From the NCBI GenBank assembly GCA_000403495.2, contig KE159817.1, positions 1-64,000 of the forward strand: DNA of 64,000 bases, written 5' to 3'. Below the pieces are notes generated by a model. That model saw nothing but the letters and a program-made list of their open reading frames with translations. It had not been told where the DNA came from and did not search any database. Shown here in pieces: positions 1 to 64,000 of the stretch. This stretch comes from Lachnospiraceae bacterium 10-1 (lineage in GTDB: Bacteria > Bacillota > Clostridia > Lachnospirales > Lachnospiraceae). Position 1 is the first letter of the stretch. Every line of letters starts with the position of its first letter. Both the position numbers and the translations under genes were made by a program.

Positions 1-102
1 CTAATAGACCGGAAGCTTGACCAGAAGAAAGAACTGGCAGATGGAAGTGGTGGATGGAAGATGTTTCCTGTCCTGTGTTCGGTTTTGAAGGCACGAAAAA
101 TG

Positions 103-127
103 AAAGCAGTGTAAGCTGCTTTTTTTT
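103..127 (+). terminator. Rho-independent terminator of an upstream gene
   Basis: AAAGCAG (103-109) pairs with CTGCTTT (116-122) around a 6-nt loop, and a T-run follows. It would end a transcript coming from left of the window. Bases 1-102 hold no gene that I can support. Confidence 0.75.
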
Positions 128-131
128 GTTC

Positions 132-160
132 TTGTTTGAAGAACAGTTATATGATATAAT
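132..160 (+). promoter_or_regulatory. Putative sigma-A promoter for cheV
   Basis: TTGTTT (132-137), a 17-nt spacer and a perfect TATAAT (155-160), directly after the terminator and upstream of cheV. I saw no sigma-28-type motility promoter. Confidence 0.55.
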
Positions 161-290
161 TTTTTAGAAGGTAAATGGGGCAGCAACCTGAAAAGAATGA
201 GGTGATAAGATTGAAAATTAAAAATTTTCAATCAGGAGATTTGTGATGTGCACAATGTCTCCGGACTTTGAAAGGAGCATGATTATAAAG

Positions 291-1193
291 ATGGATACAA
301 AAATTCTTCTTGAGAATGGAACAAATGAATTAGAAGTATTAGAGTTTGTATTGGATGGGAATGCATATGGAATTAATGTAGCTAAGATAAAGGAGATTAT
401 TACTTATCAGCCAGTAACACCTGTACCGAATGCACATCCAAGCATTGAAGGTATTTTTATGCCAAGAGACACAATGATTACCGCAATTGATTTGAAAAAT
501 TGCTTGCAGAGGGGTGTTTCTAAGGAAGGTGGATTGTTTATTGTTACGAATTTTAATAAGTTAGACATAGCTTTTCATGTTGATGCTGTTAGAGGGATAC
601 ATAGAGTTTCATGGGAAGATATTATTAAGCCTGGAGCTACGGTATCCAGTGCAGAGGAAAGTATTTCAACAGGAATTGTAAAATTGGACAATAGACTGAT
701 TATTATTCTTGATTTTGAAAAAATTGTAACAGATATTAATCCTGAGACTGGACTTAAAACTAGCGAGATCAGCGAGATGGGAGTGAGAAGCAGAAGTAAT
801 GTGCCTATTTTGATAGCAGAAGATTCTGTACTTCTTAACCGTCTGATAGTGGATTCATTAAAGCAGGCAGGCTATGTAAATCTTACGCATACTTGTAATG
901 GGCAGGAAGCTTTTGACATTATTTATGAATGTAAAAAAGATGGAACTTTGAAAGATAAGGTGCGGTGTGTAATTACAGATATTGAAATGCCTATTATGGA
1001 TGGACACAGGCTTACAAGACTTATTAAGGAAGATGATGACACGAAAGATATTCCGGTAATTATCTTCTCATCACTGGTAAATGATGAAATGAGAAAAAAA
1101 GGCGAAGCATTAGGGGCTGATGCACAGTTATCTAAGCCAGAAATTAGAAATCTTGTAACAGTTATTGATAGGTTAATTGGAAATGAAAATTAA
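291..1193 (+). CDS. cheV: Chemotaxis protein CheV (CheW domain plus receiver domain)
   Basis: Coupling protein that links chemoreceptors to CheA and carries its own phosphorylatable receiver domain, used in adaptation. The N-terminal ~150 residues are CheW-like (ILLENGTNELEVLEF, GINVAKIKEI, IHRVSWEDI). The C-terminal ~120 residues are a response-regulator receiver with acidic pocket AEDS, phospho-acceptor Asp230 in TDIEMPIMDG and the conserved Lys in LSKPE. Starts at 243 (GTG), 246 (ATG, with AGGAG at 234-238) and 279 are also in frame. I chose ATG 291 because known CheV proteins begin a few residues before ILL-x-GTNE, and AAAGGAG at 271-277 matches the long SD spacing of other genes here. 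It appears monocistronic, followed by a terminator. It implies a chemotactic, probably motile, organism. Confidence 0.9.
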   Translation: MDTKILLENGTNELEVLEFVLDGNAYGINVAKIKEIITYQPVTPVPNAHPSIEGIFMPRDTMITAIDLKNCLQRGVSKEGGLFIVTNFNKLDIAFHVDAVRGIHRVSWEDIIKPGATVSSAEESISTGIVKLDNRLIIILDFEKIVTDINPETGLKTSEISEMGVRSRSNVPILIAEDSVLLNRLIVDSLKQAGYVNLTHTCNGQEAFDIIYECKKDGTLKDKVRCVITDIEMPIMDGHRLTRLIKEDDDTKDIPVIIFSSLVNDEMRKKGEALGADAQLSKPEIRNLVTVIDRLIGNEN

Positions 1194-1217
1194 TGGTTTC
1201 TTACAGTATTAAAGGAA

Positions 1218-1247
1218 AGGGCCGGAAGTGATTCCGGCTCTTATTTT
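1218..1247 (+). terminator. Rho-independent terminator after cheV
   Basis: GCCGGAA (1221-1227), loop GTGA, TTCCGGC (1232-1238), then TTATTTT. Confidence 0.8.
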
Positions 1248-1287
1248 AAGCATGATATATATTTGCACATGGAAAAGAGATTAGCAG

Positions 1288-2073
1288 ATGGATTTAAATA
1301 TAAAGAAACGCATTGTTGCAAAAATTGATGAGGCTGATATGGTGTTGGTTGGAATTGGAGAGGAACTAGACCAGATCATAAAAGCCAATAAAAATGATAC
1401 TTATATAAAGCTTAGGGAAAAAACAGAAAGTACATGGCTTTTTCCTTTTATGAAAAGCATATTAGTTGAGGAACAAATAGAAGAAAGTAAGAAAATATAT
1501 CATAACCTTTTTCATATTTTAGATAAGAAAAATTATTTTGTTGTTTCTACTTGTCAGGACTGCCTGGTAAGGTATGGTGGCTTTAATTTGGAACGCATTG
1601 TAGAACCTTGTGGCGGCTATTCCATGCTACAGTGCAGTGATGGATGCAGCACCGAATTATATTCTGTTTCGGAAGAGTTTATTACTCAGGTAAGGGCAGT
1701 TATGAACGGTGAAAAAAGTGAAAAGGATTTGGAGCCGCCAAGATGTCCTTATTGTGGAAAATTTTTAGTTTTTAATAATATAGATGCTGAAAAATACAAT
1801 GAAGAAGGGTACTTGAGGAAATGGATGATCTATAAGAAATGGCTACAGGGAACAGTTAATAAAAATTTATGTATTTTGGAGCTTGGCGTAGGTATGAATT
1901 ATCCTTCCGTAATCAGGTGGCCATTTGAGAAAATTGCTTTTTATAATCAAAAATCAGAGCTTTTCAGAGTGCATAGCCGATTGTATCAGATAACGGAGGA
2001 AATTAAAGATAGAGGATATGGCATTTGCCAAAAACCTGAAGATTTTATAAGGGAATTGTCTAATACTTTTTAG
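1288..2073 (+). CDS. Sirtuin-like (SIR2-related) zinc-binding protein, probably divergent
   Basis: A 261-residue soluble protein resembling a clostridial SIR2-like family. The order of elements follows sirtuins: a Rossmann-like strand with glycine turn (MVLVGIGEEL, 18-27), a strand VVSTCQD (85-91) where classical sirtuins have TQNID, four candidate zinc ligands (Cys116, Cys120, Cys153, Cys156) and a late strand CILELGVGMNYPSV (195-208), where sirtuins have VVGTSL. The GAGxS NAD loop and the catalytic His motif of active deacylases are not visible, so NAD-dependent deacetylase activity should not be assumed. It lies between cheV and a membrane protein gene, and a weak purine-rich site precedes ATG 1288. 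The family call is from remembered similarity; activity and substrate are unknown. Confidence 0.55.
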   Translation: MDLNIKKRIVAKIDEADMVLVGIGEELDQIIKANKNDTYIKLREKTESTWLFPFMKSILVEEQIEESKKIYHNLFHILDKKNYFVVSTCQDCLVRYGGFNLERIVEPCGGYSMLQCSDGCSTELYSVSEEFITQVRAVMNGEKSEKDLEPPRCPYCGKFLVFNNIDAEKYNEEGYLRKWMIYKKWLQGTVNKNLCILELGVGMNYPSVIRWPFEKIAFYNQKSELFRVHSRLYQITEEIKDRGYGICQKPEDFIRELSNTF

Positions 2074-2138
2074 TGTGTTAAACTAGAAACAAGTTTTTCT
2101 TAAAATAATAATTAATATATGGGAAGCAGGAGGCAGCT

Positions 2139-3845
2139 ATGACTACTGATGAAGAATATCTTGATAATCTATTAAAATCATTGACGGAAAATGAACAGCA
2201 GATCAAAACAATGGAAGAAACATTGAATGAGATGACAAGATCAGCTGCAAATGGAGAGGCTTTTTCAATGTCATCAGAAAAATCAGATAAGGTGCAGGAT
2301 AATGATGACAATGCTAATGAGGGGCTGAGGGCATTTGATGGTGATTTGTTTGGGGAAGAGCAGATATTTTCAGAAGATGAAGTGTCAAGTGAAGTATCTG
2401 CTGATGATGATATATTTGCAGATTTTTTTGCAGAAGCCTTGTCTGGGGAAGAAAGTACTGTGGAGAATTCTGAAATTCAGTCCGATGCAGAGGAATCAGA
2501 CCAGGTAGAGTTAAACATTGCTGATGCAGAAGACTGGCAAAGCGGACTGGATGATCTTTTGGTGAAAGCAGAAGAACAGGCAAGCGGTGATGACATTACT
2601 GTCGGTGTAGATGATTTGGATGTGGCAGATTTTGTTGGTCAAATTGATAATGTGGATGCAGACTTGACAGAAATTGATGGACTGCTAAAAAATGATGATA
2701 ATGGTGCTTTGAATGATGATATGTTAGCATTGCTTGAAGGTGCAGAGGCTTTGGATGATAATGCAGTCAATTCACCGGATGAGGTGAAAAACAATGTATC
2801 AGAGGAAAGCGCAAATTCGCAAGAGGCAGAAGCAGAGAAAGAAAAACCAGCGAAAAAGAAATTGTTCTCTAAAGAGAAGCCACCTAAAAAAGAGAAAAAG
2901 TCAAAATTATCTAAGAAAAAACAAGAGGGAGAAACTCCTGATTTAGGGATTTTGGATGAAAAGCCTAGTTTTCTTATGCGCTTTTTGGATTTCCTTACAA
3001 GGGAAGAAAATGAGGGAATTGAGAGCGAGGAGATATTAGATAAATTAAACAAAGAAAATGAGAAAAAGCAAAAGAAAGAAGAAAAAAAGAGGAAAAAAGC
3101 GGAAAAGAAGAAAGGAAAGTCAGATGAAGCCTTAGACGAAGAGGAAGAAGGCGCAGAGGATAATAAGAAAAAGAAGAAAAAAGAAAAAAAGAAAAAAGAA
3201 AAGAAAGAAAAGGAACCTAGTGAAGCACCAAAAGAAAAGCCTGTAAAGGTATTAAGCAAAAAGAATATGCTGGTGCTAATTGCAGCATGTGCAACTTTGC
3301 TTGGTAGTATATTTGCATTAAGTACTTTTTTGACAGAATATTCTGACAGACAAAATGCGCGTCAGGCATTTTATGATGGTGATTATGAAGAGGTATACAG
3401 ACTTTTTTATGACAGGAATTTAAACAGCAGTGATACTGTGATTTACAACAAGGTCAAAATAGTTCTTACTCTTGAGAGAAAGTTGAAATCATATGAAAAT
3501 AATCTTGCACTCAACAAGGAACTAGAAGCAGTTGATGCACTGATACAGGGAATAAGCTGTTACCAAAGCCTGCAGGGAATTGATGAATATGATGTAAGAA
3601 ATGAAGTAGATGCAATATATCAGCAGATATGCAATATTCTTGAAAATAAGTATGGCATAACTTACGAAGAAGCGATAGAGATTAATACATATGATAATGA
3701 AACCTATACCAGAATAGTGGACGCTATAGTAAATGGGACTGAATTTGTAATGCCAGGAGAGGAAATTGAGGAGGCTGAAGAGAGTGAAGAGGAGCTTCTG
3801 CCACAGGATGTATTGCCGGAGGAAGAAGAAATTATCAGCTACTAG
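2139..3845 (+). CDS. Acidic and KEKK-rich single-pass membrane protein, function unknown
   Basis: A 568-residue protein I cannot assign to a function. Residues ~1-230 are strongly acidic (Asp/Glu-rich, likely disordered) and ~230-375 are dominated by Lys/Glu runs (KKEKK type). One hydrophobic segment (NMLVLIAACATLLGSIFAL, ~376-398) follows, then a ~170-residue domain (ARQAFYDGDYEEVYRLFYD) that looks helical and TPR-like, and an acidic tail. There is no signal peptide, so I infer that the charged N-terminal half is cytoplasmic and the C-terminal domain external. AGGAGG precedes the start. Its end nearly abuts hisH, so the two may be co-transcribed. The DNA for the KEKK segment holds a 51-base all-purine run. 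Confidence 0.7.
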   Translation: MTTDEEYLDNLLKSLTENEQQIKTMEETLNEMTRSAANGEAFSMSSEKSDKVQDNDDNANEGLRAFDGDLFGEEQIFSEDEVSSEVSADDDIFADFFAEALSGEESTVENSEIQSDAEESDQVELNIADAEDWQSGLDDLLVKAEEQASGDDITVGVDDLDVADFVGQIDNVDADLTEIDGLLKNDDNGALNDDMLALLEGAEALDDNAVNSPDEVKNNVSEESANSQEAEAEKEKPAKKKLFSKEKPPKKEKKSKLSKKKQEGETPDLGILDEKPSFLMRFLDFLTREENEGIESEEILDKLNKENEKKQKKEEKKRKKAEKKKGKSDEALDEEEEGAEDNKKKKKKEKKKKEKKEKEPSEAPKEKPVKVLSKKNMLVLIAACATLLGSIFALSTFLTEYSDRQNARQAFYDGDYEEVYRLFYDRNLNSSDTVIYNKVKIVLTLERKLKSYENNLALNKELEAVDALIQGISCYQSLQGIDEYDVRNEVDAIYQQICNILENKYGITYEEAIEINTYDNETYTRIVDAIVNGTEFVMPGEEIEEAEESEEELLPQDVLPEEEEIISY

Positions 3846-3858
3846 TATGGAGGAAAAT

Positions 3859-4467
3859 GTGACAGCAATTATCGATTATGATGCAGGCAATATAAAAAGT
3901 GTGGAGAAAGCTTTACAGGCATTAGGGGAAGAAGCTGTTATTACAAGAGATGGGGAAAAAATATTAAATGCAGATCATGTAATATTGCCAGGAGTGGGAG
4001 CTTTTGGCGATGCAATGAATAAACTTCGTTTATATGGTCTTGAAGAAGTAATTCACGAAGTGGTACGAAGGCAGATTCCTTTTTTGGGAATATGCCTTGG
4101 ACTGCAGCTTTTGTTTGAAAGAAGTGACGAAAGTGAAGGAGTGAAAGGCTTAGGGGTGCTTCCTGGGGAAATTTTAAAAATACCGGAACAACAGGGACTT
4201 AAGATCCCGCATATAGGATGGAATTCATTAAAGTATCCTAATCAGGGAAGATTGTTTCATGAAATTGAGGAAGAGGCATATGTTTATTTTGTCCACTCTT
4301 ATTATTTGAAAGCAGCGGATGAGAAGATAGTAACTGCGACTACTCAGTATGGGAAACTGATTCATGCATCGGTAGAATGGAATAATGTTTTTGCATGTCA
4401 ATTTCATCCCGAGAAAAGCTCAAGAACAGGGCTTGCCATACTTAAAAATTTTATTAACATTAAATAG
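3859..4467 (+). CDS. hisH: Imidazole glycerol phosphate synthase, glutaminase subunit HisH
   Basis: Class I glutamine amidotransferase that supplies ammonia to HisF in histidine biosynthesis. It shows the nucleophile Cys79 in GICLGLQ, an oxyanion-type loop PGVGAFG and the His-x-Glu pair in FHPEKS, with a normal family length of 202 residues. The frame is open back to 3766 and ATG 3847 is available, but GTG 3859 has GGAGG (3849-3853) at 5-nt spacing and gives the family-typical beginning (TAIIDYDAGN), so a GTG start is preferred. hisF follows after 37 nt. The other his genes are not in this window. Confidence 0.93.
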   Translation: MTAIIDYDAGNIKSVEKALQALGEEAVITRDGEKILNADHVILPGVGAFGDAMNKLRLYGLEEVIHEVVRRQIPFLGICLGLQLLFERSDESEGVKGLGVLPGEILKIPEQQGLKIPHIGWNSLKYPNQGRLFHEIEEEAYVYFVHSYYLKAADEKIVTATTQYGKLIHASVEWNNVFACQFHPEKSSRTGLAILKNFINIK

Positions 4468-4504
4468 GAACATGGGCGGATGTGTTTTTTATTGGAGGAG
4501 CTAA

Positions 4505-5266
4505 ATGCATACTAAGAGGATTATACCCTGTCTTGATGTAAATAATGGGAGAGTGGTCAAGGGGACAAATTTTGTCAATTTAAAGGATGCAGGTGATCCT
4601 GTGGAAGTTGGCAGAGAATATGATGTGGCAGGAGCAGATGAACTGGTTTTTCTGGATATTACAGCTTCATCTGATGCCAGAAACATTAAGACAGATATGG
4701 TCAGAAGAGTGGCGGAAACGGTGTTTATTCCTTTTACTGTAGGTGGTGGAATCAGAACAGTGGATGACTTTAAGATGATTTTAAGGGAAGGGGCGGATAA
4801 AGTAGCTGTAAATTCGGCAGCTATTATGAACCCTCACTTGATCAGTGAAGCAGCAGATAAATTCGGAAGCCAGTGTGTTGTGGTTGCAATTGATGCCAAA
4901 AGAAGAGGCGATGGAACAGGATGGAATATTTATAAAAATGGCGGCCGGATTGATATGGGAATTGATGCTGTTGAATGGGCAATGAAGGCTGGTGAATTGG
5001 GAGCCGGAGAAATTCTTCTTACCAGTATGGATCAGGATGGCACGAAAGCAGGATTTGATGTGGAGTTAACGAGAACAGTTGTTGAAAATGTGTCTATTCC
5101 TGTAATTGCCTCCGGAGGTGCGGGAACAAAGGAACATTTTTATGAAGCGTTGACGGAAGGGGGCGCGGAGGCAGTGCTTGCTGCTTCCTTGTTCCATTAT
5201 AAGGAACTGGAAATACACAGTCTGAAAGAATTCCTAAGAGATAGGGGAATATCTGTAAGGATTTAA
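4505..5266 (+). CDS. hisF: Imidazole glycerol phosphate synthase, cyclase subunit HisF
   Basis: Beta/alpha-barrel cyclase that uses ammonia from HisH to convert PRFAR into imidazole glycerol phosphate and AICAR. Both catalytic aspartates are present: Asp11 in PCLDVNNG and Asp130 in AIDAKRRG. The phosphate-binding loops ([15 protein letters not shown]) are intact and the length of 253 residues is typical. TTGGAGGAG sits just before ATG 4505. It is paired with hisH, as expected for the heterodimer. Confidence 0.96.
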
Positions 5267-5312
5267 ACAGAAATTACTGAATGGTATATGAAAAAAAGAA
5301 GAAAGGCGGGGG

Positions 5313-5996
5313 ATGATTATGGCAATGATAAATAATGACTGGCTGGAGTACGTTCAGGGTGAATTTAGAAAAACATATTATAAAGAGTTATATCAATTTG
5401 TTAGAAACGAGTATAGTACACATGTAATATATCCGCCGGCAGATGATATATTTAATGCATTTCATTTCACACCCCTTAGTAAAGTTAAGGTTTTAATTCT
5501 AGGACAAGATCCTTATCATGGAGAGCATCAGGCGCATGGATTATGTTTTTCAGTTTTGCCTGATCAGCCGGAAATTCCTCCGTCACTGCAGAATATTTAT
5601 AAAGAACTACAAGAGGATATTGGCTGCTATATCCCAAACAACGGATACTTAAAAAAATGGGCAGAGCAGGGCGTACTGATGCTTAATACGGTGCTTACTG
5701 TACGTGCACATCAGGCAGGTTCTCACCAGGGAAAAGGATGGGAGCAGTTTACAGATGCTATTATTGAGGCGGTGAATGCGCAGGACAGGCCGATTGTTTA
5801 TCTTCTTTGGGGCAAGCCGGCACAAAGTAAGATTCCTATGCTTACGAATCCGAAGCATTTGATCTTAAAAGCACCTCATACCAGTCCATTATCAGCATAC
5901 AGAGGTTTTTTTGGATGCAGACATTTTAGCCAGACAAATGAATTTTTAAAGAAAAATAATATAGAGCCTATTGACTGGCAGATTGAAAATTTATAA
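5313..5996 (+). CDS. ung: Uracil-DNA glycosylase (family 1)
   Basis: Excises uracil from DNA to start base-excision repair. The water-activating loop GQDPYHGE (Asp66) and the uracil-binding Asn in LMLNTVLTV are present. The catalytic-His loop reads HTSPLSAYRGFFGC; most family members have HPSPLSA, so a Pro-to-Thr change sits beside the catalytic His. The length of 227 residues is normal. ATGs at 5313, 5319 and 5325 are all in frame behind AAAGGCGGGGG, so the exact start is uncertain by a few residues. It may be co-transcribed with hisHF (46-nt gap) and is followed by a terminator. Confidence 0.94.
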   Translation: MIMAMINNDWLEYVQGEFRKTYYKELYQFVRNEYSTHVIYPPADDIFNAFHFTPLSKVKVLILGQDPYHGEHQAHGLCFSVLPDQPEIPPSLQNIYKELQEDIGCYIPNNGYLKKWAEQGVLMLNTVLTVRAHQAGSHQGKGWEQFTDAIIEAVNAQDRPIVYLLWGKPAQSKIPMLTNPKHLILKAPHTSPLSAYRGFFGCRHFSQTNEFLKKNNIEPIDWQIENL

Positions 5997-6025
5997 GAAG
6001 AAAGAATCATGATTATGTAAGCTTT

Positions 6026-6064
6026 GCGGCTGCAGGAGTATTTATCCTGTGGCTGCTATTTTTA
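6026..6064 (+). terminator. Rho-independent terminator after ung
   Basis: GCGGCTGCAGGA (6026-6037) pairs with TCCTGTGGCTGC (6045-6056), with a few G-U pairs, followed by TATTTTTA. Confidence 0.75.
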
Positions 6065-6074
6065 TAAATAATTA

Positions 6075-6103
6075 TTGACAAAACAGAAAAGATTTATTAT
6101 AGT
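6075..6103 (+). promoter_or_regulatory. Sigma-A promoter for the TrmB-like gene and lysA
   Basis: TTGACA (6075-6080), a 17-nt spacer and TATAGT (6098-6103), about 30 nt before the regulator gene. Confidence 0.75.
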
Positions 6104-6135
6104 GTTCCTGTAAAGAAATACTAATGGAGCGTTCA

Positions 6136-6876
6136 ATGGAAGAAACAGAAATATTAAGTAAATTAGGGTTATTTGGACTAACCAGGCAGGAAGCAGTGCT
6201 TTATTTATGCTTATACCGTTATGGTGGTCTTACTGGTTATGAGGCAGCCAAATATACCGGAATTTCCAGATCAAACGTTTATAGCGGACTTTCCGGTTTA
6301 GCAGATAAGGGAGCTGCCTATTTGGAGCAGGGTAATGTAAGCAGATATGTTGCTGTACCGGTTGAACAATTTTGTAATAACAAAATAAGAGGCTTAAAGC
6401 GGGATAAAGAGTATTTGATAAAAAATATTCCTGTTATGAAAGAACAGGAGACCGGATATCTTACCATTACAGGAAGTGGAAACATTCAGGATAAAATTAT
6501 TGAAATGATATTAGAAGCAGAAAAAAGAATATATCTTTCTGCTTCTGGAACCATGATTATGAGGATGGAACAGGAGCTGTTAACAGCTCTCAAGAAAGAA
6601 ATCAAACTGGTACTTATTACCGATTTAATGCCTGAAAATTTAGTCCTGAAAGAAAAAAGCATTTGTTACTTAACAAATGCAAGAGGAAACAGCATCAGAA
6701 TGATCGTTGATTCTGCGTATGCACTTACTGGTGAACTTACAGGAAAAAGGGATGATACTTGTCTTTATACCGGTCAGGAAAATTTTATTAAGGTGTTTAA
6801 GGATGCATTGAGAAATGAAATAAAGCTGATAGAGCTTCAAGGAGGAGAAAATGAAAAAGATACCATTTGTGACTAA
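6136..6876 (+). CDS. TrmB-family-like transcriptional regulator
   Basis: A 246-residue protein with an N-terminal winged-helix domain of the TrmB type (GLTRQEAVLYLCLY, then a recognition-helix region GISRSNVYSGLSGL) and a ~150-residue effector-like C-terminal part with predicted strand-helix alternation (AEKRIYLSAS, IKLVLITDL). ATG 6124 is also in frame, but GGAG (6126-6129) at 6-nt spacing favours ATG 6136. Its 3' end overlaps lysA by 26 nt, so the two are almost certainly co-transcribed and translationally coupled. Control of lysA or lysine metabolism is an inference from this overlap only. Confidence 0.75.
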   Translation: MEETEILSKLGLFGLTRQEAVLYLCLYRYGGLTGYEAAKYTGISRSNVYSGLSGLADKGAAYLEQGNVSRYVAVPVEQFCNNKIRGLKRDKEYLIKNIPVMKEQETGYLTITGSGNIQDKIIEMILEAEKRIYLSASGTMIMRMEQELLTALKKEIKLVLITDLMPENLVLKEKSICYLTNARGNSIRMIVDSAYALTGELTGKRDDTCLYTGQENFIKVFKDALRNEIKLIELQGGENEKDTICD

Positions 6877-8122
6877 GGAAAAAGTACAGGAGATTGTAAA
6901 AACCTACCCTACCCCATTTCATTTGTATGATGAGAAAGGAATTAGAGAAAATGCCAGGGCTGTGAAAGAGGCTTTCGCATGGAACCCGGGTTTTAAGGAG
7001 TATTTTGCAGTGAAAGCAACCCCAAATCCCTGTTTGATCAACATTCTGCATGAATATGGCTGCGGGTGCGACTGTTCTTCCATGACAGAACTGATGCTTA
7101 GCGAGGCGGCAGGGATAACAGGAAATGAGATCATGTTTTCTTCCAATGACACTCCTGCTGAAGAATATGAATATGCGGCAAAGCTGGGAGCCATTATTAA
7201 TTTGGATGATATAACTCATATTGAGTTTGTGGAAAAAATTTTAGGGAAGCTTCCTGAAACTATGAGCTGCAGGTATAATCCGGGAGGAGTATTCCAGATG
7301 AGTAATGGAATTATGGATAATCCAGGAGATTCCAAGTATGGCTTTACTACAGAGCAGATGTTTGATGGATACCGCATTTTAAAGGAAAAAGGAGTTAAGA
7401 ATTTTGGTATTCATGCTTTTCTTGCAAGCAACACTGTTTCTAATGAATATTATCCGGTACTGGCAAAGGAGTTATTTGAACTGGCAGTCAGATTGGAAAA
7501 AGAAACAGGTGCGGATATTAAATTCATTAATCTTTCCGGCGGGGTAGGCATCCCCTATACACCGGATCAGGAACCCAATGATATCAGGTTGATTGGGGAA
7601 GGGGTACGCAAGGTATACGAAGAGATTTTGTTTCCTGCAGGTATGGGAGATGTAGCAATCTATACGGAAATGGGGCGCTTTATGCTGGGGCCTTACGGGC
7701 AGCTTGTGACGAAAGCAATTCATGAGAAACATACCCATAAGGAGTATATTGGAGTGGATGCCTGTGCGGTTAACTTAATGCGCCCGGCCATGTATGGGGC
7801 ATATCATCATATTACGGTGCTTGGGAAGGAAGAGAATTCCTGTGATCATAAATATGATGTGGCAGGTTCCCTATGTGAAAATAATGATAAATTTGCAGTA
7901 GACAGAATGCTTCCGGAAATTGAAAAGGGTGATTATCTTGTAATACATGATACGGGAGCGCATGGATATGCAATGGGTTACAATTATAACGGAAAATTAA
8001 AATCGGCGGAACTGCTTCTAAAAGAAGATGGACGCATAGAGCTGATCAGAAGGGCGGAGACACCGAAAGATTATTTTGCAACACTGGACATTCTGCCTAT
8101 TTACAGTAAAATAAAATTTTAG
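6851..8122 (+). CDS. lysA: Diaminopimelate decarboxylase
   Basis: PLP enzyme that decarboxylates meso-diaminopimelate to L-lysine, the last step of lysine synthesis. It shows the alanine-racemase-like barrel with the PLP-binding Lys55 in YFAVKATPNP, the glycine loop NLSGGVGIPY and a C-terminal beta domain in which DACAVNLMRPAMYGAYHH and the GSLCENNDKF stretch match the fold-III decarboxylase substrate and cofactor residues. The length of 423 residues is normal. AAGGAGGAG precedes ATG 6851, inside the end of the TrmB-like gene. A terminator follows. Confidence 0.92.
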   Translation: MKKIPFVTKEKVQEIVKTYPTPFHLYDEKGIRENARAVKEAFAWNPGFKEYFAVKATPNPCLINILHEYGCGCDCSSMTELMLSEAAGITGNEIMFSSNDTPAEEYEYAAKLGAIINLDDITHIEFVEKILGKLPETMSCRYNPGGVFQMSNGIMDNPGDSKYGFTTEQMFDGYRILKEKGVKNFGIHAFLASNTVSNEYYPVLAKELFELAVRLEKETGADIKFINLSGGVGIPYTPDQEPNDIRLIGEGVRKVYEEILFPAGMGDVAIYTEMGRFMLGPYGQLVTKAIHEKHTHKEYIGVDACAVNLMRPAMYGAYHHITVLGKEENSCDHKYDVAGSLCENNDKFAVDRMLPEIEKGDYLVIHDTGAHGYAMGYNYNGKLKSAELLLKEDGRIELIRRAETPKDYFATLDILPIYSKIKF

Positions 8123-8132
8123 CTTGTAAAAG

Positions 8133-8170
8133 ACAGCCGGATATGTTATTATAATATTCGGCTGTTAATT
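8133..8170 (+). terminator. Rho-independent terminator after lysA
   Basis: ACAGCCG (8133-8139) pairs with CGGCTGT (8159-8165) and an ATAT/ATAT extension, followed by a weak T-rich tail (TAATTAAT). Confidence 0.6.
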
Positions 8171-8185
8171 AATGTAAAAGTTTAA

Positions 8186-8268
8186 GCCGGCGTGTCGGAA
8201 TGGCAGACGAGGCAGACTCAAAATCTGTTGTGGGCAACCACGTGTGGGTTCAAGTCCCACCGCCGGCA
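8186..8268 (+). tRNA. tRNA-Leu (anticodon CAA)
   Basis: Acceptor GCCGGCG (8186-8192) pairs with CGCCGGC (8261-8267). The anticodon stem GCAGA/TCTGT encloses loop CTCAAAA, giving anticodon CAA, which reads UUG. A long class-II variable arm (TGTGGGCAACCACG) and T arm GTGGGTTCAAGTCCCAC follow. The CCA end is not encoded. Confidence 0.95.
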
Positions 8269-8274
8269 GTATGA

Positions 8275-8318
8275 AAAGGTTTGAAACACGGAGAAGCAGG
8301 GTGTTTCAAACCTTTTTA
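8275..8318 (+). terminator. Terminator after tRNA-Leu
   Basis: AAAGGTTTGAAACAC (8275-8289) pairs with GTGTTTCAAACCTTT (8301-8315), ending in a T-run. Confidence 0.85.
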
Positions 8319-8374
8319 TTAACATAAGGATGGCTGGCAGCGACTGACATCCGTTGTTTAACATAAGGATGGCT
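8319..8374 (+). repeat. Tandem pair of a dispersed 17-bp element
   Basis: TTAACATAAGGATGGCT occurs exactly at 8319-8335 and again at 8358-8374, 39 nt apart. The same core is found in the opposite orientation at about 50687-50723 and 62138-62176, where it forms one side of a hairpin. Confidence 0.8.
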
Positions 8375-8424
8375 TCCAAAAAGCGGCGGATATTATTTTA
8401 ATTTGATAAATTTTTATTCTTCTG

Positions 8425-8453
8425 TTGATAAAGACAGCTTTGGACTGTACAAT
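8425..8453 (+). promoter_or_regulatory. Putative sigma-A promoter for nagB
   Basis: TTGATA (8425-8430), a 17-nt spacer and TACAAT (8448-8453), leaving a ~48-nt leader before nagB. Confidence 0.6.
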
Positions 8454-8506
8454 ATAACTATGGAAGGTGTAATGGGGAAAATATAATTTAAAAGGAGAGA
8501 AAGAGT

Positions 8507-9235
8507 ATGAGAATTGTAAAAGCAAAGGACTATAATGACATGAGCAGGAAAGCGGCAAATATTATATCCGCACAGGTGATTATGAAACCCGATTGTGTAT
8601 TAGGTCTTGCTACCGGATCAACACCGATTGGAACCTATGCACAGCTTGTAGAATGGTATAAAAAAGGGGACCTGGATTTTTCAGGTATTACTACGGTAAA
8701 TCTGGATGAGTACAAAGGACTTACAAAGGACAATGACCAATCCTATTATTATTTTATGAATCATAACTTGTTCAGCAAGGTAAATGTTAATCCGGAGCGT
8801 ACTTTCCTGCCGGACGGAACAGAACCGGATAGTGATAAGGCGTGTGCCGATTATAACAAAATCATTGCTGATGTAGGCGGAATTGATCTGCAGCTTCTGG
8901 GACTTGGCCATAATGGTCATATTGGTTTTAATGAGCCGGCAGATACATTTGAAGCAGAAACCCATTGTGTAGATTTGACAGAATCTACAATAAAAGCCAA
9001 TCAAAGATTTTTTGCGTCTATAGATGATGTGCCCAAGCAGGCATATACTATGGGAATTAAAACCATTATGCAGGCAAAGAAAGTTTTAGTGGTGGTCAGC
9101 GGCGAAGATAAGGCATCGATCATCAAGGAAGCCTTTTTTGGTCCTATTACACCTAAGGTACAGGCTTCTATCCTTCAGCTTCATAATGATGTTACGATCG
9201 TTGCAGACGAAGCAGCATTATCCTGCCTGAAATAG
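8507..9235 (+). CDS. nagB: Glucosamine-6-phosphate deaminase
   Basis: Converts glucosamine-6-phosphate to fructose-6-phosphate plus ammonia, the entry of amino sugars into glycolysis. It shows the sugar-phosphate loop GLATGSTPIGTY, the catalytic Asp in NLDEYKGL and the active-site segment LGLGHNGHIGFNEP. The length of 242 residues is typical of Gram-positive NagB. AAAGGAGAG precedes ATG 8507. Its position upstream of an EIIBC transporter gene supports N-acetylglucosamine as the substrate route. I do not see nagA (the deacetylase) in this window. Confidence 0.95.
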   Translation: MRIVKAKDYNDMSRKAANIISAQVIMKPDCVLGLATGSTPIGTYAQLVEWYKKGDLDFSGITTVNLDEYKGLTKDNDQSYYYFMNHNLFSKVNVNPERTFLPDGTEPDSDKACADYNKIIADVGGIDLQLLGLGHNGHIGFNEPADTFEAETHCVDLTESTIKANQRFFASIDDVPKQAYTMGIKTIMQAKKVLVVVSGEDKASIIKEAFFGPITPKVQASILQLHNDVTIVADEAALSCLK

Positions 9236-9379
9236 CAAAATAGTAATTTTGTATGAAGATAAAAAATTATTTTTAATGAAATGTTAATATTTTTTTTAGA
9301 AATATTGTGATAATGAACAATTTAAAATAAATAATTTGTCAAATAGAACAACAAAATAACAATAAGTAAATAAAAAAGC
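9236..9379 (+). other. AT-rich intergenic stretch, no gene seen
   Basis: Very A/T-rich. A weak CAAAAT/ATTTTG hairpin lies just after nagB without a proper T-run. I see no open frame or clear regulatory structure before the promoter at 9380. Confidence 0.6.
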
Positions 9380-9408
9380 TTGACAAACGTTGTGCAAGTT
9401 GCTAATAT
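9380..9408 (+). promoter_or_regulatory. Sigma-A promoter of the PTS operon
   Basis: TTGACA (9380-9385), a 17-nt spacer and TAATAT (9403-9408), directly upstream of the antiterminator target. Confidence 0.75.
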
Positions 9409-9428
9409 GTATTCATAAGGTACATATG

Positions 9429-9457
9429 CGGATTGTTACTGCGCTGCAGGCAAAACC
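9429..9457 (+). promoter_or_regulatory. Ribonucleic antiterminator (RAT) of BglG/LicT type
   Basis: GGATTGTTACTGC and GCAGGCAAAACC match the two halves of the classical RAT hairpin bound by BglG/LicT/SacT proteins. Its 3' half overlaps the first arm of the terminator at 9452-9527, so the two structures exclude each other. Confidence 0.88.
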
Positions 9458-9527
9458 AAATTTTGTAAGTTAATCACTGGCGTGCGTCGGTGTCCAAATT
9501 GATTTATGAAGTTTGGTTTTTTTATTT
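9452..9527 (+). terminator. Conditional terminator controlled by the RAT
   Basis: AAAACCAAA (9452-9460) pairs with TTTGGTTTT (9512-9520), followed by a T-rich tail. The ~50-nt loop is long and contains its own hairpin (CACTGGC/GTCGGTG). Binding of the downstream antiterminator to the RAT should prevent this fold. Confidence 0.8.
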
Positions 9528-9585
9528 GTAAGGGATTTGTATAAGTAAAAAAACCGAATTTATGGAGAAAGTACGCAAACGTGTT

Positions 9586-10425
9586 ATGGAAATTAAGAAA
9601 ATAATTAACAACAATATTGTGTCAAGCATAGATAAAGATGGCAGAGAATTGATTGTTATGGGCAGAGGCATCGGCTTTGGAAAAAAAACAGGGCAAATGA
9701 TTGATGAAGATGCTGTAGAAAAAATTTTCCGCATGGATAATGAAGATGCTTTGGAACGGTTTAAAGAATTACTGGCTAATCTGCCTTTAGAGTATATTCA
9801 GTTATCAAATAACATTATATCTTATGCGAAGGCATCCATAGGTATTAAATTAAATCAAAATGTATATCTTACATTAATGGATCATATAAGCTTTGCAATT
9901 GATCGTTTTAAAGAAGGAATGCACTTTACAAATGCCTTGCTTGAGGAAATAAAGCTTTTTTACTCGAAGGAATATCTTGTAGGTATGTATGCATTAAACC
10001 TGATTGAGAAAAAAACAGGCCTTAGGATGCCTGATGATGAGGCAGCATCAATTGCACTTCATTTAGTGAATGCGGAATATAATTCAAAGATCAGCGAGAC
10101 CTTTCACATGACCATGATGATTCAGGAAATGGTGGAGTGGATTGAAAATAAGTTTCCTCAATTTAAAGAAAATTCCATGCACATGGATTGGCTGGTTAGC
10201 AATTTAAAGTATATGGCTCATCGGATCATGAAACTTCCTGCAACGGAAGGAATTGAGGATGAAGAATTTTACGATATGATCAGGAAGCATTGTGCAGAAG
10301 AATACTTACTGGTAGATGAAATGAATGAATTCTTGAAAAGGAAATATGAATGTTCCATGACAGATGAAGAAAAAGTTTATCTGACAGTGAGCATTAGAAG
10401 AACAAGAGATATTTATAGATGCTGA
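9586..10425 (+). CDS. BglG/LicT-family transcription antiterminator (PTS-controlled)
   Basis: RNA-binding protein that stabilises the RAT and allows read-through into its own operon. It has an N-terminal CAT RNA-binding domain (1-55: KIINNNIVSSID, VMGRGIGFGKK) followed by PRD1 and PRD2. PRD1 has both phosphorylatable histidines, His100 (MDHISFA) and His159 (ALHLVNAEYN). In PRD2 the equivalent positions are Asn206 (LVSNLKYMA) and Ser269 (LTVSIRR), so neither PRD2 histidine is present. ATG 9562 is in frame, but starting at 9586 gives the family-typical N-terminus and makes three of the four positions match LicT numbering as I recall it. Neither start has a good SD. The operon continues into EIIA, HPr and EIIBC. 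Confidence 0.9.
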   Translation: MEIKKIINNNIVSSIDKDGRELIVMGRGIGFGKKTGQMIDEDAVEKIFRMDNEDALERFKELLANLPLEYIQLSNNIISYAKASIGIKLNQNVYLTLMDHISFAIDRFKEGMHFTNALLEEIKLFYSKEYLVGMYALNLIEKKTGLRMPDDEAASIALHLVNAEYNSKISETFHMTMMIQEMVEWIENKFPQFKENSMHMDWLVSNLKYMAHRIMKLPATEGIEDEEFYDMIRKHCAEEYLLVDEMNEFLKRKYECSMTDEEKVYLTVSIRRTRDIYRC

Positions 10426-10469
10426 ATTTTGATAATTAGAAATGAACAAAAAGTAAGGAGGAATGACAG

Positions 10470-10955
10470 ATGGGATTATTTGATTTTATGAAAGGCAAAA
10501 AGGGAATTGTTTTGGCAGCACCGGTAAAAGGAGAGTGCATTCCTATCAGCGAAGTTGCGGATCCTACTTTTGCAGAGGAAATCTTAGGAAAGGGAATCGC
10601 AATTAAACCGGCAGACGGCAAGGTTTATGCACCAGTAGACGGAGTAATCAGCACTGTTTTTCCTACAGGCCATGCAATTGGGATTACCACATCTGACGGG
10701 GTAGAGTTATTGATTCATGTGGGTTTGGATACGGTTCAGTTAAAGGGGCAGCATTTTAACGTGATTGCAAAAGCAGATCAGCAGGTTAAAACAGGAGATC
10801 TCCTTCTGGAGGCGGATGTTGAGGAGATAAGCAGGGCCGGGTATGATACGGTAACACCAATGATTATCTGCAATAGTGATGCATTTGCTAAAATAGAATG
10901 TAAAACAGAAGGAATGGTTAATGCAGGAGATGAAGTAATTACCTGTACAAAGTAA
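10470..10955 (+). CDS. PTS EIIA component, glucose/N-acetylglucosamine family
   Basis: Stand-alone 161-residue EIIA of the Crr type that carries phosphate from HPr to the EIIB domain. His83 in LLIHVGLDTV is the phospho-acceptor and His68 in PTGHAIG is the auxiliary histidine. The fold-typical segments VLAAPVKGE, VYAPVDG and VKTGDLLLEAD are all present. AAGGAGG precedes ATG 10470. EIIBC in the same operon has no fused EIIA, so this protein is its likely partner. It could also serve other glucose-family EII proteins. Confidence 0.92.
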   Translation: MGLFDFMKGKKGIVLAAPVKGECIPISEVADPTFAEEILGKGIAIKPADGKVYAPVDGVISTVFPTGHAIGITTSDGVELLIHVGLDTVQLKGQHFNVIAKADQQVKTGDLLLEADVEEISRAGYDTVTPMIICNSDAFAKIECKTEGMVNAGDEVITCTK

Positions 10956-10989
10956 AAATTTTTCAGTAAAGAAGATTGGAGGAAATCAC

Positions 10990-11247
10990 ATGAAAACATT
11001 TAACTACACAATCAATGATGAACTGGGTATCCATGCAAGACCGGCAGGACTTCTTGTAAAACTGGTGTCCGGTTATCAGAGCGCTACTACAATTACCAAA
11101 GATGGAAAAGAAGTAGATGCAAAGAGAATTATGGGGCTGATGGGCTTAGGCGCAACAAAAGGCACCGTAGTTACAGTTAAGGTAGAAGGACCTGATGAGG
11201 ACGAGGCTGTGAAAGCAGTGGAAGAGTTCTTTAAAGGTAATCTATAG
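10990..11247 (+). CDS. HPr-family phosphocarrier protein lacking Ser46
   Basis: 85-residue PTS phosphocarrier that takes phosphate from enzyme I at His15 (GIHARPAG). Aligned without gaps to Bacillus HPr, position 46, the Ser phosphorylated by HPr kinase in Firmicutes, is Arg (AKRIMGLMGLG). The carrier function therefore looks intact, while the HPr(Ser-P)-dependent catabolite-repression signal cannot be made at the usual site. TTGGAGG precedes ATG 10990. It sits between EIIA and EIIBC, so it is probably a dedicated carrier for this sugar system and not the general HPr, though I cannot see the rest of the genome. Confidence 0.92.
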   Translation: MKTFNYTINDELGIHARPAGLLVKLVSGYQSATTITKDGKEVDAKRIMGLMGLGATKGTVVTVKVEGPDEDEAVKAVEEFFKGNL

Positions 11248-11308
11248 ATGCAAAATAAAAATCATTTTGTGGCTAGGGCAAAATGAAAAGACAAGGGGGT
11301 AAAATTTT

Positions 11309-12778
11309 ATGATGAAATATTTACAGAAGTTAGGTAAATCATTGATGCTTCCAGTAGCATGTTTACCTATTTGCGGTATCCTGATGGGAATCGGATATGC
11401 GCTCTGCCCGGCAACCATGCAGGGTGGTGAAATGAACGGCTTTTTGAATATGCTTGGATTTTTCCTTGTTAAGGCAGGGGGGGCACTTATTGATAATATG
11501 GCACTTTTATTTGTTATTGGTGTAGGTGTTGGAATGGCAGATGATCATGATGGTACAGCAGGACTTGCTGCATTTGCATCCTGGTTAATGATTACCAATC
11601 TGCTTGCAACAGGTACAGTTACTGCTTTGATGCCTTCCATAGCAGAAAGTGCAAATAAGACACTTGCTTTTAATAAGATTGCAAATCCTTTTATCGGTAT
11701 TCTTGCTGGTATTATCGGAGCAACCTGCTACAACAAATTTAAATCAACTAAATTGCCGGATTGGCTGTCATTCTTTAGCGGCAAGCGTTGTGTAGCAATT
11801 ATTTCAGGTGTTGTTTCTATCGTTGCTGCAGCAATCCTTTTGTTCGTATGGCCTATCGTATTTGGTGCTCTTATTGCAATCGGCCAGGGAATCGTTGGAC
11901 TCGGCCCTGTAGGCGCTGGTATTTATGCATTCCTGAACAGATTGTTAATTCCTACCGGATTACATCACGCTTTGAACAACGTATTCTGGTTTGACACCAT
12001 TGGCTTGGGCGACCTGACTCATTTCTGGGCAGGCGAAACAAGTGCAGATGTATCGTGGAGCCTTGGTATGTATATGTCAGGTTTCTTCCCTTGTATGATG
12101 TTCGGTATTCCTGGTGCTGCACTGGCTATGATTCAGACAGCTAAGGAAGGCAAGAAGAAAGTTGCAATTGGTTTGGTAGCTTCCGCAGCAGTTTGTGCAT
12201 TTGTCTGTGGTGTTACAGAGCCTTTCGAATTTGGTTTCATGTTCCTTGCACCCGTTCTGTATCTGATTTATGCATTGTTATATGGTATTTTTACAGTTAT
12301 AACAGTAGTTCTTGGATTCAGGGCAGGCTTCAGTTTTTCAGCTGGTGCAACAGACCTTATTTTCTCAGCATCACTGCCGGCTGCACAAAGTACATGGTTG
12401 ATTCTTCCTCTTGGAATCGCAGCATTTGTAGTATTCTACCTGGTATTCCGCTTTGCAATTGTGAAGTTTGATTTAAAGACACCTGGTAGAGAAGATGATG
12501 ATTTAGAAGCTGAAAAGAAAGTAGTTCTTTCAAACGACAACTTTACAGAAGTTGCTAAGATTATCTTAGAAGGACTTGGTGGAAAATCAAACGTTAAATC
12601 TCTTGATAACTGTATTACAAGACTTCGTCTGGAAATCAATGATTATACAAAGATTGATGAAAAGAAAATCAAATCAGCAGGAGTTGCAGGCGTTATGAGA
12701 CCTAGCAAGAGTGCTGTACAGGTAATCGTTGGTACTAAGGTTCAGTTCGTTGCAGACGAAATGAAGAAAATGTTATAA
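11309..12778 (+). CDS. PTS EIIBC, probably N-acetylglucosamine-specific
   Basis: 489-residue membrane permease that transports and phosphorylates the sugar. The EIIC domain spans ~1-390 with about ten hydrophobic segments and family motifs LLIPTGLHHALNN and GVTEPFEFGFMFLAPVLY. The EIIB domain (~405-489) carries the phospho-Cys435 in NCITRLRLE. No EIIA is fused; the separate EIIA upstream fills that role. Specificity for N-acetylglucosamine over glucose is inferred from the EIIC motifs and from nagB nearby; glucose or glucosamine cannot be excluded. GGGGG precedes the start, and a terminator closes the operon. Confidence 0.88.
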   Translation: MMKYLQKLGKSLMLPVACLPICGILMGIGYALCPATMQGGEMNGFLNMLGFFLVKAGGALIDNMALLFVIGVGVGMADDHDGTAGLAAFASWLMITNLLATGTVTALMPSIAESANKTLAFNKIANPFIGILAGIIGATCYNKFKSTKLPDWLSFFSGKRCVAIISGVVSIVAAAILLFVWPIVFGALIAIGQGIVGLGPVGAGIYAFLNRLLIPTGLHHALNNVFWFDTIGLGDLTHFWAGETSADVSWSLGMYMSGFFPCMMFGIPGAALAMIQTAKEGKKKVAIGLVASAAVCAFVCGVTEPFEFGFMFLAPVLYLIYALLYGIFTVITVVLGFRAGFSFSAGATDLIFSASLPAAQSTWLILPLGIAAFVVFYLVFRFAIVKFDLKTPGREDDDLEAEKKVVLSNDNFTEVAKIILEGLGGKSNVKSLDNCITRLRLEINDYTKIDEKKIKSAGVAGVMRPSKSAVQVIVGTKVQFVADEMKKML

Positions 12779-12811
12779 GGTATTATTTTTAATAATACTG
12801 AAATCCCTAGC

Positions 12812-12845
12812 AGACCGGAGATCCATTTGGATCTTCGGTCTTTTA
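12812..12845 (+). terminator. Terminator of the PTS operon
   Basis: AGACCGGAGATCC (12812-12824) pairs with GGATCTTCGGTCT (12829-12841) around a 4-nt loop, followed by TTTT. Confidence 0.85.
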
Positions 12846-12922
12846 AACATTTACTTTAGTGAATTTTTAGTGTATATTTATTAGGATAAGGTATAAACTG
12901 AGCATTGCAGTGAGGAACTGTT

Positions 12923-13246
12923 ATGACATGTAAAGAAGTGGAAAAATGGATCCCTTTATTTCTTAGGGATGATCTGGATACAGATGATTTGCGGGAATTT
13001 ATGGAACATATAGATAAATGCGAAGAATGTAGAGAGGAGCTTTCCATTCAGTTTTTGGTACAGGAAGGTATGGCAAGGCTGGAGGCAGGCAATGTATTTG
13101 ATCTACAAAATGAGCTAAAACACCGGATGAATGGAGCGCGCCATACCCTGAAGCGTCGGGAAAGCATGAAGTGGCTTTTGTTTTTGCTGGATGGATTTGT
13201 GTTGCTGGAAGTTGTAATCATCATCATATTGTTGATCGTTCTTTAA
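12923..13246 (+). CDS. Small membrane protein with anti-sigma-type zinc finger (zf-HC2)
   Basis: 107 residues. Cys3, His29, Cys33 and Cys36 (HIDKCEEC) form the H-x3-C-x2-C zinc finger found in anti-sigma factors. The last ~25 residues are one hydrophobic segment (FVLLEVVIIIILLIVL), so the protein should be anchored by its C-terminus with the finger in the cytoplasm. GAGGAAC precedes ATG 12923. No sigma factor gene lies next to it; polA follows after 58 nt. Any regulatory target is unknown. Confidence 0.75.
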   Translation: MTCKEVEKWIPLFLRDDLDTDDLREFMEHIDKCEECREELSIQFLVQEGMARLEAGNVFDLQNELKHRMNGARHTLKRRESMKWLLFLLDGFVLLEVVIIIILLIVL

Positions 13247-13304
13247 TTATTGCTGTCAGTGAAAACAGGATCAGCTTTGGCAGCGGAAAGTTAGGAGTAG
13301 AAAC

Positions 13305-15947
13305 ATGGAAAAACTTGTTTTAATAGATGGGCATAGTATACTAAACAGGGCATTTTATGGTGTGCCTGATTTAACAAACAGTGCAGGGCTTCATACCAAT
13401 GCAGTATATGGATTCTTAAATATTCTATTTAAAATTCTTGAAGAGGAAAATCCGGACTATCTTACCGTTGCCTTTGATATGAAGGCGCCAACTTTCCGCC
13501 ATGAAATTTATAAGGAATATAAGGGAACGAGAAAACCTATGCCAGAAGAACTGCGTCAGCAGGTTCCGGTAATGAAAGAAGTTCTTTTGGCAATGGGAAT
13601 TAAGATTATGGAAAAGGCAGGATTGGAGGCAGATGATATTTTAGGTACTCTGGCCAAGCGGGCTGAAAAGCAGGGAATGGTGGTTTCCCTTGTTTCAGGC
13701 GACAGGGATTTGCTGCAGATTGCTACGGATCAAATCAAAATCAGAATTCCAAAAACAAAGGGTGGAAAAACAGAAATAGAAGATTATTATGCAGCTGATG
13801 TGGAAGAAAAGTATCAGGTAAATCCTGTTCAGTTTATTGATTTGAAGGCACTTATGGGCGATACTGCTGATAACATTCCAGGTGTTCCCAAAGTAGGGGA
13901 AAAGACAGCAACAGACTTGCTGGTTAATTTTGGAAGTCTTGATAATTTATATCTTCATTTGGAAGAAGTATCTAAAAACGCAGTCCGGGAATCACTAAAA
14001 AATAATCGGGAGCTGGCATACTTAAGTAAAACGCTTGCAACTATTAATATAGAAAGTCCCTTGGAATTTTCTTTTGAAGAAGCCAAAGTAGAAGATTTTT
14101 ATACACAGGAAGCTTATGTGATTTTTAAAAAGCTTGAATTTAAAAATCTTTTGTCTCGTTTTAATAAGAGCATTTCCAATGATGATATTACTGCAAAATT
14201 CAAAAGGATAGAAGAGCTGGAACAGGCAGAAGCCGTATTTGAAAAGGCATTATCCTGTAAAGAAATGATTGGATTTGCGGTAGTAAGGGATCAGAAAAAT
14301 AAGGATGCGCTGGCAGGTATTTCTCTGGCATTTCCAGATGGAGAATGTAGCTTTATCTGCTGTGGAGATTTTCTTACCAAAGATTATTTGAAAGAAAAAA
14401 TGTGGAAAGTGGCAGAGAAATGCCTGCTTTCCTGTGGAAATATAAAAAATGAATATGATTATTTAAATCAGGATGAGACGGAGCGTTTTTTTGATGTGAT
14501 TTTAGCAGCGTATTTGCTGAATCCATTAAAAAATGATTATACCTGTGCAGATGTTGCAAATGAATATCTGGGACTGATGATACCGGAATGGGCACAAAAA
14601 TTTGGAAAAGAGCCCATTATGAAGGTTTTTGAGGAAAAACCGGAGGAATTTACAGAATATGCTTGTTTTCTTGCTTATGTAAGCATGGCGGCAGGGGGTG
14701 TTCTTACAAAAAAACTGGAAGAGGCGGGAATGCTCCGGCTGATGAAAGAAATAGAGATGCCTCTTACTTATGTTCTTTATGATATGGAAAGGGAAGGAAT
14801 TTTAGTAAAGCCGGATGAACTGAAGGCATATGGAGAAGCCCTGACCGGCCGGATCAGTGAACTGGAACAAAAAATTTATGATGCGGCAGGAACAGAATTT
14901 AATATTAACTCTCCCAAACAGCTTGGTGAAATTTTGTTTGACAGGCTGATGCTTCCTGGTGGAAAGAAGACAAAAACAGGTTATTCAACCGCCGCTGATG
15001 TGCTGGAAAAGCTTTCTGCCGATCATCCGATTGTGGCAGATGTGTTGGAATACCGCGGCCTTGCAAAATTGAAATCTACTTATGCAGATGGGCTTGCCGC
15101 CTTTATTGGTGAGGATGAACGCATTCACACAACTTTTAACCAGACAATTACGGCAACAGGGCGGATCAGCTCAACAGATCCTAATTTGCAGAATATTCCA
15201 ATGCGTATGGAACTTGGGAGAAAGATCAGAAAAGTCTTTGTTCCGGCAAAAGGGCATATTTTTACGGATGCAGATTATTCACAGATTGAATTAAGAATCC
15301 TGGCACATATGTCAGGAGATCAGCAGTTGATTGAAGCTTATAAAATGCATGCGGACATACACCGGATTACTGCCTCACAGGTATTTCACATTCCTTTTGA
15401 TGAGGTGACAAGTCTGCAGCGCCGCAATGCCAAGGCTGTAAATTTTGGTATTGTATATGGAATCAGTTCCTTTGGGCTCAGTCAGGATTTAAGTATTACA
15501 AGAAAAGAGGCATCCGAATATATTGAGCAGTATTTTGCAACCTATCCGGGGGTAAAAAATTTTCTTGATAATACAGTAGCTGATGCTAAAAAACAGGGAT
15601 TTGTTACAACAATGTTTGGAAGAAGAAGGCCAGTACCGGAGCTGACTTCCAGCAATTTTATGCAGCGTTCTTTTGGGGAAAGAGTTGCAATGAATTCCCC
15701 CATACAGGGCACAGCAGCAGATATTATTAAAATTGCCATGATCAGAGTCAGCAGAAGACTAAAAAGAGATGGACTTAAGTCAAAACTGATTCTGCAGGTT
15801 CATGATGAACTGCTGATTGAAACTGTAAAAGAAGAAGCAGAAAAGGTAAGAAAAATACTGGAAGAGGAAATGAACAGTGCAGCAGATCTTTTAGTGAATC
15901 TGGAAGTGGATCTGCATGAAGGAAATGATTGGTATGAAGCCAAATAA
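13305..15947 (+). CDS. polA: DNA polymerase I
   Basis: 880-residue repair and Okazaki-fragment-maturation polymerase. The N-terminal 5' nuclease (~1-290) has VLIDGHSILNRAFYG and GDTADNIPGVPKVGEKTA. The middle domain lacks the Asp-x-Glu metal ligands of a proofreading exonuclease (GFAVVRD), so 3'-5' editing is probably lost, as in Bacillus-type enzymes. The polymerase domain is complete: motif A DYSQIELRILAHMSG (~655), motif B RRNAKAVNFGIVYG (~706) and motif C QVHDELL (~831). TTAGGAG precedes ATG 13305. coaE follows after 15 nt, a common Gram-positive arrangement. Confidence 0.96.
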   Translation: MEKLVLIDGHSILNRAFYGVPDLTNSAGLHTNAVYGFLNILFKILEEENPDYLTVAFDMKAPTFRHEIYKEYKGTRKPMPEELRQQVPVMKEVLLAMGIKIMEKAGLEADDILGTLAKRAEKQGMVVSLVSGDRDLLQIATDQIKIRIPKTKGGKTEIEDYYAADVEEKYQVNPVQFIDLKALMGDTADNIPGVPKVGEKTATDLLVNFGSLDNLYLHLEEVSKNAVRESLKNNRELAYLSKTLATINIESPLEFSFEEAKVEDFYTQEAYVIFKKLEFKNLLSRFNKSISNDDITAKFKRIEELEQAEAVFEKALSCKEMIGFAVVRDQKNKDALAGISLAFPDGECSFICCGDFLTKDYLKEKMWKVAEKCLLSCGNIKNEYDYLNQDETERFFDVILAAYLLNPLKNDYTCADVANEYLGLMIPEWAQKFGKEPIMKVFEEKPEEFTEYACFLAYVSMAAGGVLTKKLEEAGMLRLMKEIEMPLTYVLYDMEREGILVKPDELKAYGEALTGRISELEQKIYDAAGTEFNINSPKQLGEILFDRLMLPGGKKTKTGYSTAADVLEKLSADHPIVADVLEYRGLAKLKSTYADGLAAFIGEDERIHTTFNQTITATGRISSTDPNLQNIPMRMELGRKIRKVFVPAKGHIFTDADYSQIELRILAHMSGDQQLIEAYKMHADIHRITASQVFHIPFDEVTSLQRRNAKAVNFGIVYGISSFGLSQDLSITRKEASEYIEQYFATYPGVKNFLDNTVADAKKQGFVTTMFGRRRPVPELTSSNFMQRSFGERVAMNSPIQGTAADIIKIAMIRVSRRLKRDGLKSKLILQVHDELLIETVKEEAEKVRKILEEEMNSAADLLVNLEVDLHEGNDWYEAK

Positions 15948-15962
15948 AAATGCAGGTGTTTT

Positions 15963-16559
15963 ATGAAAGTAATTGGAATTACAGGTGGGGTAGGATCAGG
16001 AAAATCTGTTCTTTTAGATTATATCGGGCGGAAGTATAAATGCAGAATTATTTTGGCAGATGAAGCGGCACACAAAGTAAAGGAACCTGGTCAGCCATGC
16101 TATAAAAAGTTAGTCAGCCTTTTATCAGCAGAGATATTAAATGAGGATGGTACGATACACAAAGGGAAAATGGCAGGTAAGATTTTTGAATCGAAAGAGC
16201 TGCTTGCAAAGGTAAATCAAATCATCCATCCTGCTGTAAAGGAAATGATACTGGCGGAAATTGCCAAGGCGAAAAAAGAAGGAACTGTTGATTTTTTCTT
16301 TTTAGAAGCTGCTCTTTTAATAGAATGCGGGTATTTAAACCTTGTAGATGAAATGTGGTATATTTACGCAGGAGAAGGAATAAGAAGAAAGCGTCTTGGA
16401 GAATCCAGAAATTATTCGGATGAAAAAATTGATGCGATTATGAAAACGCAGTTATCAGAAGAAGCGTTCAGACAGCATTGTGCAGTCATAATAGACAACA
16501 GTGGGGACTTAGAGGAAGCTTACCTGCAAATAGACAGGAAATTGGGGGAATATCTGTAA
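15963..16559 (+). CDS. coaE: Dephospho-CoA kinase
   Basis: Last step of coenzyme A synthesis: ATP-dependent phosphorylation of the dephospho-CoA ribose 3'-OH. The P-loop GITGGVGSGKS is at the N-terminus, LADEAAHKV gives the substrate-binding Asp, and LEAALLIECG matches the family core (usually PLLFE). The length of 198 residues is normal. It lies between polA and the FtsA-like gene, whose start overlaps the stop codon by one base (TAATG), so these genes are translationally coupled. Confidence 0.93.
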   Translation: MKVIGITGGVGSGKSVLLDYIGRKYKCRIILADEAAHKVKEPGQPCYKKLVSLLSAEILNEDGTIHKGKMAGKIFESKELLAKVNQIIHPAVKEMILAEIAKAKKEGTVDFFFLEAALLIECGYLNLVDEMWYIYAGEGIRRKRLGESRNYSDEKIDAIMKTQLSEEAFRQHCAVIIDNSGDLEEAYLQIDRKLGEYL

Positions 16560-18694
16560 TGGATAGAACAAGATATACTGGACAATTGGTATTTGGACTT
16601 GACATAGGGACCAGAAGCATTGTAGGAACTGCAGGCTACAGGAGCGGCAGCCATTTTGTTGTGATGGCGCAGCGGATAAAAGAGCATGAGACAAGGGCAA
16701 TGCTGGATGGACAAATTCATGATATTCAAAAGGTTGGAGAAACCATTGCCGATGTAAAAATGCAGTTGGAAAATGCAGTGGGACGCAGGCTGAACGAAGT
16801 TTGTATTGCAGCGGCAGGACGTGTACTGCGGACAGTTACTACTCATGTGGAATATCCTTTTACAAGCGACAAGGAGGTTTCACAGGAGGATATTTATGGC
16901 TTGGTTTCTGCGGGGGTGGAACAGGCCTATCAGGAATTTCTTACAACGAACGAAGAGGAAGAAGTAAAATTTTACTGCGTGGGACATTCTGTGGTTCGGT
17001 TCTATTTAAATGGGTATCCTATGGGAAATCTTGAAGGACATAAAGCGAGAACCATAGGGGTGGATTTGATTGCAACTTTTCTGCCGGATGATGTAGTGGA
17101 TGGTTTGTATAAGGCAGTTGAATTAGCAGGATTATCAGTCGCCAGCCTGACGCTGGAGCCCATTGCTGCAATTCAGCTGGCGATCCCGGAGAGGTTCCGT
17201 ATGCTTAATATTGCCCTGCTGGATGTGGGGGCCGGAACAACGGATATTTCAATTACAAATGATGGATGCATTCTTGCTTATGGCATGATACCTGTTGCAG
17301 GAGATGCGCTTACGGAAGAGATTGCAAGACACTGCCTGGTGGATTTTTCCACGGCGGAACAGATTAAACGGGACGCCGGAGAGATGGATACGGTTTCTTT
17401 TACGGATATAATGCTTCTGCCTCAGACAATTAGCAGCAAAGAGGTAAAGATGGTAGTGGCCGGACTGATTGATGACATGGCAAAACAGGCCGCTGAAAAG
17501 ATCAAGGAATTAAATGGTGACAAACCGGTAAGTGCAGTGTTTGTTGTGGGCGGCGGCGGCAAAATGCCGGGGTATACGGATGCAATTGCAGACAAGCTTG
17601 AAATTGCCAGAGAACGTGTGGCTCTTCGTGGTGAAGAGGTGATGCAGCAGATCATATTTGAAGAAGAGGTGAAAAAGGACAGTTTATTGGTAACTCCTAT
17701 CGGAATCTGCCTTAATTTTTATGAACAAAGTAATAATTTTATTTTTGTAAATTTTAATGACAGTAGAATAAAAATTTATGATAATAACAAGTTAAGTGTT
17801 GCAGATGCTGCAATGCAGGCTCAGTTTCCCAATGACGGTCTTTTCCCAAAGAGGGGACGGGCGGTTACCTTTACGGTAAATGGAAAGCAGCGTATGGCCA
17901 GGGGAGAGCTGGGTGAAGCGGCAATTATCATAGTAAATGGAGAACGGGGCGATATTAATACGCCGATTCATGCCAATGATATTATTAAGGTGATCGAATC
18001 AACAGCCGGGGAACCTGCACATATGACTTTAGGCGCGCTGCCGGAAACAGGTGAAAGTTTGACTGTTTATGTAAATGATAAGAAGGTGAAGGTTCCAAGA
18101 TTTACAAGTGTAAATGGAGTATTAAAATCAAATTATTATGAAATACAGGATCAGGATGTAATTGAAATTCTAAGTTATTATACAGTAAAGCAGCTTACTG
18201 AGTTTTTGGATGTGATAATAGATCCCTACATGAATCTGTATGTGAATAATAAACTGGCAGATATGGATACCCCTGTTTATGAAAACTTCTCTGTTGTATG
18301 GACAATGGAGAATTATGCCAGTCTTATGTCCGATACTTATAATGAGAGTGGGGAAGCAGAAAAGGAAAAAAGCGGTAAGGAAATTAATGCGCAAAACCAG
18401 AATGATGGATATAATGCCGGAAAGGATATTGGAGGGCAAAAAGAAGAGGGCATCCATCAATCAAATCAGGCGGCTGATGCAGAAAATACAATTATCCAAA
18501 TTATTGTCAATAAACGTCCCATAACGTTAAGCGGTAAGTCGGATTATGTTTATGTGGATATTTTTGATGTGATAGATTTTGACTTGTCCAGAACTAGGGG
18601 GAAAGGAATTGTTGCAACATTAAACGGTAGGCCGGCACAATATTTAGAGCCGATTCACTCGGGGGATGTGATGGAGATTTATTGGCGGAATTGA
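16559..18694 (+). CDS. FtsA-like actin-fold protein with a long C-terminal extension
   Basis: 711 residues. The N-terminal ~390 are an actin/Hsp70-fold ATPase of the FtsA/PilM type: phosphate-1 GLDIGTRSIVG, phosphate-2 LLDVGAGTTDIS (~220) and adenosine loop VVGGGGKMPGY (~330). The following ~300 residues hold repeating segments that end in similar strands: IHANDIIKVI (~470), IQDQDVIEIL (~530) and IHSGDVMEIY (~700). These look like ubiquitin-like (beta-grasp) modules, split by a polar linker at ~600-640. It is much longer than FtsA (~420) and is not beside ftsZ, so a role in division is only one possibility. Earlier in-frame starts lie inside coaE; ATG 16559 (TAATG) with GGGGGA upstream is preferred. 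Confidence 0.75.
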   Translation: MDRTRYTGQLVFGLDIGTRSIVGTAGYRSGSHFVVMAQRIKEHETRAMLDGQIHDIQKVGETIADVKMQLENAVGRRLNEVCIAAAGRVLRTVTTHVEYPFTSDKEVSQEDIYGLVSAGVEQAYQEFLTTNEEEEVKFYCVGHSVVRFYLNGYPMGNLEGHKARTIGVDLIATFLPDDVVDGLYKAVELAGLSVASLTLEPIAAIQLAIPERFRMLNIALLDVGAGTTDISITNDGCILAYGMIPVAGDALTEEIARHCLVDFSTAEQIKRDAGEMDTVSFTDIMLLPQTISSKEVKMVVAGLIDDMAKQAAEKIKELNGDKPVSAVFVVGGGGKMPGYTDAIADKLEIARERVALRGEEVMQQIIFEEEVKKDSLLVTPIGICLNFYEQSNNFIFVNFNDSRIKIYDNNKLSVADAAMQAQFPNDGLFPKRGRAVTFTVNGKQRMARGELGEAAIIIVNGERGDINTPIHANDIIKVIESTAGEPAHMTLGALPETGESLTVYVNDKKVKVPRFTSVNGVLKSNYYEIQDQDVIEILSYYTVKQLTEFLDVIIDPYMNLYVNNKLADMDTPVYENFSVVWTMENYASLMSDTYNESGEAEKEKSGKEINAQNQNDGYNAGKDIGGQKEEGIHQSNQAADAENTIIQIIVNKRPITLSGKSDYVYVDIFDVIDFDLSRTRGKGIVATLNGRPAQYLEPIHSGDVMEIYWRN

Positions 18695-18737
18695 GATCAG
18701 GCAGAGGAGACGAATTAGTTTAGAAAGGTATGAAACC

Positions 18738-19568
18738 ATGAGAATTTGCAGTATTGCCAGCGGAAGCAGTGGAAATTGCATTTACGTTGGTTCAGATGCT
18801 ACACACCTTTTAGTGGATGTTGGCATCAGTGGAAAAAGAACGGAAGCAGGACTTAAAGAGCTTGATTTGTCAATGCAGGACATTGACGGGATTTTCATTA
18901 CCCATGAACATACAGATCATATTGCAGGATTAGGAGTACTTGCAAGAAAATACGGTGTTCCTGTTTTTGCGACAAGAGGGACTATTGAGGCAATCAAAAA
19001 AACTGCTTCGGTGGGGGAGATACCCGAAGAATTATTTCAAACAGTGTATGCAGATGAAAAGGTGATAGTGAAGGATATTGTCTGTAATCCTATGAGAATC
19101 TCCCATGATGCGGCAGAACCGGTGGCTTACCGGATTTCTCACGGGAAAAAGAAAGTTGGAATTGTTACGGATCTTGGTACATATAATGATTATACTGTAG
19201 AATGCTTAAAAGAAATGGACGCATTATTGCTGGAGGCAAATCATGATGTGAATATGCTTCAGGTTGGCCCCTATCCCTATTATCTGAAACAGCGTATTTT
19301 AGGAGACAGGGGACATTTGTCAAATGAAAGGGCCGGACAGCTTTTATGTGATCTGCTTCACGATAAGCTGCAGGCTGTTGTTTTGGGGCATCTGAGTAAG
19401 GAAAATAATCTGCCTGAGCTTGCTTATGAATCGGTGAGAGTAGAGGTCACAATGGCATGCATGAATAAAGAACGGTCAGGAAACAGTTTTCCATGCATCA
19501 AAACTTCTGATTTCCCTATGTATGTTGCATCCAGAAGCCAGCCATCGCAGGTAATACATATTGCGTAG
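18738..19568 (+). CDS. Metallo-beta-lactamase-fold hydrolase, YycJ/WalJ type
   Basis: 276-residue MBL-fold enzyme. It has the zinc motif THEHTDH (~55-61), the N-terminal signature CSIASGSSGNC and further metal residues in SHDAAEP, LLEANHD and GHLSKENN. YycJ/WalJ proteins are thought to be DNA exonucleases linked to repair; in other Firmicutes the gene sits with walRK, which is not the case here. GAAAGG precedes a tiny frame ATG-AAA-CCA-TGA (18730-18741), whose stop overlaps ATG 18738. Family membership is well supported; the exact activity is inferred. Confidence 0.85.
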   Translation: MRICSIASGSSGNCIYVGSDATHLLVDVGISGKRTEAGLKELDLSMQDIDGIFITHEHTDHIAGLGVLARKYGVPVFATRGTIEAIKKTASVGEIPEELFQTVYADEKVIVKDIVCNPMRISHDAAEPVAYRISHGKKKVGIVTDLGTYNDYTVECLKEMDALLLEANHDVNMLQVGPYPYYLKQRILGDRGHLSNERAGQLLCDLLHDKLQAVVLGHLSKENNLPELAYESVRVEVTMACMNKERSGNSFPCIKTSDFPMYVASRSQPSQVIHIA

Positions 19569-19613
19569 GAAAAATTATAAAGAAAATACAATTTAGAAAG
19601 GTATGGATTTAAA

Positions 19614-19886
19614 ATGAATAAAACAATAATCACGGTAGTAGGAAAGGATACGGTAGGCATTATTGCTAAAGTATGTACTTATCTTGCGGAAAACAAAATT
19701 AATATTCTGGATATTTCCCAGACCATTGTTCAGGGATACTTTAATATGATGATGATTGTTGATACAAATCATATGGAGAAGATTTTTGGGGAAATGGCAG
19801 ATGAACTTCATGCATTAGGTGAGGAGATCGGCGTAGATATTAAGTGTCAGAAAGAAGAAATTTTTGATAAAATGCACAGGATTTAA
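19614..19886 (+). CDS. ACT-domain protein (UPF0237 type)
   Basis: 90-residue single ACT domain ([20 protein letters not shown], then [20 protein letters not shown]), a small ligand-sensing fold. It is followed at 17 nt by the DUF711 gene; this pair is conserved in many Firmicutes, suggesting a shared but unknown job. A mini open frame lies between its SD (GAAAGG) and ATG 19614. A ligand such as an amino acid is a guess based on ACT domains in general. Confidence 0.9.
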
Positions 19887-19903
19887 AGGAGCATGGATTA
19901 AGA

Positions 19904-21268
19904 ATGATAAACTTATTTGAAGTAGTGGAAACAAATGAAATGATTACCAAGGAAAATTTGGATGTACGTACGATTACACTTGGTATTAGTCTGTTGGATT
20001 GTATTGATTCTGATTTGAACAGGTTAAATGAAAAAATCTATCATAAAATTTATGAGGCGGCCAAAGATCTGGTAAGTACCGGTGAGGAAATATCCAGAGA
20101 ATTTGGGATTCCAATTGTAAATAAAAGAATTTCAGTTACGCCGATAGCACTGATTGGAGGTGCGGCATGTAAGAGCATAGAAGATTTTGCAAGTATTGCA
20201 GAAACACTTGATAAAGTTGCCCATGAGGTGGGAGTGAATTTTATTGGGGGATATTCTGCTTTGGTATCTAAAGGAATGTCTCCTGCGGACGAGCTTTTAA
20301 TCCGTTCCATTCCACTTGCCCTTTCTATAACGGAAAGAGTGTGCAGTTCAGTAAATCTGGGCGCTACAAAAACAGGAATCAACATGGATGCGGTAAAGTT
20401 AATGGGAGAGATTGTAAAGGAAACTGCTATGGCCACTAAAGAGCAGGATTCATTAGGCTGTGCAAAGCTGGTGGTATTTTGTAATGCACCTGATGACAAT
20501 CCCTTTATGGCAGGAGCGTTTCATGGCGTAACAGAAGCAGATAAGATTATTAATGTAGGAGTCAGCGGCCCCGGCGTGGTGAAAACAGCTCTTAGCAAGG
20601 TACGGGGGAAGGATTTTGAAGTTTTGTGTGAGACGATAAAAAAGACAGCTTTTAAGGTGACCAGAGTAGGACAACTAGTGGCACAGGAAGCTTCAGCAAG
20701 ATTGGGAGTTCCCTTTGGCATTGTGGATTTATCACTGGCGCCTACACCGGCGATCGGGGATAGTGTGGCAGATATTTTATGTGAGATCGGGCTTGAATAC
20801 GCAGGGGCACCAGGAACCACAGCGGCTCTTGCACTGCTAAATGACCAGGTAAAAAAAGGCGGAGTTATGGCTTCTTCTTATGTGGGAGGATTAAGCGGTG
20901 CATTTATTCCCGTCAGTGAAGATCAGGGAATGATAAATGCAGTGGAATCAGGCGCCCTTACCCTTGAAAAGTTAGAGGCAATGACCTGTGTGTGTTCAGT
21001 TGGGCTGGATATGATTGCAATACCGGGAGACACAAAGGAAACAACCATTTCCGGTATTATTGCAGATGAAATGGCAATTGGAATGGTGAATCAAAAAACA
21101 ACAGCGGTGCGCATCATCCCCGTAATCGGGAAAGGTGTTGGTGAAACTGTGGAGTTTGGCGGGCTTTTGGGGCATGCGCCTATTATGCCGGTGAATCCTT
21201 TTTCCTGTGATGATTTTGTAAACCGGGGAGGAAGAATTCCCGCACCTATCCACAGCTTTAAAAATTAA
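19904..21268 (+). CDS. DUF711/UPF0210 family protein
   Basis: 454 residues, full length for UPF0210. Recognisable conserved stretches are [58 protein letters not shown] and [15 protein letters not shown]. There is no signal peptide or membrane segment, so it is cytoplasmic. The biochemical role is not known to me; the fold is reported to be related to glycyl-radical-enzyme-like barrels, but the usual radical glycine motif is not apparent. Its constant partner is the ACT protein just upstream. AAAGGAG lies 12 nt before ATG 19904 with a mini frame ATG-GAT-TAA in between. Confidence 0.88.
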
Positions 21269-21310
21269 TTATTTATTTTCAGATAAAAGTCAGGAAGGCA
21301 GGGCAGCGGT

Positions 21311-23071
21311 ATGGACTTTAACGCGGTATATCACAGAGCAAATGATAATTATTGTTATCCCATTGACGAGGACAGGCTGATCATAAATATCAAAACCGGA
21401 TATGATGTGAAGTATGTGAATATTATCCAGGGTGATCCCTTTAAGGCCGGAATATTAGGAGGCGGAGAAAACTGGACAGGGGATGCGGTCAACATTCCCT
21501 TTAAAAAACGCCTGAAAAATCAATTATGGTGGACAACGACGATTGAACCGCCTTATAAAAGGCTTAAATATTTTTTTGAACTACAGACGGAAAATGAAAA
21601 ATGGTTTTATTTTGAAGACGGTATTATCAGTGAGGCACAGATGAATCTTGAGGGAAGAAGCCGCCAGTGCTTTGTATTTCCCTGGATGAATCCGGATGAC
21701 ATTAATAAGGCACCGGAATGGGTAAATGAAACTGTCTGGTACCAGATTTTTCCGGAACGATTTTGTAATGGAGACACTTCCAATGATCCGGAAGGGGTTC
21801 TTCCCTGGCGGGAAGAGGGAAGTGTAACCAATTATGAGTTTTTTGGGGGAGATTTGCAGGGGATTATCAATAAACTGGATTATTTGGAAAAGCTTGGAAT
21901 TACAGGGCTTTACCTGACGCCTGTTAATGAAGCGCCTTCCGCTCATAAATATGATACTGCGGATTATACCAGAATTGATCCTCATTTCGGGGATGAGAAC
22001 ACTATGCGTACCCTGGTAAGTGAGGCGCATAAACGGGGAATCCGCATTATGCTTGATGGAGTGTTTAATCATTGCGGTGCAAAGTTTGCTCCCTGGCAGG
22101 ATGTGGTGAAAAAGGGGCCTGATTCAAAATACTACGACTGGTTTATGATCCGTGAATGGCCTTTTCGGTTTGACGAGGGTGCTGCACGCAGCAGACAGTA
22201 TTACAGCTTTGCCTTTTATGATGAGATGCCTAAGTTAAATACTAATAATCCCAGGGTGAGAGAATACTTTTTAAATGTATGCGAGGAATGGGTAAGAAAG
22301 TATGACGTGGATGGCATACGTCTTGATGTGGCAAATGAAATTTCCCATGTATTCTGCAAGGAATTGAGAAACCGTATGAAGGCCATTAAGCCGGATATTT
22401 ATATTTTGGGTGAGATCTGGCATGATGCTATGCCCTGGCTTCGGGGAGACGAATTTGATGCGGTGATGAATTATCCTTTAGGAGAAAGCATTAAGGATTT
22501 CTGGATAGATAAAAGTTTGAGCAATGAAGATTTTGAATTTACAATTAACAGATGCTATACCGGTTATATGCAGCAGACAAACGATGTTTTGTTTAATCTT
22601 TTAGACTCCCATGATACCAAACGTCTTCGGTCTGACGTGAAAAATATGGACGAGTTTTTCCAACAGCTGGCGGTTTTGTTTTCCATGCCCGGCAGCCCCT
22701 GTATTTATTATGGAACGGAAATTGCAATGGAAGGCGGACATGATCCGGACTGCAGAAGATGTATGCCCTGGGGAAAAATTGAAAGAGGGGAATTTGATGA
22801 GCGGATTGAGATGATAAGAAGTCTGATTAAGCTGCGCAAAGAAGAACCTTTGCTTCGTGACAGAAATTTCCACTTCCCCAATAAAATAAATAAAAAACGT
22901 GTAATCGAATTTACCAAGGTAGGCTGGATGGACAATTATATAGAGGTTATTATTAATTGTGAAGAGGAGGATATTGAAATTCCAAGAGAGGGTGAAGTGC
23001 TTTATAAACGTCATTATATAGACAGTACATTGCTAAAAAATGGAATTTTAATTAGACGGATTAAAAAATAG
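21311..23071 (+). CDS. GH13 alpha-glycosidase, neopullulanase/cyclomaltodextrinase type
   Basis: 586-residue enzyme for alpha-glucans or maltodextrins. The N-terminal ~120 residues form a beta-rich domain as in CBM34-containing GH13 enzymes. The barrel carries nucleophile Asp339 (GIRLDVANE), acid/base Glu368 (ILGEIWHD) and Asp435 (LLDSHDT), plus the region-I motif LDGVFNHCG. There is no signal peptide, so it should act on imported oligosaccharides. AGGAAGG precedes the start. It lies just upstream of the solute-binding protein/ABC operon but has a separate promoter in between; functional coupling to a maltodextrin-type importer is possible but unproven. Confidence 0.9.
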   Translation: MDFNAVYHRANDNYCYPIDEDRLIINIKTGYDVKYVNIIQGDPFKAGILGGGENWTGDAVNIPFKKRLKNQLWWTTTIEPPYKRLKYFFELQTENEKWFYFEDGIISEAQMNLEGRSRQCFVFPWMNPDDINKAPEWVNETVWYQIFPERFCNGDTSNDPEGVLPWREEGSVTNYEFFGGDLQGIINKLDYLEKLGITGLYLTPVNEAPSAHKYDTADYTRIDPHFGDENTMRTLVSEAHKRGIRIMLDGVFNHCGAKFAPWQDVVKKGPDSKYYDWFMIREWPFRFDEGAARSRQYYSFAFYDEMPKLNTNNPRVREYFLNVCEEWVRKYDVDGIRLDVANEISHVFCKELRNRMKAIKPDIYILGEIWHDAMPWLRGDEFDAVMNYPLGESIKDFWIDKSLSNEDFEFTINRCYTGYMQQTNDVLFNLLDSHDTKRLRSDVKNMDEFFQQLAVLFSMPGSPCIYYGTEIAMEGGHDPDCRRCMPWGKIERGEFDERIEMIRSLIKLRKEEPLLRDRNFHFPNKINKKRVIEFTKVGWMDNYIEVIINCEEEDIEIPREGEVLYKRHYIDSTLLKNGILIRRIKK

Positions 23072-23130
23072 CTTTAAGCGTCATCATAATAAAACAAGAA
23101 TAGATTAGGAAAATATTAAGATAATCTGCA

Positions 23131-23159
23131 TTGTTTCAAAACAGGTAGTATGCTATAGT
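23131..23159 (+). promoter_or_regulatory. Putative sigma-A promoter of the transporter operon
   Basis: TTGTTT (23131-23136), a 17-nt spacer and TATAGT (23154-23159), about 40 nt before the first solute-binding protein gene. I see no obvious operator palindrome. Confidence 0.5.
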
Positions 23160-23202
23160 TTGTATATGAGATTTTACAATATACAAGATTATGAGGTATG
23201 AT

Positions 23203-25464
23203 ATGAAAAAAATGAAAAAATTTATTGCAGCGGCAATTGTATTGGGAACTATGATGATGCTCCTTTTCGGTTGTGGAAAAGGTGAAGATACGCAAAATGA
23301 AACAAAGGGATATGTGTGGGTTTCCGAATACGCAGATTTCAATGTGGAAAAGTGTGACTGGCTTGATAAGGTGGTATCATTAGGCGATGAGTGTTTTTTC
23401 AGTACTTCCTATTATGATGAGGAAAAAGAACAGAGCGTAACGACTCTTTATAAGTATAATCTGCTGGAAAATAAAGCGGAAAAACTGAACTTTGGAATGG
23501 AAGAAAACAGCAGTGTTTATGGTATGGCGGTAAATGCGGATGGCAATCTGGCAATGCTTATTAATCAATATGAGTATATAGAAGATGAGGAAGGCAATGT
23601 AACAGATGTTAACAGTAAAATGCAGTTATGCACAATTTCTCCTTCTGATGGTTCTGTAATTGATTCAATGGAAATTACGGAAGTGCTGGGTGTATCACAG
23701 GAGACTTATATTCAGTATTTCTGTGTGGACGGACAGGGAAATCTTTTTTTGGCTGATGGCGACAGTAAGATTTATGTTTTAAATAAGGATATGCAGAAGA
23801 TTTGTGAGATCAGTATTGATGGATGGATCAATGATATGGTTGCATCTAAAGAAGGGGATGTATATGTAGCTTTTTATGGCAATGAAGGAATGGAATTAAA
23901 AAAGATTGATGTTGCGGCTAAAAAAATTGGAGAGTCAGTGCAGGGATTAAGTGAAGGTTATGGAAATTTTTCTTTTCACACAGGTGTTGACAAGAGCCTG
24001 CTTGTCAGCAGCAGCGACGGTATATCAACCTTTGACATTCAGTCGCAAACAAAAGAAGAGCTGTTTAAATGGCTTGACGTGGATATCAATTCGGATGATG
24101 TAAGTCAGGCAGGAGAACTTTCCGATGGGCGTATATGGGCAATTATCAGAGAATATGACAGAGATTATAACAACACTTATCAGTTAGTGTATTTAAGTAA
24201 AAAGGATGCATCAGAAGTGACTGCAAGGCAGGAAATTGTTTTCGGAGCTATGTGGATTGATTCTGATATAAAAAGAAATATTATTAAATTTAACAAGACC
24301 AACACTGAGTACCGTATTGTTGTAAAGGAATATGGAAAAGATGATTATGAGGCAGGACAGATACAGTTTGGTGCGGATTTAACTACAGGAAACTGCCCGG
24401 ATGTTATCAGCTTAAGCAGTCTTGACTTTGCACAATATGCAAATAAAGGCATTTTTGAAGATTTATATCCTTATATGGAACAAAGCGGTATCAAAAAGGA
24501 AGATTATGTTGAGAATGTTTTAGAAGCATATGAGTCAGACGGAAAGCTGTATGGAATTATGCCTTCCTTCTATTTATCCTCCACAGCAGTGAAAAAGTCA
24601 CTGGCAGGTGATAAGACTGGATGGACATTAAGTGAAATGCTGGATCTGGTGGATGAGGTAAAGCCTCAGTATGTAATGGCCTATGATTCCAAAGAAAGTA
24701 TGCTTTATTATTGTATTTATCAGAATATAGATGAGTTTATAGACTGGGAGAGCGGTGCATGTAAGTTTGATGGAGAAGAGTTTATAAGGGCTCTTGAATT
24801 TGCTGCACAGTTCCCTTCCTCTGAAGAAGCTGATTATAATGACAGAGAGGGGCTTTCAAGTCTCTTGCATTCCAATAAGCTTTTGCTCATGGATACTTCC
24901 ATCAGTTCCGTACAGGAATATCAGATGATGAAGGGAATGTTTGGGGAAGATATTACTTTTATTGGATCGCCCAGCAGCGACCGGAAAGGAAACTTGATTC
25001 AGCCGGCAGGAGGAAGTCTTGCCATGTCATCCAAGTCAAAATATAAGGATGGCGTATGGGAATTTATGAAAGTGCTACTTGAAGCTGAATATCAGGACAG
25101 CTTAGTGAACGAACATGGCGGCTTTGGATTCCCTCTTAGAAAAGAGTCTCTTGAAAAACAGTTTGAATATGATATGACTGCTGATTATTATGAAGATGCA
25201 GATGGAAATCAGGTAGAAAATCCAAAGACAACATGGGGATATGATGATTTTACAATTGAAATCATGGCGGCTACTCAGGAGGAAATTGATGAAATAAAGG
25301 CACTAATTGCGTCAGCAGAAAAGGTTTCAGAAAATGCTGATCAGCAGATTATAAACATTATAACAGAGGAAACAGAGCCATTTTTCAAGGGGCAAAAGTC
25401 TGCTGCTGATGTGGCAGGCGTCATCCAGAATAGAGTTCAGATTTATGTAAATGAGAACAAATAA
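23203..25464 (+). CDS. Large lipoprotein with C-terminal ABC sugar-type solute-binding domain (paralogue 1)
   Basis: 753 residues with a lipoprotein signal peptide ending in LLFGCGKG (Cys24). Residues ~40-340 are beta-rich with recurring strand patterns (AVNADGNLAMLIN, VDGQGNLFLADGDSKIYVLN) like a propeller. Residues ~345-753 resemble family-1 extracellular solute-binding proteins (IIKFNKTNTEYRIVVKEYG, ANKGIFEDLYPYMEQ). It ends PFFKGQKSAADVAGVIQNR, like the second protein at 30560. Start: ATG 23191 is in frame, but GAGGT just upstream favours 23203. It heads an operon with two permeases. The ligand is unknown; an oligosaccharide is inferred from the permease type. Confidence 0.82.
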   Translation: MKKMKKFIAAAIVLGTMMMLLFGCGKGEDTQNETKGYVWVSEYADFNVEKCDWLDKVVSLGDECFFSTSYYDEEKEQSVTTLYKYNLLENKAEKLNFGMEENSSVYGMAVNADGNLAMLINQYEYIEDEEGNVTDVNSKMQLCTISPSDGSVIDSMEITEVLGVSQETYIQYFCVDGQGNLFLADGDSKIYVLNKDMQKICEISIDGWINDMVASKEGDVYVAFYGNEGMELKKIDVAAKKIGESVQGLSEGYGNFSFHTGVDKSLLVSSSDGISTFDIQSQTKEELFKWLDVDINSDDVSQAGELSDGRIWAIIREYDRDYNNTYQLVYLSKKDASEVTARQEIVFGAMWIDSDIKRNIIKFNKTNTEYRIVVKEYGKDDYEAGQIQFGADLTTGNCPDVISLSSLDFAQYANKGIFEDLYPYMEQSGIKKEDYVENVLEAYESDGKLYGIMPSFYLSSTAVKKSLAGDKTGWTLSEMLDLVDEVKPQYVMAYDSKESMLYYCIYQNIDEFIDWESGACKFDGEEFIRALEFAAQFPSSEEADYNDREGLSSLLHSNKLLLMDTSISSVQEYQMMKGMFGEDITFIGSPSSDRKGNLIQPAGGSLAMSSKSKYKDGVWEFMKVLLEAEYQDSLVNEHGGFGFPLRKESLEKQFEYDMTADYYEDADGNQVENPKTTWGYDDFTIEIMAATQEEIDEIKALIASAEKVSENADQQIINIITEETEPFFKGQKSAADVAGVIQNRVQIYVNENK

Positions 25465-25481
25465 GTTGAGAGGGGATAGAA

Positions 25482-26423
25482 ATGCATTTTCCCAAAAGCA
25501 GGAAGCAAGAAAAAAGCCTGCAGATTCCAAAAGAAAATAAAAAAAAATCCGACAGTAACCGAAGAACGCGCAGAGGGAAACTGATATCTGTAGGATATCT
25601 GTTTCCCAGCGCTGCCGGCGTGCTGCTGTTTTTTGTATTGCCATTTTTGATTGTAATTTATTATTCTGTAGTGGATAATCCTATCAGCAATCAATTTGTA
25701 TTTTTTGACAATTATGTGATGGTATTTCAAAATGCAGCATTTCGACAAGCTGCAAAGAATACAATGATGTTTTCCCTTGTTGCAGTTCCTTTAGCAGTGG
25801 TTCTGTCATTGTTTCTTGCAATGATGCTTGAAAGCAAGATTCTATTTAAGAGCCAGTTTCGGACCTTTTTCTTAAGTCCAATGATGGTGCCGATTGCATC
25901 TATTGTTTTAATCTGGCAGGTTTTATTTCATTATAACGGGATGATCAATGAGGTATTGGGTACTTTTCAAATCGACAGGATTGACTGGCTGAATTCCAAT
26001 TATGCGCAGGTGGTTATCGTTATCCTCTTTTTATGGAAAAATTTAGGTTACAATATGATTTTGTTCATGTCGGCATTAAGCAGCATATCTAAGGATATTC
26101 TTGAGGTTGCTGTTCTTGAAAGTGCAACGCCGTTTCAGATATTTTGGCATATTAAATTAAGGTATATGTCCTCAACAATCTTATTTGTGACAATTATGTC
26201 ATTAATTAATTCTTTTAAGGTTTTCAGGGAAATCTATCTATTAAAAGGAGAGTATCCTTATGATACCATGTATATGCTGCAGCATTTTATGAACAATACA
26301 TTCAGCAGATTAGACTATCAGAAAATGTCTGCTGCTGCAATCATGATGGCAATTGTAATGGTAATCATTATAGGAATTTTATTCCTGACCGAGAACTATT
26401 TCGGAAAGGATGTGGAAGGATGA
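25482..26423 (+). CDS. ABC transporter permease, sugar type (MalF/UgpA-like)
   Basis: 313 residues with about six membrane segments after a basic N-terminal tail. The binding-protein-dependent transport fold is clear (SYLFPSA-like start, FFLSPMMVPIASIVLIWQ). The EAA loop that docks the ATPase is degenerate: EVAVLESATPFQIFWHI, where the consensus is EAAxxDGA, so the conserved Gly is Ser. GAGAGGGG precedes ATG 25482. It overlaps the next permease by 4 nt (ATGA). No ATP-binding subunit is encoded nearby, so a shared MsmX-type ATPase elsewhere is expected. Confidence 0.88.
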   Translation: MHFPKSRKQEKSLQIPKENKKKSDSNRRTRRGKLISVGYLFPSAAGVLLFFVLPFLIVIYYSVVDNPISNQFVFFDNYVMVFQNAAFRQAAKNTMMFSLVAVPLAVVLSLFLAMMLESKILFKSQFRTFFLSPMMVPIASIVLIWQVLFHYNGMINEVLGTFQIDRIDWLNSNYAQVVIVILFLWKNLGYNMILFMSALSSISKDILEVAVLESATPFQIFWHIKLRYMSSTILFVTIMSLINSFKVFREIYLLKGEYPYDTMYMLQHFMNNTFSRLDYQKMSAAAIMMAIVMVIIIGILFLTENYFGKDVEG

Positions 26424-27391
26424 AAATACAGGAAAAACGCAGTTTAAGCTTTAAGGGCAGTGAAATAGACAGATGGACCAGATTGGTTAAAAGGAGAAAA
26501 AAGATAAAACATGCCAGAGAAGTGGTAAGGATTTCACTGGCAACAATGATTGCCGGCTGTTTTGCGGTACTTTTTCTCATGCCGATTATATTAACAATAA
26601 CCAATTCTTTTATGTCGGCTTCAGAAATTTCGGCAAATTACGGGCAGGTATTTGCAACTACAGATACTGGTGGAAAGGTGTACATTTCAGAAAAAGTAAA
26701 TTTGAAATTTATTCCGGACATGGTATCTTTCAGCCAGTACATTACGGTTTTACTGAAAAGTCCCGAATATTTGTTTAAATTTTGGAATTCGGTTATACTT
26801 GTGGTTCCTATTGTTGCTTTCCAGCTTCTTGTAGCTATGGGGGCGGCTTATGGATTTACAAGATACAGGGGACGGATTAAAGAAATCATTTTTTTTATTT
26901 ATATTATATTAATGCTGATGCCTTATCAGGTTACGCTGGTACCTAACTATCTGGTGGCGGACTGGCTTCATACACTGAATACAAATTGGGCGATATGGCT
27001 TCCCGGAATATTTTCTCCTTTTGCAGTGTATCTTTTGACAAAATATATGCGAAGGATTCCTGTATCGGTAATGGAAGCCGCACAGATTGATGGTGCGGGA
27101 GAATGGCAGATTTTCAGAAAAATCTGTATGCCTCTTTGCAAAGGGGCAATGTGTTCTGTGGCAATTTTGATTTTCATAGATTATTGGAATATGGTGGAGC
27201 AGCCTTTGATCCTTTTGACGGATCAGGAAAAGCATCCTCTTTCCGTATTTTTATCAAAAATAAATTCAGGTGAAATAGGACTGGCGTTTGCGGTAGCTAC
27301 AATTTATATGGTGCCGCCTATACTGGTTTTTCTATATGGAGAGGATTATCTGGTAGAGGGAATTACCTATCAGGGAGGCATTAAGGGATAG
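26420..27391 (+). CDS. ABC transporter permease, sugar type (MalG/UgpE-like)
   Basis: 323 residues. It has a basic N-terminal stretch, a first membrane segment (~40-62), an unusually large extracellular stretch (~65-120) and five further membrane segments. The EAA loop is canonical here: VMEAAQIDGAGEWQIFRKICMP. It starts inside the preceding permease (ATGA overlap), so the two form the transmembrane heterodimer. It ends 2 nt before the upstream in-frame start candidate of the HlyD-like gene, indicating one transcript. Confidence 0.9.
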   Translation: MKIQEKRSLSFKGSEIDRWTRLVKRRKKIKHAREVVRISLATMIAGCFAVLFLMPIILTITNSFMSASEISANYGQVFATTDTGGKVYISEKVNLKFIPDMVSFSQYITVLLKSPEYLFKFWNSVILVVPIVAFQLLVAMGAAYGFTRYRGRIKEIIFFIYIILMLMPYQVTLVPNYLVADWLHTLNTNWAIWLPGIFSPFAVYLLTKYMRRIPVSVMEAAQIDGAGEWQIFRKICMPLCKGAMCSVAILIFIDYWNMVEQPLILLTDQEKHPLSVFLSKINSGEIGLAFAVATIYMVPPILVFLYGEDYLVEGITYQGGIKG

Positions 27392-27453
27392 AAATGATAT
27401 ATGCCGGCGCATATTATCAGGGCAAATTTTTCAGGAAAGGTAAGGGTTATATC

Positions 27454-29448
27454 ATGGGTGAGAATGAGGGAAGAAAAAGAAGAGAGTGGGTGAAGAATGC
27501 AGCAATTGTTTTTTTGGTGATTATGCTGCTGCTTACCTTTTTTTCTAATACAATCATGAACTATTCACTGCCTGAGGTGGCAACCCAGTATGTACAGAGC
27601 GGTACGATCACCGCTAAGGTGAGAGGAACAGGGAATGTGGAGGCCAATGATCCTTACAATGTAATCGTAAAGGAATCAAGGGTAATAGAAAGCGTGGCAG
27701 TAAAACAAGGCGATCAGGTAGAAAAGGATCAGGTAATTTATTATCTTGAAAATAAGGAAAGCGATGAATTAAAAAAAGCAGAGGATGAACTTGAAGAGCT
27801 GGAGCTTTCTTACATGAAGGGATTGTTTGGCGGAACTGTTTCCCCTGAAATCATAAATAAGGTTGCAAGTGGAAGAACAGATTCCTTTGCATCTTATCAG
27901 GCCATGGTCACAGACATACAAAACCGTCTTGAAGCGGCGGAAGCCAGAGTGAAAGAATGCCAGAATGTGCTGGATAATTTAAATCTGCAAAGTACAGTAA
28001 ATACCAATAATGCCACTGTGAGTACAGCGGCGGATGAGTTGGCCAAGATACAGGCTACTGCTGATTTGGCCAGCGCACAGGCAGCGTTTAATGCTTACAA
28101 GGAAAGACGGGTGGCGGAGGTTTCCGCTCAGATAGCAGAAGTAAAAAAGCAGGTTGAAGATTTAAGGGAATTGGTTTCCAAGGCGGAGACACTGGCAGAA
28201 GGGAATCCGGGGACGGGTGGGAGTATTCCTTCGGATACCTCAATAAAACCGCTTAGGGACAAAGTAGAAGAAACAAGGACTGTTTTATATGAAAAGATAG
28301 CGAATTTGGGTAGTGCGGGACTTGGTAGTTTTGCTTCGCCAGGTGAAGTCGAAGAGTGGAAAAAAAATTTAGACTGGAATACTTTAACTAAGGCTGAACA
28401 AATAGCTCTTGAGAACTATAATGTTGCATATTCAGAGAATAAAATTGCAAATGACCGTCTGAACGAAGCCATCAACAGCCTATCCGGCTACAGTGCTTAT
28501 CAGGCGAGCTTATCCCAAAAGGAGGCGGAATTAAACGCCCTTGAGAATAAGCTGGCTGAAATCAACGCAATTACTGTAAACTCCAACGAGGATGTGAAAA
28601 ATGCTACAAACAGGCTGGCGCAGGCGGAAAAAAATATAAATGAGATTACCAGCGCTAATAAAGAGACTTCTGTCAGCTATCAGAACCAAATTGCCAATGC
28701 GGAAGCGGCGCTTAAAAACGCCCAGGCGGTTTATGAACTTTTAAAAACAGAACAGACTGAGCTGGCGGCAGATATTAATGCAGAACTTGATCTTTCCAAG
28801 ATTAACAAGGATATTGCAGAAAAGAAGGAAGAAATTGCGAGATTAAAAGAAAGTTCAATGGGGACGGCAATTACAGCGCCTGTTGCAGGTACCATAACCA
28901 GTCTTGCCTATGTTGCCGGAGAAACTACCAAGCCGGAAGAGGCGGCGGCAGTGATACAGGTGGAAGGCAAAGGCTATACCTTAAAGATTTCTGTGACCAA
29001 TGAGCAGGCGAAAAAGGTGCAGGTAGGAGATACTGCCGAGCTGCAAAATGCCTGGTACTATGATGATGTACAGGCAATTTTGTCATCTATCAAGCCAGAT
29101 CCTGATAATCCGGGACAAAAAAAGCTGCTTGAATTTGAGGTGACCGGTTCCAGCATTCAGGCAGGTCAGGCCTTAAATATTTCCGTAGGCCAGAGGAGTT
29201 CGGAGTATGAACTTGTGGTGCCTAACAGTGCGGTTCGGGAAGATAATAATGGAAAATTTATTTTGATCGTGGAATCTAAGAGTGGTCCTTTAAGTAACAG
29301 ATATATTGCCACCAGAGTAGATGTGGAAGTGCTGGCGTCAGATGATAATAACACTGCAATTTCAGCAGGACTTTATGGCTATGAATATGTAATCACTACT
29401 TCTACCAAACCAGTAGAAGCAGGCAAGCAGGTAAGACTAAATGAATAA
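27454..29448 (+). CDS. HlyD/RND-type adaptor (membrane fusion) protein
   Basis: 664 residues from ATG 27454. ATG 27394 is also possible and would add 20 residues. It has one N-terminal membrane anchor (AAIVFLVIMLLLTFFS), a split biotinyl-lipoyl domain (VIVKESRVIESVAVKQGDQV and ITAPVAGTITSLAYVAGE), a very long coiled-coil hairpin between them (~100-480) and a C-terminal beta-barrel region. Such adaptors usually work with a MacB-type ABC exporter. Here the neighbours are sugar ABC permeases upstream and a MacB-core-like protein downstream, overlapping by 8 nt. No exporter ATPase is seen. Its role in an apparent importer operon is unexplained. Confidence 0.85.
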   Translation: MGENEGRKRREWVKNAAIVFLVIMLLLTFFSNTIMNYSLPEVATQYVQSGTITAKVRGTGNVEANDPYNVIVKESRVIESVAVKQGDQVEKDQVIYYLENKESDELKKAEDELEELELSYMKGLFGGTVSPEIINKVASGRTDSFASYQAMVTDIQNRLEAAEARVKECQNVLDNLNLQSTVNTNNATVSTAADELAKIQATADLASAQAAFNAYKERRVAEVSAQIAEVKKQVEDLRELVSKAETLAEGNPGTGGSIPSDTSIKPLRDKVEETRTVLYEKIANLGSAGLGSFASPGEVEEWKKNLDWNTLTKAEQIALENYNVAYSENKIANDRLNEAINSLSGYSAYQASLSQKEAELNALENKLAEINAITVNSNEDVKNATNRLAQAEKNINEITSANKETSVSYQNQIANAEAALKNAQAVYELLKTEQTELAADINAELDLSKINKDIAEKKEEIARLKESSMGTAITAPVAGTITSLAYVAGETTKPEEAAAVIQVEGKGYTLKISVTNEQAKKVQVGDTAELQNAWYYDDVQAILSSIKPDPDNPGQKKLLEFEVTGSSIQAGQALNISVGQRSSEYELVVPNSAVREDNNGKFILIVESKSGPLSNRYIATRVDVEVLASDDNNTAISAGLYGYEYVITTSTKPVEAGKQVRLNE

Positions 29449-30544
29449 TAGGATCATATATTTTATAAAGAGTTTGTCACTAAAACAGATCATATTTTCA
29501 TCAATCACTGTCATTTCACTGCTGTTGTATCTGGTATTGACCGTTTGGTCAAATCATCAGGTTGCTGCACTTACTGACCAGCAGGCGGCAAAACGGTGGG
29601 ATAAAGAAGGAGGCAGTGCGCAGGTAAGCTGTTTTTTTGCGGAAAATACGGAAGTAGATGAATATATGCTGATGAGCTTTGAAAGGCAGTTGGAACAAAG
29701 CCTGTTAGAAGTATTACAGCAGGAGGAAACAGAAGGAGAAAAGGATAAGCGTCTGCTGATTGATGCATTCAGTTCACTTGGAAGCATAACAATTACCAGT
29801 GAAAAGGGTAAACTGGAAAATGTGAGTGCTGTGGGGGTTGGAGGAGACTTCTTCCTGTTTCATCCCTTGCAGCTTGTAAATGGCGGATATTTTTCCGGTG
29901 ATGATCTGATGCAGGATTCTGTTATTTTGGATGAAGAAGCAGCATGGCAGCTTTTTGGTTCAAATGATATTGCCGGAATGAGCGTGATGATTGGAAATGT
30001 GCCTCACTACGTGGCTGGTGTAATTAAAAGACAGGAAGGAAGATTTGCAGAAGGGGCAGGCCTTAATAAAACAGTGGTTTATGTTTCTTACACATCTCTT
30101 GACTCTTATGGCACTAGTGACGGAATCAATGTTTATGAGGTAGTGGCACCGAATCCTGTGAAAGGATTTGTCTACAATGCCGTGAAAGAAAAGCTGGGCG
30201 TGACTGAGGATAAGATGGTGGTAGTGGAAAATTCTTCCCGATATACACTTCCGGCCCTGCTTCCGGTTCTTCTTGATTTCGGAACCCGTTCCATGCAGAA
30301 TACAGCAGTGAAATTTCCCTACTGGGAAAATATAGGAAGAGGCTGGGAGGATGTAAAGGTAGTGATTTTACTGTTCCAGTTTATATTGCTATTATTACCG
30401 GCAGGGATTATAACAGTATTTCTGATCATACGGTGGAAAAACAGGAATTTAACCATGAAGGATATTTGGAATTTTGTTTTGGAAAGTAAAGACAAATTGT
30501 GGAGAAAAGCATGGGGAGCGAAGGATAAGTGGAAGCATTTTTAG
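29441..30544 (+). CDS. MacB periplasmic-core-like membrane protein
   Basis: 367 residues. One N-terminal membrane segment (QIIFSSITVISLLLYLVLTV) is followed by a ~280-residue extracytoplasmic domain resembling the MacB/FtsX core (LVNGGYFSGDD, SVILDEEAAWQLFG, VPHYVAGVIKR), then one C-terminal membrane segment (VILLFQFILLLLPAGIITVFL) and a basic tail. Full MacB/FtsX permeases have four membrane segments with a C-terminal bundle of three; only one is present after the core, so it looks like a shortened permease or a scaffold. It overlaps the HlyD-like gene, implying a joint complex. Confidence in the domain is moderate. Confidence 0.65.
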   Translation: MNNRIIYFIKSLSLKQIIFSSITVISLLLYLVLTVWSNHQVAALTDQQAAKRWDKEGGSAQVSCFFAENTEVDEYMLMSFERQLEQSLLEVLQQEETEGEKDKRLLIDAFSSLGSITITSEKGKLENVSAVGVGGDFFLFHPLQLVNGGYFSGDDLMQDSVILDEEAAWQLFGSNDIAGMSVMIGNVPHYVAGVIKRQEGRFAEGAGLNKTVVYVSYTSLDSYGTSDGINVYEVVAPNPVKGFVYNAVKEKLGVTEDKMVVVENSSRYTLPALLPVLLDFGTRSMQNTAVKFPYWENIGRGWEDVKVVILLFQFILLLLPAGIITVFLIIRWKNRNLTMKDIWNFVLESKDKLWRKAWGAKDKWKHF

Positions 30545-30559
30545 AAGGGAGTAATAGTT

Positions 30560-32866
30560 ATGAAGAGGTTTAATAAAAAAATAGTTATACTGGGACTTTT
30601 TATTTTGCTTATGACAGGAGTATGGGGGTGTGGAAAAAAATCTGCGGACAATACCCCTGCTACAGTTGCGTCCAAAGATTACATTTATAAGGCAGAAGTA
30701 TTGGAGGATATTTTTGGACAGGAAGACAAATCGGTTGATCGTTTGCTGCGTTCAGGAGATAGTTTTTATGCATATGGATTTGAGTGGAACGAAGAAACAG
30801 AAACTTCTGCTTTAATGGTGTATCAGATCAGTGAAGAAGGAACCCTGGAAAATGAATATGTTATTCCGGTGGAGGAAAATGCCAGCTTTAGGAATCTTAC
30901 AATGGATGATGATGGGAATATTTATTGTATTATAAATGAGAGCCAGGAAGTAGCCGGAGAAGCTGATCCAGAAACAGGTGAAGAGACGACGGAATATATC
31001 GACACTTATTATCTTACTAAAATGAGTCTTCAGGGGGAAAGAATTTTCAGTACGAATCTTAATGAAATTCCGGAGTTTAAAACCCGTTGGGAAGAAGACG
31101 GATACTTTTATGTGGGAGAAATGATACTTGATAAGGAAAAAGGTATTTATGTCAATACAATGGGAATGCTTGGCAAGTTCGATCTGGAATGCAATTTCAG
31201 GGAGGTAATGGAAGAGAGTAAATGGAATGAACTTTCATCAGCCAATTTTGTGCTGTTAAATGATGGACGGATGGCAGCATATCTGTATGAGGATGATGGA
31301 ATTACTTTGGCACTTGCAGATTTAGAACAGGGAACTCTTGGTGAAAAGTATAAAGTACCAGGGCGGTCTTATGAATTCAGCTACTATCCGGGGGTTGGAT
31401 ATGATCTGTACATGACAGATTCAAACAGCCTTTATGGATATAATATTGGTGACGAAGATAAGACAATGCTGATGAACTATATAGATTCTGACCTGTCAAC
31501 TTATAATGTTTATAATGTGGTTGGAATAAATGAAAAACAGTTTTTTGCATTTTGCGACGGGGAAAATGTTCCTGTGAAATTTACAAAAGTAGATCCAAAG
31601 GATGTGAAGGACAAAAAACAGATTACCCTTGCGACTGTATATACCAATTGGCAGATCAGACAGGAGGTAGTTGAGTTTAACAAGTCAAATGATGAATACC
31701 GGATTAATATTTTGGATTATAATTCTCTATATGGTACGGATGAAGATTATATGGCAGGCATAAATAAGCTGAACACAGACATTGTTTCGGGAAAAGTGCC
31801 GGATATTCTTGTAGTGGACGAAAACATGCCGGTGAACAGTTATATCAATAAAGGCCTTTTTGAAGACTTAAAGCCTTATATAAATGAAGATCAGGAAATA
31901 GATATGGATGATCTAATGCCCAATGTGATAGAAGCTTTTTCCATAGACGGAAAGCTTTATACCATGATGCCCTCTTATTATATTGAAACATTGGTTGCAA
32001 AGACTTCAGATGTGGGAGAAGAAAGAGGATGGACGGTACAGGAGGCAAAGGATTTACTGGCATCTAAGCCGGAAGGAACACAGTTTATTAATAATGTGAC
32101 AAGAGAAGCAATGCTGGATGAATGTATGTCAATGGCAGGCAGCCAGTTTATAGACTGGGAGAGCGGAAAATGTAATTTTAATTCTGATGAATTTATTCAG
32201 ATGATTGAGTTTATAAAAAGCTTTCCGGAAGAAGTGGATATGGAAGCGTTTGGAGATGACTACTGGACGAACTATGATGCCATGTGGAGGGAAGGAAAAG
32301 TGATTACTTCCAAAGCAGGGATCAGTAATTTTAACTATTATAACTATCTGGAAAAAGGTACCTTTGGAGAAAAGATTACCATAATAGGATTTCCCACATC
32401 AGTTGGAACAGGCTCGGTAATCCGTCCTACTTTCCAGATGGCAATTTCTTCAAAATCGCCTAATAAAGAAGGTGCATGGACTTTTGTCAGAACCTTTTTA
32501 CTGGATGAATATCAGGCAGGAGAAACAAATTATAATCTGCCGATCAGTATTAAGCGCTTAAAGGTGCTTGCGGAAGAAGCAACGCAAAGGCCCTATTATC
32601 TGGATGAAAAAGGAAATAAGGTTGAATATGATGAAACTTATTATATTGGAGATGTTGAAATTGTGATACCTCCTATGACAAAACAGGAAGCAGAAGAATT
32701 TGTGGAACAGCTTTACAGTTTTACGGAAGTTTACCATTATGATGAAAGTTTGATCAATATCATTAAAGAAGAAATTGCACCGTTCTTTAAGGGACAAAAG
32801 AGTGCAAAGGATGTAGCCGCAATTATTAACAGCAGAGCACAAATTTACGTGAGCGAAAATAAATAA
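30560..32866 (+). CDS. Large lipoprotein with C-terminal ABC sugar-type solute-binding domain (paralogue 2)
   Basis: 768 residues, with a lipoprotein signal ending in GVWGCGKK (Cys24). The architecture matches the protein at 23203: a beta-rich N-terminal half, then a binding-protein domain starting near VYTNWQIRQEVVEFNKSNDE. Shared motifs include YINKGLFEDLKPYI, FIDWESGKCNFN and the C-terminal PFFKGQKSAKDVAAIINSR. The sequences have diverged clearly, so this is an old duplication or two different ligands. It is the last gene of the operon. Its stop is separated by one base from the stop of the opposing tmcAL gene, with no terminator between them. Confidence 0.82.
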   Translation: MKRFNKKIVILGLFILLMTGVWGCGKKSADNTPATVASKDYIYKAEVLEDIFGQEDKSVDRLLRSGDSFYAYGFEWNEETETSALMVYQISEEGTLENEYVIPVEENASFRNLTMDDDGNIYCIINESQEVAGEADPETGEETTEYIDTYYLTKMSLQGERIFSTNLNEIPEFKTRWEEDGYFYVGEMILDKEKGIYVNTMGMLGKFDLECNFREVMEESKWNELSSANFVLLNDGRMAAYLYEDDGITLALADLEQGTLGEKYKVPGRSYEFSYYPGVGYDLYMTDSNSLYGYNIGDEDKTMLMNYIDSDLSTYNVYNVVGINEKQFFAFCDGENVPVKFTKVDPKDVKDKKQITLATVYTNWQIRQEVVEFNKSNDEYRINILDYNSLYGTDEDYMAGINKLNTDIVSGKVPDILVVDENMPVNSYINKGLFEDLKPYINEDQEIDMDDLMPNVIEAFSIDGKLYTMMPSYYIETLVAKTSDVGEERGWTVQEAKDLLASKPEGTQFINNVTREAMLDECMSMAGSQFIDWESGKCNFNSDEFIQMIEFIKSFPEEVDMEAFGDDYWTNYDAMWREGKVITSKAGISNFNYYNYLEKGTFGEKITIIGFPTSVGTGSVIRPTFQMAISSKSPNKEGAWTFVRTFLLDEYQAGETNYNLPISIKRLKVLAEEATQRPYYLDEKGNKVEYDETYYIGDVEIVIPPMTKQEAEEFVEQLYSFTEVYHYDESLINIIKEEIAPFFKGQKSAKDVAAIINSRAQIYVSENK

Positions 32867-32867
32867 G

Positions 32868-34139
32868 CTAGGGCAGAATAAGAGGAGAACATTTCCATTC
32901 GTTTAAGGGTGTTTTTCCAAATTTGTCAAGCTGCACGGATTCATACACACTGGCACAGTAAATATCCTGCCTGAACAGAGCAAATGCATCTTCATTTAAT
33001 ATGGACGATGCATTTGCAGGTTTGGAAATCAGCGGGATGGAACTGTGGCTTTTTATTTTGGAAAGAAGCGGTGATGCACTTTTACGGAAGCCTAAAAGCC
33101 TTGCATAGGGAACAAACAGCTCTCTTTCAGGAAAGACTGTCCTAAAAAAGGGCGGTGTTTTTATATTAAGCAAAATGTGGATTAACACTCGGCTGATCCG
33201 GCTGTAAGTAAGGTCTTTTGACTTAAGAAGACGGCAAAAGTCTGAAAAGCCGGTATAGTCAGGGAGATTTTTCAGGATTTTATCTGACAGGTCGTTGTTA
33301 CAGTCCAAATATTGGGAAAACCCATTCGTTTGTTCGCTCAGCAGCTTATAATGAAGAAGCCCGGAAAAATCATTTTCATTCACCATTTGGATATCCTGGG
33401 AAGCAGGGAGAATTCTGCCAGATGTACAAGCAGATGCCTGATTACTGCATAGAAGCTGATAAGAGGTATCCGGCATGTAGGCAGCGGCAGATTCGGGTTT
33501 TCTGCAAAGAGCATCTCTTAATGCGGAAGCAGAAGCATAGTGGGAAGAAGCATCTAAAGAGGTATGATGATAACCGGTATCCTGTCGTTTTAAGCTAAAT
33601 GGCTGAATGCTGCTTTGGGAGGATAAAAGCGCCTTACAGTATTCCAGCCCGAGAATATTATTCGGCCCGGAAAGGAGTGTCTGCGCTTTGGAGGAAGAAA
33701 GTACTTTGCTTCTGGCATAAGGAAAGGAATAACCTTCCTGTAAATATTTTTTGATGGAAGCCTGCTGACTTTCATTAAAGGCACATAGACTGTGGGCATA
33801 TTCCATAAGAGGAGATAAATCCCCTGCCTCGCTGCCAAAGGATAAAATGTCAATTGTGCCAAGCTGATTTAACAATGCAACGCTGCCGCCTGCAAAATAT
33901 TCTGCGCTGGATACGGCATAAAGGCAGGGGAGTTCTATAACAGCATCCACGCCGCCAGATAAAGCCATATGAGTGCGTATATATTTATTACAAAGGGCAG
34001 GACCGCCCCTCTGCAAAAAATCACCACTCATAACAGCCACAATATAGTCAGCTCCGGTATTTTTACGGGTTTCTGTAATCTGGTATTGGTGGCCATTGTG
34101 AAAAGGGTTATATTCAGCGATGATTGCGGCAATTTTCAT
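32868..34139 (-). CDS. tmcAL: tRNA(Met) cytidine acetate ligase, TmcAL (YlbM family)
   Basis: Forms N4-acetylcytidine at the wobble base of elongator tRNA(Met) using acetate and ATP. The N-terminus shows the nucleotidyltransferase motif AEYNPFHNGHQYQI, followed by VMSGDFLQRGGPAL and the family segment ELPCLYAVSSAEYFAGG. 423 residues from ATG 34139, preceded on its strand by GGAAGGA. The frame is open 31 codons further upstream, but that part is not family-like. It is divergent from pta; its dependence on acetate fits the pta-ackA neighbours, though that may be coincidence. Confidence 0.9.
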   Translation of the reverse strand: MKIAAIIAEYNPFHNGHQYQITETRKNTGADYIVAVMSGDFLQRGGPALCNKYIRTHMALSGGVDAVIELPCLYAVSSAEYFAGGSVALLNQLGTIDILSFGSEAGDLSPLMEYAHSLCAFNESQQASIKKYLQEGYSFPYARSKVLSSSKAQTLLSGPNNILGLEYCKALLSSQSSIQPFSLKRQDTGYHHTSLDASSHYASASALRDALCRKPESAAAYMPDTSYQLLCSNQASACTSGRILPASQDIQMVNENDFSGLLHYKLLSEQTNGFSQYLDCNNDLSDKILKNLPDYTGFSDFCRLLKSKDLTYSRISRVLIHILLNIKTPPFFRTVFPERELFVPYARLLGFRKSASPLLSKIKSHSSIPLISKPANASSILNEDAFALFRQDIYCASVYESVQLDKFGKTPLNEWKCSPLILP

Positions 34140-34191
34140 AAAAAAAATCCTTCCGTTAGCGGGCAGACGCACAGAAGCGCCATTTAGTAAG

Positions 34192-34220
34192 AATTTAGCA
34201 TAAAAGCATCTGTTTTGCAA
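34192..34220 (-). promoter_or_regulatory. Putative promoter for tmcAL
   Basis: On the - strand, TTGCAA (34220-34215), a 17-nt spacer and TAAATT (34197-34192), 50-60 nt before tmcAL. Confidence 0.45.
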
Positions 34221-34264
34221 CAGCACATCCATGTAAGAATTTATGTATTTTATCAGGTAATTAC

Positions 34265-34293
34265 TTGCTGTAAAATAAAGATTGAGATATAAT
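34265..34293 (+). promoter_or_regulatory. Sigma-A promoter for pta-ackA
   Basis: TTGCTG (34265-34270), a 17-nt spacer and a perfect TATAAT (34288-34293), about 57 nt before pta. Confidence 0.65.
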
Positions 34294-34349
34294 TTTTTTA
34301 GTATTTTATTTTTGGAAAATAATGTTTTTGAATGAGAGGAGACAGGGGT

Positions 34350-35351
34350 ATGTCATATATTGACGTAATAAAAGACAAAGCAAGAATGGATAGAAAAACA
34401 ATTGTTCTTCCCGAAACGACAGATAAGAGAACACTGATTGCGGCTGCCAATATTATCAAAGAAGGAATCGCCAATATCATTATGATCGGAAGTGAAGAAA
34501 AGATCATGGATGGTGCTACATGGCTGGAAATAGAGCTTGACGGCGTAAAGATCATTAATCCTGCTACCTGTGAAAAACTGGATGCCTATGTAAATTTATT
34601 ATATGAAACAAGAAAGAACAAAGGAATGACGCCAGAAAAGGCAAGAGAAATACTTTTAAGTGATTATCTGACCTTTGGGGTGATTATGGTTAAAGCAAAT
34701 GATGCTGACGGTATGGTGGCAGGAGCCTGCCATGCAACTGCCGATACTCTGCGCCCGGCGCTTCAGATATTAAAAACAGCACCTGGTGTTAAGCTGGTTT
34801 CCGGATTTTTCTTAATGTGTGTACCGGACTGCGAGTATGGAGATAATGGAACCTTCCTGTTTGCAGACTGCGGTCTGAATCAGGATCCTACCGCAGAGGA
34901 ATTAGCTGCTATTGCAGATACTTCGGCAAAAAGTTTTAAAAGTCTTGTGGGAAGTAAGCCGATTATTGCAATGCTTTCCCATTCCACCAAGGGAAGTGCA
35001 AAGCATGAATTGGTAGATAAAATGGTGGAAGCTACAAGGATTGCACATGAACAATATCCTCATCTTACATTAGACGGCGAACTGCAAACAGACGCAGCGC
35101 TGGTTCCGCAGGTGGCTAAGTCCAAGGCACCCGGAAGTGAGGTGGCAGGTAAAGCAAATGTACTTATTTTTCCTAATCTGGACTGTGGCAATATTGGCTA
35201 TAAGCTGGTTCAGCGGCTGGGAAAGGCAGAAGCTTATGGCCCTATGCTTCAGGGGATTTCAAAGCCGGTAAATGATTTATCCAGAGGATGTTCATGGCAG
35301 GATATTGTGGGGGTAGTTGCACTGACAGCAGTGCAGGCACAGTTAGCATAA
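34350..35351 (+). CDS. pta: Phosphate acetyltransferase
   Basis: Interconverts acetyl-CoA and acetyl phosphate, the first step of acetate and ATP formation in fermentation. 333 residues, the short form without the N-terminal regulatory domain. Recognisable stretches: IVLPETTDKRTLIAA, GMTPEKAREIL, LTFGVIMVKANDADGMVAGA, PIIAMLSHSTKGSAKH, LDGELQTDAALVP and FPNLDCGNIGYKLVQR. ATG 34332 is in frame, but GAGGAGACAGGGG places the start at 34350 (MSYIDVIKDKA). ackA follows after ~60 nt. Confidence 0.96.
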   Translation: MSYIDVIKDKARMDRKTIVLPETTDKRTLIAAANIIKEGIANIIMIGSEEKIMDGATWLEIELDGVKIINPATCEKLDAYVNLLYETRKNKGMTPEKAREILLSDYLTFGVIMVKANDADGMVAGACHATADTLRPALQILKTAPGVKLVSGFFLMCVPDCEYGDNGTFLFADCGLNQDPTAEELAAIADTSAKSFKSLVGSKPIIAMLSHSTKGSAKHELVDKMVEATRIAHEQYPHLTLDGELQTDAALVPQVAKSKAPGSEVAGKANVLIFPNLDCGNIGYKLVQRLGKAEAYGPMLQGISKPVNDLSRGCSWQDIVGVVALTAVQAQLA

Positions 35352-35410
35352 GAAAATGATGCGTCTTTAATCGGTGGGCGTAAAACATAAATATGGAGGT
35401 TTTAGATTGT

Positions 35411-36616
35411 ATGAAAGATATGAATATTCTGGTAATAAACTGTGGAAGTTCCTCTTTAAAATTTCAGTTGATTAATTCAAATACAGAGGAAGTGATTGCC
35501 AAAGGATTATGTGAAAGGATTGGAATTGAGGGAAGCCAGATTGCATATACACCGGCTGGCGGAGAAAAAATTGTTACGATAACTCCTATGGAAAATCACA
35601 CCACCGCAATCAGGCTTGTATTAAATGCACTGACAGACGAAAAATACGGAGTGGTAAAAAGCCTTAATGAAATTGGAGCTGTAGGACACAGGATTGTACA
35701 TGGAGGAGAAAAATTTGCTTCGTCAACTCTGATCAATGAGGAAGTATTGGAGGCCATTGAAGCATGTAATGATCTGGCGCCTTTGCATAATCCGGCCAAC
35801 TTGATTGGGATAAGGGCATGTCAGGAATTAATGCCGGATACGCCTATGGCAGCAGTTTTTGACACGGCATTTCATCAGACCATGCCTAAAGAAGCATATC
35901 TTTATGGGATTCCCTATCATTATTATGAGGACTATAAGGTAAGGAGATATGGCTTTCATGGAACCAGCCATTCATACGTATCTCAGCGGGCGGCGTGGAT
36001 GTTAGACAAAAACTATCAGGAACTGAAAGTGATTGTATGTCATTTGGGAAATGGGGCAAGTATTTCAGCGGTGAAAAATGGAAAATGTGTGGATACCTCT
36101 ATGGGGCTTACACCTTTGGAGGGACTGATTATGGGTACCCGCTCCGGAGATCTTGATCCGGCCATTATTGAATATTTATGTAATAAAGAAAAGAAAAGTG
36201 TTCATGAGATACTAAATGTTTTAAATAAGGAGTCAGGTGTTCTTGGCCTTTCCGGTGGATTTTCTTCTGATTTCAGGGATCTTGAAAAGGCCTATAATGA
36301 GGGACAGGAAAAAGCAATCAGAACCATGAAAGCATTTGCTTATCGGGTTGCAAAATATATTGGCGCCTACACAGCAGCAATGAATGGCGTGGACGCAATT
36401 TGTTTTACAGCAGGGATAGGGGAAAATAATCCATTGATCAGAACCATGATAAGTTCTTATCTGGGATATTTGGGAATTACTCTGGATGAAGATGCAAACA
36501 AAGAAAGAGGAGAAGAGCTTCTGATTTCTACGAAAGAGAGTAGTGTGAAGGTACTGGTAATCCCCACAAATGAAGAACTGGCCATTGCAAGAGAAACCGC
36601 TGCGCTTATCCACTGA
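35411..36616 (+). CDS. ackA: Acetate kinase
   Basis: Makes ATP and acetate from acetyl phosphate and ADP. 401 residues from ATG 35411. Family motifs are complete: LVINCGSSSLKFQL, GHRIVHGGEKF, FDTAFHQTMP, RYGFHGTSHSYV, CHLGNGAS, MGLTPLEGLIMGTRSGDLDP and CFTAGIGENN. GGAGG at 35395-35399 supports 35411; ATG 35420 is an alternative and 35393 is too far upstream. Forms the classic pta-ackA pair, pointing to an acetate-producing fermenter. Confidence 0.97.
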   Translation: MKDMNILVINCGSSSLKFQLINSNTEEVIAKGLCERIGIEGSQIAYTPAGGEKIVTITPMENHTTAIRLVLNALTDEKYGVVKSLNEIGAVGHRIVHGGEKFASSTLINEEVLEAIEACNDLAPLHNPANLIGIRACQELMPDTPMAAVFDTAFHQTMPKEAYLYGIPYHYYEDYKVRRYGFHGTSHSYVSQRAAWMLDKNYQELKVIVCHLGNGASISAVKNGKCVDTSMGLTPLEGLIMGTRSGDLDPAIIEYLCNKEKKSVHEILNVLNKESGVLGLSGGFSSDFRDLEKAYNEGQEKAIRTMKAFAYRVAKYIGAYTAAMNGVDAICFTAGIGENNPLIRTMISSYLGYLGITLDEDANKERGEELLISTKESSVKVLVIPTNEELAIARETAALIH

Positions 36617-36627
36617 AAAATTAAGGC

Positions 36628-36656
36628 TTGACAAACGGGAAAGCTAACGTTATACT
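36628..36656 (+). promoter_or_regulatory. Strong sigma-A promoter for yceD-rpmF
   Basis: TTGACA (36628-36633), a 17-nt spacer and TATACT (36651-36656), 12 nt after ackA. AGAAGTACCT lies downstream, near 36674-36684, resembling a sequence after the plsX promoter. Confidence 0.8.
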
Positions 36657-36728
36657 TGTTTAGTGTGTGATTTTAGAAGTACCTGATTGTATTTTGACTT
36701 TGCACATATGATTCATAGGGAGCTTATT

Positions 36729-37253
36729 ATGTTGATTAATCTGACTGATGTATTTGCATCTGAAGGAAAAGACAGAAGAGAAAGCCTGGCGTACGAGGAA
36801 AATAGTTTTTTCTATATGGGAAATAACTATATGATTCGTGAAAAGTCACCTGTTAATATGACTTTTACCAATATTGGAACGGGAAAGGTTATGATTTGTG
36901 GAGACTTTAAGCTGGTGCTGGAAATTCCATGTGACCGATGTCTTGAAACGGTGGCAGTGCCTTTAGAAGTAAAATTTGAGCAGGAAGTTGTTTCGCCGGA
37001 TAATGAAAATCAGGAAGAGAAGCAAAGCGGGCAGAGTTTTATGCTTGGCTATGAGCTGGATACAGAGGCTTTCATGAACGGTGAAATTTTAGTTAATATG
37101 CCTGTGAAGGTTTTGTGTAAGCCTGATTGCAAGGGAATATGCAAGCAGTGCGGCCACAATTTAAATGAGGGCGATTGTGGATGTGACACATTCGTTCCCG
37201 ATCCCAGAATGGCAGCTATTAAAGATATCTTTAACGCGGATAAGGAGGTGTAA
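36729..37253 (+). CDS. yceD: DUF177/YceD family protein
   Basis: 174 residues with the family CDRCLE motif in the middle and a C-terminal Cys-rich zinc-ribbon-like segment (CKPDCKGICKQCG, GDCGCD). YceD proteins are nearly always encoded just before rpmF; a role in rRNA or ribosome metabolism is proposed but its biochemistry is unsettled. A TTG 36687 start is possible, but AGGGAG before ATG 36729 gives the usual N-terminus. rpmF begins 2 nt after the stop, so they are co-transcribed. Confidence 0.88.
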   Translation: MLINLTDVFASEGKDRRESLAYEENSFFYMGNNYMIREKSPVNMTFTNIGTGKVMICGDFKLVLEIPCDRCLETVAVPLEVKFEQEVVSPDNENQEEKQSGQSFMLGYELDTEAFMNGEILVNMPVKVLCKPDCKGICKQCGHNLNEGDCGCDTFVPDPRMAAIKDIFNADKEV

Positions 37254-37255
37254 CG

Positions 37256-37435
37256 ATGTCTATTTGTCCTAAGAATAAAACTTCAAAAGCCAGAAGAGAT
37301 AAAAGAAGAGCAAACTGGAAAATGAGCGCTCCCACATTGGTAAAGTGCAGCAAATGCGGCGCACTGATGATGCCTCATAGAGTATGCAAGGCATGTGGTT
37401 CTTACAATAAAAAAGAAATCATAAGCGTAGACTGA
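37256..37435 (+). CDS. rpmF: 50S ribosomal protein L32
   Basis: 59 residues. It begins MSICPKNKTSKARRDKRRAN, a typical L32 N-terminus, and has the four-Cys zinc ribbon CSKCG (with MMPHRV) CKACG. This is the zinc-binding form. AAGGAGGTG before the start overlaps the end of yceD. It is followed by a terminator, and plsX has its own promoter. Confidence 0.97.
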   Translation: MSICPKNKTSKARRDKRRANWKMSAPTLVKCSKCGALMMPHRVCKACGSYNKKEIISVD

Positions 37436-37460
37436 TTTATTTATTGTTTTAACTGAAATA

Positions 37461-37490
37461 AAGCAATCCATTTAGTTGGATTGCTTTTTA
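37461..37490 (+). terminator. Terminator after rpmF
   Basis: AAGCAATCCA (37461-37470) pairs with TGGATTGCTT (37477-37486), followed by a T-run. Confidence 0.9.
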
Positions 37491-37498
37491 TTTTATGC

Positions 37499-37527
37499 TT
37501 GATTTTTATAATATGGTTTAGTATAGT
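37499..37527 (+). promoter_or_regulatory. Putative sigma-A promoter for plsX-acpP
   Basis: TTGATT (37499-37504), a 17-nt spacer and TATAGT (37522-37527). TTAAGAAGTACTT follows at about 37527-37540. Confidence 0.6.
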
Positions 37528-37563
37528 TAAGAAGTACTTTTGTATGGAAGGTAAGGGGTAGAT

Positions 37564-38577
37564 ATGGCTGAGTATGTAAATGTGGCGGTTGACGCTATGG
37601 GTGGAGACAATGCACCGTCTGAGATTGTAAAAGGTGCAGTTGAAGCTGTGAATGAAAGTTGTAAGGTTAAAGTTTTTTTAACCGGACAGGAAGAAATAAT
37701 TAAGAAAGAACTTTCCCAATATACATATAATAATCAGCAGGTAGAGGTGGTAAATGCTTCAGAAATTATTGAAACAGCAGAACCGCCTGTTATGGCGATC
37801 CGCAGGAAAAAGGATTCTTCTTTGGTAAAGGCGCTTTATCTTGTAAAGGACGGTGTGTGTGATGCTTATGTGTCAGCTGGAAGTACAGGAGCTACTTTGG
37901 TAGGCGGGCAGGTAATCATTGGAAGAATCAAAGGTGTTGAGAGACCTCCTCTTGCCCCTTTAATCCCTACGGAAAAAGGATGTGCGCTTTTGATAGACTG
38001 TGGCGCAAATGTAGATGCACGCCCCTCTCACCTGGTACAATTTGCCAAGATGGGTTCTGTGTACATGGAAAGTGTTATGGGAGTGAAAAATCCTAAAGTG
38101 GGCATTGTAAATATTGGCGCTGAGGAAGACAAGGGAAATGCACTTGTAAAAGAGACTTATCCATTACTGAAAAACTGCCCGGATATTCATTTTATCGGAA
38201 GCATTGAAGCCAGGGATATTCCTTCGGGATTGGCAGATGTAATTGTCTGTGAGGCATTTGTGGGAAATGTTATTTTAAAATTGTATGAAGGAGTAGGAGG
38301 AACACTGATCAAACAGGTTAAGGCCGGCATGATGACTTCTCTCCGCAGCAAGATTGGCGCTTTGCTGGTGAAGCCGGCTCTTAAGAATACTTTAAAAGCA
38401 TTTGACCTGGAGCAATACGGCGGTGCACCTATGCTGGGCTTAAACGGGCTGGTAGTCAAAACCCATGGCAGTTCAAAGTCTGTTGAAATTAAGAATTCTA
38501 TTCTGCAGTGTATTACATTTACAGAACAGAATATTAATCAAAAAATAAAAGAAAAAATAACAATGGAAGAAAATTAG
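37564..38577 (+). CDS. plsX: Phosphate acyltransferase PlsX
   Basis: Makes acyl-phosphate from acyl-ACP, the first step of phospholipid synthesis via PlsY. Family motifs: VAVDAMGGDNAP at the N-terminus, SAGSTGATLVGG, LIDCGANVDARP, NIGAEEDKGN and CEAFVGNVILKLYEG. 337 residues, normal. The acyl carrier protein gene follows after 15 nt, the usual order in Firmicutes. Confidence 0.96.
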   Translation: MAEYVNVAVDAMGGDNAPSEIVKGAVEAVNESCKVKVFLTGQEEIIKKELSQYTYNNQQVEVVNASEIIETAEPPVMAIRRKKDSSLVKALYLVKDGVCDAYVSAGSTGATLVGGQVIIGRIKGVERPPLAPLIPTEKGCALLIDCGANVDARPSHLVQFAKMGSVYMESVMGVKNPKVGIVNIGAEEDKGNALVKETYPLLKNCPDIHFIGSIEARDIPSGLADVIVCEAFVGNVILKLYEGVGGTLIKQVKAGMMTSLRSKIGALLVKPALKNTLKAFDLEQYGGAPMLGLNGLVVKTHGSSKSVEIKNSILQCITFTEQNINQKIKEKITMEEN

Positions 38578-38592
38578 AAAGGAAACTGAAAA

Positions 38593-38823
38593 ATGGAATT
38601 TGAAAAATTGAAAAAAGTAATTGCTGACGTATTAAACGTTGACCCTGAAGAAATCACAATGGAAACTACATTTGTAGATGATCTGGGAGCGGATTCCTTA
38701 GATGTTTTTCAGATTATTATGGGCATAGAGGAAGAATTTGATATTGAAATTCCGGCTGAAGATGCAGAAAAAATATCTACTGTAGAAGAAGCAGTTAATA
38801 TGATCAAAAATGCACTTAATTAA
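38593..38823 (+). CDS. acpP: Acyl carrier protein
   Basis: 76 residues, acidic, with the phosphopantetheine attachment Ser in [10 protein letters not shown]. Carries growing acyl chains for fatty acid and phospholipid synthesis and provides acyl-ACP to PlsX upstream. GAAAGG precedes ATG 38593. A terminator follows immediately after the stop. Confidence 0.97.
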
Positions 38824-38845
38824 AAAGCCCGTCATGGGCTTTTTT
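38822..38845 (+). terminator. Terminator after acpP
   Basis: AAAAAGCCC, loop GTCAT, then GGGCTTTTTT. The first arm overlaps the acpP stop codon. Confidence 0.9.
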
Positions 38846-38865
38846 CTCCAATAGGATGAATTAAT

Positions 38866-39558
38866 ATGTATAAGCAAAAAGAATTAAAGAAGCTTGAGGA
38901 AAAAATAGGCTATGAGTTTAAGGACAAGGGACTTATGGTACAGGCCCTGACACATAGCTCTTTTTCTAATGAGCAAAAAATTAATAAATTAAAAAATTAT
39001 GAAAGACTGGAATTCTTAGGGGATGCAGTGCTTGAATTGCTTTCAAGCCGTTTTTTCTATGAGAATTATCCTAATATGTCAGAAGGACAGATGACAAGAA
39101 TGCGTTCTTCTATGGTTTGCGAACCGGCCCTTGCATTCTGCGCAAGAGATTTGGCACTGGGGAACTTTATTTTATTGGGAAAGGGCGAAGAGGCCACCGG
39201 AGGCAGAATGCGTGATTCCATTATTTCAGATGTAATGGAAGCGGTGATAGGCGCCATTTATTTAGACGGCGGCATTGAAAAGGCCGATGAGTTTGTTCAG
39301 AAATATATTTTTTCCGATTTAGAGAGCAAACAGCTTTTTTATGACAGTAAAACCATATTACAGGAAAAGGTGCAGAAAAAAGGACAGGACCTTGTCTATG
39401 AGCTGGTAAGCGAGAGCGGTCCTGATCATGATAAGATTTTTGTCGTTGAGGCTGTAATAGACGGACAAGTGGCAGGGAAAGGACAGGGGCGGAATAAAAA
39501 GTCCGCAGAACAGCAGGCGGCATATCAGGTGCTGCTTATGCAAAAACGAAAAGCGTAG
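38866..39558 (+). CDS. rnc: Ribonuclease III
   Basis: Double-strand-specific endoribonuclease for rRNA and mRNA processing. The catalytic signature ERLEFLGDAVLELLSS is near residue 45, the second acidic cluster is in DVMEAVIGAIYLDGG, and a C-terminal dsRNA-binding domain carries GQGRNKKSAEQQAAYQVL. 230 residues, normal. smc starts 7 nt later; rnc-smc-ftsY is the standard Firmicutes order. Confidence 0.96.
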   Translation: MYKQKELKKLEEKIGYEFKDKGLMVQALTHSSFSNEQKINKLKNYERLEFLGDAVLELLSSRFFYENYPNMSEGQMTRMRSSMVCEPALAFCARDLALGNFILLGKGEEATGGRMRDSIISDVMEAVIGAIYLDGGIEKADEFVQKYIFSDLESKQLFYDSKTILQEKVQKKGQDLVYELVSESGPDHDKIFVVEAVIDGQVAGKGQGRNKKSAEQQAAYQVLLMQKRKA

Positions 39559-39565
39559 GTGATGT

Positions 39566-42500
39566 ATGTACTTAAAAAGCATTGAAATTCAGGGGTTTAA
39601 GTCCTTTGCAAATAAATTAGTGTTTAAGTTTCATAATGGAATTACAGGAATTGTAGGCCCCAATGGCAGTGGAAAAAGCAATGTAGCGGATGCAGTGAGG
39701 TGGGTGCTTGGAGAGCAGCGTATTAAACAGCTTCGCGGCGCATCCATGCAGGATGTTATTTTTTCGGGAACAGAAATGCGTAAACCTCTTGGCTATGCGT
39801 TTGTTGCCATTACTTTGGATAACTCTGACCATCAGCTTGCCATTGATTTTGACGAGGTGACGGTGGCCAGACGGATTTACCGCTCCGGTGAAAGCGAGTA
39901 TTTGTTAAATGGCGCACCCTGCAGGTTAAAGGATGTAAATGAGCTGTTTTATGATACCGGTATTGGAAAAGAAGGTTATTCTATTATCGGGCAGGGACAA
40001 ATTGATAAGATTTTAAGTGGAAAACCGGAAGAGAGACGAGAACTATTTGATGAGGCGGCAGGGATTGTTAAATTTAAAAAACGTAAAGTAGCTGCCCAGA
40101 AAAAACTAGAAGATGAAAAGCAGAATCTTGTTCGTGTCAATGATATCCTTTCGGAACTGGAAAAGCAGATTGGACCTTTGGAACGACAGTCTGAAACAGC
40201 CAAAATCTATTTAAAAAAGAGAGAAGAATTAAAAACGCTGGACGTAAATATGTTTCTGCTTGAAAATGGCCGGATTCAGGACCAGCTTATTAAGGTGCAG
40301 GAAAAATATGAAATTGCCAGTAATGATTTAGAACAGACCACCAGTCAATATGAGCAGATCAAAGAAGAGTATGAGCAGATCCAGGGACAGATGGAAATGC
40401 TGGATGAAGAAATTGAAGCTGAAAGAACATCTCTGACAGATACCAGTGTGCTTCGCGGTAAGCTGGAAGGTGAGATCAATGTTTTAAAGGAACAGATTAA
40501 ATCGGCAAAAAGTAATGAAGAACATTTCCTTTCCAGAAAAGATGCGCTAACCAAAGAAATGAACAGCCGACTTTTGGATAAAGAAGGGATTTTGAACGAT
40601 AAAAAGGTAATTGATGAACAAGTGGCAGAGATTGAACAGGCAAGAAATGAAGCCCGTGAAAAGCTGCTTGGCATTCAGTCCAGAATAGAAGAATTAAATA
40701 ATGACATTGAGGCTGGTAAAAATACAATTATTGACGCGTTAAACAGCAGGGCTACCATTAAATCAAAGCTTGGCAGATACGATACTATGACCGAGCAGAT
40801 TAATATCCGTAAGGCGGAGCTTACTTCAAGACTGCTTCGGATTAAGTCAGATGAAGCCCAGCAGGAAGCGGCTATCAAACAGCTTCAGGAAGAGTTTGAA
40901 AAAATAAATGAAGAGATCAGAAGTTTAAATGATTCTCAGGAGGAGAAGGAAGAGAAGCTTGCATTCATCAGAGAAGAACTTGCAGGAAAAGACCAGAAGC
41001 TGCGGGATACTCAGGTGAATTATCATCAGGAAAAATCAAAATTGGAGGCCCTTACTAATCTTACGGAGCGATATGAAGGATATGGCGGAAGCGTTAAGAA
41101 AGTCATGGAATGTAAGGAAAAGGAAAAGGGAATTATCGGTGTTGTGGCAGACATCATTAAGGTGGACAAGAAATATGAAACTGCCATTGAAACAGCACTT
41201 GGCGGTAATATTCAAAATATTGTCACGGATGACGAAGAGACCGCAAAGAGAATGATTGCCTTCTTAAAGCAGACACGATCAGGCAGGGCAACTTTTCTTC
41301 CACTTACCAGCATTACCAACCCACAGGAATTTAAAAATCCTGATTCTTTAAAAGAAAAGGGTGTGATCGGTATGGCGGATGCTCTTGTTTCCACCGATCA
41401 AAAATATAAAAATGTTGCCAAAGCAATGCTGGGGCGCATTGTTGTAGTTGACAATGTGGACAATGCAGTAAAAATTGCCAGAAAATATGATTATGGTATT
41501 CGAATGGTAACTTTAGAGGGGGAATTGCTGGTACCTGGCGGCGCCATAAGCGGCGGTGCTTTTAAAAATAACAGTAATCTTCTTGGGCGCAGGCGGGAAA
41601 TGGAAGAACTGGAGGAAAATGTAAAGAAATTCCTGAAAGAAATAGATGTTCTTTTAAATGAAATTGAGGAGACGAAAGAAAAAAGAAACAAATTAAGGCT
41701 TAGCCTTGAGGAAGATAAGTCTGCTCTGCAGAGAAAGTTTATTGAGCAAAACACAGCAAGGCTTAATGTAATAAAAGCTGAGGAGCGCAAAGAGGAAGCG
41801 TCAGAAGGCTCTCTGGAACTAAAATCGGAAGAGCAGGAAATTGAAAATCAGATACAGGAAATCAAGTTAAATAAACAGGAAATTCAAAAGGAACTGGAAG
41901 AATCTGAACTTTTAGAAAAGAAAATTGAACAGCAGATCAGAAAATTTCAAATGGAACTGGACGAAAAACGTAAAGAAGAATCAGTACAGTCTGCCCACGT
42001 GTCCGAATGGGATGTGGAAGTGGAAAAGATGCTGCAACAGCAGGATTTCCATCAGCAGAATGTGAACCGTATTGATGGTGAGATTGGCCGGTATGCGGGA
42101 GAGCTGAAGGAGATTGAAGAGGGATTAAAGGCAAACAGTGAGGATACATTAAATAAACAAAACGATATTCTTACCATAGAGCAGACGATTCAGGCATCTC
42201 ATTCCTCTCAGGGGGATACGGAAAAGAAATTGAAAGAGGATATGGAAAAGAAAGAACGGCTATCCTTAAAACAGAAAAATTTCTTTACCGACAGAGAGAC
42301 ACTTGCGGAAAAAATGACCGGACTTGATAAAGAAGTATATCGGTTAAATGCCCAAAAGGAAAAGCTGCAGGAATCCTTAGAGGGACAGATCAACTATATG
42401 TGGGACGAATATGAGATTACGCTTTCAGATGCTGCTTCCTTACGAAATGAAGAAATGACTGATTTATCTGCCATGAAAAAGGAAAGTGCTTCCTTAAAGG

Positions 42501-43126
42501 ATCAGATCAAAAAGCTGGGTGATGTTAACGTAAATGCGATTGAAGATTTCAGGAATCTTATGGAACGCTATCAGTTTTTAAAAACACAGCATGATGATCT
42601 GGTGGAAGCGGAAAAAACGCTGGAAGGCATTATTGTTGAGCTGGATACTGCAATGCGCAAGCAGTTTCATGAGAAATTTGCGGAAATCGGCAGAGAGTTT
42701 GACAAGGTGTTTAAAGAATTATTCGGCGGCGGCAAGGGTACACTTGAATTAATGGAAGAAGAGGATATTCTGGAGGCTGGCATTAGGATTATAGCACAGC
42801 CGCCTGGGAAGAAACTACAGAACATGATGCAGTTATCCGGTGGGGAAAAGGCACTTACCGCAATTGCACTATTGTTTGCAATCCAAAATTTAAAGCCCTC
42901 ACCCTTTTGCCTTTTGGATGAGATTGAAGCGGCGTTAGATGAAAATAATGTAGCCCGTTTTGCAAAATATTTACATAAGCTTACAAAATACACACAGTTT
43001 ATTGTAATTACCCATAGACGCGGTACTATGGAAAAGGCTGACAGACTGTACGGTATCACCATGCAGGAAAAAGGTGTTTCCACCTTGGTAAGCGTAAATC
43101 TGATTGATAAGGAGTTAGATGATTAA
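39566..43126 (+). CDS. smc: Chromosome segregation protein SMC
   Basis: 1186-residue condensin ATPase. Walker A GPNGSGKSNVADAVRW is near residue 32. Two long coiled coils (~170-500 and ~670-1000) flank the hinge (~510-660, GYGGSVKKVMECKEK through RKYDYGIRMVTLEGE). The ABC signature LSGGEKALTAIALL and Walker B FCLLDEIEAALDENN are at the C-terminus. Acts with ScpA/ScpB, not encoded here, in chromosome compaction. Its stop codon overlaps the ftsY start (TAATG). Confidence 0.97.
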   Translation: MYLKSIEIQGFKSFANKLVFKFHNGITGIVGPNGSGKSNVADAVRWVLGEQRIKQLRGASMQDVIFSGTEMRKPLGYAFVAITLDNSDHQLAIDFDEVTVARRIYRSGESEYLLNGAPCRLKDVNELFYDTGIGKEGYSIIGQGQIDKILSGKPEERRELFDEAAGIVKFKKRKVAAQKKLEDEKQNLVRVNDILSELEKQIGPLERQSETAKIYLKKREELKTLDVNMFLLENGRIQDQLIKVQEKYEIASNDLEQTTSQYEQIKEEYEQIQGQMEMLDEEIEAERTSLTDTSVLRGKLEGEINVLKEQIKSAKSNEEHFLSRKDALTKEMNSRLLDKEGILNDKKVIDEQVAEIEQARNEAREKLLGIQSRIEELNNDIEAGKNTIIDALNSRATIKSKLGRYDTMTEQINIRKAELTSRLLRIKSDEAQQEAAIKQLQEEFEKINEEIRSLNDSQEEKEEKLAFIREELAGKDQKLRDTQVNYHQEKSKLEALTNLTERYEGYGGSVKKVMECKEKEKGIIGVVADIIKVDKKYETAIETALGGNIQNIVTDDEETAKRMIAFLKQTRSGRATFLPLTSITNPQEFKNPDSLKEKGVIGMADALVSTDQKYKNVAKAMLGRIVVVDNVDNAVKIARKYDYGIRMVTLEGELLVPGGAISGGAFKNNSNLLGRRREMEELEENVKKFLKEIDVLLNEIEETKEKRNKLRLSLEEDKSALQRKFIEQNTARLNVIKAEERKEEASEGSLELKSEEQEIENQIQEIKLNKQEIQKELEESELLEKKIEQQIRKFQMELDEKRKEESVQSAHVSEWDVEVEKMLQQQDFHQQNVNRIDGEIGRYAGELKEIEEGLKANSEDTLNKQNDILTIEQTIQASHSSQGDTEKKLKEDMEKKERLSLKQKNFFTDRETLAEKMTGLDKEVYRLNAQKEKLQESLEGQINYMWDEYEITLSDAASLRNEEMTDLSAMKKESASLKDQIKKLGDVNVNAIEDFRNLMERYQFLKTQHDDLVEAEKTLEGIIVELDTAMRKQFHEKFAEIGREFDKVFKELFGGGKGTLELMEEEDILEAGIRIIAQPPGKKLQNMMQLSGGEKALTAIALLFAIQNLKPSPFCLLDEIEAALDENNVARFAKYLHKLTKYTQFIVITHRRGTMEKADRLYGITMQEKGVSTLVSVNLIDKELDD

Positions 43127-44058
43127 TGGCCGGTTTTTTCAGCAGACTAAAAGAAGGATTAAATAAAACAAGAAATAATATCGTTCATGGAATTGATTCG
43201 GTGTTCAGTGGTTTTTCCAGTATTGATGAGGAGTTTTACGAAGAGCTGGAAGAAATTCTTATCATGGGGGATATTGGTGTAAATGCCGCGAATGATATTC
43301 TTGAAAAGCTGCGCAGGCAGGTGAAGGAAAATCATATTAAGGAGCCTTTGGCGTGTAAGGACTTTCTGATTCAAAATATGAAGGAGCAGATGCAGGTTGG
43401 GGAAACCGCTTATCAGTTTGAACAGCAGCAGTCAGTGGTTTTAGTGATTGGTGTAAACGGAGTGGGGAAAACGACTTCTGTAGGGAAGCTGGCCGGACTA
43501 TTAAAGCAGCAGGGGAAAAAGGTTTTAATTGCAGCGGCAGATACTTACAGAGCAGCAGCCTGCGAACAGCTTACAGAATGGGCAAACAGAGCAGGGGTGG
43601 ATATTATCACAGGCTCCAACGGAGCAGATCCTTCCAGTGTGGTGTATGATGCGGTGAATGCTGCAAAGGCAAGACACGTGGATGTTTTACTTTGTGATAC
43701 GGCAGGAAGGCTTCATAATAAGAAAAACCTGATGGAAGAGCTGAAAAAAATGAACCGGATCATAGACAGGGAGTATCCGGATGCTTATAGGGAAAATTTA
43801 ATTGTCTTAGACGGAACTACCGGACAAAATGCCTTAAATCAGGCCAGAGAATTTGGAGAAACAGCTAATCTTACAGGAATTATTTTAACAAAAATGGATG
43901 GAACCTCCAAAGGCGGGATTGCAGTTGCGATTCAGTCAGAACTGAATATACCGGTGAAATATATTGGTCTGGGTGAAAAAATAGAGGATCTGCAGAAGTT
44001 TGACGCAGAGGAGTTTATAGATGCATTGTTTGACGTAAGAAAGAGCGATGATGTGTGA
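43126..44058 (+). CDS. ftsY: Signal recognition particle receptor FtsY
   Basis: SRP GTPase at the membrane that receives ribosome-nascent-chain complexes from Ffh. N domain (1-~95), then the G domain: P-loop [53 protein letters not shown] and GLGEKIEDLQ. 310 residues. It lacks the long acidic N-terminal extension of the E. coli protein, as in other Gram-positives. Its partner ffh is at 48739 in this window. Confidence 0.97.
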   Translation: MAGFFSRLKEGLNKTRNNIVHGIDSVFSGFSSIDEEFYEELEEILIMGDIGVNAANDILEKLRRQVKENHIKEPLACKDFLIQNMKEQMQVGETAYQFEQQQSVVLVIGVNGVGKTTSVGKLAGLLKQQGKKVLIAAADTYRAAACEQLTEWANRAGVDIITGSNGADPSSVVYDAVNAAKARHVDVLLCDTAGRLHNKKNLMEELKKMNRIIDREYPDAYRENLIVLDGTTGQNALNQAREFGETANLTGIILTKMDGTSKGGIAVAIQSELNIPVKYIGLGEKIEDLQKFDAEEFIDALFDVRKSDDV

Positions 44059-44079
44059 TGGAAAGGCATGGATGAGAAC

Positions 44080-45303
44080 ATGGAAGATAAAATGTTGACA
44101 TTGGATAAATTTGAAGAAGCATCTGAAATTGTCAAAAAAGTAACACAGGAAACAAAATTAGTGTACAGCGATTTTTACAGCGCCCAGACAGGAAATAAAG
44201 TATATTTGAAGCCGGAAAACATGCAGTTTACAGGTGCCTATAAATTACGGGGGGCTTATTATAAACTAAGTACGCTTACCGAAGAAGAGCGCCAAAAAGG
44301 ATTGATTACGGCTTCGGCAGGAAATCATGCCCAGGGAGTGGCTTATGCGGCAAAATGTTATGGTGCCAAAGCAGTTATAGTGATGCCCACAACAACACCA
44401 TTAATTAAAGTAAACAGAACAAAGAACTACGGGGCGGAAGTGGTCTTGTGGGGAGATGTTTATGATGAAGCATGTGAACATGCCTATGAGCTTGCAAAAG
44501 AACATGGCTATACTTTCATTCATCCCTTTGATGATCCGGCAGTAGCTACCGGACAGGGAACCATTGCAATGGAGATTTTTAAAGAACTGCCGCTTGTGGA
44601 TTATGTTCTGGTGCCGGTAGGGGGCGGCGGTCTTGCTACAGGTGTGTCTACTCTTGCAAAACTGTTAAATCCCAAAATCAAGGTGATTGGAGTGGAGCCG
44701 GAAGGGGCAGGTTGCTTAAAGGCGTCTATTGAGGCTGGAAAAGTAGTTACACTGGACAGTGTCAGCACCATTGCGGACGGAACTGCCGTTAAGACGCCGG
44801 GAACTTATATTTTCCCATACTTATGTAAAAATCTTGACGATATTATCACTGTGCCGGATGAGGAGCTGGTAGTTGCTTTTCTGGATATGGTTGAAAATCA
44901 TAAGATGGTGGTTGAAAATTCAGGATTGCTTACAGTAGCAGCCTTAAAGCATTTAAAAGTAAAAAATAAAAGGATTGTTTCCATTTTAAGCGGCGGAAAT
45001 ATGGATGTAATTACCATGTCTTCCGTAGTGCAGCAGGGGCTTATTATGAGGGACCGTATTTTTACGGTTTCTGTGCTTCTTCCAGATAAGCCGGGTGAAC
45101 TTAGCCATGTGGCGGATGTGATTGCAAAGCAGAATGGTAATGTAATCAAGCTGGAGCATAACCAGTTTGTGTCTATCAATAGAAATGCGGCAGTGGAGCT
45201 TAGGATTACCCTGGAGGCTTTTGGGACGGAGCATAAACATCAAATTATTCAGGCCCTTGAAAAAAATAATTATCAGCCAAGACTGGTACGAACCAATATA
45301 TAA
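44080..45303 (+). CDS. ilvA: Threonine ammonia-lyase (threonine dehydratase)
   Basis: PLP enzyme that converts threonine to 2-oxobutyrate, for isoleucine synthesis or catabolism. The PLP Lys is in FTGAYKLRGAYY, the phosphate-binding glycines are in PVGGGGLATG, and ITASAGNHAQG is present. A C-terminal ACT domain (~330-407, TVSVLLPDKPGELSHVADVI) suggests amino-acid feedback. This ~400-residue single-ACT form is the tdcB/catabolic-like type. ATG 44068 is too close to GGAAAGG; ATG 44080 is preferred. It lies directly after ftsY, probably on the same transcript, and ends in a terminator. Confidence 0.92.
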   Translation: MEDKMLTLDKFEEASEIVKKVTQETKLVYSDFYSAQTGNKVYLKPENMQFTGAYKLRGAYYKLSTLTEEERQKGLITASAGNHAQGVAYAAKCYGAKAVIVMPTTTPLIKVNRTKNYGAEVVLWGDVYDEACEHAYELAKEHGYTFIHPFDDPAVATGQGTIAMEIFKELPLVDYVLVPVGGGGLATGVSTLAKLLNPKIKVIGVEPEGAGCLKASIEAGKVVTLDSVSTIADGTAVKTPGTYIFPYLCKNLDDIITVPDEELVVAFLDMVENHKMVVENSGLLTVAALKHLKVKNKRIVSILSGGNMDVITMSSVVQQGLIMRDRIFTVSVLLPDKPGELSHVADVIAKQNGNVIKLEHNQFVSINRNAAVELRITLEAFGTEHKHQIIQALEKNNYQPRLVRTNI

Positions 45304-45312
45304 TTTATCACG

Positions 45313-45342
45313 AAAACCGCATACTATAAGTATGCGGTTTTT
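45313..45342 (+). terminator. Terminator after ilvA
   Basis: AAAACCGCATACT (45313-45325) pairs with AGTATGCGGTTTT (45329-45341), ending in T. Confidence 0.9.
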
Positions 45343-45417
45343 GCGGCAGCGGATGTGTTACAGTGTGCGGTATCCGGTGTTTAAAGATGGTGTGTTTGGT
45401 ATAAGGAGGAAGCTTAT

Positions 45418-46278
45418 ATGGGAAGATTTGGACGGGCAGTAAATAAATATTTTATGATTACATTGGCATCTCTTATATTTGGTATTGGAATCAGCCTTTT
45501 TATTGATCCTAATAATCTGGCGCCGGGCGGTGTTTCTGGATTATCTATTATTTTAAGCCGTTTAATACCTGCTTCTGCCGGAACGCTGTTTTTACTGCTA
45601 AACATACCAATTATGATTTTGGGGATATGGAAATTTGGGTTAAAATTTATTGTGTCCACCTTGTTTGCTACTTTTATGGTGTCTTTTTCCACAAATTTAT
45701 TTACGATGTTTTCACCGCTTACACAGGATCCCTTTATGGGGGCAGTGTTCGGCGGGGTATTGGTTGCGGTGGGAATCGGTTTGGTACTGCGTGTGGGTGC
45801 CACCACTGGCGGAACGGATATTGTGGTAAAATGCCTGAAACTAAAAAAGCCCTATTTAAAGACAGGGACTATTTTTTTGCTGATAGACGGAGTGATTATC
45901 TGTATTGGAGGAATTGTATTTCAAAATATGGAGTCAGTTCTTTATAGTGTTATTTCAGCGGCTGTCACTTCTAAGGTTTTAGACCTGGTACTTTATGGAA
46001 ATGATGAGGCGAAAATGATTTACATTATCAGTAATTCTCCAAAGGTAATTGCTGAGAGAATTTTAAAAGAATTAGACACCGGAGTTACTTATCTTACAGG
46101 TACAGGAGCCTACAAAAAAGAGGAAAAACAAGTGATTTTCTGTGTGGTAAGGAAACAGCTTGCCTACAAGGTTGAGGAGGTTGTAAAGCAGGAGGACAGC
46201 AGGGCATTTATGATTGTTTCAAATGCAACGGAAATTTATGGAGAAGGGTACAAAAGCTATTTTGGAGAAAAACTCTAG
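45418..46278 (+). CDS. YitT family membrane protein
   Basis: 286 residues. The N-terminal ~180 residues carry about five membrane segments with family motifs GIGISLFIDPNNLAPGGVSGLSI and GATTGGTDIVVKCL. The C-terminal ~90 residues are a soluble domain of the DUF2179 type (VTYLTGTGAYKKEEKQVIFCVV). The family is widespread in Firmicutes; its substrate or activity is not established. AAGGAGG precedes ATG 45418. It stands alone between a terminator and the next promoter. Confidence 0.9.
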   Translation: MGRFGRAVNKYFMITLASLIFGIGISLFIDPNNLAPGGVSGLSIILSRLIPASAGTLFLLLNIPIMILGIWKFGLKFIVSTLFATFMVSFSTNLFTMFSPLTQDPFMGAVFGGVLVAVGIGLVLRVGATTGGTDIVVKCLKLKKPYLKTGTIFLLIDGVIICIGGIVFQNMESVLYSVISAAVTSKVLDLVLYGNDEAKMIYIISNSPKVIAERILKELDTGVTYLTGTGAYKKEEKQVIFCVVRKQLAYKVEEVVKQEDSRAFMIVSNATEIYGEGYKSYFGEKL

Positions 46279-46286
46279 CCAGACAA

Positions 46287-46315
46287 TTGAAAAACATTTG
46301 ATTTCATAATATACT
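46287..46315 (+). promoter_or_regulatory. Sigma-A promoter for the GH25 gene
   Basis: TTGAAA (46287-46292), a 17-nt spacer and TATACT (46310-46315). Confidence 0.65.
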
Positions 46316-46365
46316 TAGTTCACAGGAAGATAAATGTTTAAAAAGGATGAAGGGTTCAAAAGAAA

Positions 46366-47469
46366 ATGGCGAATAAATCGGCAAGAAGAAGCAGAAGAAA
46401 ACAAAGAATTAGTTTGATTACAAATATTATATTCAGCCTGATTACACTTACAGCGCTTACCGGATGTATTATTCTTCTTTTGCAAAATTACAGTATGAGA
46501 AATGAAAGCAGGGAAGTGCTTGGCAGACTGGAAGAATATGAAATCAGAGAGGAAAAATATATCTATACACAGGAGGATTTGGAAGCATACTCAGACAGTG
46601 CGGCATTAGCAGCAATAGAGCAGGGCAGACAGGATGTGCTTACTGATTTAAAAACAGCTATCAGCGGCGGTAATTCTACGGTGGCGGTGCTCCGCAGGTT
46701 TTATCCGGAGGATGTAGTGGTTTATGCAGACGGAGGGTATAATTTTTTCCCTATTTCAGATGCATTAAAAAAGAATGACTATGTATATGATAATTTTGTC
46801 CTCCAGGAAAACGGAGAAATTATTTATACGGATGGTGATCAGACTGTGTTGTCCTTAAAGGGAATTGATGTATCCAAACATCAGGGAGAAATTAACTGGA
46901 GAAGAGTTGCAGGAGAGGATATAGCTTATGCTTTTATCCGTGCCGGATTCAGGGGAAGCTCAGAGGGGAAACTGGTGGAGGATGAGTTTTTTCAGGATAA
47001 TATTGAGGGAGCCCTTGACAATGGGATAGATGTGGGGATTTATTTTTACACACAAGCCATGACCGTAGAGGAGGCAGAAGAAGAGGCAGAATTTGTGATT
47101 GATCTGATCAAAGATTATGATGTGTCCTATCCTGTGGTTTTAGATCTTGAGGAAAGTACAAGCAGTTCCGCAAGGACTGCAAACATGACACAGGAGGAAT
47201 ACACGAAAGCAGCAATAGCTTTTTGTGATAAAATAAAAGAAGCGGGCTATACGCCAATGATCTACGGAAATTTAAAGACGTTTATGATCATGCTTGATTT
47301 AAAGCAACTTGAAGACTACGAAAAATGGTTTGCATATTATGATAACCCTGTTTATTTCCCCTATGCGTTCAGCATATGGCAGTATTCTTCCAAGGGAAGT
47401 ATAAAAGGAATAGAAGGAGATGTGGATTTAAATGTCTGCATGAAGGATTTCTCAAAACAAAGCCAGTAA
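46366..47469 (+). CDS. Membrane-anchored GH25 lysozyme
   Basis: Peptidoglycan muramidase, 367 residues. A basic N-terminus and one membrane segment (ISLITNIIFSLITLTALTGCIILLL) anchor it outside the cell. A ~100-residue stalk follows, with a short coiled coil and a small domain. The GH25 barrel spans ~165-360 with catalytic Asp168 (KGIDVSKHQG) and Asp260/Glu262 (VVLDLEE). The ending FSIWQYSSKGSIKGIEGDVD matches the family C-terminal signature. Cell-wall remodelling is more likely than phage lysis, because no holin or phage genes are nearby. The AraC gene starts 10 nt later. Confidence 0.93.
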   Translation: MANKSARRSRRKQRISLITNIIFSLITLTALTGCIILLLQNYSMRNESREVLGRLEEYEIREEKYIYTQEDLEAYSDSAALAAIEQGRQDVLTDLKTAISGGNSTVAVLRRFYPEDVVVYADGGYNFFPISDALKKNDYVYDNFVLQENGEIIYTDGDQTVLSLKGIDVSKHQGEINWRRVAGEDIAYAFIRAGFRGSSEGKLVEDEFFQDNIEGALDNGIDVGIYFYTQAMTVEEAEEEAEFVIDLIKDYDVSYPVVLDLEESTSSSARTANMTQEEYTKAAIAFCDKIKEAGYTPMIYGNLKTFMIMLDLKQLEDYEKWFAYYDNPVYFPYAFSIWQYSSKGSIKGIEGDVDLNVCMKDFSKQSQ

Positions 47470-47479
47470 AGGAGCCGGA

Positions 47480-48322
47480 ATGGAGGAACTGAAGGAATCA
47501 GTTAAAAGCGGATATCTCACGGAAAAGTTTAAGCTGTTTCACTTAAAGGACAGCCAGCCCAGGGAATATATGTATCATTACCATGACTTTCACAAGCTGA
47601 TCTGGTTTATTTCAGGAGATGTGGAATATCATATTGAGGGAAAGTCCTATAAAATGGAGCCATATGATATTTTATTGGTGAATCAGGGAGAAATACATAA
47701 ACCTTTTGTAGATTTTTCAACTATATATGAACGATATGTGTTTTATATTTCCAGGGGCTTTTTGGAGGAACATTCAGAGGCAGGAAGTGATTTAAATCAA
47801 TGCTTTCAGACAGCTCATGAAGAACAGGGAAACATAATAAGGCTTTCCGCCAAGGAAAGCAGGGCGCTTTTCGAAACGGTAAAATTGTTGGAAGGGGTAG
47901 AAAAAGAACAGGTATATGCAGAAATGTACAGCCGGATCCTGTTTTTAAAGCTTTTGATTGAATTAAACAAATGCTGTTTGAATAATCCTGACGTGTACCA
48001 TAAAACTGCCCGTTATGATAAAAAAATCGTGGAAATGATTCATTATATTAATGAAAACCTTTCTAAAGATTTGAGCATAGAAGCGTTGTCTTCCAGGTTT
48101 TTTATAAGTAAATATCATATGATGCGTAAATTTAAAGAAGAAACAGGCTATTCCATGCATCAGTATGTATTGGAAAAACGTATTTTAGCGGCAAGGAACC
48201 TGATTTCTGCCGGCTGTCCTGCAACCACAGCCAGCGTGGAATGCGGTTTTAAGGATTATTCCACTTTCAGCCGGGCTTATAAGAAGCTGCTGGGGCAGAT
48301 TCCTTCGGATGCTTATTTATGA
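47480..48322 (+). CDS. AraC-family transcriptional regulator with cupin-type sensor
   Basis: 280 residues. The N-terminal ~150 residues form an AraC-type cupin (YHYHDFHKLIWFISGDVEYHIEG, DILLVNQGEIHKP), a likely small-molecule sensor. The C-terminal ~100 residues hold two helix-turn-helix motifs (LSIEALSSRFFISKYHMMRKFKEE and TTASVECGFKDYSTFSRAYKK). It is downstream of the GH25 lysozyme on the same strand with 10 nt between, so probably co-transcribed; its targets are unknown. A strong terminator follows. Confidence 0.9.
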   Translation: MEELKESVKSGYLTEKFKLFHLKDSQPREYMYHYHDFHKLIWFISGDVEYHIEGKSYKMEPYDILLVNQGEIHKPFVDFSTIYERYVFYISRGFLEEHSEAGSDLNQCFQTAHEEQGNIIRLSAKESRALFETVKLLEGVEKEQVYAEMYSRILFLKLLIELNKCCLNNPDVYHKTARYDKKIVEMIHYINENLSKDLSIEALSSRFFISKYHMMRKFKEETGYSMHQYVLEKRILAARNLISAGCPATTASVECGFKDYSTFSRAYKKLLGQIPSDAYL

Positions 48323-48329
48323 TTATGTG

Positions 48330-48363
48330 AACTGTCAAGCAAAAATGCTTGACAGTTTTTTTT
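48330..48363 (+). terminator. Terminator after the AraC gene
   Basis: AACTGTCAAGCA (48330-48341) pairs with TGCTTGACAGTT (48346-48357), followed by T8. The second arm contains the -35 box of the next promoter. Confidence 0.92.
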
Positions 48364-48377
48364 GTTTGTAGTATGCT
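48349..48377 (+). promoter_or_regulatory. Promoter for ylxM-ffh, embedded in the preceding terminator
   Basis: TTGACA (48349-48354), a 17-nt spacer made mostly of the terminator T-run, and TATGCT (48372-48377). Transcription would begin near 48384, only about 10 nt before ATG 48394. Confidence 0.65.
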
Positions 48378-48393
48378 ACTTTAGGTGATGGCA

Positions 48394-48735
48394 ATGGAAA
48401 AGATTGTTGAGCAGGGATTTCTATATGATTTTTATGGAGAACTGCTTACGGAACATCAAAAGAAGATATATGAAGACGTAGTATATAATGATTATTCCCT
48501 TACGGAAATAGCCAGGGAAAATGGTATTTCCCGCCAGGGGGTGCATGATCTGGTAAGACGCTGCAATCATATACTTTTGGAATATGAAAATAAACTGCAT
48601 TTGGTTGAGCGGTTTATGAAGGTAAAAGAAAATGTAAGCCAGATAGAAAAATTATCTGAAAATATGGAAATTACAAGGGAAGAACTGGCAGAAAAAGTCA
48701 GAGTTTTATCCCGCCAAATCTTAGAGGAACTTTAA
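48394..48735 (+). CDS. ylxM: YlxM family protein, SRP-associated HTH protein
   Basis: 113 residues with a sigma-70 region-4-like helix-turn-helix (LTEHQKKIYEDVVYNDYSLT and ARENGISRQGVHDLVRRC) and a C-terminal helix. YlxM is encoded next to ffh across Firmicutes and is reported to bind SRP components in some species. GTG 48385 and ATG 48388 are in frame, but AGGTG (48383-48387) suits ATG 48394. ffh begins 3 nt after its stop. Confidence 0.92.
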   Translation: MEKIVEQGFLYDFYGELLTEHQKKIYEDVVYNDYSLTEIARENGISRQGVHDLVRRCNHILLEYENKLHLVERFMKVKENVSQIEKLSENMEITREELAEKVRVLSRQILEEL

Positions 48736-48738
48736 TTT

Positions 48739-50097
48739 ATGGCATTTGAAAGCTTAACTGATAAACTTCAGAATGTATTTAAAAATCTCCGCAGCAAGGG
48801 GCGGCTGACTGAGGAGGATGTTAAGGCAGCCCTTAAGGAAGTAAAGATTGCACTTTTAGAAGCAGATGTTAATTTCAAGGTAGTAAAGCAGTTTGTAAAG
48901 TCAGTGGAAGAGCGTGCAATTGGTTCGGATGTTATGAATGGATTAAATCCTGGCCAGATGGTGATTAAGATCGTTAATGAAGAAATGATCGCCCTTATGG
49001 GATCAGACACTACGCAGATCAGGATGCAGCCCGGAAAATCTATTACAACAATTATGATGTGCGGCCTTCAGGGTGCAGGTAAAACAACCACTACGGCAAA
49101 AATAGCAGGTAAATTAAAGCTGAAAGGGAAAAAGCCTTTACTTGTGGCATGTGATGTTTACAGGCCTGCGGCAATCAAACAATTGCAGATCAATGGAGAA
49201 AAGCAGCAGGTTGATGTTTTTTCCATGGGAGATAATCAAAATCCTGTGGATATTGCAAAAGCGGCCATTGCCCATGCGGAAAAAAATGGCCATAATGTAG
49301 TAATTCTTGATACTGCCGGACGTCTTCATATTGATGAAGACATGATGACAGAGCTTCAAAATATAAAGTCACAGGTGAGTGTGCATCAGACTTTGCTTGT
49401 GGTGGATGCTATGACAGGACAGGATGCTGTTACGGTAGCAAAAGAGTTTGATGAGAAAATCAGCATTGATGGTGTGATACTGTCCAAGATGGATGGCGAT
49501 ACCAGAGGCGGCGCGGCGCTTTCTGTTAAGGCGGTTACCGGAAAACCTATTTTATATGTAGGTATGGGTGAGAAGCTTTCTGATTTGGAACAGTTTTATC
49601 CGGACCGGATGGCAGGGCGCATACTTGGTATGGGAGATGTGCTTTCCCTGATTGAGAAGGTGCAGGAAAATGTTTCCATAGATGAAACAAAAGAAAAAGA
49701 AATGGCTGCCCGAATGAAAAAAGGGAAGTTTGACTTTGAAGATTATTTGGAAAGCATGAAGCAGATGCGCAATATGGGTGGAATTGCAAGCATTCTCGGA
49801 ATGATGCCCGGTATGGGAAAGCAGCTTGGAAATATTGATTCAATGATAGATGAAAAGCAGCTTGCAAGAACAGAGGCCATTGTACTTAGCATGACACCTG
49901 AAGAACGGAAAAACCCCAAGCTCCTTAATTTAAGCAGAAAGAGCAGAATTGCAAGAGGCGCTGGTGTGGACATGGCTGTAGTGAACCGTTTTGTAAAGCA
50001 GTTTGAGCAATCTCAAAAGATGATGAAGCAGATGCCGGGACTTATGGGCGGCAAACGGGGCAGAGGCGGTTTTGGCGGAATGAGGTTTCCCTTTTAG
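48739..50097 (+). CDS. ffh: Signal recognition particle protein Ffh
   Basis: GTPase that binds signal sequences and 4.5S/6S RNA. N domain, then G domain with [37 protein letters not shown] and [10 protein letters not shown]. The Met-rich M domain (~300-452) has [11 protein letters not shown] and the RNA-binding segment [12 protein letters not shown], then a Gly/Arg tail. 452 residues, normal. It works with FtsY (43126). Confidence 0.97.
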
Positions 50098-50177
50098 TTG
50101 AAACTAGAAACAGTTCAAACAATGATTTGTTTCTTTTCAAAATATATAAGAATCATATGATTATGGAGGTGAAAAAC

Positions 50178-50423
50178 ATGGCAGTAAAAATCAGATTAAA
50201 AAGAATGGGTCAAAAGAAAGCTCCTTTCTATAGAATCGTTGTAGCAGATTCCAGATCTCCCAGAGATGGAAGATTTATTGAAGAAATCGGCACTTATGAT
50301 CCAAACACAGATCCCAGCACATTTAAGGTAAATGAGGAACTGGCTAAGAAGTGGCTTAAAAACGGTGCACAGCCTACAGAGGTGGTCAGCAAAATTTTCA
50401 AGCATGCAGGCATTGAAAAATAA
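50178..50423 (+). CDS. rpsP: 30S ribosomal protein S16
   Basis: 81 residues beginning [19 protein letters not shown], the S16 signature. The frame is open back to 50127, but TATGGAGGTG lies just before ATG 50178. First gene of the conserved rpsP-khpA-rimM-trmD-rplS set. Confidence 0.97.
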
Positions 50424-50454
50424 GACATGTTGGCAATCCTTTTGGAGGTGGACT

Positions 50455-50682
50455 ATGAAGGAATTAGTAGAAGTAATTGCAAAGGCACTTGTTGAACATC
50501 CGGATGAGGTTGTAGTAACCCAGAAGGAAGAAGGTAAGTATATTACCATTGAACTTCATGTTGCTCCGTCCGATATGGGTAAGGTGATTGGAAAACAGGG
50601 AAGAATTGCAAAAGCAATCCGTTCTGTGGTAAAAGCTGCATCATCTAAAGAAAATCAAAAAGTGGACGTGGAAATCGTCTAA
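50455..50682 (+). CDS. khpA: KH-domain RNA-binding protein KhpA
   Basis: 75 residues consisting of one KH domain with the GxxG loop in VIGKQGRIAKAIR. KhpA pairs with KhpB in Gram-positives and affects RNA stability and cell-shape genes. TTTGGAGGTG precedes ATG 50455; the frame is open further upstream inside rpsP but that part is not family-like. The position between rpsP and rimM is the standard one. Confidence 0.93.
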   Translation: MKELVEVIAKALVEHPDEVVVTQKEEGKYITIELHVAPSDMGKVIGKQGRIAKAIRSVVKAASSKENQKVDVEIV

Positions 50683-50686
50683 ATAT

Positions 50687-50723
50687 AAGGGTGGCAGGCT
50701 TTGCAGGCCATCCTTATGTTAAA
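50687..50723 (+). repeat. Dispersed hairpin element, copy after khpA
   Basis: AAGGGTGGC ... GCCATCCTT followed by ATGTTAA. The complementary strand reads TTAACATAAGGATGGCC, matching the 8319 and 8358 copies. The stem has an inner mismatch and a TTT loop. Confidence 0.75.
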
Positions 50724-50759
50724 AGGAATGCCCTGTAAAGTGGTATTTTTTGTTTTATA

Positions 50760-50787
50760 GTGCGCCTTGCGGCGCACGTTTTTTATT
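50760..50787 (+). terminator. Terminator or attenuator between khpA and rimM
   Basis: GTGCGCC (50760-50766), loop TTGC, GGCGCAC (50771-50777), then GTTTTTT. It lies inside a normally co-transcribed gene set, so it may only reduce read-through. Confidence 0.75.
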
Positions 50788-50817
50788 CAAATAGAAGTTT
50801 CTTAAAGGTGGAGATTT

Positions 50818-51321
50818 ATGGAAAATTTATTACAGGTAGGAGTTATATCATCAACACATGGAGTGAGGGGAGAAGTGAAAGTTTTTCCCACAACAGATGA
50901 TAAAAATCGTTTTAAGAAATTGAAGAATATATTGCTTGATACGGGAAAGGAATTGCTGACTCTTGATATAGAATCAGTAAAATTTTTTAAACAGTTTGCC
51001 ATTATTAAATTTAAAGGCTATGATAATATCGACGACATTCAGAAATATAAAGGAAAAAGCCTTTTGGTAACCAGAGAAAATGCAGTCAAGTTAAATAAAG
51101 ATGAGTATTTTATTGCCGATCTGATTGGAATGAAGGTTGAAAATGAGGATGGTTCTTTTTCAGGCGTTTTAAAAGATGTGATTGAAACAGGAGCCAATGA
51201 TGTATATACAATTTTATGTGGTGACGGAAAAGAAGTACTGATTCCGGCGATCAAGGAATGCATTTTGTCAGTGGATCTTGAAAAAAGTGCAATGAAGGTG
51301 CATTTATTGGACGGACTTTGA
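50818..51321 (+). CDS. rimM: 16S rRNA processing protein RimM
   Basis: 30S assembly factor acting on the 16S 3' domain and S19. 167 residues: N-terminal RimM domain ([21 protein letters not shown]) and C-terminal PRC barrel ([28 protein letters not shown]). AGGTGGAG precedes ATG 50818. trmD follows after 19 nt. Confidence 0.95.
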
Positions 51322-51340
51322 AAGGAGTATAGTTATAAAA

Positions 51341-52129
51341 ATGAACTTTCATGTACTTACACTGTTTCCGGAAATGATTTTACAGGGACTTGGCACCAGT
51401 ATCATAGGAAGAGCGATCAGTAAAGGGAGCATATCACTTGAAGCTGTGAATATAAGGGATTATACTCTGAATAAGCATAAAAAAGTAGATGATTATCCTT
51501 ATGGCGGCGGGGCCGGAATGCTTATGCAGGCACAGCCGGTTTATGATACATGGAAGGCTGTCAGGGAAAAGATCAGGGCACGGGGTGGAAATGAAGAAAA
51601 TGTAAGGGTGGTTTATATGACGCCTCAGGGGAAAAATTTTTGTCAGTCTATGGCCAGGGAATTTGCAAAAGAAGAAGACCTTATTTTACTATGTGGTCAT
51701 TATGAGGGCATTGACGAAAGGGTTTTAGAGGAGATTGTCACCGATTATGTTTCCATTGGAGATTATGTTCTTACAGGTGGTGAACTGCCGGCAATGGTTA
51801 TGATTGATGCAATTTCAAGAATGGTTCCAGGGGTTTTGACCAATGAGGATTCAGGTGAGACAGAAAGTTTTAGCAACTATCTGCTGGAATATCCACAGTA
51901 TTCAAGACCTGAAGTCTGGATGGACAAAAGGGTACCTGAAGTGCTTTTGTCAGGTGATCATAAAAAGGTGGAGGAATGGCGGCTGGAGCAGTCCCTTGAA
52001 AAAACAAAGAAACTAAGAAATGATTTATATGAAAAATGGGTGGAAGAAAATCAGGAATATTTTATAAAAAAAGAAAAGCGGGAAGCACGCAGGCTTAAGA
52101 AAGAGCGGAAAAAGGGGAAGCTAATATAA
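51341..52129 (+). CDS. trmD: tRNA (guanine-N1)-methyltransferase TrmD
   Basis: Methylates G37 of tRNAs from S-adenosylmethionine, preventing frameshifts. The trefoil-knot SAM-binding region reads DYVLTGGELPAMVMIDAISR, with LCGHYEGIDERV before it and PQYSRPEVW after it. 262 residues; the last ~20 are a Lys/Arg-rich tail (KKEKREARRLKKERKK) beyond the usual end. AAAGGAG lies 13 nt before ATG 51341. Confidence 0.96.
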   Translation: MNFHVLTLFPEMILQGLGTSIIGRAISKGSISLEAVNIRDYTLNKHKKVDDYPYGGGAGMLMQAQPVYDTWKAVREKIRARGGNEENVRVVYMTPQGKNFCQSMAREFAKEEDLILLCGHYEGIDERVLEEIVTDYVSIGDYVLTGGELPAMVMIDAISRMVPGVLTNEDSGETESFSNYLLEYPQYSRPEVWMDKRVPEVLLSGDHKKVEEWRLEQSLEKTKKLRNDLYEKWVEENQEYFIKKEKREARRLKKERKKGKLI

Positions 52130-52143
52130 TAAATTATTATAAT

Positions 52144-52171
52144 TTGCTTGCATTTTAAGGCGTTATATGAT
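52144..52171 (+). promoter_or_regulatory. Possible promoter for rplS
   Basis: TTGCTT (52144-52149), a 16-nt spacer and TATGAT (52166-52171). The leader is then ~85 nt and could hold an L19 autoregulatory element, but I cannot recognise one by eye. Confidence 0.4.
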
Positions 52172-52260
52172 AAATTATTAATGTTGCGAAATTGTGATGG
52201 TCCTCTGTTACACGTGTATTAAGAACATCTGATTAGTTTACAAATATATGGAGGTTAGAA

Positions 52261-52605
52261 ATGAACGAAATAATTAAAAGTATTGAAGATGAAGTATTAA
52301 AGGAAGTGACAGAGTTTAATGTAGGCGACACTGTTAAAGTGTATGCTAAGATTAAGGAAGGCAATCGTGAAAGAGTCCAGGTTTTTGAAGGCGTTGTCCT
52401 GAAAAAGCAGGGAACAGGCGCAAGGGCTACTTATACAGTTAGAAAAACGTCTAATGGCGTAGGCGTAGAAAAGACATGGCCTTTGTATTCTCCTAACGTA
52501 GAGAAGATCGAAGTGGTTCGCAGAGGTAAGGTAAGAAGAGCAAAACTGAATTACTTAAGGGAACGTGTTGGTAAGAAAGCAAAAGTAAAAGAAGCAATTA
52601 AATAA
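52261..52605 (+). CDS. rplS: 50S ribosomal protein L19
   Basis: 114 residues with L19 signatures [26 protein letters not shown] and [13 protein letters not shown]-like [27 protein letters not shown] precedes ATG 52261. Last gene of the rpsP set; a terminator follows. Confidence 0.97.
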
Positions 52606-52623
52606 TTGATTTAGTAATACTCT

Positions 52624-52654
52624 AAGGGCAAAATCCTGATTTTGCCCTTTTTTT
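52624..52654 (+). terminator. Terminator after rplS
   Basis: AAGGGCAAAATC (52624-52635) pairs with GATTTTGCCCTT (52638-52649), followed by a T-run. Confidence 0.93.
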
Positions 52655-52698
52655 TAAAATATATACGGATGGATAATAAATAAGGAACGATTGATAGT

Positions 52699-53283
52699 AT
52701 GGCAAGGAACAAGGGGCTTACTTTTTATGAAAAGAAAAAGAAAATCAGCAAAGATACGATACATGAGATATTCAGCACTATTTTCTGCTGTTTTGCAGCA
52801 GTATTGCTGGCATTTGTAATTGTATTTTCCGTTGGCATGAAAGTAAGCGTGATTGGAGTATCTATGAATCCAGTGCTCCAAAATGGAGAAGAAGTTCTGG
52901 TTAATAGATTTAAATATAAAATTTTTTCACCAAAAAGAGGAGAAGTGATTGCATTTTTACCTAATGGAAACACAAATTCCCATTATTATTTAAAGCGTGT
53001 GGTTGGGCTTCCCGGAGAAACGATACAGATCATAGGCGGTTATGTTTACATTAATGGGGAGCTTTTAAAAGAGGATGAATCTTATGACAAAATTGCGGAT
53101 CCGGGAATAGCAGTGTCAGAGATTCTGCTTGGAAGTGATGAATATTTTGTGCTGGGAGACAATCGGAATTTCAGTGAGGACAGCCGGTCGGGGAATATTG
53201 GACCGGTAAGCAAAGATACAATTGCCGGAAACGCATGGTTTCACCTTGGCGGTGAAGGGAGCAGGATGGGATTTGTAGAGTAG
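52699..53283 (+). CDS. lepB: Type I signal peptidase, copy 1
   Basis: Membrane serine protease that removes signal peptides. 194 residues: one N-terminal membrane segment (~25-45), nucleophile Ser55 (IGVSMNPVLQNGE), general base Lys99 (YYLKRVVGLPGE) and box E GDNRNFSEDSRS. It is the first of two signal peptidase genes flanking rbgA. It has a longer basic N-terminal tail and an AWFHLGG ending unlike copy 2, suggesting a distinct substrate range or level of use. Confidence 0.94.
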   Translation: MARNKGLTFYEKKKKISKDTIHEIFSTIFCCFAAVLLAFVIVFSVGMKVSVIGVSMNPVLQNGEEVLVNRFKYKIFSPKRGEVIAFLPNGNTNSHYYLKRVVGLPGETIQIIGGYVYINGELLKEDESYDKIADPGIAVSEILLGSDEYFVLGDNRNFSEDSRSGNIGPVSKDTIAGNAWFHLGGEGSRMGFVE

Positions 53284-53305
53284 TTGGGAAAGGCATGGAT
53301 TAAGT

Positions 53306-54154
53306 ATGAATTATCAATGGTATCCGGGGCATATGACCAAAGCCAGAAGGATGATGCAGGAAGACAGCCGGCTGGTAGATCTGGTGATTGAAATAGTCGA
53401 TGCAAGGGTTCCTATGAGCAGTAGAAATCCGGATATCGATGAGATAGGAAAAAACAAGTTCAGAATTATTTTATTAAATAAGATAGATTTGGCTGATCCA
53501 GAATTTAATTCTCTGTGGAAAAAATATTTTGAAGAAAAGGGTTTTTTTGTGCAGGAGATTAATTCAAAATCTGGTATGGGAGTCAAAAACATTCAGCCTT
53601 TGGTGCAGGAAGCCTGTCGGGAAAAGATTGAACGTGACAGAAAACGGGGAATTATTAACAGGCCGGTCAGGGCTATGGTAGTTGGTATCCCCAATGTGGG
53701 AAAATCTACTTTTATAAATTCTTTTGCAGGAAGAGCCTGTACCAAAACAGGGAATAAGCCTGGTGTTACGAAGGGAAAGCAGTGGGTAAGGTTAGGAAAG
53801 AATCTGGAGCTTTTAGACACGCCCGGTATTTTGTGGCCAAGATTTGAGGATCAAAAGGTGGGAGAGCGGCTTGCCATGATTGGTTCTATTAATGACGAGA
53901 TTCTCCATGCTGATGAACTTGCAGCATCTGTGATTTCTTTTTTATACAGGGAATACCCCAATGCGTTAGGGGAGAGATATCATATAAATTTATGTGAGGA
54001 TGCCTATAAAGTTTTGGAAGAAATCTGTGTCAGCAGACGATGCTTCTTAAAAGGGGAACAGCCGGATATTTTAAGAGCAGCTTCCATAATTATAGATGAT
54101 TTCAGAAGCGGAAAACTGGGCAGGATTACATTAGAAAGCCCAAAGGAGTGGTAA
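53306..54154 (+). CDS. rbgA: Ribosome biogenesis GTPase RbgA (YlqF)
   Basis: Circularly permuted GTPase needed for late 50S assembly. Motif order is permuted as expected: G4 LLNKIDLAD (~48) comes before G1 GIPNVGKSTFINS (~128), then DTPGILWP. 282 residues. The N-terminal MNYQWYPGHMTKARRMM is characteristic. A mini frame ATG-GAT-TAA lies between GGAAAGG and ATG 53306. It sits between the two signal peptidase genes and overlaps the second by one base. Confidence 0.95.
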   Translation: MNYQWYPGHMTKARRMMQEDSRLVDLVIEIVDARVPMSSRNPDIDEIGKNKFRIILLNKIDLADPEFNSLWKKYFEEKGFFVQEINSKSGMGVKNIQPLVQEACREKIERDRKRGIINRPVRAMVVGIPNVGKSTFINSFAGRACTKTGNKPGVTKGKQWVRLGKNLELLDTPGILWPRFEDQKVGERLAMIGSINDEILHADELAASVISFLYREYPNALGERYHINLCEDAYKVLEEICVSRRCFLKGEQPDILRAASIIIDDFRSGKLGRITLESPKEW

Positions 54155-54693
54155 TGAATAAAAAGCTAAAAGAGGTTTTAAGTACAAGTATATATCTGCT
54201 GATAGTTTTGATCTTAACGTTTCTTGCAGTAACTTATGTGGGACAAAGAACAAAGGTGCAGGGCAGTTCTATGGAGCCAACTTTAAGTGATGGGGATAAC
54301 CTGATTGTTGATAAGATTTCTTACCGCTTTGAAGATCCTCAGCGTTTTGACATTATTGTATTCCCATTCCGATATAAAGAAAAAACGTATTATATAAAAC
54401 GAATTATCGGACTGCCTGGAGAAACAATTTACATTGATGAAAATGGATCCATTTTTATTGATGGAGAACTTCTGCAGGAATCCTATGGAAAAGAAATCAT
54501 TGCTGATTCAGGAAGGGCATTTGAACCTATTACGTTAGGTGATGATGAGTATTTTGTAATGGGTGATAACAGAAACAACAGTTCCGACAGCCGCGATCCT
54601 GTAGTAGGAAATATTCATCGGGATGAACTGATTGGAAAGGCATGGATGCGTATCTGGCCATTGGAAAAGATAGGCATGATTAAGCATCAGTAA
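54154..54693 (+). CDS. lepB: Type I signal peptidase, copy 2
   Basis: 179 residues: one membrane segment (SIYLLIVLILTFLAVTYV), nucleophile Ser39 (QGSSMEPTL), the general-base Lys in YYIKRIIGLPGE and MGDNRNNSSDSRDP. This sequence is closer to the SipS/LepB consensus than copy 1. The start overlaps the rbgA stop (TAATG) with AAAGGAG at 7-nt spacing, so GTG 54148 is less likely. rnhB follows. Confidence 0.95.
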   Translation: MNKKLKEVLSTSIYLLIVLILTFLAVTYVGQRTKVQGSSMEPTLSDGDNLIVDKISYRFEDPQRFDIIVFPFRYKEKTYYIKRIIGLPGETIYIDENGSIFIDGELLQESYGKEIIADSGRAFEPITLGDDEYFVMGDNRNNSSDSRDPVVGNIHRDELIGKAWMRIWPLEKIGMIKHQ

Positions 54694-54724
54694 GCAGAGG
54701 AAGTTTAACGAAAAGGTAGAACTT

Positions 54725-55483
54725 ATGGAACAAAAGATAAATGAAATCCGTGAAATTTTACAGGCAGCCGATCTTAGTGAGCTGCCTGCTTTTATCAGTA
54801 CATATGAAAAGGATTTGAGAACAGGCGTGGGTGTGCTGGTAGCGAAAGCAAGGAAGAAAATACAGGAATATGAAAAAGAGATTGCCCGAACAGAGAAAAT
54901 GAAGGAATTTGAAAAAAAATACAGTTCATTTTCTTACATTTGTGGAATCGACGAAGTGGGAAGGGGACCGCTTGCCGGACCAGTGGTAGCTGGTGCGGTC
55001 ATACTTAAAAAGGATTGTGATATACTATATCTAAATGATTCCAAGCAACTCTCCGAAAAAAAGAGAGAAGAGTTATATGATGTGATTATGGAAAAGGCAG
55101 TTTCCACAGGACTGGGGCTTGTATCGCCGGAACGGATTGATGAGATTAATATTTTAAATGCAACTTATGAGGCAATGCGCCAGGCAATCGGTGAACTAAA
55201 GCAGGCACCGGATCTTTTGCTTAATGATGCGGTAACCATTCCTCAGGTAACGATAAAACAAGTGCCTATTATTAAAGGAGATGCAAAAAGCATCTCTATT
55301 GCGGCGGCCAGCATTATTGCTAAAGTGACCAGAGACAGACTGATGGTACAATACGATACGGTATATCCTGAATATGGCTTTGCATCTAATAAAGGATATG
55401 GTGCACAGGCACATTTGGAGGCATTGCGCAAATTTGGCCCGACACCTATCCACCGTAAAACTTTTATTAAAAATTTTCTGTAA
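54725..55483 (+). CDS. rnhB: Ribonuclease HII
   Basis: Cleaves RNA in RNA-DNA hybrids and single ribonucleotides in DNA. Catalytic DEDD residues are in CGIDEVGRGPLAGPVVAGAV and LNDAVTI, with AASIIAKVTRDRLM also present. 252 residues, with a ~75-residue helical N-terminal extension as in Bacillus RNase HII. The order rbgA-rnhB-fliK-like-flhB-like matches ylqF-rnhB-ylqG-ylqH of Bacillus. Confidence 0.95.
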   Translation: MEQKINEIREILQAADLSELPAFISTYEKDLRTGVGVLVAKARKKIQEYEKEIARTEKMKEFEKKYSSFSYICGIDEVGRGPLAGPVVAGAVILKKDCDILYLNDSKQLSEKKREELYDVIMEKAVSTGLGLVSPERIDEINILNATYEAMRQAIGELKQAPDLLLNDAVTIPQVTIKQVPIIKGDAKSISIAAASIIAKVTRDRLMVQYDTVYPEYGFASNKGYGAQAHLEALRKFGPTPIHRKTFIKNFL

Positions 55484-55501
55484 TGACAGAAAGGAGTATC
55501 A

Positions 55502-57109
55502 ATGAGGCTTTCATCTAATATAAGTCAGGTTCATCAAAACATCACAGGAAATGTGGATTTAAAAGATACATCTTCTATGGAACAGGGGTTGAGAAATGGA
55601 ATGGAGGTAATTCAGGGAAAATCTCCAGGCCAGTCTGTTACAGGGGAAGTAATTCTTAGAGATGGAAATGATATTTTACTTGAACTGGGAAAAAATCAAC
55701 TGCTGCAGGCTAAATTAGAAGGAGGAATGATGCCGCAGACAGGGCAGATGCTCAGTTTCCAGATTAAAAACAGCAGCTCTGCCAAAGTGGTTTTAATGCC
55801 TCTTTTTGAAAATTTGAGCCAGGATCCTAATGTGTCCAAAGCACTTCAGGCAGCCGGACTTCCTGAAAACAGTATAACAGCAGCAATGGTGAAAGCAATG
55901 ATGCAGGAAGGTCTGCCCATTGATAAACAGTCTTTATATCAGATGAATCGGTATATCAATGCAAATCCACAGGTGGATATCCAGACGCTGGTTCAGATGC
56001 AGCGCCTTTCTATTCCCGTAACGCCTGAAAACATTATGCAGTTTGAGGCATATAAAAATTATCAGCATCAAATGAGCGAGAGCCTTACAGATATTGTAGA
56101 TGCTTTTGCTCAGACTTTTCAGGAAATCACAGGAAGTGGAAATCAGCAGGAAGGAATTAACTTTTATAAAGAGATACTTGGCATACTAACAGAAGAGCTG
56201 TCAGCTTCTGGCGCTGAGGATAATCCGCAGTCTTTGGAACAAACCGGAATAAATCCTAACCTGGCAGCGGCCGGGGAAGGAAACAGTGGTTTGGAACAGG
56301 AAGTACTTCTGCCTCAAAAGGAAATGGATGCTTTAATTGAGCAGTTAAAGAAGGCAGGTGTACCTGATGAGCTTACAAATGCAGTGGCAGATGGGAAGAT
56401 TGGCAGAAAGGAATTCTTACAGGAAATTAGCAAACTGCTTTCTCAGGATGCACTGCCTGAGAAGGAAGCGCTTTTTAAACTGCTAGAAGGAAAAGAGTTT
56501 AAACATTTACTTAAAAATGAAATGAGTAAGCAGTGGATGATGCAGCCGGAAGAGGTGGCAAAGGAACATAGTGTTGATAAGCTGTATGAAAAATTAAACA
56601 GTCAGATGAACCGTTTAAATGAGCTTCTTACGCAGACAGGAAGGGCGGCGACGCCTCTTGGAAAGGCTGTGTCAAATGTAACGGGAAACATAGACTTTAT
56701 GAACCAGCTCAATCAAATGTTTACCTATGTGCAGCTTCCTCTCAAAATGCAGAGCCAAAATGCTAACGGGGATTTGTTTGTTTATACCAATAAAAAGAGC
56801 CTTGCCAAAAAAGATGGCAGCGTAAGTGCACTTTTACATCTTGATATGGAACATTTGGGAAGTTTGGATGTTTATGTGGCTTTAAGTAATCAGAAAGTTT
56901 CTACAAAATTTTATCTGGCAGATGACAGTGCCCTTGACCTTATCATGCAAAATATCAATATATTAAATGAAAGGTTAGAGAGCAGGGGATATTCTATGAG
57001 CGCAGAATTTGTTAGCAGGGATGAAAAAACAAATGTAATGGATGAGATTTTAAAGCAGGGGAAAAATGTTTCTGTCCTTGCAGGCTATTCCTTTGATGCA
57101 AGGGCCTGA
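55502..57109 (+). CDS. FliK-like (YlqG-type) protein
   Basis: 535 residues. It is Gln/Met-rich and mostly helical with low-complexity character. The C-terminal ~100 residues resemble the FliK hook-length-control C-domain (ALLHLDMEHLGSLDVYVALSNQKVSTKFYLAD, then NILNERLESRGYSMSAEF). In Bacillus the equivalent gene (ylqG) lies outside the flagellar operon, as here. It is followed by an FlhB C-domain homologue, mirroring the FliK-FlhB partnership that switches export specificity. Whether it acts in flagella or in another secretion process is unknown. AAAGGAG precedes ATG 55502. Confidence 0.75.
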   Translation: MRLSSNISQVHQNITGNVDLKDTSSMEQGLRNGMEVIQGKSPGQSVTGEVILRDGNDILLELGKNQLLQAKLEGGMMPQTGQMLSFQIKNSSSAKVVLMPLFENLSQDPNVSKALQAAGLPENSITAAMVKAMMQEGLPIDKQSLYQMNRYINANPQVDIQTLVQMQRLSIPVTPENIMQFEAYKNYQHQMSESLTDIVDAFAQTFQEITGSGNQQEGINFYKEILGILTEELSASGAEDNPQSLEQTGINPNLAAAGEGNSGLEQEVLLPQKEMDALIEQLKKAGVPDELTNAVADGKIGRKEFLQEISKLLSQDALPEKEALFKLLEGKEFKHLLKNEMSKQWMMQPEEVAKEHSVDKLYEKLNSQMNRLNELLTQTGRAATPLGKAVSNVTGNIDFMNQLNQMFTYVQLPLKMQSQNANGDLFVYTNKKSLAKKDGSVSALLHLDMEHLGSLDVYVALSNQKVSTKFYLADDSALDLIMQNINILNERLESRGYSMSAEFVSRDEKTNVMDEILKQGKNVSVLAGYSFDARA

Positions 57110-57165
57110 GAGAAAACAGCCATAATAAGTGGCAGATGAAAATCCAAAAAAGGGGAAGGATGAGC

Positions 57166-57450
57166 ATGGCAGAGGAAAAAAAGAAAATAAAACAGGCAAT
57201 TGCACTTTCCTATGATCCGGATGACAATGCCCCCCGGGTAATTGCAAGTGGGAAAGGTGTGATTGCGGAGCGCATTATAGAAAAAGCGCAGGAAGCGGCT
57301 GTCCCTGTACACAGAGATGATAAGCTGGCTGATACATTATCCCGTCTGGACATTGGAGATATGATTCCGCCGGAACTATATGAGGTGGTTGCAGAAATTT
57401 TAGTGTTTGTAGATGCTATGGATAAAATCAAGGCTAAAATGAATAAATAG
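57166..57450 (+). CDS. FlhB C-terminal-domain homologue (YlqH type)
   Basis: 94 residues matching only the cytoplasmic domain of FlhB/EscU (QAIALSYDPDDNAPRVIASGKG, DIGDMIPPELYEVVAEIL). There are no membrane segments, and the autocleavage NPTH motif is absent; the protein starts where the cleaved FlhB fragment would. Upstream in-frame ATGs at 57136 and 57160 exist, but GGGGAAGG fits ATG 57166. Together with the FliK-like gene it suggests modulation of type III export, by analogy only. Confidence 0.88.
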   Translation: MAEEKKKIKQAIALSYDPDDNAPRVIASGKGVIAERIIEKAQEAAVPVHRDDKLADTLSRLDIGDMIPPELYEVVAEILVFVDAMDKIKAKMNK

Positions 57451-57465
57451 GAAAAGGAGCTGTAT

Positions 57466-57840
57466 TTGAACAAACGACAAATAGGGAAAGCCTATGAAGC
57501 GCAGGCTGCCGAATTTCTTGAAAAATATGGATTTGTCTGCCGGGAACAGAATTTTAATTGTAGGCGGGGAGAAATTGATCTGGTTGGAATTCATGAAGGC
57601 TGTCTGGTTTTTGTAGAGGTAAAATATAGAAAAAATAAAAAGGCGGGAATGCCTGAGGAAGCAGTAGGAGAAGGAAAGCAGGCCAAAATATGTCTGGTAT
57701 CTGATTATTACAGAATGCTGCACAAAGAAACTGCCCAAATGCAGGTTCGTTATGATGTTGTGGCTGTTTACGGAAATGAGATATTCTGGTATAAAAACGC
57801 ATTTCCCTATAGAAGAAAGTATGAAAGACAGTCATGGTAA
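57466..57840 (+). CDS. yraN: YraN family (UPF0102) nuclease-like protein
   Basis: 124 residues with a restriction-endonuclease-like core: GEIDLVGIHEGCLVFVEVKYR (Asp and Glu-x-Lys). Thought to be a structure-specific or Holliday-junction-type nuclease, not proven. It uses a TTG start at 57466, supported by AAAGGAG just upstream and by the family N-terminus (NKRQIGKAYEAQAAEFLEKYG). It ends at 57840, shortly before pgeF. Confidence 0.9.
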   Translation: MNKRQIGKAYEAQAAEFLEKYGFVCREQNFNCRRGEIDLVGIHEGCLVFVEVKYRKNKKAGMPEEAVGEGKQAKICLVSDYYRMLHKETAQMQVRYDVVAVYGNEIFWYKNAFPYRRKYERQSW

Positions 57841-57890
57841 TGCTTCACGCATATGGGGCATACTTAAGTAGGAAGATAGAGGGAATCAGA

Positions 57891-58742
57891 ATGGAATTAA
57901 AACGAAAAACAGACGGTGCACATATGAATGTGAACCAATATAAGGAGATTGTATATCTGACCTTTCCATTGCTTGAGCAATTGGAAATGGTCAGACATTT
58001 ATTTTCTACCCGCATTGGCGGAGTCAGCAAAGGAATTTATGAATCCATGAACTTAAGTTATTCACGGGGAGATGAAAAGGAAGCAGTAGACGAAAATTTC
58101 AGGAGAATTGCAGAAATTTTTGATACGACACCGGACAATATTGTATGCTCCAAACAGACACATACTGTAAACGTGCGCATTGTTTCAAAAGAGGACTGTG
58201 GAAAAGGTGTTACTTACCCACAGGAGTATGATGATGTGGACGGATTGATCACCAATGAATCGGGAATACTGTTGTGCACTTTTTATGCAGACTGTGTTCC
58301 CTTATATTTTGCAGACACAAAAAACAAAGTGATTGGACTGGCGCATTCCGGCTGGCGGGGAACTGTAAATAAAATGGGAGAAGTGATGCTGAAAAAAATG
58401 CATGATGTGTATGGGACGGAACCTGAAGATGTATATGCAGCAATCGGGCCTTCTATCTGTCAGGAATGTTATGAAGTAGGCAGTGAGGTGGCAGATGTCT
58501 TCCACCAAAGTTTCCCGGCACAATGGCAAAAAATGCTTAAGAATGGGTGCAGGGAAGGAAAATATCAGTTAGATTTATGGGAGGCAAACAGAATGGTCTT
58601 ATTAAATGCAGGCATTTTGGAAAGTCATTTGGAAGTGACGGATTTGTGCACCTGCTGTAACAGCAGGGTTTTGTTTTCCCATCGTGCCAGCAATGGAAAA
58701 AGAGGAAATCTGGCAGCATTTATGGAATTAAGAAAATTTTAA
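57891..58742 (+). CDS. pgeF: PgeF/YfiH family (laccase-domain) protein
   Basis: 283 residues. Members act on purine nucleosides and in E. coli prevent misincorporation into peptidoglycan precursors. Metal and active-site residues are in SKQTHTVNV, TFYADCVPLYF and GLAHSGWRGTVN, with CTCCNSRVLFSHRAS near the end. The frame is open from 57834 (overlapping yraN), but AGAGGGA before ATG 57891 gives a normal N-terminus. Confidence 0.88.
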   Translation: MELKRKTDGAHMNVNQYKEIVYLTFPLLEQLEMVRHLFSTRIGGVSKGIYESMNLSYSRGDEKEAVDENFRRIAEIFDTTPDNIVCSKQTHTVNVRIVSKEDCGKGVTYPQEYDDVDGLITNESGILLCTFYADCVPLYFADTKNKVIGLAHSGWRGTVNKMGEVMLKKMHDVYGTEPEDVYAAIGPSICQECYEVGSEVADVFHQSFPAQWQKMLKNGCREGKYQLDLWEANRMVLLNAGILESHLEVTDLCTCCNSRVLFSHRASNGKRGNLAAFMELRKF

Positions 58743-58826
58743 CTTTTTTCCTAAGTAACACTTAAAATTTTTGTGGTTTACTAATAATGTCAAATCACAG
58801 GATAAATCATGAAAGGTAAAAATACC

Positions 58827-59519
58827 ATGACAAATATTTTAGTATGCGATGACGATAAGGAAATTGTAGATGCCATTGAAATTTACTTAAATCAGGAAGG
58901 TTATAAGATTTACAAAGCTTATGACGGCGAGCAGGCAATCAGAATGTTGAAGGAGCAGAATATTCATCTTCTTATTATCGATATCATGATGCCTAAAATG
59001 GATGGAATTCATGCAACTTTAAAAATCAGAGAGTCCAGCAGTATTCCCATTATTTTTCTTTCGGCAAAATCAGAGGATACGGATAAAATATTAGGGCTTA
59101 ATATAGGCGCAGACGATTATGTGACCAAGCCTTTTAATCCTTTGGAACTGGTAGCCAGGGTTAAGTCGAATTTGCGCAGGTATACTCAGCTGGGTAACTT
59201 AAATGTGGAAAATAACGCATTGTTTACGGCAGGAGGATTGTGCATCAATGATGATACCAAGGAAGTGACAGTAGATGGAGAAGTGGTAAAGCTGACGCCT
59301 ATCGAGTATAATATTCTGCTTCTTTTAGTAAAAAATCAGGGTAAAGTTTTTTCCATTGACCAGATTTATGAAAATATCTGGAATGAAGAAGCCATTGGTG
59401 CAGACAATACCGTTGCAGTGCACATCAGGCATATTCGGGAAAAAATAGAGATCAATCCCAAAGAGCCAAGATACTTAAAGGTAGTATGGGGCGTAGGTTA
59501 CAAGATTGAAAAGCAATAG
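58827..59519 (+). CDS. OmpR/PhoB-family response regulator (VanR-like)
   Basis: 230 residues. Receiver domain with acidic pocket CDDD, phospho-acceptor Asp52 (LLIIDIMMPKMDG), the switch Ser in FLSAKSEDTD and the Lys in VTKPFNPLELVARV. The winged-helix DNA-binding domain contains LTPIEYNILLLLVKNQGKVFS, VHIRHIREKIE and LKVVWGVGYK. AAAGG favours ATG 58827 over 58809. The cognate kinase follows after 11 nt. Closest in style to VanR-type regulators of cell-envelope genes; targets are unknown. Confidence 0.93.
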   Translation: MTNILVCDDDKEIVDAIEIYLNQEGYKIYKAYDGEQAIRMLKEQNIHLLIIDIMMPKMDGIHATLKIRESSSIPIIFLSAKSEDTDKILGLNIGADDYVTKPFNPLELVARVKSNLRRYTQLGNLNVENNALFTAGGLCINDDTKEVTVDGEVVKLTPIEYNILLLLVKNQGKVFSIDQIYENIWNEEAIGADNTVAVHIRHIREKIEINPKEPRYLKVVWGVGYKIEKQ

Positions 59520-59530
59520 GAGAGGGCAAA

Positions 59531-62134
59531 ATGGAAGAGCAAAAAGTGACAGGCAGTGAGCAGAAGGAAAAAGAACAAAAAGAAAAGAAAAGACAAAATA
59601 AAAGGAAAAGTGGTAAGGCTTCCTTGCTGTTTTTTCACTTTTTACAGCATCTGTCTTTGGTTGGAGCAGTGGCATTAGCGGTAATGGTGCTTTTGGGAAC
59701 CTGTGTTGCTATTGAAACAAAGGATGGGACGGAAATATATAATATCAGCCATGATGCGGATACGGATTCCTTTGAGGACTCCAACATGTTTAATCAGATG
59801 CTGGGGAACAGTGTTTCGGATCTTATCTGTTATGGAGCGATTCGGGCACAGATGGAGACAGAGGGAGAGTTTGATCCGGGGAAAAAAGTTGATGTGACAG
59901 CATTTGTGGAAAGATATTATGGGGTATCCTCAGAATATATTACTGCGGATTATTACTTAAATGACCTGATCAAATGGGCACAGTCAGGTTTTCAGTATGA
60001 TACTGCCAGTTTAACGCCCAGAGAAGAAATTGAGTTTTTAGGGAAACAGAGCATTTTCCGGGTAGTTGATCTGGAAGGACACAGCGGCGGAGCGATTGGT
60101 TATCTCAATTCGGACTTAAAGACCACCACCAGAGAAATTCCCAGTGTTTCCAGCAATCAATTGAAAGCAGACGATTTTGATAATGATTCCTACAGGACTA
60201 CTTTTAATTTATTAAATAACCGGTATACCAGTGCGGAAGGAAAAAACATAGAAGAATATACTTCCACCTGGGGAGAATATAATACTCTTTGCGGGTATCT
60301 GGTCAATGCGGCAAAGGATCTGGAAATAAATTACAGGGAATATTTAACTTATAAGGAATATTATGCAGCCGAAAATACAAATGTTGTGTATTTCATCCGC
60401 AGAAACATTGGCGGAGAGGTTCAGGTATTTACCAACATGAATACAAAGGATACGACTCTTTCAGGTTTAAGTAAAAACTTGAAAGATGTGTGTGACAGGT
60501 ATATTTATTATGATCCTCATAATATGCAGTACGACACAAACACAGATGTAGGAGAAACCGCTGTCAGGTATGTATTAAACGGATATGAATATGCTTATCC
60601 GGAGGACACACAGATTATGGTGGGAATTGATGCCTCTTACTCTCAGAAAGATTCCTTTTATCAGGGGAAGACTGAATTTGGAAAATATGCGCCTTATGTT
60701 GTACAGTATCTGGCTGGTGCGGTTTTCTGTCTGTTTATGTATTTTGTGCTTTTGATTCTTTTAACTGCCAAAGAGGGAAGAAGAGGACAAAGAGAAAATG
60801 GCGAAGCAGTCATACAGCTTTGCTGGCAGGATCGTATCTACACGGAAGTGATGCTGGCTGCGGCTGCTCTTACAGGTTTCGGCATAGTTTTTGTAACTAT
60901 GGAATTGGTGTATGCAATCTGGAGTTTTGTGAATCAAAATGTGATTATAACAGCAGCCAGTATATGGGCATTACTGGTAAGCCTTTTGTTTTCCTTCTTT
61001 TACTACAGCTTTGTCAGAAGAATCAAGGCAGGAAGTTTATGGAAGAATAGCTTAATCAGAAAGTTTGGAACAGCCATAAAAAATTTAATTTTATATGTTT
61101 ACAATCATTCTACCAGTATTTTGAGAGTGTGGGTTCCTTTTGGAATTGTAATATTGGTCAATGCCGGAGTGACAGCTTTTATGCTGTGGGGATTTGGTAA
61201 TTCGGCTATGCTGGCAACATTGGTAATATTGGTGCTCTTTGATGGCGCTGTTGGATATTTGTTATACCGGTCGTCTATGTCCAGACAAAAAATTTTAGAG
61301 GGTATTGGGCTGATTCAGGAAGGAAATCTGGAACACAAAATAAAAGAAGAAGGCATGTATGGGGATGATCTGATTCTTGCAAGGGCAGTCAATCGTATTG
61401 GCGACAGCGTAAAGGAAGCGGTGGAAACCAGTATGAAGGATGAAAGGCTGAAAGCGGATTTGATTACAAATGTATCTCATGATATTAAAACACCTCTTAC
61501 TTCCATTATCAATTATGTGGATTTGATCAAGAGAGAAAATGTGCAGGATTCAAAAATAAGAGAATATATTGAAGTGCTGGATGTGAAATCACAGCGGCTA
61601 AAGCAGCTTACGGATGATTTGGTGGAAGCCTCAAAAATTTCTTCCGGTAATATAGTACTCCATTGGGAAAAGATTAATCTTGTTGAGCTTATCAATCAGA
61701 CTATAGGAGAGTTTTCAGAGAAATTTGAGAAAAAAGCATTATATCCTGTGCTTCAGGCACCTAAGGGAAGTGTGTACATTATGGCGGACAGCCGAAGAAT
61801 CTGGCGCGTCATTGAAAATCTGTTTAATAATATTGTAAAATATGCCCTTGAAGGAACAAGAGTGTATATTGACATAACTGTTATGGAAAACAGGGAAGCA
61901 GCAGCTCAGGTGATTCTTTCTGTTAAAAACATTTCGGCTCAGCCGCTTAAAGTTAATCCTGAGGAGCTTACGGAACGGTTTATCAGAGGAGATGAATCCA
62001 GAACCACAGAAGGAAGCGGACTGGGATTATCTATTGCAAAGAATCTGACAGAAGCTCAGAATGGCAAATTTGAGATTTTAATGGACGGGGATTTATTTAA
62101 GGTAAATATGTACTTTCCTTTATTGAAAGAATAA
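59531..62134 (+). CDS. Sensor histidine kinase with large extracellular domain
   Basis: 867 residues. A first membrane segment (~37-60) is followed by a ~330-residue extracellular sensor region, then about five further membrane segments (~395-580). A HAMP-like region (~590-635) leads to HisKA with phospho-His650 (SHDIKTPLTSIINY) and an HATPase domain (NLFNNIVKYA, GSGLGLSIAKNL). GDESR before the G box matches VanS-type kinases. Several membrane segments after the sensor domain are more than the usual two, so it may sense within the membrane. AGGAGAGGG precedes ATG 59531. The ligand is unknown. Confidence 0.92.
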   Translation: MEEQKVTGSEQKEKEQKEKKRQNKRKSGKASLLFFHFLQHLSLVGAVALAVMVLLGTCVAIETKDGTEIYNISHDADTDSFEDSNMFNQMLGNSVSDLICYGAIRAQMETEGEFDPGKKVDVTAFVERYYGVSSEYITADYYLNDLIKWAQSGFQYDTASLTPREEIEFLGKQSIFRVVDLEGHSGGAIGYLNSDLKTTTREIPSVSSNQLKADDFDNDSYRTTFNLLNNRYTSAEGKNIEEYTSTWGEYNTLCGYLVNAAKDLEINYREYLTYKEYYAAENTNVVYFIRRNIGGEVQVFTNMNTKDTTLSGLSKNLKDVCDRYIYYDPHNMQYDTNTDVGETAVRYVLNGYEYAYPEDTQIMVGIDASYSQKDSFYQGKTEFGKYAPYVVQYLAGAVFCLFMYFVLLILLTAKEGRRGQRENGEAVIQLCWQDRIYTEVMLAAAALTGFGIVFVTMELVYAIWSFVNQNVIITAASIWALLVSLLFSFFYYSFVRRIKAGSLWKNSLIRKFGTAIKNLILYVYNHSTSILRVWVPFGIVILVNAGVTAFMLWGFGNSAMLATLVILVLFDGAVGYLLYRSSMSRQKILEGIGLIQEGNLEHKIKEEGMYGDDLILARAVNRIGDSVKEAVETSMKDERLKADLITNVSHDIKTPLTSIINYVDLIKRENVQDSKIREYIEVLDVKSQRLKQLTDDLVEASKISSGNIVLHWEKINLVELINQTIGEFSEKFEKKALYPVLQAPKGSVYIMADSRRIWRVIENLFNNIVKYALEGTRVYIDITVMENREAAAQVILSVKNISAQPLKVNPEELTERFIRGDESRTTEGSGLGLSIAKNLTEAQNGKFEILMDGDLFKVNMYFPLLKE

Positions 62135-62137
62135 AAA

Positions 62138-62176
62138 TAACGGATGGCCCGCTTTGCGGGCTATCCGTATGTTAAG
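62138..62176 (+). repeat. Dispersed hairpin element between the kinase gene and prs
   Basis: ACGGATGGCCCGC, loop TTT, GCGGGCTATCCGT (13 bp with one G-U pair), then ATGTTAAG. The complementary strand contains TTAACATACGGATAGC, one variant of the core seen at 8319, 8358 and 50687. It may end transcripts of the convergent genes, but there is no T-run. Confidence 0.8.
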
Positions 62177-62251
62177 ACAATCTCTCAGCAGTAAACTGAC
62201 AGGGGATTAAACTTGTAACGTATAATCTGCGCAGTATATTAAACTGGCCAA

Positions 62252-63439
62252 TTAGTCATAAGATAATTCACGGTTGTTATATTTTGCAAGGAATTCATGT
62301 ATTTTCTCCGTAGGCGTGTATACATTAGCCATAGAAGAGTCATGATTCATAAAATCAATAATGGAAGCAAGGAATTTACTCATATCAGCTTCCACATAAT
62401 AAGGGCGGGATTTCAGTTCAGGAAGCTGGTAAGTTAAATTGGTAGTTATAATTTTATCAAAATAACATTTTTCGTATGCATCATCAAAACCTGCAAGCCC
62501 TTCCGTAAACAGTCCAAAGGTACAGCATATATAAACATGTTTTGCATTCATTGCCTTTAACTGCTTTGCAGTATCAATCATGCTTCCGCCGGAAGCAATC
62601 ATGTCATCAATGATGATTACATCCTTTCCATCAATATTGTCCCCTAAAAATTCATGTGCAACAATAGGATTTTTACCATTGACAATGGTGGAATAATCTC
62701 TTCTTTTGTAGAACATGCCGGTGTCAACACCTAAAACGTTTGCAAAGTAAACCGCTCTGTCAAGGGCACCTTCATCAGGGCTGATTACAACCAGGTGTTC
62801 TTTGTCAATCAGGAGGCCTTTTTCAGTATGTAAAAGAGCCTGAATAAACTGATAGGGTGGTGTAAAATTATCAAATCCCTTTAGCGGCTCAGCATTTTGA
62901 ACCCGCGGATCATGGGCATCAAAGGTAATAAAATTGCTGACGCCCATTTTACTTAATTCTTCAATTGCATAAGCACAGTCAAGGGATTCACGCCTTGTCC
63001 TTCTGTGCTGGCGTCCCTCATATAAAAAAGGCATGATTACATTAATCCGGTGTGCTTTGCCATTCGCTGCGGAAATAATCCGCTTTAAATCCTGATAATG
63101 ATCATCAGGAGATTTATAGTTGGTATATCCATTTAAGGTGTAAGGAATACTATGATTGCAGACATCCACAAGAATAAAAAGATCTTTGCCTCTGATTGAT
63201 TCGGAAATAACAGCTTTTCCTTCGCCGCTTCCAAAACGGTAGCAGGAAGCATTTAGAATAAAGTTGTCAGACATATAGCCTTCAAAAGCAGGATCATTTT
63301 TGGCAATATTTTTAACATCTCTTCGGAATGTAACCAGATGATTGTTAACTTTGTCTCCCAGTTTTACAGCAGAATCCAGAACTACTAATTTCAGAGGAGC
63401 AACCGGAATAGCTGCTTCTAACTCATGTAAATTAGGCAT
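62252..63439 (-). CDS. prs: Ribose-phosphate pyrophosphokinase (PRPP synthetase), long form
   Basis: Makes PRPP for nucleotide, histidine and tryptophan synthesis. The PRPP loop VIIIDDMIASGGSMIDTA is clear, with the flexible-loop KRR in FYKRRDYS, the phosphate-binding TFDAHDPRVQNA, and RRTRRESLD. At 395 residues it is about 75 longer than classical Prs (~315), with an extended N-terminus (~1-60), an insertion around LKGFDNFTPPYQF and an extended C-terminal part. GGGAGG precedes ATG 63439 on its strand. It is divergent from the radical SAM gene. Confidence 0.92.
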   Translation of the reverse strand: MPNLHELEAAIPVAPLKLVVLDSAVKLGDKVNNHLVTFRRDVKNIAKNDPAFEGYMSDNFILNASCYRFGSGEGKAVISESIRGKDLFILVDVCNHSIPYTLNGYTNYKSPDDHYQDLKRIISAANGKAHRINVIMPFLYEGRQHRRTRRESLDCAYAIEELSKMGVSNFITFDAHDPRVQNAEPLKGFDNFTPPYQFIQALLHTEKGLLIDKEHLVVISPDEGALDRAVYFANVLGVDTGMFYKRRDYSTIVNGKNPIVAHEFLGDNIDGKDVIIIDDMIASGGSMIDTAKQLKAMNAKHVYICCTFGLFTEGLAGFDDAYEKCYFDKIITTNLTYQLPELKSRPYYVEADMSKFLASIIDFMNHDSSMANVYTPTEKIHEFLAKYNNRELSYD

Positions 63440-63479
63440 GATAACCTCCCGAATGTATATATTATAAATACACCTTTAT

Positions 63480-63508
63480 TTTATATCATTATGCTAGTGA
63501 CACGTCAA
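63480..63508 (-). promoter_or_regulatory. Sigma-A promoter for prs
   Basis: On the - strand, TTGACG (63508-63503), a 17-nt spacer and TATAAA (63485-63480), about 40 nt before prs. Confidence 0.65.
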
Positions 63509-63547
63509 GGAAATTCTAGTAAAATAATATAAGTAAAAGGAGTGCTT

Positions 63548-64000
63548 ATGAGTGATAAGAAACAAAAGGGGCATATAATCAGTTTTGTCCATAAAAACAG
63601 TATTGCAATGGAGCTTGACATAGCGTCAGGAGATAAGCTTCTTGCAATTAATAATCAAAGAATAGAGGATATTTTTGATTATCAATATCATGTGGAAAAT
63701 GAATATATAGAAGTATTGATTGAAAAGCCGGATGGTGAACAGTGGCTTTTAGAAGTTGATAAGGATGAAGATGAGGATTTGGGAATTGAATTTGAAAATG
63801 GACTTATGGATGAATACCGTTCCTGCCGTAACAAATGTATCTTCTGCTTTATTGATCAAATGCCTAAGGGGATGCGGGAAACACTGTATTTTAAAGATGA
63901 TGATTCCAGACTTTCTTTTTTACAGGGAAATTATGTGACGCTTACCAATATGTCAGATTATGACATTGACAGAATTATAAAATATAATCTTTCTCCCATT
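63548..64000 (+). CDS. DUF512-type radical SAM protein, 5' part (cut by window edge)
   Basis: 151 codons, open at the right edge. It begins with a PDZ-like domain (~8-75, ISFVHKNSIAMELDIASGDKLL) followed by the cluster motif CRNKCIFCFIDQMPKG (Cys-x3-Cys-x2-Cys for a 4Fe-4S cluster). This order is that of DUF512 proteins, widespread in clostridia and usually next to the GTPase gene der; the function is unknown. AAAAGGAG lies just before ATG 63548. The promoter is unclear because it shares a short divergent region with prs. Confidence 0.88.
   Translation, partial: MSDKKQKGHIISFVHKNSIAMELDIASGDKLLAINNQRIEDIFDYQYHVENEYIEVLIEKPDGEQWLLEVDKDEDEDLGIEFENGLMDEYRSCRNKCIFCFIDQMPKGMRETLYFKDDDSRLSFLQGNYVTLTNMSDYDIDRIIKYNLSPI

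Follow-up and report, generated by a model that had tools for sequence, protein, structure and literature searches.

In a 64,000-nucleotide stretch of DNA from Lachnospiraceae bacterium 10-1 (contig KE159817.1, positions 1 to 64,000; hereafter the window), we found a set of six genes that probably encodes a type I (CUT1) ABC importer equipped with a permanent, passive accessory scaffold derived from MacA and MacB. The case for this reading was built by sequence comparison, from the gene set and its order, the domains of the products, the absence of the two outer TM helices from the MacB-like protein, the importer-type ATPases of related operons and the separate clade formed by the permeases. 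According to the ORF list and Pfam searches, the six adjacent open reading frames all lie on one strand and span positions 23203-32866 in the order SBP1-PERM1-PERM2-HLYD-MACB-SBP2. The same set had been proposed at these positions in a sequence-only reading of the window, and the Pfam domains matched each of the parts named there.

The genes are tightly spaced. SBP1 and PERM1 are separated by 17 nt and MACB and SBP2 by 15 nt, while PERM1 and PERM2 overlap by 4 nt and HLYD and MACB by 8 nt. The gap between PERM2 and HLYD is 2 nt when counted from the open frame at 27394 and 62 nt from a start at 27454; the latter start is probably correct, since the consensus of the homologues begins near residue 21 of the HLYD frame. 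For SBP1, the start at 23203 was favoured over the 23191 given by the ORF tool because a GAGG motif lies 6 nt 5' of the ATG at 23203. The small gaps (approximately 60 nt at most) and two overlaps reported earlier are therefore borne out by the coordinates, and on this spacing a single transcript is plausible. Promoter and terminator scans returned 54 and 12 hits, against 40.2 and 9.5 in shuffles, respectively, and were given no weight. Elsewhere in the window, positions 2139-3845 hold an ORF of 568 aa whose middle is extremely rich in lysine and glutamate.

SBP1 (23203..25464, + strand) is a lipoprotein of approximately 753 aa with an N-terminal predicted beta-propeller and a CUT1-type solute-binding domain, and SBP2 (30560..32866, +) is a second propeller and solute-binding lipoprotein sharing 32% identity with it. 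Their C-terminal halves scored 65.6 and 69.1 bits against the Pfam domain SBP_bac_8 (cut-off 27), which occupies residues 366-656 of SBP1 counted from start 23191. A profile of the N-terminal half matched mostly beta-propellers in the PDB, usually over one repeat unit, and its strongest matches were all propellers. In the model of an SBP2 homologue that forms part of a natural MACB-SBP2 fusion, strands extend from residue 378 to 686 and are followed by a two-lobed binding domain, the fold class being assigned by eye. The Foldseek neighbours of this homologue were mostly sugar-binding proteins, with CbpC of Clostridium thermocellum as the best match of the binding domain. We predict from these profiles and models that the large binding proteins combine a beta-propeller with a sugar-binding-protein domain, in agreement with the beta-rich N-terminal halves that the sequence-only reading had described in both proteins of approximately 750 aa. 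The same reading had also drawn attention to the presence of two such proteins; both are indeed in the window operon, but the pair is no constant feature of related loci. Among the distinct strong loci (defined below), 83 of 99 have an SBP gene upstream and 104 of 120 have one downstream; where both flanks are covered, SBP genes on both sides were found in 66 of 92. Orphan SBP lipoproteins of the propeller type, two in number, were also observed on contig C11 of genome G000 (L350:7339-9576 and L351:7147-9177), in operons of their own without permeases; a 748 aa orphan on this contig is 34% identical to SBP1, and a gene resembling a chemotaxis receptor, by eye, lies near the L350 orphan.

The two permeases, MalF/UgpA-like PERM1 (25482..26423, +) and MalG/UgpE-like PERM2 (26420..27391, +), both contain the Pfam domain BPD_transp_1. 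PERM2 has a regular EAA loop, and an EAA-type motif was present in 98 of 103 PERM2 sequences. In PERM1 an EVAxLESA loop is conserved instead, and this divergent motif was recovered in 84 of 103 sequences, which makes the coupling of PERM1 to a shared ATPase uncertain. A search of the window genome with PERM1 gave 29 matches at E ≤1e-3, itself included, and two trees placed the adaptor-linked PERM1 sequences in a single clade (SH-aLRT 100) apart from ordinary sugar-importer permeases. The trees comprised 49 adaptor-linked and 24 ordinary rows (first) and 42 and 31 (second). Of the 31 ordinary permeases in the second, 20 came from the window genome and 11 from others; L423, L425-L428 and L430, among others, were omitted from it, as were four long rows. 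Both were quick trees made without bootstrap and rooted at the midpoint, with several ordinary rows on long branches. No HLYD match was found beside the ordinary permeases of the trees in loci reaching approximately 1.5 kb on each side. Of 20 regions picked from PERM1 profile matches of at least 300 bits, 17 held a full HLYD gene, one a short one (L427) and one none (L430), while one lay at a contig edge (L423).

HLYD (27454..29448, +) is a MacA-like membrane-fusion adaptor with one N-terminal TM helix and a helical region of approximately 360 residues. It matched Pfam families HlyD_3 (27.1 bits, cut-off 22.2) and Biotin_lipoyl_2 (30.2 bits, cut-off 29.8), and scored 68.9 bits against NCBIfam RND_mfp, below the cut-off of 94.9. 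In its model (mean pLDDT 81.2), beta-rich adaptor domains accompany a TM helix at residues 30-53 and a helical region at 124-486; the domain orientation in this model is not reliable given the low overall pTM of 0.34. MacA was the top Foldseek match of this model, with EmrA, AcrA and BesA also scoring high. The longest modelled helix has 88 residues, or approximately 130 Å by simple helix geometry. As a MacAB-like assembly of S. pneumoniae is described to rise approximately 154 Å above the membrane (PMC5768738), it is possible, from model and analogy, that HLYD reaches toward the wall.

MACB (29441..30544, +) contains a MacB-like extracytoplasmic core flanked by two TM helices. The core was recognised by Pfam (MacB_PCD, 38.9 bits, cut-off 27), and the profile comparison with the PDB retrieved MacB and YknZ cores, the MacB periplasmic core being the best solved relative; no nucleotide-binding domain was found within MACB by Pfam. 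By a simple hydropathy count, the window protein has two TM segments, with just a short tail past the second. Two segments were likewise counted in 113 of 119 MACB proteins of the window's type (class A) and three in the other 6, as opposed to four in 24 of 25 ordinary weak MacB matches (L122, L155, L156 and L171 excluded). In MacB, the coupling helix sits between TM2 and TM3. The four-TM layout with a coupling helix in this place was seen neither in the window MACB nor in class A, and a protein without the outer helices, TM3 and TM4, should also lack that helix, the major coupling helix being cytoplasmic in MacB (PMC5985334). MACB thus keeps the extracytoplasmic core on only two membrane helices and, judged from its sequence, probably cannot be driven in the manner of MacB. 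In the model of the homologous fusion (mean pLDDT 91.3), a helix at 16-44 precedes an alpha/beta core and a long helix at 292-331; by eye, the modelled order of beta-alpha-beta, insert, beta-alpha-beta fits the Porter/Sabre plan described for the MacB core in PMC5985334. Three relatives (G011, G012 and G016) encode MACB and SBP2 in one frame of 1078-1104 aa, or 1078-1093 aa in two further analyses, and these in-frame fusions suggest that the two proteins are made together. The fusion junction retains a signal-like helix and a lipobox behind the second TM helix, which fits a cytoplasmic C-terminus of MACB and an external SBP2.

In order to follow the module through other genomes, loci were annotated with profiles for which the window and an initial batch of 64 regions were the source. 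From 466 relatives found in named genomes, the 80 best were retained. Kineothrix alysoides and Lachnotalea glycerini are among the carriers of the module. The MACB profile divided its matches into two well separated sets. The strong set consists of 125 distinct MACB loci scoring 285-569 bits, in which identical cores were collapsed and near-identical ones retained separately. MACB was present in 36 of 37 genomes of the window's genus, the lone miss being a genome that is 59% complete. Within the family, 44 of 299 genomes matched at E ≤1e-3, of which 29 strongly (E ≤3.4e-26); at 1e-10, the profile matched 56 of 295 genomes of the order (21 strong) and 44 of 398 of the phylum (4 strong). In 120 of the 121 strong loci whose sequence extends far enough, HLYD is the gene immediately upstream of MACB; in L088, the exception, it is found approximately 500 nt away. 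Over a longer range, MACB follows the series PERM1-PERM2-HLYD in 100 of 101 distinct strong loci, L088 again being the exception, and such retention shows that the grouping is not due to chance. Overall, this comparative genomics shows the gene set to be one evolutionary unit. The sequence-only reading had called for such a survey, and its main claim, that the adaptor and the MacB core are functionally part of the importer, is strongly supported by the conserved order. It had also named a refuting condition, namely homologues of HLYD and MACB that regularly bring their own ATPase elsewhere and are adjacent here by accident. Close relatives of the pair contradict this condition, as no exporter ATPase comes with them: in strong loci HLYD occupies the position upstream of MACB, and of 120 loci with sequence downstream only 3 have an ATPase directly there, all importer-type. 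The weak set numbered 36 loci initially and 31 after removal of L076, which is a truncated locus of the strong set, of the class B locus L122 and of the class C loci L155, L156 and L171. In 20 of these 31 loci an ATPase of 224-269 aa lies directly upstream, as in ordinary MacB systems; the remaining 11 show no ATPase in this place, which in L145 and L150 is taken by an adaptor. PERM1, PERM2 and SBP genes were found in none of the 31 weak loci within the searched stretches of up to approximately 3.5 kb.

The adaptor-linked importers extend beyond class A. Within the window genome, the two nearest paralogues of PERM1 belong to SBP-PERM1-PERM2-HLYD operons, with an SBP of approximately 810 aa and without MACB, so MACB is not obligatory for the wider class. 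A search with one of the paralogous adaptors matched 18 of 150 family genomes. Among the 18 regions recovered in this way, which we term class B, a divergent MacB-like gene was linked to HLYD, by eye, in 15 (not so in L327, L329 and L332). MacB_PCD reached or exceeded its Pfam cut-off in L330, L331, L337, L416 and L417, as well as in L122, stayed below it in L335, L415, L419, L421 and L424 and was absent in candidates L336, L339, L343, L418 and L429; with this mixed outcome, the identity of MACB is weaker in class B. In class C (L411-L414, from three genomes of two other families) the order is PERM1-PERM2-HLYD-MACB-ATPase, and the SBP, with 459-498 aa, is of ordinary size. Its MACB has 5-6 hydrophobic segments, with MacB_PCD well over the cut-off in the two proteins examined. 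In L341, L343 and L415 the internal gene order is altered and the module retained. More specifically, class B loci L341 and L343 read SBP-lipoprotein-HLYD-MACB-PERM1-PERM2-ATPase, with the small lipoprotein-like gene at L341:2484-2996 and L343:8190-8822. In another class B operon, a VanY-type carboxypeptidase gene (PF02557; L328:6111-6818) lies between HLYD and MACB, and at L297:11806-13763, a class B operon of the window genome, the neighbours resemble, by eye, an M56 peptidase and a BlaI-type repressor. These VanY, M56 and BlaI-type neighbours possibly link the respective operons to the cell wall.

No ATPase was found by Pfam among the six operon genes, as the sequence-only reading had stated. 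This is nothing special, as a UgpC/MsmX-type ATPase exists elsewhere in the genome. A TOBE_2 search of the window genome returned two ATPases, one of PotA type and one of UgpC/MsmX type (L261, 508 bits, cut-off 432); the latter probably powers many CUT1-type permeases in trans. Nine related operons in eight genomes hold an ATPase next to the module, all at or above the NCBIfam UgpC cut-off. L263-L265, from three genomes outside the family, read SBP-PERM1-PERM2-HLYD-MACB-ATPase with an ATPase of UgpC type (the SBP frame being split in two in L264), and account for all ATPases directly downstream of MACB among 120 strong loci. In L341, L343 and L411-L414, where the ATPase adjoins the permeases or MACB, the type is again UgpC, with L343 at 432.3 bits against the cut-off of 432. 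Among the typed ATPases, none of MacB type was found inside such an importer operon; class B locus L420 additionally has an ATPase-like ORF of 572 aa, 116 nt upstream of the SBP. When the 92 class A loci with both flanks were screened by motif over 9 kb, 14 showed a same-strand ORF resembling an ATPase, and 7 of these 14 were looked into. They included the UgpC-type L263-L265; those of L097, L223 and L246 adjoin a separate exporter-like operon, and the L090 positive is probably a GGDEF gene misread by the pattern. Exporter-like genes with an ATPase were observed downstream of MACB in L097/L233 (one genome), L223 and L246, joined in L223 and L246 by an HlyD-like gene and in L246 additionally by a four-TM MacB gene. 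The exporter at these loci is possibly a living relative of the donor of HLYD-MACB.

The surroundings of the operon were examined for indications of the substrate. A gene for a GH13 cyclomaltodextrinase-like enzyme (21311..23071, +) adjoins the operon in the window, but it is found in only 8 of 34 loci of the genus and is thus an optional neighbour. Same-strand neighbours were scanned in class A loci that, as far as could be judged, lie outside the window's genus (92 of 158 eligible proteins), with Alpha-amylase in 2, MCP in 3 and GGDEF in 3 of the 92; ten neighbours scanned singly included one GH10 enzyme (in L118). Among the 25 most frequent of 105 neighbour families, no consistent polysaccharide enzymes were found. 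A glycan locus was therefore rejected as a general link.

Based on these observations, we propose that SBP1 and SBP2 would catch a ligand, perhaps carbohydrate-like, outside the cell and that PERM1 and PERM2 would carry it inward in a step powered by the UgpC/MsmX-type ATPase from elsewhere in the genome. MACB, without the two outer helices and hence without the loop through which MacB is coupled to an ATPase, would serve as a passive platform holding the MacB-like core on two membrane helices. HLYD, with its very long helical hairpin, would dock on this core in the way known for MacA and MacB and extend upward beneath the wall, and in such a physical complex the pair would position the propeller lipoproteins above the permease or channel the ligand there. 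A scaffold that carries the lipoproteins across the wall, as the sequence-only reading had suggested, could take this form. We hold more tentatively, and on balance doubt, the stronger proposal of a distinct importer class in which a MacA-type adaptor tube stands on an ATPase-less MacB-like platform, the ligand is loaded by the propeller lipoproteins, either at the tube or at the face of the wall, and then handed down to the permease. Adaptors regarded as export parts would in that case work in the inward direction in bacteria that have no outer membrane.

The main rival to an importer with a scaffold is a sensing complex, in which permeases and binding proteins would signal the ligand via MACB and HLYD to a partner and transport would be secondary, comparable to transporter-linked two-component systems. 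A histidine kinase and response regulator do occur within 9 kb in 24 of 36 class B and in 4 of 4 class C loci, and in a cluster of 18 class A loci, though not in the window, the module is followed by a same-strand gene of GGDEF type (the member at L186:13488-14780 was typed sCache-GGDEF), to which the MCP and GGDEF neighbours mentioned above may be added. In class A, however, the kinase-regulator pair was found within 9 kb in none of 58 loci, nor in any of the 3 that come from outside the family. The importer ATPase held by the nine related operons, the retained permease loops and the short MACB tail past the second TM segment also argue against sensing, and we regard it as unlikely.

A somewhat less probable alternative is that HLYD-MACB acts outward with the help of an ATPase encoded elsewhere, either in efflux or by extracting lipoproteins or fragments of the wall, and shares the operon because import and export serve one pathway. 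The MacA fold of HLYD, the MacB core of MACB, the 5-6 hydrophobic segments of class C MACB, the VanY gene in L328 and the apparently complete MacAB-type exporters just downstream in L097/L233, L223 and L246 are all compatible with such a role. Class A MACB, on the other hand, lacks TM3 and TM4 (113 of 119) and so the TM2-TM3 coupling loop, HLYD and not an ATPase precedes MACB in the strong loci, and the three downstream ATPases are UgpC-type. Lastly, accidental neighbours held together by slow chromosomal rearrangement could be invoked within the genus, where the surroundings are syntenic too (DUF711 in 32 of 34 loci). This very improbable explanation is largely refuted by the many different surroundings of the module outside the genus, its survival of reordering in L341, L343 and L415, the MACB-SBP2 fusions and the single permease clade spanning several bacterial families.

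Membrane-fusion adaptors are usually described as partners of exporters. An importer clade keeping such an adaptor would mean that adaptors can also structure the zone beneath the wall for uptake; MACB would exemplify a MacB-like protein without motor coupling. The clade also offers a system for directly testing an adaptor role in uptake, the role of these adaptors in single-membrane bacteria being posed as an open question in PMC5985334. The class is common in this bacterial family: PERM1 profile matches of at least 300 bits were counted by hand in 54 of 200 sampled family genomes and in 8 of 398 phylum genomes, the window genome being included in both samples. We found no description of the module in the open-licence literature, judged by titles and abstract starts, and within that scope its known parts form a new combination.

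The module is most readily compared with CUT1 importers that use a shared ATPase (MsmX/MsmK), which likewise combine an SBP_bac_8 or SBP_bac_1 protein with two BPD_transp_1 permeases and have no ATPase in the operon; the orphan MsmX is described as serving several such importers (PMC7658222). Unlike these systems, the module includes an adaptor resembling MacA together with a MacB-like core, its binding proteins are of approximately 750 aa with a predicted beta-propeller and its permeases form a separate clade. MacA-MacB, YknWXYZ and Spr0693-0695 share the adaptor fold and the MacB core with it, and the Gram-positive adaptor is described as a hexameric tube docked on a MacB-like pump (PMC5768738). 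By comparison, the module has neither an ATPase domain nor an adjacent MacB-type ATPase, two TM helices in place of four, and importer permeases next to it. The type VII mechanotransmission proteins FtsEX and LolCDE also have an extracytoplasmic MacB-like core between TM1 and TM2, and according to PMC5985334 they are ABC transporters with an ATPase for which non-efflux roles are known. In contrast to these relatives, the module in the window operon has no linked ATPase, and its partner is an importer.
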